Shown piece after piece: positions 1-40,777 of a stretch of 40,777 nt of DNA (position 1 is the stretch's first letter; each line of letters begins with the position of its first letter). Location of the stretch: the NCBI GenBank assembly GCA_020429185.1, contig JAGQLO010000009.1:1-40777 (forward strand), in the 5' to 3' direction. The notes below the pieces were generated by a model. It was not told where the DNA came from. It ran no database searches and saw only the letters and a list, made by a program, of their open reading frames with translations. This stretch comes from Candidatus Doudnabacteria bacterium (lineage in GTDB: Bacteria; Patescibacteriota; JABMPQ01; JAGQLO01). The translations under genes and the position numbers were made by a program.

Positions 1-244
1 CATGCTGAAGCGACTGTAAGTTCGATCCACCCTGACCAATCAACAGATTGGCGTCTTTTGTACGGAGGGCGAACACAGTAATTTCTCCATCTTCACCCAT
101 GGAAATACGAGGAACGATGGTAGCTTCTACCCGCATCATTCCCAAAAACTCTTGAATAAGTTCCTGTACCTGCGGAACAACGTTTGACGCTTCCTCTACT
201 GGAGCTGTCGCAACTTCTGGCTGTGGGGTAGGCATGTCAGACAT
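1..244 (-). CDS. jag: Jag/KhpB-like RNA-binding protein, N-terminal part (runs off the left edge)
   Basis: Only about 81 N-terminal residues are present. The translation ends in a KH-type segment (LLIGQGGSNLQSLQ) with the G-x-x-G loop typical of the KH domain of Jag/KhpB; the R3H domain expected after it would lie outside the window. The first ~25 residues are Pro/Glu/Ala-rich, a likely disordered linker. The start is ATG at 244; a second in-frame ATG at 235 is possible, and no Shine-Dalgarno helps to choose. It follows yidC, its usual position in the rpmH-rnpA-yidD-yidC-jag block. The family binds RNA and affects cell division and envelope growth. The assignment rests on the KH loop plus synteny. 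Confidence 0.8.
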   Translation of the reverse strand, partial: MSDMPTPQPEVATAPVEEASNVVPQVQELIQEFLGMMRVEATIVPRISMGEDGEITVFALRTKDANLLIGQGGSNLQSLQH

Positions 245-297
245 AGGAATAGACTCAAGAAACGGCTGGTCAGCGTAACAGGGATGCAGCCAGTTGA

Positions 298-1104
298 CTA
301 GGCTTTCGACGCATTCGTTTTGTTCGCCTGATCAAGGCTTGTGTCAGCATCCTCTTCCATTGAACGGAAGATGACAACCTGCTGCACGATGGCAAAGACC
401 GTTGTCGTAATCCAATACAACGCCAAGGCCGAAGGAAGTGTCATGGCAATGAACAATGTCACGGCAGGCATGATGTACACCATCTGCTTACTCATGGCAG
501 AAGCCATATCTCCGATATTCTCTGGAGATGGCTTGTCGGATTTCTTCTTCTCTTCCTTTTTCGGACTCGACTTCTTTTGCTTGTCACGTCGCGCCAACAT
601 GTACTTCGCCTGGAAGAACTGAGCCGCGGCAGCCAATACCGCGAGAACAATGTTTGGAACCGACAAATCTACAATGCCAAAGAAAAGCGTGTTTACGATT
701 TCCGGCGCTTCTACAAAACTGTAGAGCCGCGTGAAGCTTTCCTCATTCAATCCATCACGGAATACGTGATACAGCGCCAAGATAATCGGCATTTGAATCA
801 ACAGGGGCAAGCAAGACGAAAGCGGATTTACCTTGTTTTGCTGGTAAAAACGCATGAGTTCCTCCGACTGCTTTTGCTTGTCATCCTTATGCTTCTCCTT
901 GATCTCGTTCATTTTCGGCTGCAACACAGTCAACGAGCGCTGTGCACGCAGCGACTTCGCAGAAAGTGGAAGCAAAATAAACCGAATAATGAGTGTCACA
1001 ATGATCACCGCGACACCAAAATCATGTCCCGGCAACACATTCACAATCCAAACGAGCAGATTCAAGATCGGCTCCGTAAGTAGTTGATGGTACAGCTCAA
1101 TCAT
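298..1104 (-). CDS. yidC: Membrane protein insertase YidC/OxaA
   Basis: 268 residues, the short form without the large periplasmic domain of Gram-negative YidC. It inserts and folds inner-membrane proteins, with or without SecYEG. The core has five hydrophobic segments, roughly residues 14-26, 30-48, 95-115, 130-165 and 205-250. Arg41 in the IIRFILLPLS segment matches the positive residue of the hydrophilic groove. A charged cytoplasmic hairpin (about 50-92) follows, then a Lys/Glu-rich cytoplasmic loop near 170-200. The start ATG at 1104 gives a normal N-terminus. It lies 25 nt downstream of yidD and just upstream of jag, the canonical arrangement. Confidence 0.96.
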   Translation of the reverse strand: MIELYHQLLTEPILNLLVWIVNVLPGHDFGVAVIIVTLIIRFILLPLSAKSLRAQRSLTVLQPKMNEIKEKHKDDKQKQSEELMRFYQQNKVNPLSSCLPLLIQMPIILALYHVFRDGLNEESFTRLYSFVEAPEIVNTLFFGIVDLSVPNIVLAVLAAAAQFFQAKYMLARRDKQKKSSPKKEEKKKSDKPSPENIGDMASAMSKQMVYIMPAVTLFIAMTLPSALALYWITTTVFAIVQQVVIFRSMEEDADTSLDQANKTNASKA

Positions 1105-1129
1105 GTTCGTAGACTAAAAACAAATCGCG

Positions 1130-1531
1130 CTACTTCTTCCGGGTGGCACGCTTAAACCCTTTCTCTGGCACAGGATCAACTCCCCCATGGGAATACGGAT
1201 TACAGCGCAAAATACGCCACCCCGTTAGAGCGATCCCGACGAGAATACCACGCTGCTCAATAGCCTCATAGCCATACTGACTACAGGTCGGGTGAAACCG
1301 ACAGTACCCATACGGTACAAACATTGAAAGAGGACCATGATCGAGCGACAACGTACGCTGATACAGTCGAATCAGCAACAACAACGGCATTCGCATCACA
1401 ACACGCACAACAGAAAGAGCTGTGTCTGTTGGGCCCTGAATAGCAGGCGCATCTTCAGGAGACGAAACAGAAGAAGTTGGAGCCGTCACCTCACGTGCAA
1501 CACCTACTGTTTTTGGAGGAGGAACCGTCAT
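1130..1531 (-). CDS. yidD: Membrane protein insertion efficiency factor YidD
   Basis: The C-terminal ~85 residues carry the full YidD signature: [23 protein letters not shown] with its paired cysteines, [12 protein letters not shown] and DPVPEKG. The family is a small membrane-associated protein that helps YidC-dependent insertion. The gene overlaps the rnpA stop by four bases (ATGA), which supports this start by translational coupling. The resulting protein (133 aa) has a ~45-residue Pro/Ser/Thr-rich N-terminal extension absent from typical 70-85 aa family members; translation could instead begin at the internal Met46 or Met48. The family call is firm, the start less so. Confidence 0.93.
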
Positions 1532-1881
1532 ACAGAAGTTTTCACAATCAACCCCGCCCGCTCAAGAACCTGTTGCAACTCCTCCTGAATTTCCTGCTGT
1601 GTAGCTGTTAAGATACGCGGCTGCACAAGCACAACAACGTCATACCCAGGAGAAATGCGCGGCAGAAGCGCGGCAGCAGACGCACGCAATCGACGACGAA
1701 TTCGATTACGCTGTACAGCGCTCTTATGAATCTTTTTACCTACAAGAAACCCAAAACGCGAATCTGTGTTCGCGGTTGGCAGTGCCTTTAAAAACAACAG
1801 ACGACCGCGCGAGACGCGGCCGTTGCGGTGCACACGGTCAAAGTCGTTGTCTCGCGTCAATCGATAGCGACGCGGAAGCAT
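1528..1881 (-). CDS. rnpA: Ribonuclease P protein component
   Basis: 117 residues, normal length. It is the protein subunit of RNase P, which binds the catalytic RNA and pre-tRNA 5' leaders. Family features visible: N-terminal [14 protein letters not shown], the strand [17 protein letters not shown], the arginine-rich RNRIRRRLR motif, and the closing [10 protein letters not shown] strand. The ATG overlaps the rpmH stop by one base (TAATG) and the stop overlaps the yidD start by four, so the three genes form a tightly coupled unit. It ends in TGA, which here must mean stop. Confidence 0.97.
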
Positions 1882-2099
1882 TAGGCGGCAGCAGAAGTAG
1901 TGCGGGCACGCCGCTTTGTCTTCTTGCCCTGCGGGTCACTTCCCTTCTTTGGACGACTTGTTGGCGCAACTGTAAGACGCTTTCGTCCCTTAAGGCGACG
2001 TCGCTTCAAAACAGCAACACCTCCACGTGTTCGACTTCGCTTTCGAAGCCCGTGCTTTCGGGCACGAGCGCGCTTCTTTGGCTGGTTGGTTCGCTTCAT
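1881..2099 (-). CDS. rpmH: 50S ribosomal protein L34 with an extended C-terminal tail
   Basis: Residues 1-44 are a standard L34 ([20 protein letters not shown] start, [12 protein letters not shown] end), a basic protein of the large ribosomal subunit. The reading frame then continues for another ~28 residues rich in Pro, Lys, Arg, Thr and Ala, whereas most bacterial L34 proteins stop near residue 44-50. The tail looks disordered and basic. It is first gene of the rpmH-rnpA-yidD-yidC-jag operon and has a well-formed promoter immediately upstream. Confidence 0.96.
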
Positions 2100-2122
2100 G
2101 AGTTCTGGTCAAATACGGGCGC

Positions 2123-2151
2123 ATTCTAAGGAAAAAACAAAGCTCGGTCAA
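2123..2151 (-). promoter_or_regulatory. Sigma-70-type promoter of the rpmH operon
   Basis: On the minus strand TTGACC (2151-2146) is followed after exactly 17 bases by TAGAAT (2128-2123). Each hexamer matches five of six consensus positions. The start of transcription would fall near 2116, about 17 nt before the rpmH ATG. Read by eye; not tested experimentally. Confidence 0.7.
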
Positions 2152-2224
2152 GTGCCAAGCATATACTCGACAAATCGTCATTTCTTCGTCAGGATGAGGC
2201 GAACTTATCTTGTCGCGAAACCCT

Positions 2225-3181
2225 ATGGGAACAACTCCCATCCTGCTGACAGGAACATCTCACCCCACTTTTGCAAAACAGCTTGCAAAAGAATTGGGTA
2301 TTTCTCTCGGCCGACTCCACGTCGATCGGTTTGAAGATGGAGAAATTCACGTCGAGCTCAAAGAATCTGTTGAAGGGCAGCATGTGTTCGTTGTGCAGTC
2401 TTGCTACACACCAAGTGCAGAATATCTACTCGAACTGTGCCTTATCCTCCGTGCTGTCCGCGACAATGCCCCCGCAAGTCTCACAGCTGTCCTTCCGTTC
2501 ATGTGCTACCGCAGACAAGAGCGCAAGCTTACACCAGGTGAAGCTGTTGGAGCAGAACTTGTCACACAAATGATTGAAATCGCAGGTGCAACTAGCTCAA
2601 TTGCAGTAGACCTGCACGCTACAACAAATGAAACCTTTTTCACGGGCAATCTCATACATATTCCAACATGGGATTTACTTGCAAACGCAACACGCGAACT
2701 TCTAGGAGACATTTCAAATCTCACAATTGTCGGCCCAGACGAAGGAAGTAGAAATCGCGCCTCTTCCGTAGCACACCGACTCGATGTTCCTCTTGCAATC
2801 ATGAACAAGAAGCGGCCAAACCACGACACGGTTGTGATTACAGATTTTGCAGGAGATGTGGAAAACCGAGATCTTCTTCTTGTTGATGACGAAATTTGCA
2901 CAGCAAATACCACAATTGCTGCTGCAAAACGTCTTCGAAAAATGGGTGCAAACAGAATCTTCCTTGCCGCAACACACCCTGTACTCACACAATCGGCCGC
3001 ACATGATCTGAACAAATCACTTGTAGAGCACGTCATCACGACAGACACGATCCCGCACACAACAAGCGAACTTCCAGAACAAACTACCGTTGTTTCTGTC
3101 GTTCCCCTGGTAGCAAATGCGATTCGTGAACAGCTATATACAAGCGAACATCTTCCCAATGCTATTGAGCACGCATTGTAG
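2225..3181 (+). CDS. prs: Ribose-phosphate pyrophosphokinase (PRPP synthase)
   Basis: Makes PRPP from ribose 5-phosphate and ATP, feeding nucleotide, His and Trp synthesis. Seen: the FEDGE..V motif (DRFEDGEIHVEL), the flexible-loop region YRRQERKLTPGEAVGAELV, the metal/ATP-binding DLHATTNE stretch corresponding to the DLHA motif, and the PRPP-binding loop LLLVDDEICTANT. The length (318 aa) is normal. ATG 2225 gives a conventional N-terminus. An upstream in-frame TTG at 2210 sits about 10 nt after a GAGG (2196-2199) and is an alternative start adding five residues. The gene is divergent from rpmH. The canonical VDDxIxTGGT is changed to DDEICTANT, a modest variant. Confidence 0.94.
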   Translation: MGTTPILLTGTSHPTFAKQLAKELGISLGRLHVDRFEDGEIHVELKESVEGQHVFVVQSCYTPSAEYLLELCLILRAVRDNAPASLTAVLPFMCYRRQERKLTPGEAVGAELVTQMIEIAGATSSIAVDLHATTNETFFTGNLIHIPTWDLLANATRELLGDISNLTIVGPDEGSRNRASSVAHRLDVPLAIMNKKRPNHDTVVITDFAGDVENRDLLLVDDEICTANTTIAAAKRLRKMGANRIFLAATHPVLTQSAAHDLNKSLVEHVITTDTIPHTTSELPEQTTVVSVVPLVANAIREQLYTSEHLPNAIEHAL

Positions 3182-3228
3182 GACGCTCAAAAAGCAGATA
3201 GGCTGACGCTACACGTTTGTCGTACGCT

Positions 3229-4422
3229 ATGACCACTCCAGAACAGATTCAAGAGCTCCTCACACGCGGAGTTTCCAATGTAACCGTACAAGAAGAGCTC
3301 GAAAAAAAACTCGCATCGGGTACCTCTTTACGCGTAAAACACGGCGTAGACCCAACCACGACCGATCTTCATCTTGGCTACGCAACGATCTACCTAAAGT
3401 TGCGAGACCTCCAAGAACTCGGCCACACAATTGTATTTTTGATAGGTGGATTTACCGCTCGATTTGGAGACCCAACCGACAAGGATGAGTCGCGACCCAT
3501 GCGTACAAAAGAAGAAATCGATGAAAAATCCCGAGAATACATCGATCAATTAAGCATACTACTCGACACGTCAAAAATAGAAGTACGAAACAACGCCGAG
3601 TGGTTCGATACATGGTCATTCGAAGACGGACTTCACCTCCTTTCAAACACAACAGTGGCGCGCATGTTAGAACGCGATATGTTCGATCGCCGCATGAAAG
3701 AAGGAAAGGATATTCGTCTTCATGAAATAACCTACCCACTTCTTCAGGGATACGACTCAGTTGAACTCAAAAGTGACGTTACCGTGATTGGTACAGACCA
3801 AACCTTTAACGAACTTCAGGCGCGACCCCTTCAAGAAGCAAAAGGTCAGACGCCTCAGGATTTGATTGCCATGAAGCTCCTTGTTGGAACAGACGGCACA
3901 CAAAAGATGAGCCAAAGCCTTGGAAACGACATTAAATTCCGAGACAAACCAAACGACATGTATGGAAAGGTAATGGCGGTACACGATGACGCCATCTTTG
4001 ACTACTTCGAACTCGTCACGCGCGTTCCAATGAACGACATTTCAGACATGAAGGCAGATGTGAACGGAGGTGCAAACCCACGCAACCACAAAATGCGGCT
4101 CGCACGAGAGATTGTCATGCTCTTTCATGGCTCTGAAGCTGCACTCGCAGCAGAACAAGCATTTATAGATCAATTCCAGAAAGGAAAAAAGCCAGAGACG
4201 ATTGAAGAGTTCACCACAACAGAACAAGAACTCCCGCTCGTGGAACTTCTTGTGACCAGCGGACTAAGTACAAGTAAATCCGAAGCTCGTCGAGTGATCG
4301 AACAAGGAGGCGTTCGCGTAAACGATGAGGTGCAAACAGAAGTAGATGCGATTATTGACCTAACAACCTCTCCCCTTCTACAGGTAGGAAAGCGTCACTT
4401 CAAGCAAGTCAAAAAAGCGTAA
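3229..4422 (+). CDS. tyrS: Tyrosyl-tRNA synthetase
   Basis: Class I aminoacyl-tRNA synthetase charging tRNA-Tyr. Seen: the HIGH-like HLGYA motif near residue 48 after GVDPTTTDL, the KMSKS-like loop KMSQSLGN around residue 228, the tyrosine-binding YPLLQGYDSVELKSDV region, and a C-terminal S4 RNA-binding domain (SKSEARRVIEQGGVRVND). The pattern fits the TyrZ/type 2 subfamily. ATG 3229 is preferred over an in-frame TTG at 3217, since it starts the usual MTTPEQIQELL helix. It follows prs by 47 nt and ends at a strong bidirectional terminator. Confidence 0.96.
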   Translation: MTTPEQIQELLTRGVSNVTVQEELEKKLASGTSLRVKHGVDPTTTDLHLGYATIYLKLRDLQELGHTIVFLIGGFTARFGDPTDKDESRPMRTKEEIDEKSREYIDQLSILLDTSKIEVRNNAEWFDTWSFEDGLHLLSNTTVARMLERDMFDRRMKEGKDIRLHEITYPLLQGYDSVELKSDVTVIGTDQTFNELQARPLQEAKGQTPQDLIAMKLLVGTDGTQKMSQSLGNDIKFRDKPNDMYGKVMAVHDDAIFDYFELVTRVPMNDISDMKADVNGGANPRNHKMRLAREIVMLFHGSEAALAAEQAFIDQFQKGKKPETIEEFTTTEQELPLVELLVTSGLSTSKSEARRVIEQGGVRVNDEVQTEVDAIIDLTTSPLLQVGKRHFKQVKKA

Positions 4423-4426
4423 GAAC

Positions 4427-4460
4427 AAAAAAACCGCCCACACCATGTGAGCGGTTTTTG
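4427..4460. terminator. Bidirectional intrinsic terminator between tyrS and the 4466 gene
   Basis: The stem has A5CCGC at 4429-4437 pairing with GCGGT5 at 4451-4459, then one mismatch, then CACA/TGTG with a three-base loop. An A-run on one side and T-run on the other make it usable from both strands, as suits two convergent transcripts. Confidence 0.88.
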
Positions 4461-4465
4461 AAACT

Positions 4466-4771
4466 CTAGAATCCAAACACACCTCCCCCGCTCTTTTTTG
4501 GAGGGCGAGCCTTGCCTTCGTCAAATAGCTTGCCCGCCTTCTCACCTTCGTGCTCGGAATACGTCACGGGTGCGGTGTGATCCCCAACACCCCTTCCATC
4601 TTCGCACGGCATCCACTCGCGTGATTCGAACTTCTTCGATCCGGAGTGAAAAAAGTCATCTTTTTTCGAAAGACCCGAAACACGAAAAGAATCGCCACAA
4701 TAAGTACACCACACCTTAAGGCCCGAGTTCCCTGAACCACTACTTCCCATCACAATATCTAACAATCCCAT
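4466..4771 (-). CDS. Small hypothetical protein with a CxxC zinc-ribbon-like segment
   Basis: 101 residues from ATG 4771, four bases after the galT stop, so co-transcribed with it. The segment VWCTYCGDSFRVSG has a Cys-x2-Cys pair followed by Ser/Lys-rich residues, and another Cys occurs in WMPCEDG, hinting at an incomplete zinc ribbon. A central acidic/His stretch (DHTAPVTYSEHEGEKAG) and a Gly/Lys-rich tail ending GGGVFGF follow. No signal peptide or membrane segment. A longer frame reaches back to 4849, but this would overlap galT and has no support. I do not recognise the family. It is last gene of the long minus-strand run. Confidence 0.65.
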   Translation of the reverse strand: MGLLDIVMGSSGSGNSGLKVWCTYCGDSFRVSGLSKKDDFFHSGSKKFESREWMPCEDGRGVGDHTAPVTYSEHEGEKAGKLFDEGKARPPKKSGGGVFGF

Positions 4772-4775
4772 AGAA

Positions 4776-5720
4776 TTATAATGACCGATAAAACAACGCA
4801 GCCTCTTCTGGTGAAACCGCATTAATGATAAGTCGCGACCCCAACTCAACTCCTGCCCACGTATTTACGCGAGGGGCAACACGTAAACAGAAATGCTCAA
4901 CATCGTCCTCGATTGTTTGATGCATGTAGAAATTGTACGGCATATTCTGAGCATGCAACGTTTGAATCACGTGATGCAACGCCGCGGCAAGAGATCCCAG
5001 TTCTTCCTCAGAAAGAAGCGAAATGTTGTCGACGCGTCTTCGGGGTACAATCCATGCCTCATACGGATACAGAGAGGCATACGGGGCAAACGTAAGCATA
5101 CGCTCGTCCGACCAGATATGACGGGGACCCCCCTCTTCCTGCTCGAAAAGATGTTCGTAATAATCAACACCATTTTCGCGGCGAAATTCTCGTAGCCGCT
5201 CAGCTTTTCGCACAATATGCGGAGGAACGAACTCAGAAGCAAAAATCTGAGAGTGGGCATGACGAAGCGATGCACCTGCTTTTCCACCCTTGTTCTTAAA
5301 CACCAAAATGTACCGAATTTTTGTGTCTTCACTAATCGCCCTCAAACGAGCTGCATAGGTGCGCAACACGGCGCACGTTTGCTCAACCGAAAACTCTGCC
5401 AGTTCGATTCCAAATTCAGGAGTTTCAACAACGACCTCCTGTGTCCCATAAGCGCTCGGATTGTCTTTTGAGACAGCCGGAAACTTGTTCGGAATCGCAC
5501 GAACAACGCCGCCATCCGCCCCCAGATCTTCGTGTAACACTGTTTCAAACGTTTCCTCCTTTGAAAACGGATCGTCACTTGGATCGCTCTCAGGATCTAA
5601 TTCAAGCACAACATCTTTCGGACGCGCCCCACGCTTTGGGGCAACCAACACAAAACGATCTTGCACCACATCCTCGCGAAGCTCAGACCGTTCAGGAATA
5701 GATGAATCAATATCGTTCAT
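4776..5720 (-). CDS. galT: GalT-like nucleotidyltransferase (galactose-1-phosphate uridylyltransferase family, HIT superfamily)
   Basis: 314 residues. The active-site triad motif appears as HAHSQ (residues 154-158), the second His being the expected nucleophile, preceded by FKNKGGKAGASL. The C-terminal half repeats the fold (NFYMHQTIEDDVEHFCLRVAPR, then AGVELGSRLIINAVSPEEAA), as in GalT and the related ADP-glucose phosphorylases. The two N-terminal zinc-binding Cys residues of classical GalT are absent. The reaction would be UMP/NMP transfer between a nucleoside diphosphate sugar and a sugar 1-phosphate; the exact sugar cannot be told. It follows the ATP-grasp cluster by 12 nt. Confidence 0.85.
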   Translation of the reverse strand: MNDIDSSIPERSELREDVVQDRFVLVAPKRGARPKDVVLELDPESDPSDDPFSKEETFETVLHEDLGADGGVVRAIPNKFPAVSKDNPSAYGTQEVVVETPEFGIELAEFSVEQTCAVLRTYAARLRAISEDTKIRYILVFKNKGGKAGASLRHAHSQIFASEFVPPHIVRKAERLREFRRENGVDYYEHLFEQEEGGPRHIWSDERMLTFAPYASLYPYEAWIVPRRRVDNISLLSEEELGSLAAALHHVIQTLHAQNMPYNFYMHQTIEDDVEHFCLRVAPRVNTWAGVELGSRLIINAVSPEEAALFYRSL

Positions 5721-5732
5721 GTCTACAGCGTA

Positions 5733-6770
5733 CTACGACTTTGCCACCTCAGGGAACAAGTCATCAATAATCGGCCCAGCAACATCTCGTCCTTGCCCTC
5801 GGGCAGGAAAGTGATGCATCGAAAGCATCGGAGAAGCGTTCAATTCAATCACAATATAGGTCTTATCATCCTGCGGAGCAGTGACATCGCGTGTCATAAA
5901 ATCAAGACCAGCATAGGGCAACCCAGGAATGGCACGTACAGCACGTACAGCAATATCTTTCACACTCTGATGAACCTCATCCGTAACGTCGATACTATCT
6001 CCTCCTGTCGAGAGATTAGAGTTTCCGCGCAGCTGCACATGCTCATCTTTTGCTGGAACATCTTCAATCGTCTTCCCGTGTTTTTCTAGGTACTGCTTCA
6101 ACGGAGCATCGATTTCAATATGAAAGAGAGGTCGCATGTACCCACCTTTTTTAGACACACGATTTGGATCTGCATTCTTCATCTCAATCAATTGTTCAAT
6201 TGTACGCACACCATCACCCACAACGTTTGCAGGCACACGATTCGTTGCCGCAAGGAAGCGATCGCGCGTAGCAAATAGTCGATATTCTGTACCTACAAAC
6301 ATCTCTTCAATCAGTATGTTTTTTCCTGTTTCTTGCTTGATGCGTTCATACACCTGTCCCAGTTCTGCCATGCTCGACACACCAACATGCACAGAAGAAC
6401 CGTGTATCCCACGAACAGGTTTCATCACCAAAGGAAACCCATGCTGTTCCGCCCATTCTGTTGCCCCTTTAAGCGACATCACTCCCTTTCCTGCAGATAC
6501 ACTCACGCCAGCCCGCTTAAGAAACTTCTTTGTAATATGTTTTCGGCTCGTAAACGAAAACGCAGCCGCAGAAAGACCAGAATGCCACTCCGCATTCACA
6601 TATTCCACATGATCTCTCAATGTAAGTTCATACACCTTTGTACGGTCTAACGAACGAACCGTGATGCCTCGATCAATTGCAGCATCAAGAAGAAGCTTTG
6701 TATCGATCGTCGTAGGAGGACGCCGACCATACTTCGAAGAAACGATCCTGTCGGTATTCTGTTTTTGCAT
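5733..6770 (-). CDS. ATP-grasp ligase resembling the cyanophycin synthetase / GshAB ATP-grasp domain
   Basis: 345 residues from ATG 6770 (an in-frame GTG at 6776 is an alternative). Seen: the lid/phosphate segment FPLVMKPVRGIHGSSVHVGV, the LIEEMFVGTEYRLFA strand, VPANVVGDGVRTIEQLI, and the block LRGNSNLSTGGDSIDVTDE, which is characteristic of CphA/GshF-type ATP-grasp domains. The metal-binding end IVIELNASPM is present. The family forms amide bonds by an acyl-phosphate. Unlike CphA there is no Mur-ligase half, so only one ligation activity is expected. It is third of three stand-alone ATP-grasp genes in tandem, 3 nt after the previous one, and its substrates are unknown. Confidence 0.85.
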   Translation of the reverse strand: MQKQNTDRIVSSKYGRRPPTTIDTKLLLDAAIDRGITVRSLDRTKVYELTLRDHVEYVNAEWHSGLSAAAFSFTSRKHITKKFLKRAGVSVSAGKGVMSLKGATEWAEQHGFPLVMKPVRGIHGSSVHVGVSSMAELGQVYERIKQETGKNILIEEMFVGTEYRLFATRDRFLAATNRVPANVVGDGVRTIEQLIEMKNADPNRVSKKGGYMRPLFHIEIDAPLKQYLEKHGKTIEDVPAKDEHVQLRGNSNLSTGGDSIDVTDEVHQSVKDIAVRAVRAIPGLPYAGLDFMTRDVTAPQDDKTYIVIELNASPMLSMHHFPARGQGRDVAGPIIDDLFPEVAKS

Positions 6771-6779
6771 ACGCACGCA

Positions 6780-7748
6780 TTACGAGACAGACGCAGCAGC
6801 TTTCTCGAGAAGGTCTAGAATATCCTCGTAAAAACGCGTCTGTACTTCTTTATCCTCTTCCTGAAAATACACACCAGGCGAGTAATTCAACTCTACCAGA
6901 CGTGGCGTCGTTCCATCTTGAAAGAGAAAATCCGCGGTAAACAACTTAAACCGGAAGAGGGAAAACCGTTCAAGCATTACTTCTGCCACCGGACGCATTG
7001 CATCGGGTAATGTGTCTAGAGGGACATCCACCATCGTGCCGCCCCGCGCTACGTTGCTAATTAATGAGCCTCTCTGCGGGATACGAAGATAGGAATAGGA
7101 AATCTTGGAGCCCACAAACACAAGACGAAGGTCATGCGGACCCTCTGTGAGTCCAGGCACACCTTGCGTTGTGTCGATCAGTTCTTGTAACACCCACTCT
7201 TCGCCGCCTGACAAGTCGAACTCAGCCATCATCTCGCGTGAACGTATTTCGACACCCTTTCCGCCAGAGCCGCTCATCGGCTTGATCACAAGCTGATCAC
7301 CCTTCAACGAAGCAATCGCTTCTTCAAGATCGTTCGAACGACGCACAATACGAGACGCAATCGCCAAATCTGGAAATAATAGTTCAGGCGTAGTCTTTTC
7401 TGAAAACAATAACGTCAATCGGGGGTCGTTCACAATTGGAAATACAGATGACATCGCGAGCTTCAAGTCATGCGTTGCGTGATACGCCGGTGAACGGTCC
7501 CAAACAACATCTGGTTGCAACAACCCATCTGTACGTGCCCAATCAGGGTGTGACATGTCATACCCGAACTCAAATGCACCTTGCTTCTCGTTATAGGCGG
7601 TCACAGGAACACGCACAATACGATGACCACGATCGATCGCTAGTTCCATCAGGCGACGATGTGCTTTGTCGTACTTAGGATCCTTAATCGAAAAAGCCTC
7701 TTTCGGCTCTTCTTCATGATGCAAGATACCGATGGTAATAGAGGCCAT
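6780..7748 (-). CDS. ATP-grasp ligase, glutathione-synthetase/YheCD-like, paralogue 2
   Basis: 322 residues. N-terminal pre-ATP-grasp domain (MASITIGILHHEEEPK) and a central ATP-grasp: LVIKPMSGSGGKGVEI, WVLQELIDTTQGVPGL, GPHDLRLVFVG, and the metal-binding RLVELNYSPG. It is clearly related to the next gene upstream (7752-8726) throughout: both have the WDR(S/A)P, DLRLVFVG and GSLISNVARG blocks. The two are therefore an old tandem duplication that has diverged. The C-terminal NYSPG replaces the more common N-x-R/S-PG. Amide- or amine-ligase activity on a small molecule or peptide is inferred from the fold only. The ATG is 3 nt after the upstream stop. Confidence 0.85.
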   Translation of the reverse strand: MASITIGILHHEEEPKEAFSIKDPKYDKAHRRLMELAIDRGHRIVRVPVTAYNEKQGAFEFGYDMSHPDWARTDGLLQPDVVWDRSPAYHATHDLKLAMSSVFPIVNDPRLTLLFSEKTTPELLFPDLAIASRIVRRSNDLEEAIASLKGDQLVIKPMSGSGGKGVEIRSREMMAEFDLSGGEEWVLQELIDTTQGVPGLTEGPHDLRLVFVGSKISYSYLRIPQRGSLISNVARGGTMVDVPLDTLPDAMRPVAEVMLERFSLFRFKLFTADFLFQDGTTPRLVELNYSPGVYFQEEDKEVQTRFYEDILDLLEKAAASVS

Positions 7749-7751
7749 AGG

Positions 7752-8726
7752 CTATACAAATGAAGAAATGGCAGAACGTAGGTGATCCATGGTCAGAGCA
7801 AAGAATCGATCCTGTGTCGCTCGATCCTCGTCTTCAAAAAAGAATCCGGGAGTATAGTTCATTTCTACAACACGAGGACCGTCAGGCCCGAATAAGAAAT
7901 CAACACTGTAAATTTTGTGTGTAAAAACCGCGAATCGTTCACGAATCAACTCAATCACCTCATTCAACTCAGAAGGAAGAAGATCTGGCTGAATTACATG
8001 TTTCGTCGCCCCGCGAGCCACGTTACTTATAAGAGATCCCTCGGGAGGAATGCGCACAGAGGCGTAACACACTTCTTCGCCCACAAAGACCAATCGAAGA
8101 TCATGCGGACCATCTGCAATACCAGGAATACCAACAGTTGTATCCACTAACTCCTGAAGAACAAGTCCCGAAGGCGGAATATCTGTCAGCTCCTTTATTT
8201 GCTCACGGGGCAAGATGTGGACACCTTTTCCACCTGTACCAATCATCGGCTTTGCCACCAACCGGTCTCCAGAGAGAGCTTCGGCAGCTTCTTCAAGTTG
8301 TTCTTGCCTCCAGATAACGCGGGTTGGAATCGCATAGTCAGAAAACAACTCATTCGGTGCTAACTTACTTGCCGCGGTCAACGAAAACAACGGATCGTTG
8401 ACCATCGGAATAGTACGCACTAATTCAAGTTTTCGACGATGCAACTCAAAGCTAAAGGGAGCTCTATCCCACAAAACAGACGGCTGAATAAACCCATCTG
8501 TTGTTCGCGGCCACGCAGGATCAGATAAATCGTAGAATGATGTAAACCCACCTCGCTCAGCATCATAGCTTTCTGCGAAGACCCGATACGTCTTCATTCC
8601 GCGAGAAGCAGCTTCGTCCACAAGTGACTGATACGGCGCACGATACTTCTCGCCACCAAATGTCGGTCCCTCCGCCTTATTTCCTGTTCCAGCAATCAGG
8701 ATTCCTAGAATCAATTCTTCTCGCAT
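7752..8726 (-). CDS. ATP-grasp ligase, glutathione-synthetase/YheCD-like, paralogue 1
   Basis: 324 residues. The same layout as the following gene: N-terminal domain opening REELILGILIAGTG, then the ATP-grasp with LVAKPMIGTGGKGVHI (glycine-rich lid), LVLQELVDTTVGIPGI, GPHDLRLVFVG, and the metal site VVEMNYTPG. A GGAAG Shine-Dalgarno-like sequence lies about 8 nt before the ATG at 8726, one of few in this run. The upstream gene ends 4 nt away. The repeated NxxPG endings and shared motifs argue for two enzymes acting on related substrates, perhaps successive additions. No substrate can be named. Confidence 0.85.
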   Translation of the reverse strand: MREELILGILIAGTGNKAEGPTFGGEKYRAPYQSLVDEAASRGMKTYRVFAESYDAERGGFTSFYDLSDPAWPRTTDGFIQPSVLWDRAPFSFELHRRKLELVRTIPMVNDPLFSLTAASKLAPNELFSDYAIPTRVIWRQEQLEEAAEALSGDRLVAKPMIGTGGKGVHILPREQIKELTDIPPSGLVLQELVDTTVGIPGIADGPHDLRLVFVGEEVCYASVRIPPEGSLISNVARGATKHVIQPDLLPSELNEVIELIRERFAVFTHKIYSVDFLFGPDGPRVVEMNYTPGFFFEDEDRATQDRFFALTMDHLRSAISSFV

Positions 8727-8730
8727 ACAA

Positions 8731-10227
8731 CTACTTCCTTTTTATGGTTAAAAAGGGTCGTTTTTTCACACCCTTTCCGACTACAGAAGGGTCTCGTTTT
8801 GGAATCGCCCGAGCTGGATCAATCAAAAAACGCCGCAACTGACTTCGACCTACAATCATCTCATACTTTAGCCCAGAGCGTTCGGTAATGTTTGCCAAAG
8901 CAGATACTTTTTTTCCAGAAATCTCAACAACAACACGAACGACAGGACGGATGCCCAGCCCACTTCCGGAACGAATGGAAATTGCCTTCACCAACCCGGG
9001 GATTTTCCCCTTTAATTTACGTGTAACTTCATCTGCCAACGCAGAAGATTCTTTTGGCGGAGTATTTGGATCCAACGTCATCCACTGAAACTCATTCAGC
9101 ACCTCATCAAACCCTAATTTGCGGGCCACATCTTTTGAAATGGATGTTGAAAACGCCCCAGTGTCAATTTTTGCAAGAACAGACTCCTCGTGATCCAAAT
9201 TCGCCGGATTCGCTACGCGCACAACTTCCACTGTTCCAATCATTTCGCGCCCAGAAACCTCCTCGACCAACTTTTCCGTTTCTCCTCCAAACAAATCTTT
9301 TGCAACACGGATGCCCTTTTCAGCCGTTTGAATTTTCAATCCCTCAACACGCTCAAGTCGTCGTTCTAACCCATCCTGATTCACAACCTGTATCTCAAGT
9401 CCGGGACGCGCATTCAACTCAAGCATCACCGGACCCTCCTGCTGGTCAATCACCACATCAACACCTAAAAATCCGACTCCAGAAGCCTCTTGTGCTACAA
9501 CCGCCATACGTAAAATGTCATCCCAAAATGGAATCGCAAACCCATGAAGCTCCACGCCTGTTTCTGGATGCGTATCGATTACACGACGCCAAGGCAACTT
9601 AATCGATGCAGTCGTAGTAAGACCACGTCCAATATCGATGCCCACACCTATGGCCCCTTGAGCAAGATTTGCACGACCACCCGAGCGCTGTGTAGGAATA
9701 CGCATCATAGCCATAACCGGAACCCGATTGAACACAATGATGCGTACATCCGGAATACCAAACGGCGCATACTCCCGAAACGCTTTATGACGAATCACGC
9801 GACGCTCAAAAAAGGCCACGTCAGGAGTTTCCTGCAGAGAAAACTGACCATCGAGAATACCGAGTACATGTGATCGCAACTGATCGTATGTAATCTCACT
9901 TCCATCTGGCTTCAACCACACGCGCGCTTCAAGTGGAAGATCAAGAAATTCCTGTTTGTTTAGCGCATTGCGCAACACCAAAATACCTTCTCCTCCAAAT
10001 CCACGATTCGGCTTCACGACAAAGTTTGTTGGAAGCTTTTTCCAGTTAAAGTCTTCAAACTCGCGAATCGTGCTCACGCTACCGTACAACTTCGGAACAC
10101 GTACACCCGCCGCCCTCAACACGTCTTTTGATTGCAACTTATCATCAGCAACTTTTCGACGACGATTATACACGCGAATGTACTTCTCGTTCCGCGCATT
10201 CATCCCGAGAATTCCAGAAGAGCCCAT
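8731..10227 (-). CDS. Fusion: RimK-related alpha-L-glutamate ligase-like ATP-grasp + RimB-like aspartyl ("ATP-dependent zinc") protease
   Basis: 498 residues from ATG 10227 (GTG 10236 is an alternative). Residues 1-300 match the alpha-L-glutamate ligase-like family: GILGMNARNEKYI, NFVVKPNRGFGGEGILVL, GIPDVRIIVFNRVPVMAM, ANLAQGAIGVGIDIGRG and the metal-binding VMLELNARPGLEIQ. Residues ~330-490 are a retropepsin-like domain with catalytic-type AKIDTGAFSTS (about 353) and closing MIVGRSQLRRFLIDP, as in RimB/Zn_protease proteins. In proteobacteria these are separate genes beside a 7-helix membrane protein; here they are fused and the 7-helix gene is directly upstream, one base apart in the longest frames. 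Inferred job: adding and trimming amino-acid tags on a peptide or protein. The two-domain reading is firm, the target unknown. Confidence 0.88.
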   Translation of the reverse strand: MGSSGILGMNARNEKYIRVYNRRRKVADDKLQSKDVLRAAGVRVPKLYGSVSTIREFEDFNWKKLPTNFVVKPNRGFGGEGILVLRNALNKQEFLDLPLEARVWLKPDGSEITYDQLRSHVLGILDGQFSLQETPDVAFFERRVIRHKAFREYAPFGIPDVRIIVFNRVPVMAMMRIPTQRSGGRANLAQGAIGVGIDIGRGLTTTASIKLPWRRVIDTHPETGVELHGFAIPFWDDILRMAVVAQEASGVGFLGVDVVIDQQEGPVMLELNARPGLEIQVVNQDGLERRLERVEGLKIQTAEKGIRVAKDLFGGETEKLVEEVSGREMIGTVEVVRVANPANLDHEESVLAKIDTGAFSTSISKDVARKLGFDEVLNEFQWMTLDPNTPPKESSALADEVTRKLKGKIPGLVKAISIRSGSGLGIRPVVRVVVEISGKKVSALANITERSGLKYEMIVGRSQLRRFLIDPARAIPKRDPSVVGKGVKKRPFLTIKRK

Positions 10228-10236
10228 AAGGAACAC

Positions 10237-11859
10237 TTAGGAGGCCTCAGAATCCTGTGAAGAAGACTCTTCTTCTGAATCAGATCCAGATGACTGGCGC
10301 CGAACAGCACGGAATCGGAAATACTCAGAAACACGAAGTCCTGTCCATTTGCCTGCAGCAGCATTCAATACCAACGTGAGTAAAATAACCTCTGGATACG
10401 CCAAAATGAACGTGCGGAAGGAGGGCCAGGTCACAAGGAGATACGCGGCCACTGCTACAAGCATTGTCTCAACAGAAAGCAACACCGCTGGTCCAAGTCC
10501 TTTTTCCGCCTGAGCTGTGACAAATCGCTCCGTAAGCATCACCAATACAAGAACAGGGAAAATAGAAAGGAGAATTACACTTGTTCGACCACTCAACGCA
10601 CCAGCGAGCAGGACAAAGAATATGGTTGCCGCCACAACAGTAAGCACAATGGCCATCCGAGGCATATACGACAATCGGAACCAGCGCATGATATAGCGCA
10701 TGGCCGTGGCCACAATCAACACAATGATAAACACGGCTAACCCGAGTCGAAGGCCCGTCACAACAAACGCAAGCGTGATAATGGAGGGCGTGTAAATACC
10801 AAATGTCTTCACTCCAAATACTTGCCGCGCAATCGCCACAATTGTGGCAATAATCGGCAACATCAAAAGCAACAAGATGTTCTCAACCGCAACCCCACGA
10901 TTAATCATGAGATTTACTCCAAACGACAAAAAGTTATTCCAAGACAACTCAGAAGCACGTCCGCTATATACCCCAATCAAACGACTAGACACTCCGCTCT
11001 GCTGTACCTCACGCAACACATTCGAAGAAGTCCGCGCAGCCACGACGTCAGTCAGCGCCTCTTCTTGCGTCAACAACACATACTCTGGACGCAACGCATC
11101 AAACGCAGACTGCGCCAAACGAGAAACCGCAGAAAGCGACTGATCAGTCACAACAACAATTCCCTTTTTTGCGAAGTTTAAATCTTCAACATTCTCAGCC
11201 TTTGAGGCAAACGAAGTTAGTACATTCACACCCAGCGAACCCTTCGTCCACACAACAATCACCTCAGTCTTTGCAACATCATCCCTAGCCTTGATAAGGG
11301 AATCAACAAGTTCACCCTCAACAACATAATCCGCACCGGTCCCAGAATGCACAACAGTATCCAACAAGATGCCCTGCCGGAACGCGTGCTGTTTCAAACT
11401 TTCTAATTCTGCCGCCGTTGGACTTCCATCCGCAACAAGCAACACAATATCTTCATAGACAGACACTACGAGTTCATCTGTAAGAACTTCATCGCCAACC
11501 GTTATACGAAGTTGTGCCGTAAAATCCCCAGCTTGTGTATAAGTGTGTGTAACATCAATCCCCTCGCCCAACGGAGAACCATCACCAAAGTCCCAAGTGT
11601 AACTCGCAGAGTCCTCTTGGTCGCCTAATGAAGAAGAAGAGGCATCGAACAATACTTTTCGGTCGATCGCAACATTGCGATCATTTCCAGCAACCGCCTT
11701 AAGAACAGGGGCCTCTTGCTCTCTTCCTGTAATCACGTCTTCGGAAAGGACCTCACTTCCTTCTTGTGCATACGCAAAGGGAGCCGACAGAAGAACTGTC
11801 GCCACAAGGAAGAGCAATGCGAGAAGCGTGTGAGAAACACGCCAGAGTCGAGTCAACAT
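10237..11859 (-). CDS. PKD-domain and seven-helix membrane protein (7TM_transglut-like)
   Basis: 540 residues. A signal peptide (about 1-30, LLALLFLVATVLLS then APFAYAQ) is followed by a PKD domain (~53-140, with YTWDFGDGS and THTYTQAGDF), an alpha/beta domain (~145-310) I do not recognise, and about seven helices (~320-525). The helix block matches the 7TM region normally fused to an inactive transglutaminase: FGVKTFGIYTPSIITLAF, PRMAIVLTVVAATIF, TGLRVSEYFRFR. Here a PKD plus alpha/beta module replaces the transglutaminase. In known loci this protein sits with RimK-like and RimB-like genes, exactly as here. ATG 11859 is chosen because it starts the signal peptide and avoids the ruvC overlap. 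The tail is Ser/Glu-rich and cytoplasmic. Confidence 0.84.
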   Translation of the reverse strand: MLTRLWRVSHTLLALLFLVATVLLSAPFAYAQEGSEVLSEDVITGREQEAPVLKAVAGNDRNVAIDRKVLFDASSSSLGDQEDSASYTWDFGDGSPLGEGIDVTHTYTQAGDFTAQLRITVGDEVLTDELVVSVYEDIVLLVADGSPTAAELESLKQHAFRQGILLDTVVHSGTGADYVVEGELVDSLIKARDDVAKTEVIVVWTKGSLGVNVLTSFASKAENVEDLNFAKKGIVVVTDQSLSAVSRLAQSAFDALRPEYVLLTQEEALTDVVAARTSSNVLREVQQSGVSSRLIGVYSGRASELSWNNFLSFGVNLMINRGVAVENILLLLMLPIIATIVAIARQVFGVKTFGIYTPSIITLAFVVTGLRLGLAVFIIVLIVATAMRYIMRWFRLSYMPRMAIVLTVVAATIFFVLLAGALSGRTSVILLSIFPVLVLVMLTERFVTAQAEKGLGPAVLLSVETMLVAVAAYLLVTWPSFRTFILAYPEVILLTLVLNAAAGKWTGLRVSEYFRFRAVRRQSSGSDSEEESSSQDSEAS

Positions 11860-11869
11860 GATGTTCAAT

Positions 11870-12361
11870 TCAGTGGATGTTGGAAACCTGCTTGAAAGAA
11901 GTATGACACAGCGCAACCGCGAGCGCATCTGCTGCGTCGTCTGGCTGCGGAACTTCCTGTAACCGCAGTAATAACTTTACCATTTCTTGAACTTGACGTT
12001 TAGGGGCCGATCCAGAAGACGTAACAGTCTGCTTCACCTGAGAAGGCGCATAATGCGCGATGGGAATATGAAGTCGCGCTGCCTCTAATAGAATCACACC
12101 GCGAGCCTGCGCAACCGTAAGGCCAGTTGTAACATTTTTCGCAAAGTACAGCTCTTCAATTGCTAATACATCTGGAGAATGGAGTTCAAACAACGAACGT
12201 ATATCTTCTGACAATTGAAGAAGACGTCCAGAAACCTCGGAGTTCGGCTGTGTTGCAATACACCCAGTATCCACAAGATGTGGGCACTGACGCTCATCGA
12301 CATCAATAACACCAAAACCAGTTCTCCCAATCCCAGGGTCCACCCCAAAGACGCGCACCAT
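11870..12361 (-). CDS. ruvC: Holliday junction endonuclease RuvC
   Basis: 163 residues, normal for the family. It cuts four-way DNA junctions as a dimer together with RuvAB. Acidic metal-binding residues are visible in FGVDPGIGRTGFGVI (first Asp), LAIEELYFAKN (Glu) and the C-terminal DAADALAVALCH (Asp pair). The gene begins 3 nt after yebC, its common neighbour in many bacteria, and ends with TGA 10 nt before the 7TM gene. No ruvA or ruvB follows in this window, which is unusual for the yebC-ruvC-ruvAB order. Confidence 0.96.
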   Translation of the reverse strand: MVRVFGVDPGIGRTGFGVIDVDERQCPHLVDTGCIATQPNSEVSGRLLQLSEDIRSLFELHSPDVLAIEELYFAKNVTTGLTVAQARGVILLEAARLHIPIAHYAPSQVKQTVTSSGSAPKRQVQEMVKLLLRLQEVPQPDDAADALAVALCHTSFKQVSNIH

Positions 12362-12364
12362 ACG

Positions 12365-13081
12365 CTACGCAGACATAGTTGTTGTCACTGATACAACATC
12401 ATCAACTTCCTCTAGGGCTTCGACGAGCTGGTTAACGCGCCTCTGATCGTCTTCAGAGACCTCCACAGGGTCGTTTGGCAACATTGTGATCTCAGAGTCC
12501 TCAACTTCTACAGAAGCCTCAGAAAGGGCCTTCTGAACCTCCTGGAGCGAATCTGGAGCGGTATACACCACAACCATATCCGCCTGTACTTCAATCTCAT
12601 CGGCTCCCGCCTCAATTAATGCAAGCTCAAGATCATCCTTTTTTGCAGATGTTGGAAACGAAAGCACCCCTCTTCGCGCAAACTGCCACGCAACTGTACC
12701 TCCCTGTCCAAGCGATCCGCCATTTTTCGTAAGCGCCTGTTTTACGTCTGTGAGCGTCCGATTTGTATTGTCTGTCACTCCCTCGATCAAAAACGCAACG
12801 TTTGCTGGACCATATGCTTCATACACAACCGACTGAACAGAATCCGCTCCACCCTCGCCCGCTCCTTTCTTTATCGCACGTTCAATCGTGTCGTTTGGCA
12901 TGTTCACGTTCCGCGCGTTATCAATCGCTAAGCGCAGCGCAAAATTCATCTCCGGATTTCCACCGCCTTGTTTTGCAGCAAGCGTGATCATCCGCGCATG
13001 GCGCGTGAATATCTGACCACGTTTTGCATCCGCAGCGCCTTTTTTTCGCTTAATAGTGGACCACTTTGAATGTCCGGACAT
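12365..13081 (-). CDS. yebC: YebC/PmpR family protein (TACO1-like)
   Basis: 238 residues with the hallmark start MSGHSKWSTIKRKKGAAD, the ARMITLAAKQGGGNPEMN block, and FLIEGVTDNTNRT followed by GSLGQGGTVAWQF. Family members were called transcriptional regulators but recent work links them to translation of poly-proline-type sequences; either way they are cytoplasmic. It lies 6 nt after dnaN and 3 nt before ruvC, so the three are co-transcribed. Full-length with no oddities. Confidence 0.95.
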   Translation of the reverse strand: MSGHSKWSTIKRKKGAADAKRGQIFTRHARMITLAAKQGGGNPEMNFALRLAIDNARNVNMPNDTIERAIKKGAGEGGADSVQSVVYEAYGPANVAFLIEGVTDNTNRTLTDVKQALTKNGGSLGQGGTVAWQFARRGVLSFPTSAKKDDLELALIEAGADEIEVQADMVVVYTAPDSLQEVQKALSEASVEVEDSEITMLPNDPVEVSEDDQRRVNQLVEALEEVDDVVSVTTTMSA

Positions 13082-13087
13082 ACTCCT

Positions 13088-14224
13088 CTAACTCTTAATC
13101 GGCATGATGATATATGTATACCCCTCAGACGCATCGCCCGTTGGAAGAAGTGCGCCTGGAGCTGCGTCACTGTTCAAACACAAACTAATTTCATCCGTTC
13201 CACAAGCCGAGAGTCCATCGAGAAGATATCGGTGGTTGAATACAATCTTTTGGTCACCTCCCTCAACCTCACCAGGAATCACAGAGTCATTTTTTCCAAG
13301 TTGACCAGATTCCGCTGAAAAACTCACTGCCTGATCTTTTTCCTGTACAGCGAGATGCAAGTCAGACGCATCTGCTCGCGAGAATAAACTTGTCGCTTTA
13401 AGAGCAGTTGAGAATTCCTTTTGATTCAACTTCACCTTCGTTAAATAGGATTCGGGGATAATCTGTGCGTAGTCTGGATAACGCCCCTCGACGACACGAG
13501 ACACAACCTCAACATTTCCACCCGTTAGAGTTGGATCTTCAAACGAGAAAATGACCTGCCCATCTTGAAAGGCCATTGAAACCTCGCCCGCTCCCGAACC
13601 CAAGATCCGATGTAACTCTGACAATGCCTTTCCAGGAATAATTGCAGCTGTCGGTGAACCCGTAAGCCGAACTCCATTCTTAAACCGTCGCTCCGCTAAA
13701 CGATAGCTATCTGTTGCTGCCATCCGAACCTCTCCATCATCCATAATCTGCACGTAGACACCAGCAATTTCTGGACGTGATTCATCTTTTGCTGCTGCAA
13801 ACACAACCTGACCAATTGCCTGTGCAAGACGCTCTCCTTCAATCACAACATTTGGATTCTCCTGAGTGCCTGGAATCAATGGGAACTCAGAGGCAGGAAT
13901 TCCCTTAATCGATGCGTGGTTTTCACCACATTCCAAATTCAATGTATCTCCAGAAACTTCAAGTGAGACACTATTACTTGGAAGATTTGAAACATAATCA
14001 AGAAGAAGACGCGCTGGAACCGTGAGACTCCCTTCTTTTTCAACACGAGCCCCAACAAAACACGTCACACCTAATTCAAGATTAGTAGACGCGAGTTTAA
14101 GACGACCGCGTTCTGTTGCAAGTAATACATTTGAAAGAACAGGGAGGCTTGCATCCTTCCCAACACTCCGTGCAACGATCCCAACGGCTCGTGTCAGATT
14201 CTCTTGTGTACAGGTGAGCTTCAT
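13088..14224 (-). CDS. dnaN: DNA polymerase III beta subunit (sliding clamp)
   Basis: 378 residues beginning MKLTCTQENLTRAVGIVARS at ATG 14224; a longer frame to 14263 lacks family similarity. Three clamp repeats are visible: N-terminal (LPVLSNVLLATERGRL), middle (FAAAKDESRPEIAGVYV, then LAERR) and C-terminal ending YTYIIMPIKS, close to the usual LVMPMRL end that forms the protein-binding pocket region. It rings DNA and tethers polymerase. It follows dnaA by ~300 nt, in the standard dnaA-dnaN order, and heads a very long unidirectional run through yebC and ruvC. Confidence 0.96.
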   Translation of the reverse strand: MKLTCTQENLTRAVGIVARSVGKDASLPVLSNVLLATERGRLKLASTNLELGVTCFVGARVEKEGSLTVPARLLLDYVSNLPSNSVSLEVSGDTLNLECGENHASIKGIPASEFPLIPGTQENPNVVIEGERLAQAIGQVVFAAAKDESRPEIAGVYVQIMDDGEVRMAATDSYRLAERRFKNGVRLTGSPTAAIIPGKALSELHRILGSGAGEVSMAFQDGQVIFSFEDPTLTGGNVEVVSRVVEGRYPDYAQIIPESYLTKVKLNQKEFSTALKATSLFSRADASDLHLAVQEKDQAVSFSAESGQLGKNDSVIPGEVEGGDQKIVFNHRYLLDGLSACGTDEISLCLNSDAAPGALLPTGDASEGYTYIIMPIKS

Positions 14225-14525
14225 GGGGTTCTTTCTTATATAAAAGATAGAAGTCATAGTCATAAGGGAGTGGATAGCGGGGAAAAGCTACCCTATCCCC
14301 TTGGTTACGGGATTCTCTCTGTGAGGATTCGTGTGGAAACGGCGTGAATGAGAACTGAACAGAATGAGGATAGTGAAACGCTTTCTTCGTGAGATGTGGA
14401 TGAATCCCGTACCTTCCTCAGTTTATCCCATCCCCCTATCCACGGATTCACGGGGGTTATCCCCGGTTTTTCCCTGTTTTCCACAGAGATATCCACCATT
14501 GTCAACAGCAGAGAGAGACAGGGAC
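14225..14525. other. dnaA-dnaN intergenic region with DnaA-box-like sites
   Basis: 301 bases with no gene. One exact TTWTNCACA site lies at 14477-14485 (TTTTCCACA). One-mismatch sites on the other strand are at 14332-14340 and 14395-14403. Further weaker TATCCAC and TTATCCCC words occur between 14423 and 14500. This intergenic is a common second half of bipartite origins. Just before dnaN an AT-rich stretch (14231-14249) contains a TATAAG that could be a -10 for dnaN, without a convincing -35. Confidence 0.55.
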
Positions 14526-16001
14526 CTACAAATACAATTTCTGCTTCAGAATGTCGATCTCCTGTTGAAGACTCTCATCTCCCTCGAGTAACTTGGAGAC
14601 TTTTTCAAATGCATGAATAGCAGTGGTGTGATCGCGGCCACCAATATGCTGTCCAATTGAAGGATAGCTCGTCTTTGCTTCTACGCGCATGAGGTACATG
14701 GCAATTTGTCGTGGCCATACCACCTCTTTTTTACGGTTTTTAGCGAGTAATTCGTCGATCTCAATGTTGTAGAAACCGGAAACGATGTCGAGAATCTGTT
14801 TTGGATTGATATTCGCACGTCTTTCTGCAGATCCAGCGCTCACAAGTACTGATTTTGCGAGATCTTGAGTGGGCTCAGTTCCATTCATCTCGCAGTGGGC
14901 AATCACGCGGGCAACAGCGCCCTCAAGCTCACGTACGTTACTTTGAACATTCTGAGCAATGTAATCAGCAACATCTTCAGGAAGTGAGATGTCTTTTTCT
15001 GCGCATTTTGAGCGAAGAATAGCCTTTCGAGTTTCGAAGTCTGGCATGCTGATATCAGCGATCATTCCCCCTTCGAATCGCGAAATAAGTCGATCTTCAA
15101 GGTGAAGAATAGCCTTTGGTGGGCGGTCTGATGTGATAATAACCTGGCGGTTATTTTGGTGAAGTTCGTTAAATGTGTGGAAGAACTCTTCCTGTGTACG
15201 CTCCTTTCCTGAGAGGAACTGAATGTCGTCGATGATTAAAACGTCAGCTGTGCGATATTTCTGCTTGAATACAGAAGAATCCCCCTCTCGCCCCTTTGAG
15301 TTCTGAATGTACTTAATGAAATCGTCTGTAAATTTCTCACACGTAACGTATACAACCTTCTTTTGGCTGTCCGCAGACAAAATAGCGTTTCCAATCGACT
15401 GGATAAGGTGTGTCTTTCCAAGTCCCACTCCTCCATAGATGAAGAGTGGGTTGTACATGGTTCCTGGATTCTTCGTGACGGCACGAGCAGCAGCGATAGC
15501 GAGTTCATTGTTTGCGCCAACCACAAGGTTTTCGAACGAATATTTGCTGTTAAGTGCGGTGGTTGCGTTTGGTATGGATGGAGAACCAATCGGGGTGCGC
15601 ATTGTAGCCACGGGCACAGGAATAGAAGTGCGTGTGGATTGTTCTTCACGGAGCTTCTCCTCTTCCATCTTCTTGTGTTGTTCCTCCACAGCTTCGGCCT
15701 GTGAGTGGAGTTCGTACGAAATTTTTGTAATGCGCTCACCTGTTACGTTTTGCAGCGCCTTTGAGATGTCCTTGTGATACTTATTCTGAAGCCAGTTGCG
15801 TGTGAACATGTTGGGGACAAGAATCACTGCCTCTCCTCGTTCATAACGCAGAATGGAGGTGCTTTTGAACCAGGTCGTAAAGTTTGCCTTTGAAATACTG
15901 AGCTCAAGCTCACCAAGGACCGCTTGCCAGATAGATTCTGGAGTAGATGCAGCAGAAGAAGAGACGTCTGGAGCTACTACGGAGTCGTTGGTGTGGGACA
16001 T
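14526..16001 (-). CDS. dnaA: Chromosomal replication initiator DnaA
   Basis: 491 residues from ATG 16001; an in-frame TTG at 16010 is less likely. Domain I (SIWQAVLGELELSISKANFT), a variable linker to ~130, then the AAA+ domain with Walker A GGVGLGKTHLIQ and Walker B VLIIDDIQFLSGKE, and the C-terminal DNA-binding domain with its signature GGRDHTTAIHAFEKV. It binds DnaA boxes and opens the origin. An intergenic region rich in DnaA boxes lies upstream, and dnaN downstream. Autoregulation through the upstream boxes (16098-16177) is a reasonable inference. Confidence 0.98.
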   Translation of the reverse strand: MSHTNDSVVAPDVSSSAASTPESIWQAVLGELELSISKANFTTWFKSTSILRYERGEAVILVPNMFTRNWLQNKYHKDISKALQNVTGERITKISYELHSQAEAVEEQHKKMEEEKLREEQSTRTSIPVPVATMRTPIGSPSIPNATTALNSKYSFENLVVGANNELAIAAARAVTKNPGTMYNPLFIYGGVGLGKTHLIQSIGNAILSADSQKKVVYVTCEKFTDDFIKYIQNSKGREGDSSVFKQKYRTADVLIIDDIQFLSGKERTQEEFFHTFNELHQNNRQVIITSDRPPKAILHLEDRLISRFEGGMIADISMPDFETRKAILRSKCAEKDISLPEDVADYIAQNVQSNVRELEGAVARVIAHCEMNGTEPTQDLAKSVLVSAGSAERRANINPKQILDIVSGFYNIEIDELLAKNRKKEVVWPRQIAMYLMRVEAKTSYPSIGQHIGGRDHTTAIHAFEKVSKLLEGDESLQQEIDILKQKLYL

Positions 16002-16030
16002 ACAGGGCAAAGTAGAATGTCTAGAAGGGA

Positions 16031-16053
16031 GTTCCTAGAACAAGGAACGTTCC
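16031..16053. repeat. Nested inverted repeats upstream of dnaA
   Basis: GTTCCT (16031-16036) and AGGAAC (16043-16048) form a 6-bp inverted repeat with a 6-base spacer, and GGAACGTTCC (16044-16053) is a perfect 10-base palindrome overlapping it. They lie 30-52 nt before the dnaA ATG, so they could be an operator or a hairpin in the dnaA 5' leader. Which of the two cannot be decided from sequence. Confidence 0.5.
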
Positions 16054-16079
16054 CGGCTCGTCCAATAAGGAGGAGACGG

Positions 16080-16190
16080 GCAATATCCTAGCACGGGTGT
16101 GTATAAGTGTCGTTTTTCAACAACACCTGTGTAAAACCCCAAAAGCTGGGGATAACAAGTGGAGATCTTGTTCCACATTGTGCACGATGA
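16080..16190. other. Candidate chromosomal origin (oriC): DnaA-box cluster between dnaA and the PBP gene
   Basis: Within ~80 bases are two exact TTWTNCACA boxes on the minus strand (16098-16106 TTATACACA; 16128-16136 TTTTACACA), a TTATCCCCA site (16147-16155, minus) and a plus-strand TGTTCCACA (16169-16177, one mismatch). dnaA and all genes for 11.5 kb to the left read leftward, whereas the first genes to the right read rightward, as expected for a replication origin. No clear AT-rich unwinding element is visible, which leaves the exact position open. Confidence 0.65.
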
Positions 16191-16222
16191 TACCGTGCTG
16201 ACTAGTAGGACACAAGTCTCAT

Positions 16223-19027
16223 ATGGCTCATACAAGCAAAAAACCATCCACTCACCACCCGAAGCCGATTCAGCGAACGCGAAAAAAGCCGAACTGGAAT
16301 AAGGTGTGGAAAAACGTGTGGAAAGTGACGTGGATAGGAGCAATCGTCGTGGGTGTGGCGATCACAGCTACCTTCCTTTGGTTCCTCAAAGACCTTCCGA
16401 GTCCGGATAAGTTGGACGAACGAACGGTTGTGGAGTCCACAAAGATCTTCGACCGTTCTGGTGAAACAGTGTTGTACGAAATTCACGGTGAGGAAAAGCG
16501 AACACGTGTTCCGCTTGAGAACGTTGCTGAAGTGATGCAGCAAGCCATGATTTCCGCAGAGGACAAGGACTTCTACTCACACTTTGGATTTGATCCAAGA
16601 GGCATTGCGCGCGCGTTCTTCTCGAACGTGGCGAGCGATTCACGTTCAGGAGGGTCCACTATTACCCAGCAGTTGGTGAAAAACTCGATTTTGACGCCTG
16701 AACAGACGATTACCCGAAAGGTGAAGGAGTTGATTATCGCGATCGAGGTTGAAGTTCGCTTCTCTAAGGATGAAATTCTTGAGATGTACCTCAACGAGAT
16801 CCCCTTCGGATCAAACGCCTACGGAGCAGAGGCTGCGTCACAAACATTCTTTGGAAAATCAGCCGCAGATCTAGAGCTTCATGAGGCGGCCACGTTGGCA
16901 TCGCTCCCGAAGGCACCTACCTTCTACTCGCCCTATGGATCAAACAGTGACCGCTTGCTCGATCGACGCAACTGGATCATGGATCGCATGGTTGACGACG
17001 GATTTATCACGCAAGAAGAGGCAGATGCAGCGAAAGAACTTCCTGTAGAGGTAAAAGAGCGTAGTGCCGGCATTATTGCGGGGCATTTTGTGGACATGGT
17101 TCGTGCAGAACTTTCTGAGGTCTATGGAGAGCGCATTGTGGAGCAGGGGGGTCTACGCGTTACCACAACGCTGAACATGGATCTGCAACACATCGCGGAA
17201 CGCGTTGTGCCGGAAGGGGCTGCAAAAGGTGAGGCAAACTATGGAGCTACAAATGCAGCATTGATCGCAATTCATCCTGCAACTGGAGAAGTACTTGCAC
17301 TGCAAGGGTCTCGTAGCTACTTCGATCGTGAACATGACGGGAACGTGAACGTAGCGATCCGCGATCGACAACCCGGATCCTCATTCAAACCCATCATCTA
17401 CGCAGCTGCATTTGAAGAGGGATACACTCCAAGTACGAACCTCTTTGATGTGAAGACAGACTTCGGAGGTGGATACAGTCCAAATAACTACGACCTCTCG
17501 CAAAGCGGAATCATGAATATCCGCACGGCGTTGCAGCAATCGAAGAACATTCCTGCTGTGAAGGCGCTGTATCTCGTGGGACTTGAGGATGCGATTGCGT
17601 TTGCAAACAAGCTTGGCATTACGTCATTGAACGACCCAGACCGATATGGACTATCTCTTGTGTTGGGTGGGGGCGAAGTGAAGTTAGCTGACATGGTGTC
17701 TGCATTTGGAGTCTTTGCAAACGATGGTGTGCGAAAGCCGTATGTAACAATCCTCACGGTGGAGGATGCAGAAGGAAAGCTGCTGATCGATAATCGTGAC
17801 CGGCCGGGTGAACAGGTGATTGAGCCACAAGTGGCGCGCCTGATTACAAACGTACTGAGCGACGATGGTGCCCGTTCTGCGGTGTTTGGAAGTCGTTCAA
17901 GTCTGACACTCCCCGATCGTCCTGTGGCAGCAAAGACGGGAACAACAGAAAGTTACCGTGATGCCTGGACGGTGGGAGCGACACCCGATCTTGCAGCGGG
18001 TGTCTGGGCAGGAAACAACGACGGAACATTGATGCGCCGCGGTGGTGGTGGATTCCAGGTGGCAGCACCAATTTGGAATGCATTTATGCGCGAAGCAACA
18101 GCAGGAACAGAGGTTCGCGATTTTGTGGCGCCAGCACCTGAAAACACAGGCAAGGCTGTTCTTGATGGCCGCCTCGGTGAGAGTGAGGAAGTGCGGCTCT
18201 GTAAGCCAAGCTTGAAACTCGCAACGGATCGATGTCCCGAATCACAAGTTGAAGTAAAGAAGTTCCAAAAAGGGCACAACATCTTGTACTACGTAGATAA
18301 AAACAATCCTCGAGGGCCAATCCCAAGCAATCCAGCAGTCGATCCGCAGTTCAATTCATGGGAGAACGCAGTAAAGAGCTGGGCTGAGCGTGAGAATATT
18401 GCGTTAGAAGACCCGCCCGAGGAGTTTGATGACACGCACGATCCGGAAGACGCTCCAAAGATTGAAATCCTCTCACCAAAAGCGAATGAGCGTGTGGAGG
18501 GTGCATTTATGAATGTTGAAGTTGGTGGGTCTGCCGAGCATGGATTTAAGGATGTACGCTTCTTTATTGATGGTGTTGAGCTGGCGCAGGATACGAGTTG
18601 GCCATACATCGTAGACGTGCCGCTTGCGGGCATCTCAAGTGGGTTTCATACGCTAACCGTGCGGGCAACAGATCTCATCGATAATGCTACCGATGTCTCT
18701 ATCCAGGTGAATGTGCGGGTTCGAGAGCAGCTCTCCGTTTCAATTACCTCTCCAACGGAAGGTGAAAGAGTGTCGAGTTCCGAGGGATTCCGTCTTACGG
18801 CAGTCCTGAGTGGAGATACTGAGCCGCAAACGGTCTCTATGGATGTGCGTCGCGACAGCGGAGAGAATGCATTCTCGAAGCGCTTGCAGGCAACCACAGG
18901 AGAGACAGTCTATTCACAAGTTGTGAAGGATATTCCAACAGGAAACTACACGGCAATTGTGTCTGTACGAGATGTTGACGGAGTCGCATCACTTGTTCGC
19001 ACCATCACATTTACCGTGTTACCCTAG
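16223..19027 (+). CDS. Class A penicillin-binding protein (PBP1A type) with C-terminal Ig-like domains
   Basis: 934 residues. Bifunctional glycosyltransferase/transpeptidase building peptidoglycan outside the membrane. A basic N-terminus and one membrane anchor (~37-57) precede the GT51 domain with the catalytic Glu in SAEDKDFYSHFG (~112), GGSTITQQLVKN, and EMYLNEIPFGSNAYG. The transpeptidase has SSFK (active Ser ~385), SKN (~437) and KTGTTE (~571). Residues ~743-934 are two beta-sandwich (Ig/Big-like) domains (PKIEILSPKANERV; LSVSITSPTEGERV), probably wall- or surface-facing. ATG 16223 starts within the gap opposite dnaA. darA follows 6 nt downstream, so the two are likely co-transcribed. 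Confidence 0.95.
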   Translation: MAHTSKKPSTHHPKPIQRTRKKPNWNKVWKNVWKVTWIGAIVVGVAITATFLWFLKDLPSPDKLDERTVVESTKIFDRSGETVLYEIHGEEKRTRVPLENVAEVMQQAMISAEDKDFYSHFGFDPRGIARAFFSNVASDSRSGGSTITQQLVKNSILTPEQTITRKVKELIIAIEVEVRFSKDEILEMYLNEIPFGSNAYGAEAASQTFFGKSAADLELHEAATLASLPKAPTFYSPYGSNSDRLLDRRNWIMDRMVDDGFITQEEADAAKELPVEVKERSAGIIAGHFVDMVRAELSEVYGERIVEQGGLRVTTTLNMDLQHIAERVVPEGAAKGEANYGATNAALIAIHPATGEVLALQGSRSYFDREHDGNVNVAIRDRQPGSSFKPIIYAAAFEEGYTPSTNLFDVKTDFGGGYSPNNYDLSQSGIMNIRTALQQSKNIPAVKALYLVGLEDAIAFANKLGITSLNDPDRYGLSLVLGGGEVKLADMVSAFGVFANDGVRKPYVTILTVEDAEGKLLIDNRDRPGEQVIEPQVARLITNVLSDDGARSAVFGSRSSLTLPDRPVAAKTGTTESYRDAWTVGATPDLAAGVWAGNNDGTLMRRGGGGFQVAAPIWNAFMREATAGTEVRDFVAPAPENTGKAVLDGRLGESEEVRLCKPSLKLATDRCPESQVEVKKFQKGHNILYYVDKNNPRGPIPSNPAVDPQFNSWENAVKSWAERENIALEDPPEEFDDTHDPEDAPKIEILSPKANERVEGAFMNVEVGGSAEHGFKDVRFFIDGVELAQDTSWPYIVDVPLAGISSGFHTLTVRATDLIDNATDVSIQVNVRVREQLSVSITSPTEGERVSSSEGFRLTAVLSGDTEPQTVSMDVRRDSGENAFSKRLQATTGETVYSQVVKDIPTGNYTAIVSVRDVDGVASLVRTITFTVLP

Positions 19028-19033
19028 CGCTAC

Positions 19034-19369
19034 ATGAAGCTCCTCCTCATCATCGTCCCCCGAAATCATCAGAAGGAGTTACGTCAGTCCTTACTAGACG
19101 CGTCACTTCCTCTTACGCAGTTTGAAAGTGAGGGCGGATTCCTCCGCAAGAAGAACTTCACCTTCCTTCTTGGTGTTCCAGATGGTGAGGTGGAAAAAGC
19201 CATTGAGATCGTACGGGAAGCCTGCGCTTCTCACGAAGAAGTGGTTGCGGCACCAGTACTCTCTTCCACAGATGTTTCAGAAGCAGTCGTTGCTTCCGAC
19301 GCAACACGCATTACAGCAGGAGGAGCAACAGTGTTTGTCCTAGATGTTGCGAAGTTCGAAAAAGTGTAG
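19034..19369 (+). CDS. darA: Cyclic-di-AMP receptor DarA-like PII-family protein (DUF970)
   Basis: 111 residues. Similar along its length to DarA/PstA: MKLLLIIVPRNHQKELRQSL, ESEGGFLRKKNFTFLLGV, and the closing TAGGATVFVLDVAKFEKV. The family forms PII-like trimers that bind c-di-AMP between subunits. A diadenylate cyclase is not seen in this window. It follows the PBP gene by 6 nt, an arrangement suggesting a link between c-di-AMP sensing and wall synthesis, though that is only context. Transcription probably ends at the hairpin at 19425-19449. Confidence 0.86.
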   Translation: MKLLLIIVPRNHQKELRQSLLDASLPLTQFESEGGFLRKKNFTFLLGVPDGEVEKAIEIVREACASHEEVVAAPVLSSTDVSEAVVASDATRITAGGATVFVLDVAKFEKV

Positions 19370-19396
19370 GAAGGCCGCGTCGCACGATTGTGCGCA

Positions 19397-19699
19397 CTAT
19401 CGAATCGAAAATCGAATACGATCTACCGCATCCTTTCCAAGGATGCGGTTTGTTGTATGAACAAGTCGTTTTGCATACATCTGAAGTTCGGCGGCGAGCG
19501 GTGCTCCCTCGACTTGTACGGTGAGCATACGGTATTTGTACGAAACTGGTTGTATTGTGCCGTGTTTGAGTTTTGGATGGCCTTCAACAACCTTTAAAAA
19601 GGCTTCACACACACTTGCGGCTGTAAGTTGATGGTCGCTGACACCTGCGCGATCTAGGGCGGCGGGCAGTAGTTCAGCAAGGGGTTTTGCACCAGGCAT
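19397..19699 (-). CDS. DUF721 (DciA-like) protein
   Basis: 100 residues with the DUF721 pattern: KPLAELLPAALDRAGV, then VCEAFLKVVEG, and a C-terminal LAAELQMYAKRLVHTTNRIL in the position of the usual LxxExxLLxxxN segment. DciA proteins load the replicative helicase in bacteria lacking DnaC/DnaI; DUF721 genes next to recF near the origin are widespread (for instance in actinobacteria). It begins 3 nt after the recF stop and is co-transcribed. Its 3' coding end contains a perfect hairpin that seems to serve as terminator for the opposing darA transcript. Confidence 0.75.
   Translation of the reverse strand: MPGAKPLAELLPAALDRAGVSDHQLTAASVCEAFLKVVEGHPKLKHGTIQPVSYKYRMLTVQVEGAPLAAELQMYAKRLVHTTNRILGKDAVDRIRFSIR
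19425..19455 (+). terminator. Terminator for the PBP-darA transcript, lying inside the DUF721 coding end
   Basis: An 11-bp perfect stem (ACCGCATCCTT at 19425-19435 with AAGGATGCGGT at 19439-19449) and a 3-base loop, followed by TTTGTTGT. It falls within the C-terminal codons of the opposite-strand DUF721 gene, so the two transcripts overlap tail to tail. Confidence 0.65.
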
Positions 19700-19702
19700 A
19701 TA

Positions 19703-20923
19703 CTAGGCAGTAACAGGAGCACTTTCTTCTGAAGTGTGCTGAACGGTTTTCGCTGCGGAGTCTTCAGGTTGCTCCGTTTGGTCGGGGTGGGCGTGTGCCG
19801 CTGTTGGCGGTTCGCACACAGGGGAATTTATAGAAACAGAGCCCTTGTGAACATGAATAATCGTTGCTCCAAGCGTTGTTTCAGGGTGAAGGTGGGCCAG
19901 GTCTGTCGTTGTGACAAAAGTTTGTTGTCGGCGCACAAGCGACAAAAGCGCATTTTGTCGGTCTTGATCGAGCTCAGAGAAAATATCATCAAGGAGCAAA
20001 ATCGGGCGCTCTCCGAATTGTTCCTCTAGAATATCGAGTTCTGCCATTTTTAGGGCGAGAATGGCACTCCTCTGCTCTCCACGCGATCCAAACGAAGACA
20101 GTGGGTAGTCATTCAGGATAAAGCGGATGTCATCTCGGTGAGGTCCGCGCAGAGAACGACCTGCACGAATATCTGCGTCTTGGTGTGTCACTAAATCGCA
20201 CGTAATGTCATCGCAATCCAGCGTAAACGATGGATCGAGTTGTAGTGTCGCTTCTGTTTGATTTGAAATCTTGCGATACGTGTCGGTGAGCTGGGCGTTA
20301 AATGTCTCAATGAGTGAACGGCGTGCGTCAAGAATAACCTTTGCATGCATGGCGAACGGGGCATCCCACACATCAAGTTGCTCAATAGAAGCTTCGCCAT
20401 CGCGTATCTGCGCAAGAAGACTATTGCGCTGCTTTAAGACATGTTTCAGGGAAACAAGCGCTGCGTAATACTCAGGAGATAGCTGACAAAGCAACGTATC
20501 GAGGTACGTTCGGCGTGTGGACGGAGAGTCGCTAATGAGTGCAAGGTCTTCCGGAGTGAATAAGACCGTCGGAAGGGTGCCAAGCAGCTGCTTCATGGGG
20601 CGTTTTACCCCATCAATCGTGACGCGCTTTCGCGTGGCGCTTGTTGAAACGGGAGATTGTTCCGTGAAATAGGTAAGAAGCCGAGATTCTTGATTGCGCT
20701 CAAAAGCGGCCTCTACACGGCAAAACGTGGCCTCATGATGAATAAGATCGCGGTCAGAGGAGGCTCGAAATGACTTTGCAAGCGACAAACAACGAATGGC
20801 CTCTAGTAATGACGTCTTTCCGGCAGCATTTGAGCCAACAAAAATCGTAAGCGATTGCTCAAAAGCATGCTTGGTGGCCGCGTGATTGCGGAACGTCGTG
20901 AGATGGAGGGAGGTGAGCTTCAT
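19703..20923 (-). CDS. recF: DNA replication and repair protein RecF
   Basis: 406 residues from ATG 20923 (MKLTSLHLTTFRNHAA; an ATG three codons earlier is possible). ABC/SMC-like ATPase of the RecFOR gap-repair pathway. Walker A GSNAAGKTSLLEAI (~32), signature SFGSRGEQRSAILALK, Walker B RPILLLDDIFSELD, and the following H-loop-like QTFVTTTDLAHL are all present. The last ~45 residues are a Pro/Glu/His-rich extension beyond the usual end. Note its position on the far side of the PBP/darA genes from dnaA-dnaN and in the opposite sense to those. Confidence 0.95.
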   Translation of the reverse strand: MKLTSLHLTTFRNHAATKHAFEQSLTIFVGSNAAGKTSLLEAIRCLSLAKSFRASSDRDLIHHEATFCRVEAAFERNQESRLLTYFTEQSPVSTSATRKRVTIDGVKRPMKQLLGTLPTVLFTPEDLALISDSPSTRRTYLDTLLCQLSPEYYAALVSLKHVLKQRNSLLAQIRDGEASIEQLDVWDAPFAMHAKVILDARRSLIETFNAQLTDTYRKISNQTEATLQLDPSFTLDCDDITCDLVTHQDADIRAGRSLRGPHRDDIRFILNDYPLSSFGSRGEQRSAILALKMAELDILEEQFGERPILLLDDIFSELDQDRQNALLSLVRRQQTFVTTTDLAHLHPETTLGATIIHVHKGSVSINSPVCEPPTAAHAHPDQTEQPEDSAAKTVQHTSEESAPVTA

Positions 20924-20991
20924 GGGACTCATTAATCTAGCATGGATGCAGATGCAACAGAACCCCAACAACGCGCTATACTACACACAAG

Positions 20992-23781
20992 ATGAACGCA
21001 TCTACAGACACACAGAATCGAAGTCGTTTACAGCGAAGCGTTGTACCAACTGCCATCTTTGTGTTGCTTGCAAGTGTAGGAGTCGGAAGCCTTATGTGGC
21101 TTTCGAACGGGTCGGCACTTTCTTCAACTGACACACATGCTCCACGTACGCCCGCGGGGCTGCAGGCAGCAGTGACGGGAAATGCGGTGCATGTCACTTG
21201 GGAGTTGGGCACAGAAGAAGACCTCTTTAGCTATGTGGTAGATGTGCGGCCAATCGGATCTCCTCCGCAGGAAGAGCTCGTGGGACAAACCGATGGAGTG
21301 AGCGTGACAGACCTCCCCTCTTCTCGACGTATTCTTATTCGCATTGCGGCACAAGATGGTGCTGGAAACCGGAGTGCATTTACGCCAGACCTGATTGTGC
21401 GCACAGGAGGTCCGGGCACAATTCGGTCAGCACATGCATGGACACCTATATCTGCGGATGCGCAGGACGTACAGGAAACTGTGCATGCAAATGCAACGCT
21501 GCTTGGGTCGATCTCTCCATTTCGATATGACGTGCAAGAAGGTGGTGGAATTGTGAGCAAGGGGGAAATAGCTCCAGAAATCCTTGAGGATGCGCGAAAT
21601 GCCGGAACAAAGATTCTTCCAACCGTGGCGAATGTAAACGGACCAGATGGTGTGGTCTCAACGCTTCTACAAAATGAAGAAGCTATTGCTCGACACATTG
21701 ATGTCATTCTCGCAGAGGTGGTGGAACGGGGGTACGACGGAATCGACATCAATTACGAGGCGCTCGGGGCAGATTCTCGTGATGCCTTTACTGCATTCGT
21801 GCAAGAGTTGAGCAAGCGGCTGCACGAACAAGATAAGCGGCTGAGTGTAACGGTGCAGCCAAAGGTGTCTGGGTCAGAACCTTGGGCAGGTCCAGCTGGA
21901 GTGGACTATGACGCAATTGGTGAAGTCGCTGACCAGGTGCGCATCATGACGTATGACGCAGCACGTCCAAATACGCTTCCAGGGCCTGTTGCTCCTCTTT
22001 CTTGGGCAGAAGATCGTGTCGCCTACGCGCTCCAGCATGTTCCTGCTGAAAAGCTGGTGGTCGGAATTCCACTTTACGGATATCACTGGTGTCTGGGTGG
22101 TGCACCTGAAACAAGTGAGCCTGTGTCCGCAGAAAATGCATGTACGACGACCGGCATCACATGGGAAGGAGTGCAGGATCTCACAGAAGAATTCGGTGTT
22201 GTTCCTCGTTGGGATGAAGAGTCTCAAACACCATGGTTCCGTTACACCGACAAAGCAGGAAACGAAAGCGTCGTGCATTTTGAGGATGCAAAGAGCATTG
22301 GAAAGAAGTTAGAAAGCTATCGTGCAATGGGGGTGCAACAAGTAGTCTTTTGGCGACTGGGAAGCGAAGATCCGGAAGTCTTTTCCAAACTTCGTTCTGT
22401 CATGGAAGACCAGAGCGGCCCAGCAAACCTACGAGTAGAACCGCTCAACGGCGCACTCCGGTTAGCATGGGATCTTCCTGAGTCGGGGGAAGAAGCGTCT
22501 TGGCGACTAAGCTATCGCGAAGAGAATCGCTCATTTGCTACGCCAATTGTGATAGATCCTGGTCAGGCAGAAGTGGTGGTGGAATCGCTGCAAAATGGAT
22601 CTCCGGTAGACGTATTTGTGGAGCGTGAAACAAATGCAGAAGAGGAATCTCGTACACGAATCGACGAGCTTGTTCCGGTGGTGACAGCAACGCCATTCGA
22701 CGCGTCCCCCCCTCTTCCTATAGAAGATTTGCGTGTTGAGGCTCAGGCACCTACATTCGTAGAGCTTGCGTGGACAGTGCCAGAAGAAGATCAATCCGAT
22801 CGTGTTGAGTACGATCTTCGGGTGAGTGAACAGACTATTTCTGGAAGAACCTTTTGGGATGCAACGCGTGTAAACGGAATGCCAGAGCCAGCCGCTTCTG
22901 GTGTAGAACAGCACACGCTCATTCGTGGGCTGACACCCGGACGGCGCTACGTCATTGCATTACGCTCATACGACACAGAAGGAAACTATTCAGACATTTC
23001 GAATGTACTCACGTTTACAACTGAGGATACAGTGCCCCCTGCAACACCCCTGGGACTACAGGGAATCGAAGGAGATGGAAAGGTAACGTTGAATTGGCTG
23101 CCAAACGGTGAGGAGGATCTTGAAGGGTACGTGCTTGCATACAAGACAAGTGAACGTGAGACCCAGACACGCGAGATCGAATCACAAACAACAAGTCTTG
23201 TGGTGCCAGATCTTCTGAATGGAATTGAGTCAGTATTCCAAATAGCTGCACGTGATCATTCCGGCAATACAAGCGGCTATTCAGAGCCTGTCTACCTCAG
23301 GCCAACGCCGAACGGTCCAACGGGAGAGGCATCTGCAGCCCTTTCCTCTGTGGGTGGGAATATCAAGGCCGCGGTCGCCACGGTGGCAGATACAGTAAAG
23401 CAGCCCGGAGCTATCCCCTATGTGGTTATGGCAACAATCATTTTGTTCAACATCTTCCTCTTTAAAGGGATGCGAAATGATCTCGCAACCGACCTTGTCG
23501 ACCGTCGTGCAAGGGAGCGTCGTCGGGTTCGAGAACACGTCGTAAGGCGCAGTATGGGTGAAATACAGGCAACGCGAACACGTGTTGCACGTTCGGCAGT
23601 TCAACAGCGAACGGAGCGACGTGTTGCGAGACTGGTAGAGTCGAGACGAAAGTCTCCGGTGGATGAGTTGGCAACGACCCAGCCCCGCGTGGATGAAGTG
23701 AGTTCATTTAGTAAGCCTTCTTCCGATGCTGATAGCAGAAAGGGTTCCTTAAGTCGGAAAGGGCCGAGGCGCATTATTTAG
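20992..23781 (+). CDS. Membrane-anchored GH18-family glycosidase with fibronectin type III domains
   Basis: 929 residues. N-terminal membrane anchor (~17-37), an FN3 domain (~50-137), a GH18 barrel (~140-470), two to three further FN3 domains (~475-795), a second membrane helix (~806-826) and a long basic cytoplasmic tail. The GH18 motif is YDGIDINYEALG (~248): the catalytic Glu is kept but the third Asp of DxxDxDxE is Asn, as also occurs in spore-cortex SleL/YaaH-like enzymes acting on peptidoglycan. Related loops: LVVGIPLYGYHW and VRIMTYD. Likely cleaves wall or surface glycans; the substrate is inferred. A TATACT box only 10 nt before the ATG would give a nearly leaderless mRNA, with a poor -35. 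Confidence 0.85.
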   Translation: MNASTDTQNRSRLQRSVVPTAIFVLLASVGVGSLMWLSNGSALSSTDTHAPRTPAGLQAAVTGNAVHVTWELGTEEDLFSYVVDVRPIGSPPQEELVGQTDGVSVTDLPSSRRILIRIAAQDGAGNRSAFTPDLIVRTGGPGTIRSAHAWTPISADAQDVQETVHANATLLGSISPFRYDVQEGGGIVSKGEIAPEILEDARNAGTKILPTVANVNGPDGVVSTLLQNEEAIARHIDVILAEVVERGYDGIDINYEALGADSRDAFTAFVQELSKRLHEQDKRLSVTVQPKVSGSEPWAGPAGVDYDAIGEVADQVRIMTYDAARPNTLPGPVAPLSWAEDRVAYALQHVPAEKLVVGIPLYGYHWCLGGAPETSEPVSAENACTTTGITWEGVQDLTEEFGVVPRWDEESQTPWFRYTDKAGNESVVHFEDAKSIGKKLESYRAMGVQQVVFWRLGSEDPEVFSKLRSVMEDQSGPANLRVEPLNGALRLAWDLPESGEEASWRLSYREENRSFATPIVIDPGQAEVVVESLQNGSPVDVFVERETNAEEESRTRIDELVPVVTATPFDASPPLPIEDLRVEAQAPTFVELAWTVPEEDQSDRVEYDLRVSEQTISGRTFWDATRVNGMPEPAASGVEQHTLIRGLTPGRRYVIALRSYDTEGNYSDISNVLTFTTEDTVPPATPLGLQGIEGDGKVTLNWLPNGEEDLEGYVLAYKTSERETQTREIESQTTSLVVPDLLNGIESVFQIAARDHSGNTSGYSEPVYLRPTPNGPTGEASAALSSVGGNIKAAVATVADTVKQPGAIPYVVMATIILFNIFLFKGMRNDLATDLVDRRARERRRVREHVVRRSMGEIQATRTRVARSAVQQRTERRVARLVESRRKSPVDELATTQPRVDEVSSFSKPSSDADSRKGSLSRKGPRRII

Positions 23782-23877
23782 CCTTGTTGACACGAAAAAT
23801 ACGATTGAGTAGATTGTCTAGCCGGTCATCCGCACTTGATACCCTCCTTATTGAGTTGCAGGTGATCGGCATGAAGT

Positions 23878-23902
23878 GCCCCGGCGTAATGCTGGGGCTT
23901 TT
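23878..23902 (+). terminator. Intrinsic terminator after the GH18 gene
   Basis: GCCCCGGC (23878-23885) pairs with GCTGGGGC (23891-23898), one G-U pair, 5-base loop, then TTTT. It lies between two convergent genes. Confidence 0.75.
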
Positions 23903-23912
23903 CATATCTAAA

Positions 23913-26252
23913 CTAGGCATTTTTCAGACGAAGTTCAGAAATCCGTGTTCGGATCTGAATGCCATAGCGTTTCCAAAGCCACCACCCCACTCCAGCGACA
24001 AGGAGAAGGACGGTGCCGACGATTATGCCAACATCGAGTCGATTCCATTGAGACAAGAGCGTTTTAGTGGAGAAAACAGCTTCAGATAACGTGTCTTGCG
24101 CGGGAGGAGTGGAAGTTGTTTCGTCTGTTGCCCCAAGCGCTAGAGCCTTGGGCTGGTCATTCTGTTGCTCAACATCTTCCGGGACGGATGGATAGAGTCT
24201 CCATCCGTCAGATGTTTGCAGTAATATTCCAGATAGTGTGATGCGCGAACCTGTTTCCCACGATGGTTTTGAAATTCCAGTGCGTTCACGAAATGTGACA
24301 CGTAACTCTGTGCCCTGGTCCTCAAGCAGCATCGTCTGTCCTTGTTTCGAGAGAAGAAAGCCCGATGTGATAATGCGGAAGCCAACATCTTCAAGGCCAA
24401 GTTCGCCCAACTCGCGATCGAGGGGAGTTGGAATCGCGTCCTCGCCCAAGACGGTTACGCGTGAAGGAGATTCTGCGCGTACAATCGTTGCAGAGCGATA
24501 AGTGTCGATTGTTCCCACGACTTCTACGTTTGCTCCTGCTGAGATCTCGGGAACGCTATCTCGAGGAAAGATCACCTGAATGCCAGATGTCTCGTCTTGC
24601 ACCACAAAGCCGTTTGAGATCAGCTCGCCTGCCGTTGCTGTCACAATTCCTGAAACACGAACAGGCGTGCCCTCTGGAAGTGATCTGGCGGTGCGAATAG
24701 ATGTACGCTCTCGTGTGCTATCCGTTGGGCTTACATCAGCATCAGAGTTTTGTTCATCTGTTTGGGCATGAGGTGATGTTGTGGCGCTGGTTACAGAAGA
24801 GGTTTGTGCGTTGTCTTGAGAAGGAGTATTTTCTTCGTCCGGCGTTGGAGAGGTTAATTGCCAGTCATCATCGATACGCGAGAAACTCATTCCTTTTGTT
24901 GTTGATTCGTACGAGAAGGAATCCAGAACATCTCCAGCTGGGGCTAGGAAGTGAACAGTGTCAGCTGTGTTGTTAAGAGCAATGCCAGATTCTGACTTCG
25001 GAATCGTGAAATATGTCTTTGCTTCAATGCGAGATCCTTCCGGAAAAATATAGGACTTGCTTCCCCCGTCTGTAATGTCATCGAGTTGATAGCCTGAGAT
25101 GTCGATTGTTTCTTCTGTTGGATTAAGCAGCTCGACCCACTCATCTTCCAAGGTGTGAAGAGGGGCTGGGAACACCTCAGAAAGGCGTGCCAATCGGCCG
25201 GATGTTGCGAAGGCAATTGAACTGTCCGCGAGTGGTTCCACTTTCTGCTCTTCCTGTGTGGTTGTAACAGCGGGTTTTTCGGTGGGTAGAACAAATGCTT
25301 TGGGGGTTGGTTGGGCATATTGCGGTATTTCGGTTTCAACGACGTCACTCGGAGTATCAACGCTGTCGTGGTCCCATAGCCAGCCTGCTGGTGTGCGGGC
25401 ATAGTATTCGCCTTCAAACGAGTTGGTATAGGTCACTTCATCAAGTAGCACATCGTTTGGGTCGGAAAGTCGAATTGTTTCACTGCCGGAGTTATTGAGT
25501 GAAATACGCGTTAAGGAACGAGGAAGAATAAGCGTTTGAGCTGGTAGTATCTGCTCACCTTCCGGAAAGCGATACGTTGTTGTCATGTCGCTAAGGGTTA
25601 CCCCTGAAAGATCGATGGAGTGGTTGGAACGATTCCGCACGTGAATCTCTTCCCCTTCCAAGTCCGATCCTTCTGGATTGGGGAGGAGTGCTGCAAGTTG
25701 TAGATCTGTGTAGGAAACAAGTGCCTCGATACGATCTTCAACTGGATCTAGCTCGTCTTCCTCTGAAAATCTGGGTTGTATTTGTTGAGCGTCAGGCTCT
25801 TCCATTGGATTTAGAGGCGTGACAAATTCCTGGATTTCGCCTTCTTCTACGGAAAAAAGCGTAGGAGTCCATGACACAATTAGTTCATGAACCGCGCCCT
25901 CCGCATGAGGGGCGCCAAAGTCTGGTAGGCCTGGGAACACGTGCACATATTCAGGCATGTCTTCAAAATAGAGAGTGGAAGAAGTGAATATGAGGATATC
26001 GCCGGACGCAACTGAGCCCGTGGTTGAAAGTGCAAAGACTCCACCAGGACCCTCAATCGTGAGGTTTGTAAGGGGTTGAGTGGAAGAGGTTTGTAGAAAG
26101 ACGGCTGAAACAGTGTTCGTCACAATGGCATCAATCACAATTGCTTCCCCTTCTGACGACGGGATGGATTCCATAGCATGAACGGTGGGCGGCGGCATCA
26201 TGCCAAGTAGCACTGCAGCAGAAAGAAGTACCCAAGAAAGAAAACGACGCAT
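23913..26252 (-). CDS. Surface protein with two lamin-tail domains and OB-fold repeats
   Basis: 779 residues from ATG 26252 (MRRFLSWVLLSAAVLLGMMP signal peptide). An N-terminal ~150-residue beta domain is followed by lamin-tail-like domain 1 (~185-310: LAALLPNPEGSDLEGEEIHV, NRSNHSIDLSG) and domain 2 (~349-470: LSEVFPAPLHTLEDEWVELL, NPTEETIDISGYQLDD). A Ser/Thr/Asp-rich linker comes next, then two OB-fold-like domains (~517-710; VRVSGIVTATAGEL; GSRITLSGILLQ) and a C-terminal membrane helix (~735-757) with a short basic tail. The family is often found in exported proteins; the OB domains resemble YhcR-type nuclease-associated modules, but no nuclease domain is present. Surface tethering is clear, function unknown. 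Confidence 0.82.
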   Translation of the reverse strand: MRRFLSWVLLSAAVLLGMMPPPTVHAMESIPSSEGEAIVIDAIVTNTVSAVFLQTSSTQPLTNLTIEGPGGVFALSTTGSVASGDILIFTSSTLYFEDMPEYVHVFPGLPDFGAPHAEGAVHELIVSWTPTLFSVEEGEIQEFVTPLNPMEEPDAQQIQPRFSEEDELDPVEDRIEALVSYTDLQLAALLPNPEGSDLEGEEIHVRNRSNHSIDLSGVTLSDMTTTYRFPEGEQILPAQTLILPRSLTRISLNNSGSETIRLSDPNDVLLDEVTYTNSFEGEYYARTPAGWLWDHDSVDTPSDVVETEIPQYAQPTPKAFVLPTEKPAVTTTQEEQKVEPLADSSIAFATSGRLARLSEVFPAPLHTLEDEWVELLNPTEETIDISGYQLDDITDGGSKSYIFPEGSRIEAKTYFTIPKSESGIALNNTADTVHFLAPAGDVLDSFSYESTTKGMSFSRIDDDWQLTSPTPDEENTPSQDNAQTSSVTSATTSPHAQTDEQNSDADVSPTDSTRERTSIRTARSLPEGTPVRVSGIVTATAGELISNGFVVQDETSGIQVIFPRDSVPEISAGANVEVVGTIDTYRSATIVRAESPSRVTVLGEDAIPTPLDRELGELGLEDVGFRIITSGFLLSKQGQTMLLEDQGTELRVTFRERTGISKPSWETGSRITLSGILLQTSDGWRLYPSVPEDVEQQNDQPKALALGATDETTSTPPAQDTLSEAVFSTKTLLSQWNRLDVGIIVGTVLLLVAGVGWWLWKRYGIQIRTRISELRLKNA

Positions 26253-26307
26253 AGTGCGAACCGTATAAGTAGATAACGGCGGCTGCACCACTCATACGTC
26301 ACAGGTA

Positions 26308-26336
26308 CAAAAAGAACCTTGTATGACACAAGGCTC
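26308..26336 (-). terminator. Intrinsic terminator after the SIS isomerase gene
   Basis: On the minus strand GAGCCTTGT (26336-26328) pairs with ACAAGGTTC (26322-26314), 5-base loop, then TTTTT. It ends the transcript of the 26369-27448 gene. Confidence 0.8.
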
Positions 26337-26368
26337 CTTTAGTGGAAATCGTGTGGACGAATTGGGGA

Positions 26369-27448
26369 CTACTTCCCTAATTCAGACTTGAAGAGGTCTA
26401 CCCATGGAATCGGTGAAGGGTCGATACCGTTCAGCATTGCTAGATAAAATCCTACATAGCCGCCAATAAGGAGGAGTGCAAATGCCTGCTGAAGAGGGGT
26501 GGCTCCAGGAACGTCAACGCGATCAAAAGAGATGCCCTGTTTTTCGAGGATGAGTTCGATCACTTCATAGCGCTTCTGCGTACGCTCAAAATACAGTGAA
26601 GAGGGAAACAGCAAGAAATGAAGGTCTTTTACAGATCCGGGATGTGCAAGTCCTTCCATGGCGTGATGATTCATCTCTGGAACGGGAAGAAGTGCGGACA
26701 TGTGCTTTCCGTTCTCATTGAGTTGATTGCGCATAACATGAGCAATCCCCTGTAGATGTTCAGATGAAGACAGTACAGGAACTTTTGTAGAGAGGGTCCG
26801 AGCGAGTTGTTTGGCTGAATTATCGCTTTCAGGGGTTTCTGGGCCGTAGGTAGGAATGAGGTCCCGAAGGAAGGCGATAGTGTCGGTTAACTCTTGTTCT
26901 GTGAGGGGAATGAGTCCAAGACGGGAGAAAAAGGCGAGCTGGCCGACAACGGAATATCCCACAGCAATACGAGGTTGACCACAAGGGTTGTAGGTTGGGT
27001 CGATATGATAGATCGGGAGGGAGTGCTCTTCGGCAAGTGATGCCAAATCCTTGCCGGTAGCAATGACGAGGACTTTGGATCCCCTGCCCATGACTTCTTT
27101 ACCGGCCGTCACGACTTCTTCCGTGCTTCCGGAATAGCTGGAGAGTAAAACAAGTGTTCGTTCGTCAACAAAACCAGGAACGTGATAGTCATTCACGATC
27201 GTAACGGGCACCTTCAACTGCTTTGCGTACAAGTGCTGCAAGATGTCAGTTCCGAGGGCGGATCCTCCCATGCCGAATACAACAAGGCGGTCCACGTTTC
27301 GATAGTCTTCGGGAAGCGAAATCTGCGAAACACTTTCCCACGCGTGCTTCATTTGATCAGGAAGCATGCCAATCGAAGTCAACATGTCTTGGCTGTCGAG
27401 TTCGAGCGGCGGAGTAAGTGAGTCGAGGTCTTGTGTGGCCATAGTCAT
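26369..27448 (-). CDS. Bifunctional phosphoglucose/phosphomannose isomerase-like SIS protein
   Basis: 359 residues from ATG 27448 (ATG 27442 is also possible; a frame reaching 27559 is not supported). Two SIS domains: the first opens VDRLVVFGMGGSALGTDIL with STEEVVTAGKEV (sugar-phosphate-binding Ser in SSYSGSTEE); the second contains VPVLSSSEHLQGIAHVMRNQLNENGKHMS. This is the pattern of the archaeal/CPR-type PGI/PMI that interconverts aldo- and keto-hexose 6-phosphates, including the catalytic-type NEN and the His in MNHHAMEGL. It is divergent from the RHH-nucleotidyltransferase gene and closed by its own terminator. Cytoplasmic sugar metabolism. Confidence 0.88.
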   Translation of the reverse strand: MTMATQDLDSLTPPLELDSQDMLTSIGMLPDQMKHAWESVSQISLPEDYRNVDRLVVFGMGGSALGTDILQHLYAKQLKVPVTIVNDYHVPGFVDERTLVLLSSYSGSTEEVVTAGKEVMGRGSKVLVIATGKDLASLAEEHSLPIYHIDPTYNPCGQPRIAVGYSVVGQLAFFSRLGLIPLTEQELTDTIAFLRDLIPTYGPETPESDNSAKQLARTLSTKVPVLSSSEHLQGIAHVMRNQLNENGKHMSALLPVPEMNHHAMEGLAHPGSVKDLHFLLFPSSLYFERTQKRYEVIELILEKQGISFDRVDVPGATPLQQAFALLLIGGYVGFYLAMLNGIDPSPIPWVDLFKSELGK

Positions 27449-27590
27449 TCGTATGATGTCGTAATAAGACGAGGATACGTGACGAATGCGAACAGGCCAA
27501 CTCGTAACCTGGGGATTCCCCTTTTTTATAGGCTCTGGCTTGCCAAACCGTGTGCACACGCTACGCTTTTTGTACTAACGCATCGCCATT

Positions 27591-28427
27591 ATGGACCGAC
27601 AACGTCTCACCATTACCCTCAGAAAGGATCTGCTGAAAGAAGTGGATGAGGCTATTGATGGTGCAAAAATTCGCAACCGATCACATGCAATTGAGTACTT
27701 GCTCACGCAAGCCCTGCGACCAACCGTAGAGCGAGCAGTTATTCTTGCAGGTGGAAAAGGCGTACAAATGCGCCCGTTTACCTACGAGATGCCAAAGACT
27801 ATGCTTCCGGTTGGTGGGCGTCCTATTCTAGAGTATGCAGTTGAACGACTTCGCAAAGCGGGCGTGCGTAACATTACGATCGTCATTGGTCACTTGGGAG
27901 AAAAGATTCGAGACCATTTTGGAGATGGTTCTGCATTCGGAGTTCGTATTGATTACTTCGAGCAACAGGGTGAAACAATTGGTACTGCCTATCCGCTTAC
28001 ACAAATTCGAACGTTGCAAAAAGGCAATCCATTCTTTGTGATGTACGGAGATACGCTCGCAGATATCGATCTACAAGACCTGTTCGAGACTCACGACAGC
28101 ACGGGAGCCATTATGACGGCGGCACTTACGTCTGTAGAGCAGCCTGGATCATTTGGTGTGGCGTCGTTGCGAGGCTACAAAATTGTTCGATTCGACGAAA
28201 AACCAGGTGTTGGAAAGAGCCGAACACATCTTGTGAGTGCAGGCGTGTTTGTGTGTAGTCCGGGCATCGTAAACGTAATTCCAAAGAAGAAGACAGCGTC
28301 AATCGAAAAGGATGTTCTGCCACATTTGGCGGGAGAAGGCCTTATTACCGGCTATCCGTTCGAAGGACGGTGGTACGATGTAGGAACTCCAGAGATCTAC
28401 GAGAAGGTCATACAGGAATGGGTGTAG
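27591..28427 (+). CDS. Ribbon-helix-helix domain fused to a sugar-nucleotidyltransferase-like domain
   Basis: 278 residues. Residues 1-45 form a CopG-type ribbon-helix-helix (QRLTITLRKDLLKEVDEAID, then NRSHAIEYLLTQAL), a DNA-binding dimerisation module. Residues ~49-278 are a GT-A-like nucleotidyltransferase: VILAGGKGVQMRPFTYE, PKTMLPVGGRPILEY, metal-type FFVMYGDTLAD, GSFGVA, and the ending GRWYDVGTPEIYEKV. The signature arginine of GxGTRL is Gln here (GVQMRP), so catalysis may be weak or lost, while PK and the GD aspartate remain. A DNA-binding regulator that senses a nucleotide sugar is a reasonable reading, but unproven. It sits opposite the SIS isomerase, a plausible target, and 42 nt before tRNA-Leu. 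Confidence 0.82.
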   Translation: MDRQRLTITLRKDLLKEVDEAIDGAKIRNRSHAIEYLLTQALRPTVERAVILAGGKGVQMRPFTYEMPKTMLPVGGRPILEYAVERLRKAGVRNITIVIGHLGEKIRDHFGDGSAFGVRIDYFEQQGETIGTAYPLTQIRTLQKGNPFFVMYGDTLADIDLQDLFETHDSTGAIMTAALTSVEQPGSFGVASLRGYKIVRFDEKPGVGKSRTHLVSAGVFVCSPGIVNVIPKKKTASIEKDVLPHLAGEGLITGYPFEGRWYDVGTPEIYEKVIQEWV

Positions 28428-28469
28428 ACAAGAACGCCAAGATAAAGCATCTTAGGTGAGCAACAACAG

Positions 28470-28555
28470 GCCGAGGTGGCGGAATTGGTAGACGCGCTAG
28501 GTTTAGGTCCTAGTGGGCTATGCCCGTGGAGGTTCGAGTCCTCTCCTCGGTACCA
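28470..28555 (+). tRNA. tRNA-Leu (anticodon UAG)
   Basis: 86 bases, CCA encoded. Acceptor GCCGAGG pairs with CCTCGGT (one G-U), D-arm stem GCG/CGC, anticodon stem CTAGG/CCTAG with loop TTTAGGT giving anticodon TAG at 28504-28506, long variable arm with GGG/CCC (class II, as leucine tRNAs have), and T-arm GGAGG/CCTCT with loop TTCGAGT. It reads CUN leucine codons, mainly CUA. Confidence 0.97.
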
Positions 28556-28579
28556 GTTAAAAATTGGCTTGAATAAGGC

Positions 28580-28610
28580 AAAAAGTACCCCAATTGTAGG
28601 GGTGCTTTTT
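28580..28610 (+). terminator. Intrinsic terminator after tRNA-Leu
   Basis: AAAAAGTACCCC (28580-28591) pairs with GGGGTGCTTTTT (28599-28610) with one T-G pair and a 7-base loop, ending in TTTTT. It separates the tRNA from the GC-rich island. Confidence 0.88.
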
Positions 28611-28625
28611 ATAACACTGAAAGTA

Positions 28626-28654
28626 TTGACATTTGTCAACGTTTATGGTAGATT
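28626..28654 (+). promoter_or_regulatory. Promoter of the island operon with a palindrome over the -35 box
   Basis: TTGACA (28626-28631) is consensus, followed after 17 bases by TAGATT (28649-28654). The -35 is the left half of a perfect 14-base palindrome, TTGACATTTGTCAA (28626-28639), which would suit a dimeric repressor. Predicted start of transcription is near 28661. Confidence 0.75.
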
Positions 28655-28660
28655 TCACGT

Positions 28661-28792
28661 AAGAACATCAGGGACGGCTCCGCACGGATCTTGGCTGAAA
28701 TAAGCCAAAACCGAGCGAGTGGTCCGTGGTGGGCCGGTCCTTGAAAATCTGGAAATCAGAAATTCAGAAAAATACCTTGAGGAGGTGGGAAG
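28661..28792 (+). ncRNA. Structured 5' leader RNA of the island operon
   Basis: About 130 bases of untranslated leader. Nested helices: GGAC-GGC (28672-28678) with GCC-g-GTCC (28733-28740, one bulged G); CACGGATC (28683-28690) with GGTCCGTG (28721-28728, one G-U); and hairpin TTGGCT (28691-28696) with AGCCAA (28703-28708) stacked directly on it. A 12-base single-stranded GA-rich segment (28709-28720) lies in the inner loop. An AT-rich spacer follows, then GAGGAGGTG five bases before the ATG. It does not match a riboswitch I know; it could be a riboswitch, protein-binding site or mRNA stabiliser. Confidence 0.55.
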
Positions 28793-30751
28793 ATGGCGAG
28801 CCGACGACGTGGTCCGTCGACCCGTCTGCAGCTGAACCTGCGGACGGAGTGGGACGTCGCTGATGAGGCGACGTTCGTAATTCCAATGACGGCCGTCGTC
28901 TTGGGGCAGCTGCCTCGGGATGTCGGCTTCGAGCAGCTCGAGTTGAAGGTCGTGGTGAACGGGACTGCGGTCCTGGACACCAAGGCTTCCCGTTCCGACG
29001 ACCAGGATGATTACCCGTTCGACGCCTCGATGATGGCGTCGTGCGGGATCCCAGTGCCGCACGGCTACCGGGGGTCGCTGAACGTGTCGGTGGTTGCGTT
29101 CGCGCCGCCATCCGATGCTGGAGGTGACGAATGGTCGGTGGCGGCTCATGCTGCACTGACCATCAACCGGCCGGCGACGGCCACTCCCACCCCGGCCTCC
29201 GTGTCGGACCCCACTCCCTCCAACCTCCGGCTCGAGCTGCTCGGCGTGCCCGCTGAGGCCATCAAGCTCGCCCGAGGTCAGTCGCCGGACCCTGTCCGGA
29301 TCGGCGTCGTCCTTCATGGAGATCATCTCCAGCCAAAGGACGTGAAGCGAACGCAACTCGGGTACTGGTGCCCGACCAACGCCGCCATCCGTCAGGATTG
29401 CGTGGTAGCGTTCGCTTCGGGCGTGAGGCACGCCCACATGGACGTCACTCTCCCGGCCGACTCGGAGGGAACGTTCACGATCGAGATCATCGCCTACGTA
29501 GGCCGGGAGCAAGCTCCGGTGACGAAGGAGATCTCGATCATGGTGGAGCGGGAGGCCGAACAGCCCGCGCCGCCACCTCAGTCCCCCACCAACGTGTCGG
29601 CGAAGCTGCGTGTCATGCGCGTGCCGTCGGTCGTTGAGGGTGACGAACTTGTCGTTTCACTCCAGCTGGAGTTGAACGGCGAGCACCTCCCGGGCTCGGG
29701 GGAGGTCAGTGCGATCGTACAAGCGATCAACGCTGTGGGGATTCAGGACGCTCGGCTCCGGCCGTGGCAGCCCGATGACCCGTTCCGAGCGATGAAGGCG
29801 ACCATCCGCGTGCCGGCCCGCGTGCCGGAGGGGGAGGTCGAGCTCATCGGTCTGGTGGACGTGCCTGGTTTCGGCCGGGTCGAGGCTCAGGCCTCGTTCA
29901 CGTTCACGCGGGATCCCAGGCCGGCGCCGCCGCCGGACCCGGAACCCACGGTGCTTGACGACAACGACCTCGAGGACATCAGCGATCTGACTTCTCCGCC
30001 CGAACAGGCGGCGGTCGTCATGTCGCTCATCGCTGTCGGGACCGAGTCGAGCCCGGGCCTACCCCCTCTTCCTCCGAGTGGGTACGTCTTGGATGTGCAC
30101 TTGGAAGAGACCGGTTCCGGCCGCGCGCTCGCCGAGGGCATCTTGGATGTCGTCGTGCGGGAGGCGGTCTGGAATGGGCTGACCCAGAGCTGGGACGAGC
30201 TCGAGGGAGAGGGGTCGGTCCGAACGCTCCGCGTGCCGGGCACGATCCCTCTGAACTTCGAGCCCGGGCGGTCGTACAGGGTGATGATCCCGGCGTACGC
30301 CGGGGCGGACTTCGGTCCGCAGTACGTCATAAAGCTGCCCACTGGAACTCACAGCAACATCGTGCATTTCGAATGCGGGTCATTCCGTCGCTCCGGCGGC
30401 GGCGCGGCTCGTGGTGCACGTGCGGCTGCGCGAGGCTTTGGGCGGTTTGCTGGGCTCGCCGTGCGGAGCATGCGGCGTGCGGCAGCTTCCCTCGTGGAAG
30501 ATCCGGCCAGCATGACTGAACGTCCGGCTCGGCGCCCGCTTCTCGCAAACCTGGGACCTTCGGACGCTGGTCGCGCGCGACGCGCGGCTGCGGACAGGGT
30601 TGAGGCGGAGAGGCTCGCTGCGGCACAGGCCAAGGCTCGCGAACATGAGCTGGCACTGGCGGCAGCGAAAAACAAGGCGGGTGCGGCCAAACCCTCCGGT
30701 GGCGGTACGTCGGGGGGTGCGGACGATGGATCGGGCGGTAGCTCGACCTAG
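28793..30751 (+). CDS. Unfamiliar multi-domain beta-sandwich protein, island gene 1
   Basis: 652 residues from ATG 28793, preceded by an almost perfect Shine-Dalgarno (GAGGAGGTG, 5 nt spacing). I do not recognise the family. Four Ig-like beta-rich domains are visible at about 10-125, 140-252, 262-378 and 400-535, separated by Pro-rich linkers (PATATPTPASVSDPTPS; EQPAPPPQSP; PRPAPPPDPEP). Residues 536-652 are an Arg/Ala-rich helical segment ending in a Gly/Ser-rich tail. There is no signal peptide or membrane helix, so either it stays in the cytoplasm or uses a non-classical route. G/C-ending codons dominate, unlike the neighbours. The two following genes encode membrane proteins, suggesting a scaffold or complex partner. 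Confidence 0.8.
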   Translation: MASRRRGPSTRLQLNLRTEWDVADEATFVIPMTAVVLGQLPRDVGFEQLELKVVVNGTAVLDTKASRSDDQDDYPFDASMMASCGIPVPHGYRGSLNVSVVAFAPPSDAGGDEWSVAAHAALTINRPATATPTPASVSDPTPSNLRLELLGVPAEAIKLARGQSPDPVRIGVVLHGDHLQPKDVKRTQLGYWCPTNAAIRQDCVVAFASGVRHAHMDVTLPADSEGTFTIEIIAYVGREQAPVTKEISIMVEREAEQPAPPPQSPTNVSAKLRVMRVPSVVEGDELVVSLQLELNGEHLPGSGEVSAIVQAINAVGIQDARLRPWQPDDPFRAMKATIRVPARVPEGEVELIGLVDVPGFGRVEAQASFTFTRDPRPAPPPDPEPTVLDDNDLEDISDLTSPPEQAAVVMSLIAVGTESSPGLPPLPPSGYVLDVHLEETGSGRALAEGILDVVVREAVWNGLTQSWDELEGEGSVRTLRVPGTIPLNFEPGRSYRVMIPAYAGADFGPQYVIKLPTGTHSNIVHFECGSFRRSGGGAARGARAAARGFGRFAGLAVRSMRRAAASLVEDPASMTERPARRPLLANLGPSDAGRARRAAADRVEAERLAAAQAKAREHELALAAAKNKAGAAKPSGGGTSGGADDGSGGSST

Positions 30752-30893
30752 TCCGCATCGAGGTCGACACGGTCGACGGCAAGCGCACTCGTTGGAGATC
30801 GCGCACAACCGTCGTCCGTGCCGGCCACTCATCTAGAACTGAATTGCCGGCCCCGACAAAGGGTTGGCTCGCGAATTGATGAAGGAGACAAGC

Positions 30894-31712
30894 ATGACCG
30901 CGTGGATGTGGTTCTTGCTCATCGTCTGCGCCATCGGAGTGACGATCCAGTGGCGCATGAATCTCAACCGGCTCGGTCGCTTCCTCGTCGGTGGGGTGAT
31001 GGCGTACTGTGCCTGGAGGTTCCTCGGGAAGCTCTGGTACATGTACCCAGAAATCATGGCGCCCGTCAGCGCCATCCTGTTTCCCTTCGCCGTGATGGCG
31101 ATCGTGGGGCTCTTCCTCGGTCTGTCTCGCGGTGAAACGTGGGGCGACGGGGTTGTGGATGTGATGCGGTGGCTGAACCGCGCAAAAGATCCCGTGACCG
31201 GGGGCGTGGACCAGAAGCGGAACAACCGTTGGTCGGTGCTCGTGTTCCTGCCGATGGCACTGTTCATGTTCGTCGCGGCGCTGAACGTGCCGACGTCGGA
31301 TGTCTCAGTGGTCAGCGCCGTCAAGCGGGGCGTTGTCGAGCTACAGGCGAACTCAAGCGTTCAGACCCTCGTCGAGAAGTTCGAACACGGCGACGACAAC
31401 GCTGGAACGTTCGACGCGGACGCTGAGGCGGCCAAGGCGAAAGCCGAGGCCGACAAGATGGACGCCGAGGCTGAAAAGGGTACCTGGTGGGTCTGGGCGG
31501 AGTTCGTCCTGTTCCTGCTGGTGTTCGTTGCCTCGTTCATCTTCTCGTGGTTCGACGAGATAGGGGCGTTTGCCATGGCCATCTTCGGAAGGTCAACCGG
31601 TATCCTGAGGACGGTGGCAGAGGGCTTCGGCACCGCTGCTGCACTCAAGGAGGGTACGGGAGGCATTGCGAAGATTGTTTCCGCGGCCAAGGGGCCGCGG
31701 AGGGCAAGCTAA
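30894..31712 (+). CDS. Unfamiliar polytopic membrane protein with a coiled coil, island gene 2
   Basis: 272 residues from ATG 30894, chosen because AAGGAG lies six bases... upstream in GAAGGAGACAAGC; a longer frame from 30864 lacks such a site. About four to five membrane helices: ~1-20, 30-48, 54-78, 112-135 and a long one near 200-225. Between the last two is an Ala/Lys/Glu/Asp-rich helix (DADAEAAKAKAEADKMDAEA) typical of a short coiled coil. The C-terminal ~45 residues are Gly/Ala/Lys-rich. No known family recognised. It follows gene 1 after 142 nt and precedes gene 3. The codons at its end form a 9-bp hairpin (31680-31701). Confidence 0.78.
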   Translation: MTAWMWFLLIVCAIGVTIQWRMNLNRLGRFLVGGVMAYCAWRFLGKLWYMYPEIMAPVSAILFPFAVMAIVGLFLGLSRGETWGDGVVDVMRWLNRAKDPVTGGVDQKRNNRWSVLVFLPMALFMFVAALNVPTSDVSVVSAVKRGVVELQANSSVQTLVEKFEHGDDNAGTFDADAEAAKAKAEADKMDAEAEKGTWWVWAEFVLFLLVFVASFIFSWFDEIGAFAMAIFGRSTGILRTVAEGFGTAAALKEGTGGIAKIVSAAKGPRRAS

Positions 31713-31745
31713 CGAACAGCACCGTGAGGCCTAGAAGGCCTCACG
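31680..31745 (+). promoter_or_regulatory. Tandem strong hairpins at the gene 2-gene 3 junction
   Basis: TCCGCGGCC (31680-31688) pairs with GGCCGCGGA (31693-31701) around a 4-base loop, within the last codons of gene 2. CGTGAGGCC (31723-31731) pairs perfectly with GGCCTCACG (31737-31745) around a 5-base loop in the intergenic gap, 22 nt before the gene 3 ATG. Neither is followed by a T-run, so mRNA stabilisation, processing or partial attenuation is more likely than full termination. Confidence 0.6.
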
Positions 31746-31767
31746 TGACTCAGAGTACGGAGAAGTC

Positions 31768-33516
31768 ATGATACGCATGTTCGGTATTCTCGCCTCAGTT
31801 CTCCTGATGGGGATGGGAATCCAAATCTTCTGGGAGGTCGACATAGCCCTCGTGACCGGGATCCTGGTCACGGCGGGCGTGCTGACGGCCCTCCAGAACA
31901 ACCCGGCGTACGCGCCGGGGATCAGGGGGCTCAAGCGGGCGCTGATCGCCACGCTCCTCGTGTGTGTGGCGGTGTTCCTGTACGCCGTGGCTGGCTGGGG
32001 CGTTGGCTCCGTATTCGGGATTTCGTGGGCCGACTTCAAGTTGGCTTGGGGAACCCACGGTGGCCGCTCCGGCATCATGAGTGGGCGCGGCACGCCTGAA
32101 GAACTGCAGGCCGTGTACTTCATGATGGTGTGGGTACTGGGAGGGTTGCTGCTCTCGGTCAACGCGATCTTCAATCCGGCTCGAAGCCGGAAGATCGTGG
32201 TGATCATGACGGCGATCTTCATGGTCCTACTCGCCGCGCTCATCATCTCCCCGAAGGGGGTAGATCTGGTGGGCCGGCTTGCTCGGAACACGGCGGCGAC
32301 CTCAGAGACGGCCCGGAAGGTTGCGAGGGCGGACAAGGTCGAGAAGACGATCTACGACACCAACGAGTTGCGTGAAAGCGCTCAAGCGGTGGCCGTGGAG
32401 CGGATCAACGACCAGATCGAGGCGCTCAAGCGCGCTGCGGTCTGTCCGCGCGGAACCGGGTTCTGCCCGAGCCCGGCACAGCGAAACCGGCTCGAGGAGC
32501 TCACGCACCAGCTCCAGGTGGCCAACACCTCGGACTGGCGGACCAAGGTTCGTGGCGACACCGGGTTCACCCCCGTCGTTCCCCTGGTGGACGGCGAGGT
32601 GTTCCAGGTGCGCGAGACCGTCGACAAGACGCGTATCGCGGACGAGCACGGCTACCCGTTGCTCTCGCTCGACACGAGCCGAGGCTGGAAGGCCTACGGG
32701 CTGCTGGCGGATGTCTGGACGACGGCTCCCAACGGTTGGCTGATGGCACTCGTGGTCATTGGTCTGATCGGTTGGGTCGTTGGCTGGCGCTTCGGTGGTC
32801 GTGGACGTCGTGGGTCGCTGGTTGGTACGGTGATCGCGTTCCTGGCGGCGAGCACGTGGTTCTGGTTGATCCCAGGCGAGCACGTGAACCCTGCCTGGGC
32901 GGGCCCTGAAGGGCTGGTCGGCCGCACGTGTGAAAGCGTGCTCGAGCAGTTCCGGCAGAACGAGGGCTCGCAGAACGCGAAGCGCGCTGGTGTGGAGGCT
33001 GGGGACACGTGCCTCGCCCCCAACGAGCCGCTCGGGATGCTCCTAATGGCCGCCTGGCCAGAAGGAACGAAGCCCGAGCTGCAGAGTCTCGTGAACATCC
33101 GGCCCATCGGCCGGGTGGACGCGGACGACCAGCTCGCGCCGGGCAAGCAGTTCGAGTTGACGGAGTGCGGCAACGTGATCGACAAGACCACGGGGCAGTG
33201 TGAAGTCGACTCGGACACGGGCTTGTGCCGACAGCGCACGTGCACGGTCGTCTACGTGGTGAACCACTGGCGCAATCGCAAGATGCGTCAAGCTCGTCAC
33301 GGTGGCGCTCTGCACGTCCTGGGCTTCCAGGACACGCGCTTCCAGGCTCAGCCCCAGAAGCCCGAGGTCAAGACCGCTGCGGCAGCCCCGGGCTCCGAGA
33401 TGGTCTTCGATCCCGTGCCCATCGCCCTGAAGCTGGCCGGTGCCGAATGCGAGAGCCATTCGGAGTGTGAGAGTGATCTCTGCTCCGAGGGTGTCTGCAC
33501 CGAGACGACCGACTGA
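31768..33516 (+). CDS. Unfamiliar polytopic membrane protein with Cys-rich C-terminus, island gene 3
   Basis: 582 residues from ATG 31768 with CGGAGAAG just upstream. Five N-terminal helices (~1-22, 25-43, 55-85, 112-135, 143-162), a ~150-residue soluble region with a charged helical part (SETARKVARADKVEKTIYD) and CPRGTGFCPSP, then two more helices (~320-340, 350-370), and a C-terminal ~210-residue domain with many Cys, ending AECESHSECESDLCSEGVC. That last motif resembles a Cys motif in the pilin-like protein at 35454-36527. A multi-helix protein next to VirB2-like genes could be VirB6-like, but I see no specific VirB6 signature. Family unknown; membrane location is firm. Confidence 0.8.
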   Translation: MIRMFGILASVLLMGMGIQIFWEVDIALVTGILVTAGVLTALQNNPAYAPGIRGLKRALIATLLVCVAVFLYAVAGWGVGSVFGISWADFKLAWGTHGGRSGIMSGRGTPEELQAVYFMMVWVLGGLLLSVNAIFNPARSRKIVVIMTAIFMVLLAALIISPKGVDLVGRLARNTAATSETARKVARADKVEKTIYDTNELRESAQAVAVERINDQIEALKRAAVCPRGTGFCPSPAQRNRLEELTHQLQVANTSDWRTKVRGDTGFTPVVPLVDGEVFQVRETVDKTRIADEHGYPLLSLDTSRGWKAYGLLADVWTTAPNGWLMALVVIGLIGWVVGWRFGGRGRRGSLVGTVIAFLAASTWFWLIPGEHVNPAWAGPEGLVGRTCESVLEQFRQNEGSQNAKRAGVEAGDTCLAPNEPLGMLLMAAWPEGTKPELQSLVNIRPIGRVDADDQLAPGKQFELTECGNVIDKTTGQCEVDSDTGLCRQRTCTVVYVVNHWRNRKMRQARHGGALHVLGFQDTRFQAQPQKPEVKTAAAAPGSEMVFDPVPIALKLAGAECESHSECESDLCSEGVCTETTD

Positions 33517-33599
33517 CTGGGCAGGTGACAGCGCCCATTCGTCGCTCCTTCGGCGCTGCACCTTTGACCGTCGCACTTTTTGTACCTTCGACCGACTTC

Positions 33600-33640
33600 G
33601 GCCTGCGCATCCCTCCGGGGCTCTGCGCAGGCCTTTTTCT
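33600..33640 (+). terminator. Intrinsic terminator ending the island operon
   Basis: A 10-bp perfect stem GGCCTGCGCA (33600-33609) with TGCGCAGGCC (33624-33633), its loop itself containing CCC/GGG, followed by TTTTTCTTTT. A smaller hairpin (CAGCGCC with GGCGCTG) lies upstream between 33530 and 33560. No other gene is seen in 33517-33724. Confidence 0.9.
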
Positions 33641-33663
33641 TTTGTCTGGATGAATAGATGTAC

Positions 33664-33690
33664 AACAAAACAGCCCCGAAGGGCTGCTCT
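33664..33690 (-). terminator. Intrinsic terminator of the pilin operon
   Basis: On the minus strand CAGCCC (33686-33681), loop TTCG, then GGGCTG (33676-33671), followed by TTTTGTTGT. A UUCG tetraloop hairpin ending the transcript of the gene at 33725. Confidence 0.88.
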
Positions 33691-33724
33691 GAAGTGTTTC
33701 CTTGCGGAATGCGGTAGACCGCCT

Positions 33725-34105
33725 CTATGCGCCACTTGTCGAAAGTAGGGCTGAAATCACAAAGTCGGAAACCACAAAGGCCGCGAACACGATGACGGTA
33801 CCGATAATCGCGTAAATCATCACGCGCTTTCCGGTCTCGACACGGTCTTCGTTTCCAGCGGATGTTGCGTACAACACACCACCGTAGACGAACAACGCTA
33901 CAAGGAGTACTCCGATGATACCTAGAATCCATCGAATCATGGTCGAAACGAAGGAAGGAAGGTCATCAGTTGCAATACCAGCCTCAGCACCGAACTGCTC
34001 ATCGAGTTCGATTGAAGGGGGCTGGTTTGCTGCTACCTGAGCGAAGGTCATAACAGGAAGCATAAGCATTCCTGCGGCTGCAAACGCTGCAAGTGTCTTT
34101 TTCAT
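33725..34105 (-). CDS. VirB2/TrbC-like pilin, paralogue 6 (minimal form)
   Basis: 126 residues. Signal peptide (MKKTLAAFAAAGMLMLPVMT then FAQ), a short acidic segment, and the two-helix pilin-like core: WILGIIGVLLVALFVYGGVL, then YATSAGNEDRVETGKRVMIY, and IIGTVIVFAAFVV. This TSAGN-R-x-x-x-K loop between helices is shared by all paralogues in the cluster. The shortest member with no added domain, hence likely the major subunit. Its Shine-Dalgarno is essentially perfect (AAAGGAGGTGG at 34123-34113, seven bases before the ATG), stronger than elsewhere in the operon. Inferred product: a small exported membrane protein or pilus subunit, as for conjugative VirB2. Confidence 0.82.
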   Translation of the reverse strand: MKKTLAAFAAAGMLMLPVMTFAQVAANQPPSIELDEQFGAEAGIATDDLPSFVSTMIRWILGIIGVLLVALFVYGGVLYATSAGNEDRVETGKRVMIYAIIGTVIVFAAFVVSDFVISALLSTSGA

Positions 34106-34158
34106 GGACGGTCCACCTCCTTTCGCAGATTGATGTTCATAAAGATCAACAAATACGC

Positions 34159-34860
34159 TTAGTTACTGCATCGAATGCTACCAAAAATGTTAGGACAACA
34201 CAACTGCCCTTGTCCGTCAACATAGCATCGATCTGTGTTGCGAGCCTTCTTATCGAAACAGGAGTACGTCGTTCCAGAAGACGTTCGACAGCATGTTTGA
34301 TTCTGATCGTTTACAAAACAATCATTCGAGTTCGTGACATTGCCGGAGCGCGCGGCTGTTCCTCCATTCGAGAAGTTGCTGTTGAACTGATCAACTGAAC
34401 CACTAAGGTTTGAATTTGATCCTCCTACAACGGCCGTAGAACCCCCTCCTCCGCCTGTTGTGCCTCGTAGGGCCCCAATGGTGAACTCAGACACAATAAA
34501 CGCCATGAAGATGATGACAACGCCGATAATGGCATACGTAAGAATGTTCTTGGCGGTGTCAACGCGCCCTTCGTTACCAGCGGAGGTTGCATACATCACG
34601 CCTCCGTAGATGATAAGTGCAACTAAGATCACCCCGATAATTCCGAGGACCCAACGAATAATGTTCGCCGTGTAAGAAACGGGCGAGTCGGTTGGAAGTC
34701 CGGATCCCTCGTTTGCAAGTTCTGACAGTCCTAGGTCAGACGAAGCAGCGAGTACGCTCGGCATCTGAAACAGAAATACAGCACCGGCAATGGTGAATGT
34801 AAGGAACAGTGCAGACATGATGAGAAACGCGCGCATGGACTGTGATGTGTGGGACAACAT
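34159..34860 (-). CDS. VirB2/TrbC-like pilin, paralogue 5, with C-terminal Cys-rich domain
   Basis: 233 residues. Signal-like helix (~10-40), then the two-helix core (WVLGIIGVILVALIIYGG; MYATSAGNEGRVDTAKNILT; IIGVVIIFMAFIVSE), a Gly/Ser/Asn linker (~132-170), and a C-terminal domain with at least eight Cys (NDCFVNDQNQTCC..., DRCYVDGQGQLCCPNIFGSIRC), suggesting two disulphide-bonded repeats. Start ATG 34860 overlaps the upstream stop by one base (TAATG). The shared core is strong; the appended domain is not recognised. A 53-nt gap follows before the last gene, carrying that gene's strong ribosome site. Confidence 0.8.
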   Translation of the reverse strand: MLSHTSQSMRAFLIMSALFLTFTIAGAVFLFQMPSVLAASSDLGLSELANEGSGLPTDSPVSYTANIIRWVLGIIGVILVALIIYGGVMYATSAGNEGRVDTAKNILTYAIIGVVIIFMAFIVSEFTIGALRGTTGGGGGSTAVVGGSNSNLSGSVDQFNSNFSNGGTAARSGNVTNSNDCFVNDQNQTCCRTSSGTTYSCFDKKARNTDRCYVDGQGQLCCPNIFGSIRCSN

Positions 34861-35444
34861 TATTGGCCGTTGATCAGATCATCTGTTTTCTCTGGAAGTG
34901 TGGTTTCACGAAAGCTTGAGGTATTGTTTGTCACTTCCCCGCTTCGACGTGTAATGCTGTCTTGGCGTACAGCGCCTCCGAGCTCATAGTCACAGTAGAA
35001 TCCTGGAGGTGGGTTACACCAGGTTTCATTTGCCGGGTTCAGGTTGTTCGTAGGAGTAACATTTGTAGTGGTGTTTTGACCAGTAATCAGTGCTCCGACC
35101 ACAAAGCGCGCGATGATAAACGCAGCAAGTACGACGACGATTCCAATAATCGCCCATGTAATAATGTCCTTTCCTTGCTCAACACGTGATGAGTTTCCAG
35201 CAGAAGTCATGTACATCACCCCTCCAAAAATAAGGAGACCTACAAGGAGAATGCCGAGAATGCCGAGAATCACACTAATAGTACCTCCGAGGAATGAGGC
35301 TGGACTGTCGTCACGAAGACCGAACTGGCTTCCAGAAAGAGTGCTTAACCCAAAGTCCTGGGCGGCCGCAGGAAGTGCCACAAGTGCAAGAAGCGTGAGT
35401 GAGCCGAGAGTAGCGTACGTTGTACGAAGTCGAGATCGGAACAT
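34860..35444 (-). CDS. VirB2/TrbC-like pilin, paralogue 4
   Basis: 194 residues. Signal peptide (TLGSLTLLALVALPAAAQ), a short segment DFGLSTLSGSQFGLRDDS, and the two-helix core with ILGILGILLVGLLIFGGVMY, MTSAGNSSRVEQGKDIIT and IIGIVVVLAAFIIARFVV. The C-terminal ~70 residues are Asn/Thr-rich with a Cys pair (WCNPPPGFYCDYE), simpler than in paralogue 5. Overlaps the next gene by one base and begins 9 nt after the preceding stop. It shares with paralogue 3 the FGL...LRTDSP-like lead-in to the core. Confidence 0.8.
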   Translation of the reverse strand: MFRSRLRTTYATLGSLTLLALVALPAAAQDFGLSTLSGSQFGLRDDSPASFLGGTISVILGILGILLVGLLIFGGVMYMTSAGNSSRVEQGKDIITWAIIGIVVVLAAFIIARFVVGALITGQNTTTNVTPTNNLNPANETWCNPPPGFYCDYELGGAVRQDSITRRSGEVTNNTSSFRETTLPEKTDDLINGQ

Positions 35445-35453
35445 AAGAGCGTA

Positions 35454-36527
35454 CTACGCCGCAAGGGCACGAATAACAAGCTCAGCAATAATGAACGCTG
35501 CGGAAACAACCACAATTCCGATAATGGCGTAGGTGATAATGTCTTTCGCCTGTTCTACGCGTTGCGCGTTTCCGGCGGAGGTCATGTAAATAATGCCTCC
35601 AGCGACCAGTAGGACGACAAGAACGGCAGCTAAAATACCTAGAACGGTGCGCACCACTCCCGTGATAAAGGCTTGAGGAGAGTCGGTACGAAGTCCAACG
35701 TTCTGACCACGGAAGAAGTTAAGACCAAAATCTACGGAGTCCGGAGCAACATCTGGGTCGAGCGCGGAGCCATCACCTGGTTTTCCTCCGTCTGCGCCTC
35801 CCCCATCACCACCATCGGCTGGCTTAAAACACTGCTTTGTGTCCGTGTTACAGTCGAATCCAGCAGCACAGTCATTTTTCTCCTCACATGGGCCACCGAC
35901 TTGTTGCGGAAGCGTACAAGCGCCTGAACGTCCTTGGCCGAATAGTCCACCAATATTTGTTTCGGCAGTGTTACAAATGAGCCCATCAGCACAGTCTGAC
36001 TCCGCAAAACAAGTGGAACCTTCTTGGTCAATACATTCTTCACGAGCATTCGTATCGTTTGGGTGAATGCTGAAACAATATTCACGCCACGACGTGATGG
36101 TTGTTCCAGCAGAGCCCTTCTTTGCACATTCACCGTAATCGTATCCGCCACTGAAGGCGATAGCAGAGGACGAAGCGCTACACACAAGGTTAGATGATCC
36201 TCTTCGATTACAGTCATACTGGTTACAGTCATCTCCCTCATTTGCAAATGCGGGCACACAGATCGCTTCGGGGGCTACAACTCCTGGCTTAAGAATCAGT
36301 TCTCCGTCGGCAGAATAGGTGTAAAAATCATCTACATTCGAGGTTTCTAGCAAGTTACAGCGAAGATCTGCCTGACACTCACTACTCTTCGTACAAGACT
36401 CACCAGCTGATTTTGTGCCGGTTGCACTTCCAGCTTCTACCGGACCAACGAATGCAACAGCAGCAAGAAAAGCGACAAACAGCAGTACGATCGGAGCGGT
36501 AATCTTGTGCAAAGAAGAGGTGGTCAT
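35454..36527 (-). CDS. VirB2/TrbC-like pilin, paralogue 3, with N-terminal Cys-rich repeats
   Basis: 357 residues, the longest paralogue. Signal peptide (~5-32), then three Cys motifs of the C-x2-S-S-E-C-x4-L-x-C type: SCTKSSECQADLRCN (~45), STCFAESDCADGLICN (~175) and GPCEEKNDCAAGFDCN (~215), before a Gly/Asp linker (DGGDGGGADGGKPGDGS) and the pilin core at the C-terminal end (~285-357: VRTVLGILAAVLVVLLVAGG; MTSAGNAQRVEQAKDIITY). The Cys repeats resemble small extracellular disulphide knots and would lie outside the membrane. Placed 10 nt after paralogue 2. Function likely adhesion or structural; unproven. Confidence 0.8.
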   Translation of the reverse strand: MTTSSLHKITAPIVLLFVAFLAAVAFVGPVEAGSATGTKSAGESCTKSSECQADLRCNLLETSNVDDFYTYSADGELILKPGVVAPEAICVPAFANEGDDCNQYDCNRRGSSNLVCSASSSAIAFSGGYDYGECAKKGSAGTTITSWREYCFSIHPNDTNAREECIDQEGSTCFAESDCADGLICNTAETNIGGLFGQGRSGACTLPQQVGGPCEEKNDCAAGFDCNTDTKQCFKPADGGDGGGADGGKPGDGSALDPDVAPDSVDFGLNFFRGQNVGLRTDSPQAFITGVVRTVLGILAAVLVVLLVAGGIIYMTSAGNAQRVEQAKDIITYAIIGIVVVSAAFIIAELVIRALAA

Positions 36528-36537
36528 ACAGAAATAA

Positions 36538-37224
36538 CTAAGCGGTCAACGCGCGAATGACAAATTCCGCAATGAGGAAGGCAGCGAACGCGATCACTGT
36601 TCCAACAATAGCGGCAGTAATCACCTTCTTTCCTTGTAGGGCTTTCCCATCTTTCCCACCGCTTGCACCTGTCATATACAAGATGCCTCCGTACACGATG
36701 AGTACAACGAGAATGGCACCGATATACAGGAATACTTGGCGAACAATGGTAATAAGAAGTGTCTCTGGGCGTCCCTGATAGAGTCCAAGACCGCGTAATG
36801 CATTGGTACCAAATCCACTTTGCTGTGCGCTCTGGAGATTTTCAGCTCCTGTTACAGGACCTCCTGTAGCTCCGCCACCTGTCCCTGCTCCAGCAGCTCC
36901 CCCTGTTGTGCCAGCAGCCTTTGCCGAACAAGCACCTTTGTCTGGGTCTGTGGGATCAATGGCAACACAGGTCTGACCAGCCTGGCAGGCGCCAGTGCCA
37001 TCGTTTGTTTCTGTGCTGACATCGCAGGCCGTCAAGCAGATTCCCTCGCCGGTTGCGTTTCGGTCACCACAGCGCTCATCTGAAGCACAAGTTCCTTGAA
37101 TGGAATCTGCAAACGTAGCTGTACAGGAATCTCCAAGTGCAGCTTGTGTCTCAGTGGGCGTGACAACAAACGTGAGTGCTGCAAGGGCAATCACTGCCCC
37201 AGAGAGAGAAAGAAAACGACGCAT
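36538..37224 (-). CDS. VirB2/TrbC-like pilin, paralogue 2, with Cys-rich N-terminus
   Basis: 228 residues from ATG 37224; an in-frame GTG at 37239 would overlap the previous gene. Signal peptide (MRRFLSLSGAVIALAALTFV), then an ~80-residue domain with about ten Cys (DSCTATFADSIQGTC, RCGDRNATGEGICLTAC, GACQAGQTC), a Gly-rich linker, and the two-helix core with VLIVYGGILYMTGASGGKDG, KALQGKKVITAAIVGT and AFAAFLIAEFVIRAL. Here TSAGN has become TGASGGKD. The stop precedes paralogue 3 by 10 nt. Confidence 0.79.
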   Translation of the reverse strand: MRRFLSLSGAVIALAALTFVVTPTETQAALGDSCTATFADSIQGTCASDERCGDRNATGEGICLTACDVSTETNDGTGACQAGQTCVAIDPTDPDKGACSAKAAGTTGGAAGAGTGGGATGGPVTGAENLQSAQQSGFGTNALRGLGLYQGRPETLLITIVRQVFLYIGAILVVLIVYGGILYMTGASGGKDGKALQGKKVITAAIVGTVIAFAAFLIAEFVIRALTA

Positions 37225-37228
37225 AGGC

Positions 37229-37750
37229 TTAGGTCGCACCGATAATACGGAGCGTGAAGTTCACAATGAGCAATGACAAGAAGACAATTACAAGTCCAAG
37301 AACCGTGTAAGAGATAGTTCGTTTTGCAGAAGCTGCTCGCGTCTCGCTACCTGCAGAGGTCATATAGACGATACCGGCATACACCAACATGATGACGGCA
37401 ACAGCACCAACCATCGATAAAATGAAGTTGATGACACGCGCGATAATCACGGGAACAGAACAGGCTTGCCCTCCACAATTGATTGGTGAAGTGAGAGAGA
37501 CAACGCCAGAACGAACGGCGTTCACTTCACCCGCTTGGTTGGCAGCCGTTCCGTTGCCTGCATTGTTTTGATCTCCAGCAGGAGGTGCACCTGGATTATC
37601 GGTTCCTCCAGCCGGCGCGCCTTGTGCTCCTGGGTTGTCTGTAGATTGAGCAAATGCAGGCGAGGCAGAAAGTGCCGTAACGCCGAACAACGCAATACAC
37701 GCCACAAGAATGGCGAGCGTACATCGTTGAATGGTGTGTAGAGATTGCAT
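37229..37750 (-). CDS. VirB2/TrbC-like pilin, paralogue 1
   Basis: 173 residues. Signal peptide (LAILVACIALFGVTALSASP), a low-complexity Asn/Pro/Gly/Ala region with the repeat TDNPGA (~37-65), a Cys pair (INCGGQACSVP), and the core (NFILSMVGAVAVIMLVYAGI; YMTSAGSETRAASAKRTISY; VLGLVIVFLSLLIVNF). First of six tandem paralogues, two bases after the solute-binding protein gene, and thus in the same operon. More divergent in the second helix than the others. Confidence 0.78.
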   Translation of the reverse strand: MQSLHTIQRCTLAILVACIALFGVTALSASPAFAQSTDNPGAQGAPAGGTDNPGAPPAGDQNNAGNGTAANQAGEVNAVRSGVVSLTSPINCGGQACSVPVIIARVINFILSMVGAVAVIMLVYAGIVYMTSAGSETRAASAKRTISYTVLGLVIVFLSLLIVNFTLRIIGAT

Positions 37751-37752
37751 CT

Positions 37753-39111
37753 TTATTTTCGCATGACGGCGGTAACCTGGTCTGCTGCAGATTGCAGCGC
37801 CTCCTCAGGAAGGGTGCCGAGCACTACTGAGGTAATCATATCAGCGAAGATATTCTCGATCAACGATGAGTCCTGACGGAACCAAGTGCGTGCAGTAAGT
37901 GCCTGTTGTGCAAACACTGCAACCTCGGGGTCGGTAAGCTGCGCCTCTAAGACATCGCGGCGCGAAGAGGGGCGCCCTGATGCATCTGCATAGGTTGTGG
38001 CGTTGTCAGTAGAAGCAAGGAAAGAGATAAAGCGCCACGCCTCTTGTTGTTCGGCTGTTCCAGAAGCCTTTGAAACCACATGCGCCCAGCTGTTTGCGTA
38101 CGTGATGTCTTTTGCGGCACCGGCGATCTGTGGAATTGGGGCAATCTGATAGTTCAGCTGAGGAGCGCGTGCCTGAATCGTACTGTCTACATACTGGTAG
38201 TGGAACAGGAACGCCGCTTCTTCATTTACGAATGCGTCAACAGAGTTTGCTTTTGTGGGGTCCCACGTATACACGCTCTTCTTTGGGTTTGCGAAATCCG
38301 TGTAGAACACAAGCGCATCGAGTCCTGGAAGGAACTGCTCCCCATCAGCACGTGTAACGCGCTGGTCGAATGTGGCGCGTTGTCGAGCTACATCAACCAT
38401 TGGAGTCTGATTCTGGAGCATGAGAAGCGCCAAAAGATCCCCACTATTCTCAACATTGTCAGCTGTTCCCATGGCAGCACCAGAACGCTCTACGTTGCCA
38501 AAGTCGTCAGTAACAGTGAGTGTGCGGACGTCTTGTGCAAAGTCTGTCCAGTTTTCGGGAGGGTTGATAATTCCCTGTGACTGGAGCAAATCCTTGTTGT
38601 AGTACATCGCGAGCGTATCCACATAGAGAGGTACACCGTAGACCAGCGGTGGAAGCTGCGTTCCGTCTGCTGATGGAGCAGGAACAAGAACATAGTCTTC
38701 ATACACCGAATCTACAAAGCTTTGCTGAATGGTTGCAGCGTCGATCACTGAGGGCGAAGCAGGCATGAGCTTATCGAGGTGTCGTGGGAGCCATGCGTTC
38801 TGCAGGAGCCAGACATCTGGACCACGTCCTGCAGCAAGCGCCTCTACAACGTCCTGTTCATAGCGATCGATCGTAAGTTTGCTGTAGGTAATCTTCACGT
38901 TTGGGTGAAGGGCCTGGTAGCGCTCAATGAGCGGCTGATAGACATCTCGTCCATCAAAGACGCCCCAAAAGGAGAGCTCAACAGGCTCCGGTTCATCTGT
39001 TCCACGGGTACAGCCAGCGCCAACCAATAACAAGATTGCCAACGTGGGGATGGCGATCTTAAGTAGTGTTCGGAAGCGGGGTTGAGTTGTGTTGTTCTGT
39101 TCGGCTGACAT
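37753..39111 (-). CDS. Extracellular solute-binding lipoprotein (ABC sugar-binding family 1 type)
   Basis: 452 residues from ATG 39111 (GTG 39141 is an alternative). Hydrophobic signal ending LLLVGAGC, a lipobox-like site with Cys ~29 as the lipid anchor. The mature protein has ELSFWGVFDGRDVYQPLIER, ALHPNVKITYSKL, DVWLLQNAWLPRHLDKLMP, YGVPLYVDTLAMYYNKDLL and a late TEEQQEAWRFISFLAS-like segment, the pattern of family 1 sugar-binding proteins. No ABC permease or ATPase gene is nearby; instead it precedes six pilin-like genes by two bases. The natural ligand is unknown. Either permeases lie elsewhere or the protein works as a surface receptor. Confidence 0.86.
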   Translation of the reverse strand: MSAEQNNTTQPRFRTLLKIAIPTLAILLLVGAGCTRGTDEPEPVELSFWGVFDGRDVYQPLIERYQALHPNVKITYSKLTIDRYEQDVVEALAAGRGPDVWLLQNAWLPRHLDKLMPASPSVIDAATIQQSFVDSVYEDYVLVPAPSADGTQLPPLVYGVPLYVDTLAMYYNKDLLQSQGIINPPENWTDFAQDVRTLTVTDDFGNVERSGAAMGTADNVENSGDLLALLMLQNQTPMVDVARQRATFDQRVTRADGEQFLPGLDALVFYTDFANPKKSVYTWDPTKANSVDAFVNEEAAFLFHYQYVDSTIQARAPQLNYQIAPIPQIAGAAKDITYANSWAHVVSKASGTAEQQEAWRFISFLASTDNATTYADASGRPSSRRDVLEAQLTDPEVAVFAQQALTARTWFRQDSSLIENIFADMITSVVLGTLPEEALQSAADQVTAVMRK

Positions 39112-39142
39112 GAAGGAGCAGATGATAAAGCGTACGAACACT

Positions 39143-40012
39143 TTACATCATTGTCTTCATGTAGTCTTGTAGGCCATCTCGGAAATCTTCCGACTTCATG
39201 GCGTAGTGAATGTTGGCTTTGAGGTATTCAAGCTTGTTTCCACAGTCAAAACGAGTTCCTTTGTGGGTCATGGTGTAGACCTCATTTCCTGCCTCGAGAT
39301 ACTTAATGAATGCATCTGCAAGACGAATTTCATTGTCTTTTCCTGGGGGTGCAGACTTCAGTACCTCGAACAGATCAGGTGTAACGATGTAGTGTCCTAT
39401 AACACCGAGGGTAGAGTCTGTTTCACCTGGCTCAGGCTTTTCAACGAAGCGCTCCGCCTTTGTGACTCCTTCTTCAACCTGTGTTCCTTCAACGATGCCA
39501 TACTTACCTACCATCTCCTTTGGCACGTCTTCAACGAGAATAACGGGCGCATTGTACTTCTCGTAGACAGCGATCATTTCCTTTAATACAGGCGTTTCTG
39601 AGTCGATGATGTCATCACCAAACAACACGGCAAAGGGTTCGCGCTCAACGATGTTCTGTGCGGAAAGGATGGCATGTCCGTCTCCAAGCGGAGTTGGCTG
39701 ACGCACGTACGAAAAGTTTGCCATGTTGGTAATGGCGCGAACTTCCTCGAGGGCTTCCAACTTCTTCTTTTCCTGAAGACGATATTCGAGCTCAAAGTTA
39801 GAGTCGAAATGGTCTTCGATGGCGCGCTTAGAAGAACCTGTCACGAGAACAACTTCGTCGATCCCTGAATCAACAGCTTCTTCAACGATGTACTGAATAA
39901 CAGGTTTGTCTACAACGGGGAGCATTTCCTTCGGCATGGCTTTAGTTGCGGGAAGAAAACGCGTGCCAAAGCCGGCAACAGGAATCACGGCCTTGTGGAT
40001 TGGGTGTGCCAT
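39143..40012 (-). CDS. galU: UTP-glucose-1-phosphate uridylyltransferase
   Basis: 289 residues, normal for GalU. Makes UDP-glucose from UTP and glucose 1-phosphate. The signature VIPVAGFGTRFLPATKAMPK is intact, followed by EMLPVVDKPVIQYIVEEAV, the product-binding QPTPLGDGHAILSA and metal-type FAVLFGDDIID, and VEKPEPGETDSTLGVIGHYI. It complements the galT-like and SIS-isomerase genes in sugar-nucleotide supply. The start is ATG 40012, with a promoter candidate 42-71 nt upstream. The solute-binding gene follows after about 30 nt and may be in the same transcript. Confidence 0.96.
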   Translation of the reverse strand: MAHPIHKAVIPVAGFGTRFLPATKAMPKEMLPVVDKPVIQYIVEEAVDSGIDEVVLVTGSSKRAIEDHFDSNFELEYRLQEKKKLEALEEVRAITNMANFSYVRQPTPLGDGHAILSAQNIVEREPFAVLFGDDIIDSETPVLKEMIAVYEKYNAPVILVEDVPKEMVGKYGIVEGTQVEEGVTKAERFVEKPEPGETDSTLGVIGHYIVTPDLFEVLKSAPPGKDNEIRLADAFIKYLEAGNEVYTMTHKGTRFDCGNKLEYLKANIHYAMKSEDFRDGLQDYMKTMM

Positions 40013-40053
40013 ATCAGAAAACAGACTGCTTAGAAGTCAATTTAGATGACACC

Positions 40054-40083
40054 ATCATACACTAACGGTAGTACGTCAGCCAA
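40054..40083 (-). promoter_or_regulatory. Candidate promoter of galU and the pilin operon
   Basis: Minus strand: TTGGCT (40083-40078) and, 18 bases later, TATGAT (40059-40054). The -10 matches five of six, the -35 four of six. It would serve galU and possibly all genes to 33725. Confidence 0.5.
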
Positions 40084-40086
40084 TTA

Positions 40087-40107
40087 TTGAGTACAAAATA
40101 TACTCAA
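40087..40107. repeat. Inverted repeat just upstream of the galU promoter
   Basis: TTGAGTA (40087-40093) and TACTCAA (40101-40107) form a perfect 7-bp inverted repeat with a 7-base spacer; ATTA/TAAT bases outside extend it with one bulge. It lies between the methyltransferase stop and the galU promoter, so it may be a weak terminator or a regulator site. Confidence 0.5.
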
Positions 40108-40119
40108 GTAATCCCCTGT

Positions 40120-40680
40120 TTATACACGGTTTTGAAAGACGGCGTGCGTAGGACCTTGTTTGAGCTTCTTGTAGTCGCCAAACGTATCCTTAAATGAGCG
40201 CTTGATGAAGTCTTTGAGGCCCTTTACGACAACGACAACAACACGACCGCCGGGGTTCAGTCGCGCCTTTGCGTCATCGAGGAATCGCTGTGTGAGTTCG
40301 CGACCAATTTTCGCAGGAAGATTCGAGACAATGAGGTCGTAGGTCTCGTCTTTGGGAAGATGTTGAAGGCCATTTGAAAGCAGTGCCTCTGCATTCGAGA
40401 GGTTGTTCAGTTGAATATTTTTGTTTGCATATTCAACAGCAACAAAGTTTGTATCAACCATCGTGACATGGCCTTGTGGAAGCTGTTTTGCAATGGGAAT
40501 ACCAAGTGCTCCGTAACCACATCCCAAATCAAGTACGTTTGCATCCTGAGGAATGTCGCCTAAGTACGTTAAGAGGAGTGCGGAGCCATCATCGATACGT
40601 TCAGGACTAAAAAGACCCCACGTTGTGGTGAATGTGAGCTCGCTTCCGAGTAAGTTGGCAGAAAACTGAATGTCTTCCAT
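40120..40680 (-). CDS. RsmC/RlmG-like SAM-dependent methyltransferase
   Basis: 186 residues matching the single MTS domain form: TFTTTWGLFSPERIDDGS (a common lead-in of this family), the SAM motif VLDLGCGYGALGI, the acidic MVDTNFVAVEYANKN, and the catalytic-type SNLPAKIG in place of the more usual N-P-P-F/Y/W. Family members methylate guanine N2 in rRNA; the Leu in NLP suggests caution about the exact target. Complete, with no N-terminal duplicate domain as in E. coli RsmC. It stands alone between the 5S rRNA terminator and galU. Confidence 0.84.
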   Translation of the reverse strand: MEDIQFSANLLGSELTFTTTWGLFSPERIDDGSALLLTYLGDIPQDANVLDLGCGYGALGIPIAKQLPQGHVTMVDTNFVAVEYANKNIQLNNLSNAEALLSNGLQHLPKDETYDLIVSNLPAKIGRELTQRFLDDAKARLNPGGRVVVVVVKGLKDFIKRSFKDTFGDYKKLKQGPTHAVFQNRV

Positions 40681-40710
40681 GCGCTGAGCCTACGGGGCAA
40701 AGAGATTTTT

Positions 40711-40747
40711 TGCAAGAAACAAAACACCCCAGCTTTCGCTGGGGTGT
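40711..40747 (-). terminator. Terminator of the 5S rRNA gene
   Basis: On the minus strand ACACCCCAGC (40747-40738), loop GAAA, then GCTGGGGTGT (40733-40724), followed by TTTGTTTCTT. A GNRA-loop hairpin with a T-rich tail, about 8 bases after the end of the 5S gene. Confidence 0.88.
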
Positions 40748-40754
40748 GATGAGA

Positions 40755-40777
40755 AGCCTGGCACGGACCTACGTTCT
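40755..40777 (-). rRNA. rrf: 5S ribosomal RNA, 3' end only (runs off the right edge)
   Basis: The minus strand reads AGAACGTAGGTCCGTGCCAG then GCTT, matching the 3' end of 5S rRNA (the GAGAGTAGG..CGCCAGGC region) up to the closing GCCAGGC, and is followed at once by a terminator. Only ~23 bases are visible, so the call rests on this tail and its terminator. The rRNA operon would read leftward from outside the window. Confidence 0.72.

Follow-up and report, generated by a model that had tools for sequence, protein, structure and literature searches.

Phage morons, as known from lambdoid prophages, are extra genes that lie between native transcription units, carry their own promoter and terminator, and have a deviant GC content. 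A block of three genes in the patescibacterial DNA analyzed here (the window, the whole stretch of 40,777 nucleotides, which is the entire contig C44) resembles them in having its own promoter (identified by sequence match), its own terminator, and a deviant GC content (0.65 versus 0.50). Phage morons sit in a prophage, whereas the neighbors of this trio are genes for a tRNA-Leu, an NTP transferase and T4SS pilins, and as there is no prophage context we refer to the unit as moron-like rather than as a moron. We think it probable that a whole transcription unit of this kind, foreign in origin, makes up the block, and that it is the largest of some 56–60 that were imported repeatedly from one or more GC-rich sources.

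The genome comprises 908 kb in 44 contigs and is estimated to be 96% complete. Searches place its relatives among the Patescibacteria, with the best matches to one neighboring gene being about 53% identical. Two-state segmentation delimits the block at 28781–33633, with a GC content of 0.651; GC content climbs from about 0.50 to 0.60–0.675 across 28.8–33.6 kb and then falls back to 0.49–0.51. The block consists of three intact co-directional open reading frames (652, 272 and 582 aa; P0001, P0002 and P0003) whose GC3 values are 0.77, 0.81 and 0.83, compared with 0.476 (sd 0.052) in 413 native ORFs. The preliminary description had reported just such an abrupt rise with G/C-ending codons in all three genes, and had listed a promoter, a folded leader, a strong terminator and ribosome sites; all of these could be located (Table 1), and they support a self-contained transcription unit.

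Table 1. Features of the three-gene unit and its upstream neighbor (positions in the window)
Feature	Position	Strand	Basis or remark
tRNA-Leu gene, intact; upstream neighbor outside the unit	28470..28555	+	ARAGORN, Rfam
Predicted promoter, TTGACA-N17-TAGATT	28626..28654	+	Sequence match; class-wide promoter association
Folded 5′ leader, long hairpin	28668..28741	+	−44 kcal/mol for 28648–28755, z −4.1
P0001, 652 aa; no family, no TM segment; beta modules predicted, followed by a long C-terminal helix	28793..30751	+	
Intergenic folded element without T-tract	30758..30876	+	−60.4 kcal/mol for 30745–30893, z −3.0
P0002, 272 aa; four clear TM segments and a likely fifth, acidic loop 133–199, no family	30894..31712	+	
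Intergenic hairpin without T-tract	31723..31746	+	−22.2 kcal/mol for 31706–31775, z −3.0
P0003, 582 aa; seven TM segments, large extracytoplasmic loop 162–315, Cys-rich C-terminus, no family	31768..33516	+	
Signature terminator, G+C-rich hairpin then TTTTTCTTTT	33600..33643	+	−27.8 kcal/mol, z −4.2

About one chance match to the promoter sequence is expected in the region, and its weight rests on its position and on the class-wide association described below. The tract directly following the terminator hairpin is TTTTTCTTTTG, and neither of the two intergenic hairpins examined in the interior of the trio is a T-tract terminator. Ribosome sites (GAGGAGG, AAGGAG and GGAG) lie upstream of the starts of P0001, P0002 and P0003, respectively; the P0002 reading frame opens at a TTG at 30864, and the AAGGAG sits before the ATG at 30894.

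The trio block belongs to a recurrent class. GC segmentation of 901 kb of the genome identifies 64 GC-rich segments (islands) that are scattered across the contigs and together account for 66 kb, or 7%; 60 of these are at least 350 bp long, a slightly different threshold gives 56, and some may be ordinary GC-rich genes. Nearly all hold a single gene. The trio block is the longest GC-rich segment in the genome and the only multi-gene unit without an internal signature terminator, the other multi-gene segments being cut into separate units by internal hairpin and T-C-T terminators (C17 at 9778 and C41 at 32947). The block had initially been interpreted as a transferred cassette, and although transferred DNA remains the favored interpretation, it is not a one-off, since there are about 60 GC-rich segments and 36 share a terminator style.

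The segments are linked first by their terminators. At 36 of the 60 segments of at least 350 bp the outward end is a hairpin followed by T4-8-C-T2+, where 2.0 were expected and no more than seven were found in any of 300 trials, the expectation being somewhat low because the random placements included coding space. Comparisons with other terminators and with other genomes are independent of placement. The upstream 600 bp has a GC content of at least 0.55 at 54 of 109 signature sites, versus 66 of 462 hairpin terminators without the signature (Fisher 5e-14), and many of the remaining signature sites resemble chance matches inside coding sequence. Under the same rule the terminator is present at the ends of 34 of 56 segments in this genome, whereas the link is absent from stretches of four other patescibacteria (G027, 1/23; G012, 0/2; G002, 1/5; G003, 0/2; 2/32 combined). 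Of the 14 genomic copies of the exact tract TTTTTCTTTTG, 10 lie at island ends. The 24 segments without a signature terminator under the rule used include some at contig ends and some split units.

Terminators with TTTTTCTTTT number 18 in this genome and 2 in the control, and the idea that this is merely a common terminator of the phylum was rejected on that comparison. The genus of G045 and G183 also has an excess of them, with little or no GC step at the sites; in G045 (C2:15134–16273) hairpins followed by TTTTTCTTTT are tightly spaced in DNA of normal GC content.

Second, the segments are associated with promoters. Among 46 strong consensus promoters in the genome, 13 point into GC-rich segments where 0.4 are expected by zone, a contrast inflated by intergenic clustering. 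A near-consensus promoter lies within 260 bp in 16 of the 36 terminator-bearing segments (20 are without one), and the complete set of predicted promoter and terminator is therefore seen only in these 16. A folded 5′ leader was considered as a further class-wide feature and dropped, as leaders behind island promoters fold just slightly better than those behind other strong promoters (−16.4 versus −14.0 kcal/mol).

A terminator style common to unrelated cargo and to every stage of amelioration, together with scattered intergenic positions, might reflect a dedicated integron-like capture system that inserts single genes and for which the hairpin and T5CT4 end is the recombination site; 10 of the 60 segments also lie within 300 bp of a tRNA gene, versus 2.3 under random placement, intergenic space being favored by both segments and tRNA genes. 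We regard such a system as unlikely, and equally the scenario in which a dedicated route fixed dozens of T5CT4-ended units from one GC-rich partner, with the trio being a partner-derived membrane machine. First, the genome lacks a reverse transcriptase and has a single tyrosine recombinase, which by inspection is Xer-like. Second, the island ends have no convincing common repeats apart from the terminator, and no target duplications. Third, the units are dispersed rather than arrayed. Finally, the common end would in any case serve well as a terminator. Uptake of complete units is thus favored over a capture enzyme, given that neither an integrase nor repeats at the ends nor duplicated targets were found, and that there is just the one Xer-like recombinase.

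The third codon positions of genes from GC-rich sources drift towards the value of the recipient, a process known as amelioration. GC3 in the island genes extends from 0.90 down to 0.58 (a lower limit that is approximate, since the ORFs were chosen mechanically and a few low-GC3 picks are likely antisense frames), with means of 0.68 for GC1 and 0.48 for GC2; native genes have GC1, GC2 and GC3 of 0.61, 0.41 and 0.48. Island GC1 and GC2 do not drop as GC3 falls (r = −0.31). A spread in GC3 with GC1 and GC2 both high corresponds to an amelioration series and suggests repeated import at different times, the trio genes being among the less drifted.

The cargo is varied. Pfam searches of 43 island ORFs identify arginase, NhaA, phosphorylase, M19 and M50 peptidase, CDP-alcohol transferase, GNAT, NUDIX, MOSC, helicase and other families, each in one member, and a further ORF encodes a lipoprotein with MopE metal-binding repeats. 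There are almost no paralogues among the island genes, the one clear pair (C4:17896–19248 and C4:21497–22861) having 57% identity and GC3 values of 0.71 and 0.90. The uridine phosphorylase, the only island gene tested in this way, has a distant match (24% identity) in one of 95 other genomes, whereas 88 of 96 genomes contain a match to the native NTP transferase adjoining the trio. In tblastn searches of plasmids the island arginase has 33–35% matches to Pseudoalteromonas, and two other island genes have none. Several islands (for example C7:18310–21228, C4:21497–22861 and C16:9238–10905) encode lipoproteins or envelope proteins that by inspection are Myxococcota in style, the lipoprotein with MopE repeats being one of them, which is only a hint as to the donor.

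That these are instead native genes of the lineage, made GC-rich by selection or biased conversion and never transferred, is a little less likely again than a capture system. GC1 and GC2 are raised as well as GC3, GC3 is spread, and the trio and the one tested island gene are rare or absent in relatives, even if the promoters are host-like in their AT-rich consensus and several segments are without relatives anywhere.

The block sits between the tRNA-Leu gene and a T4SS pilin operon in a contig that is otherwise 50% GC. Upstream, the N-terminus of the NTP transferase (27591–28427) weakly matches the ribbon-helix-helix family, and the tRNA-Leu gene comes next; a similar order of NTP transferase and tRNA-Leu is seen in a Nealsonbacteria contig (L095:8090–9335). 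Downstream, the pilin genes form a convergent array of native composition on the opposite strand to the trio, with six T4SS_pilin-family genes in a row (33725–37750, −), one of which (35454–36527, −) encodes Cys-rich repeats similar to those at the C-terminus of P0003.

Foreign composition next to a tRNA-Leu gene is also what an integrated mobile element would present, be it a phage satellite, an ICE or a plasmid remnant, but we consider this quite unlikely. The three ORFs have no integrase or replication gene match, the tRNA gene is intact, no strong direct repeat of its end is among the repeat families listed for 28300–34200, and viral, phage and plasmid collections hold no relative (the lone plasmid match, from Streptomyces to P0003, is weak at E 0.2 and was judged to be chance given the search size). 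Least credible of all is an assembly chimera or contamination, as although composition changes abruptly, about 60 units are embedded alike in the genome with shared ends and graded amelioration, an AT-rich promoter and a full terminator stand at the block edges, and genome contamination is estimated at 0.07%; an assembly join at the trio block is unlikely.

The three proteins have no relatives in Pfam, NCBIfam, PHROGs, PADLOC (which yields no defence-system match), PDB, IMG/VR or plasmids, nor has P0003, which alone was also searched against phages and GTDB contigs. In up to 380 patescibacterial genomes there are weak matches only, those of P0003 in G060 (16.7 bits) and P0002 in G055 (18.5 bits) being judged chance given the search size. 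The preliminary description had likewise recognized none of the products, and its count of two polytopic membrane proteins agrees with the hydropathy profiles (P0003 and P0002, with P0001 having no such segment). It had also presented one product as a four-domain beta-sandwich protein; beta modules are indeed predicted in P0001, but the single-sequence model, of low confidence (pLDDT 41), has about three (residues 10–371) followed by the long helix. The corresponding model of P0003, also of low confidence, consists of helices. P0003 has basic short loops on one side of its seven segments, and by the positive-inside rule this places outside the 214-residue C-terminus (369–582), which contains 10 of its 13 cysteines.

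We therefore return to the repeated import of complete transcription units. GC-rich DNA would have been taken up repeatedly by the patescibacterium, probably from a long-term partner lineage, and complete transcription units retained where they settled between native ones. Units with the full signal set would arrive equipped with promoter and terminator and could be expressed without disturbing their neighbors, GC3 would then drift towards the recipient's value, and the shared terminator style would reflect the donor. The trio genes would have traveled together, and there is about an even chance that their products form an inner-membrane complex, a single complex being favored by co-transcription, by topology, and by the trio being the sole polycistronic unit that no signature terminator interrupts. 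To such a complex P0003 would contribute seven TM segments and an outer domain rich in disulfides, P0002 would be its four-to-five-TM partner, and P0001 a cytosolic beta-domain protein whose C-terminal coiled region may dock on the membrane complex. Any specific role for such a complex would be a doubtful assignment.

Few Patescibacteria have a known host or partner. Genes of GC-rich origin that form a graded series and are tagged by shared signals would document past cohabitants and their timing, and matching the GC-rich units to organisms of the same metagenome would name the partner. The series also raises the testable question of how a streamlined cell acquires whole transcription units.

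Among known systems, the trio is reminiscent of VirB6/TrbL-like membrane subunits of type IV secretion in its polytopic proteins, large outer loop and adjoining T4SS-pilin genes, and there is no profile match to VirB or Trb families at E≤1 in Pfam or NCBIfam. Integron gene cassettes resemble the units in carrying a single gene and a 3′ hairpin, but here the genome, estimated as 96% complete, has no integron-type integrase, the units are dispersed and include a promoter, and no attC site was recognized in the sequence examined for repeats and by inspection. The units differ from phage morons in that they occupy a cellular chromosome, number in the dozens and carry unrelated cargo with no recognized prophage, and in that the trio unit has three genes. 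A further parallel is offered by the individually transferred genes of Patescibacteria (PMC12455944), in a paper whose main text contains neither the word 'terminator' nor 'tRNA'; what is new here, where the GC-rich segments make up 7% of the sequence, is the set of shared transcription-unit signals.
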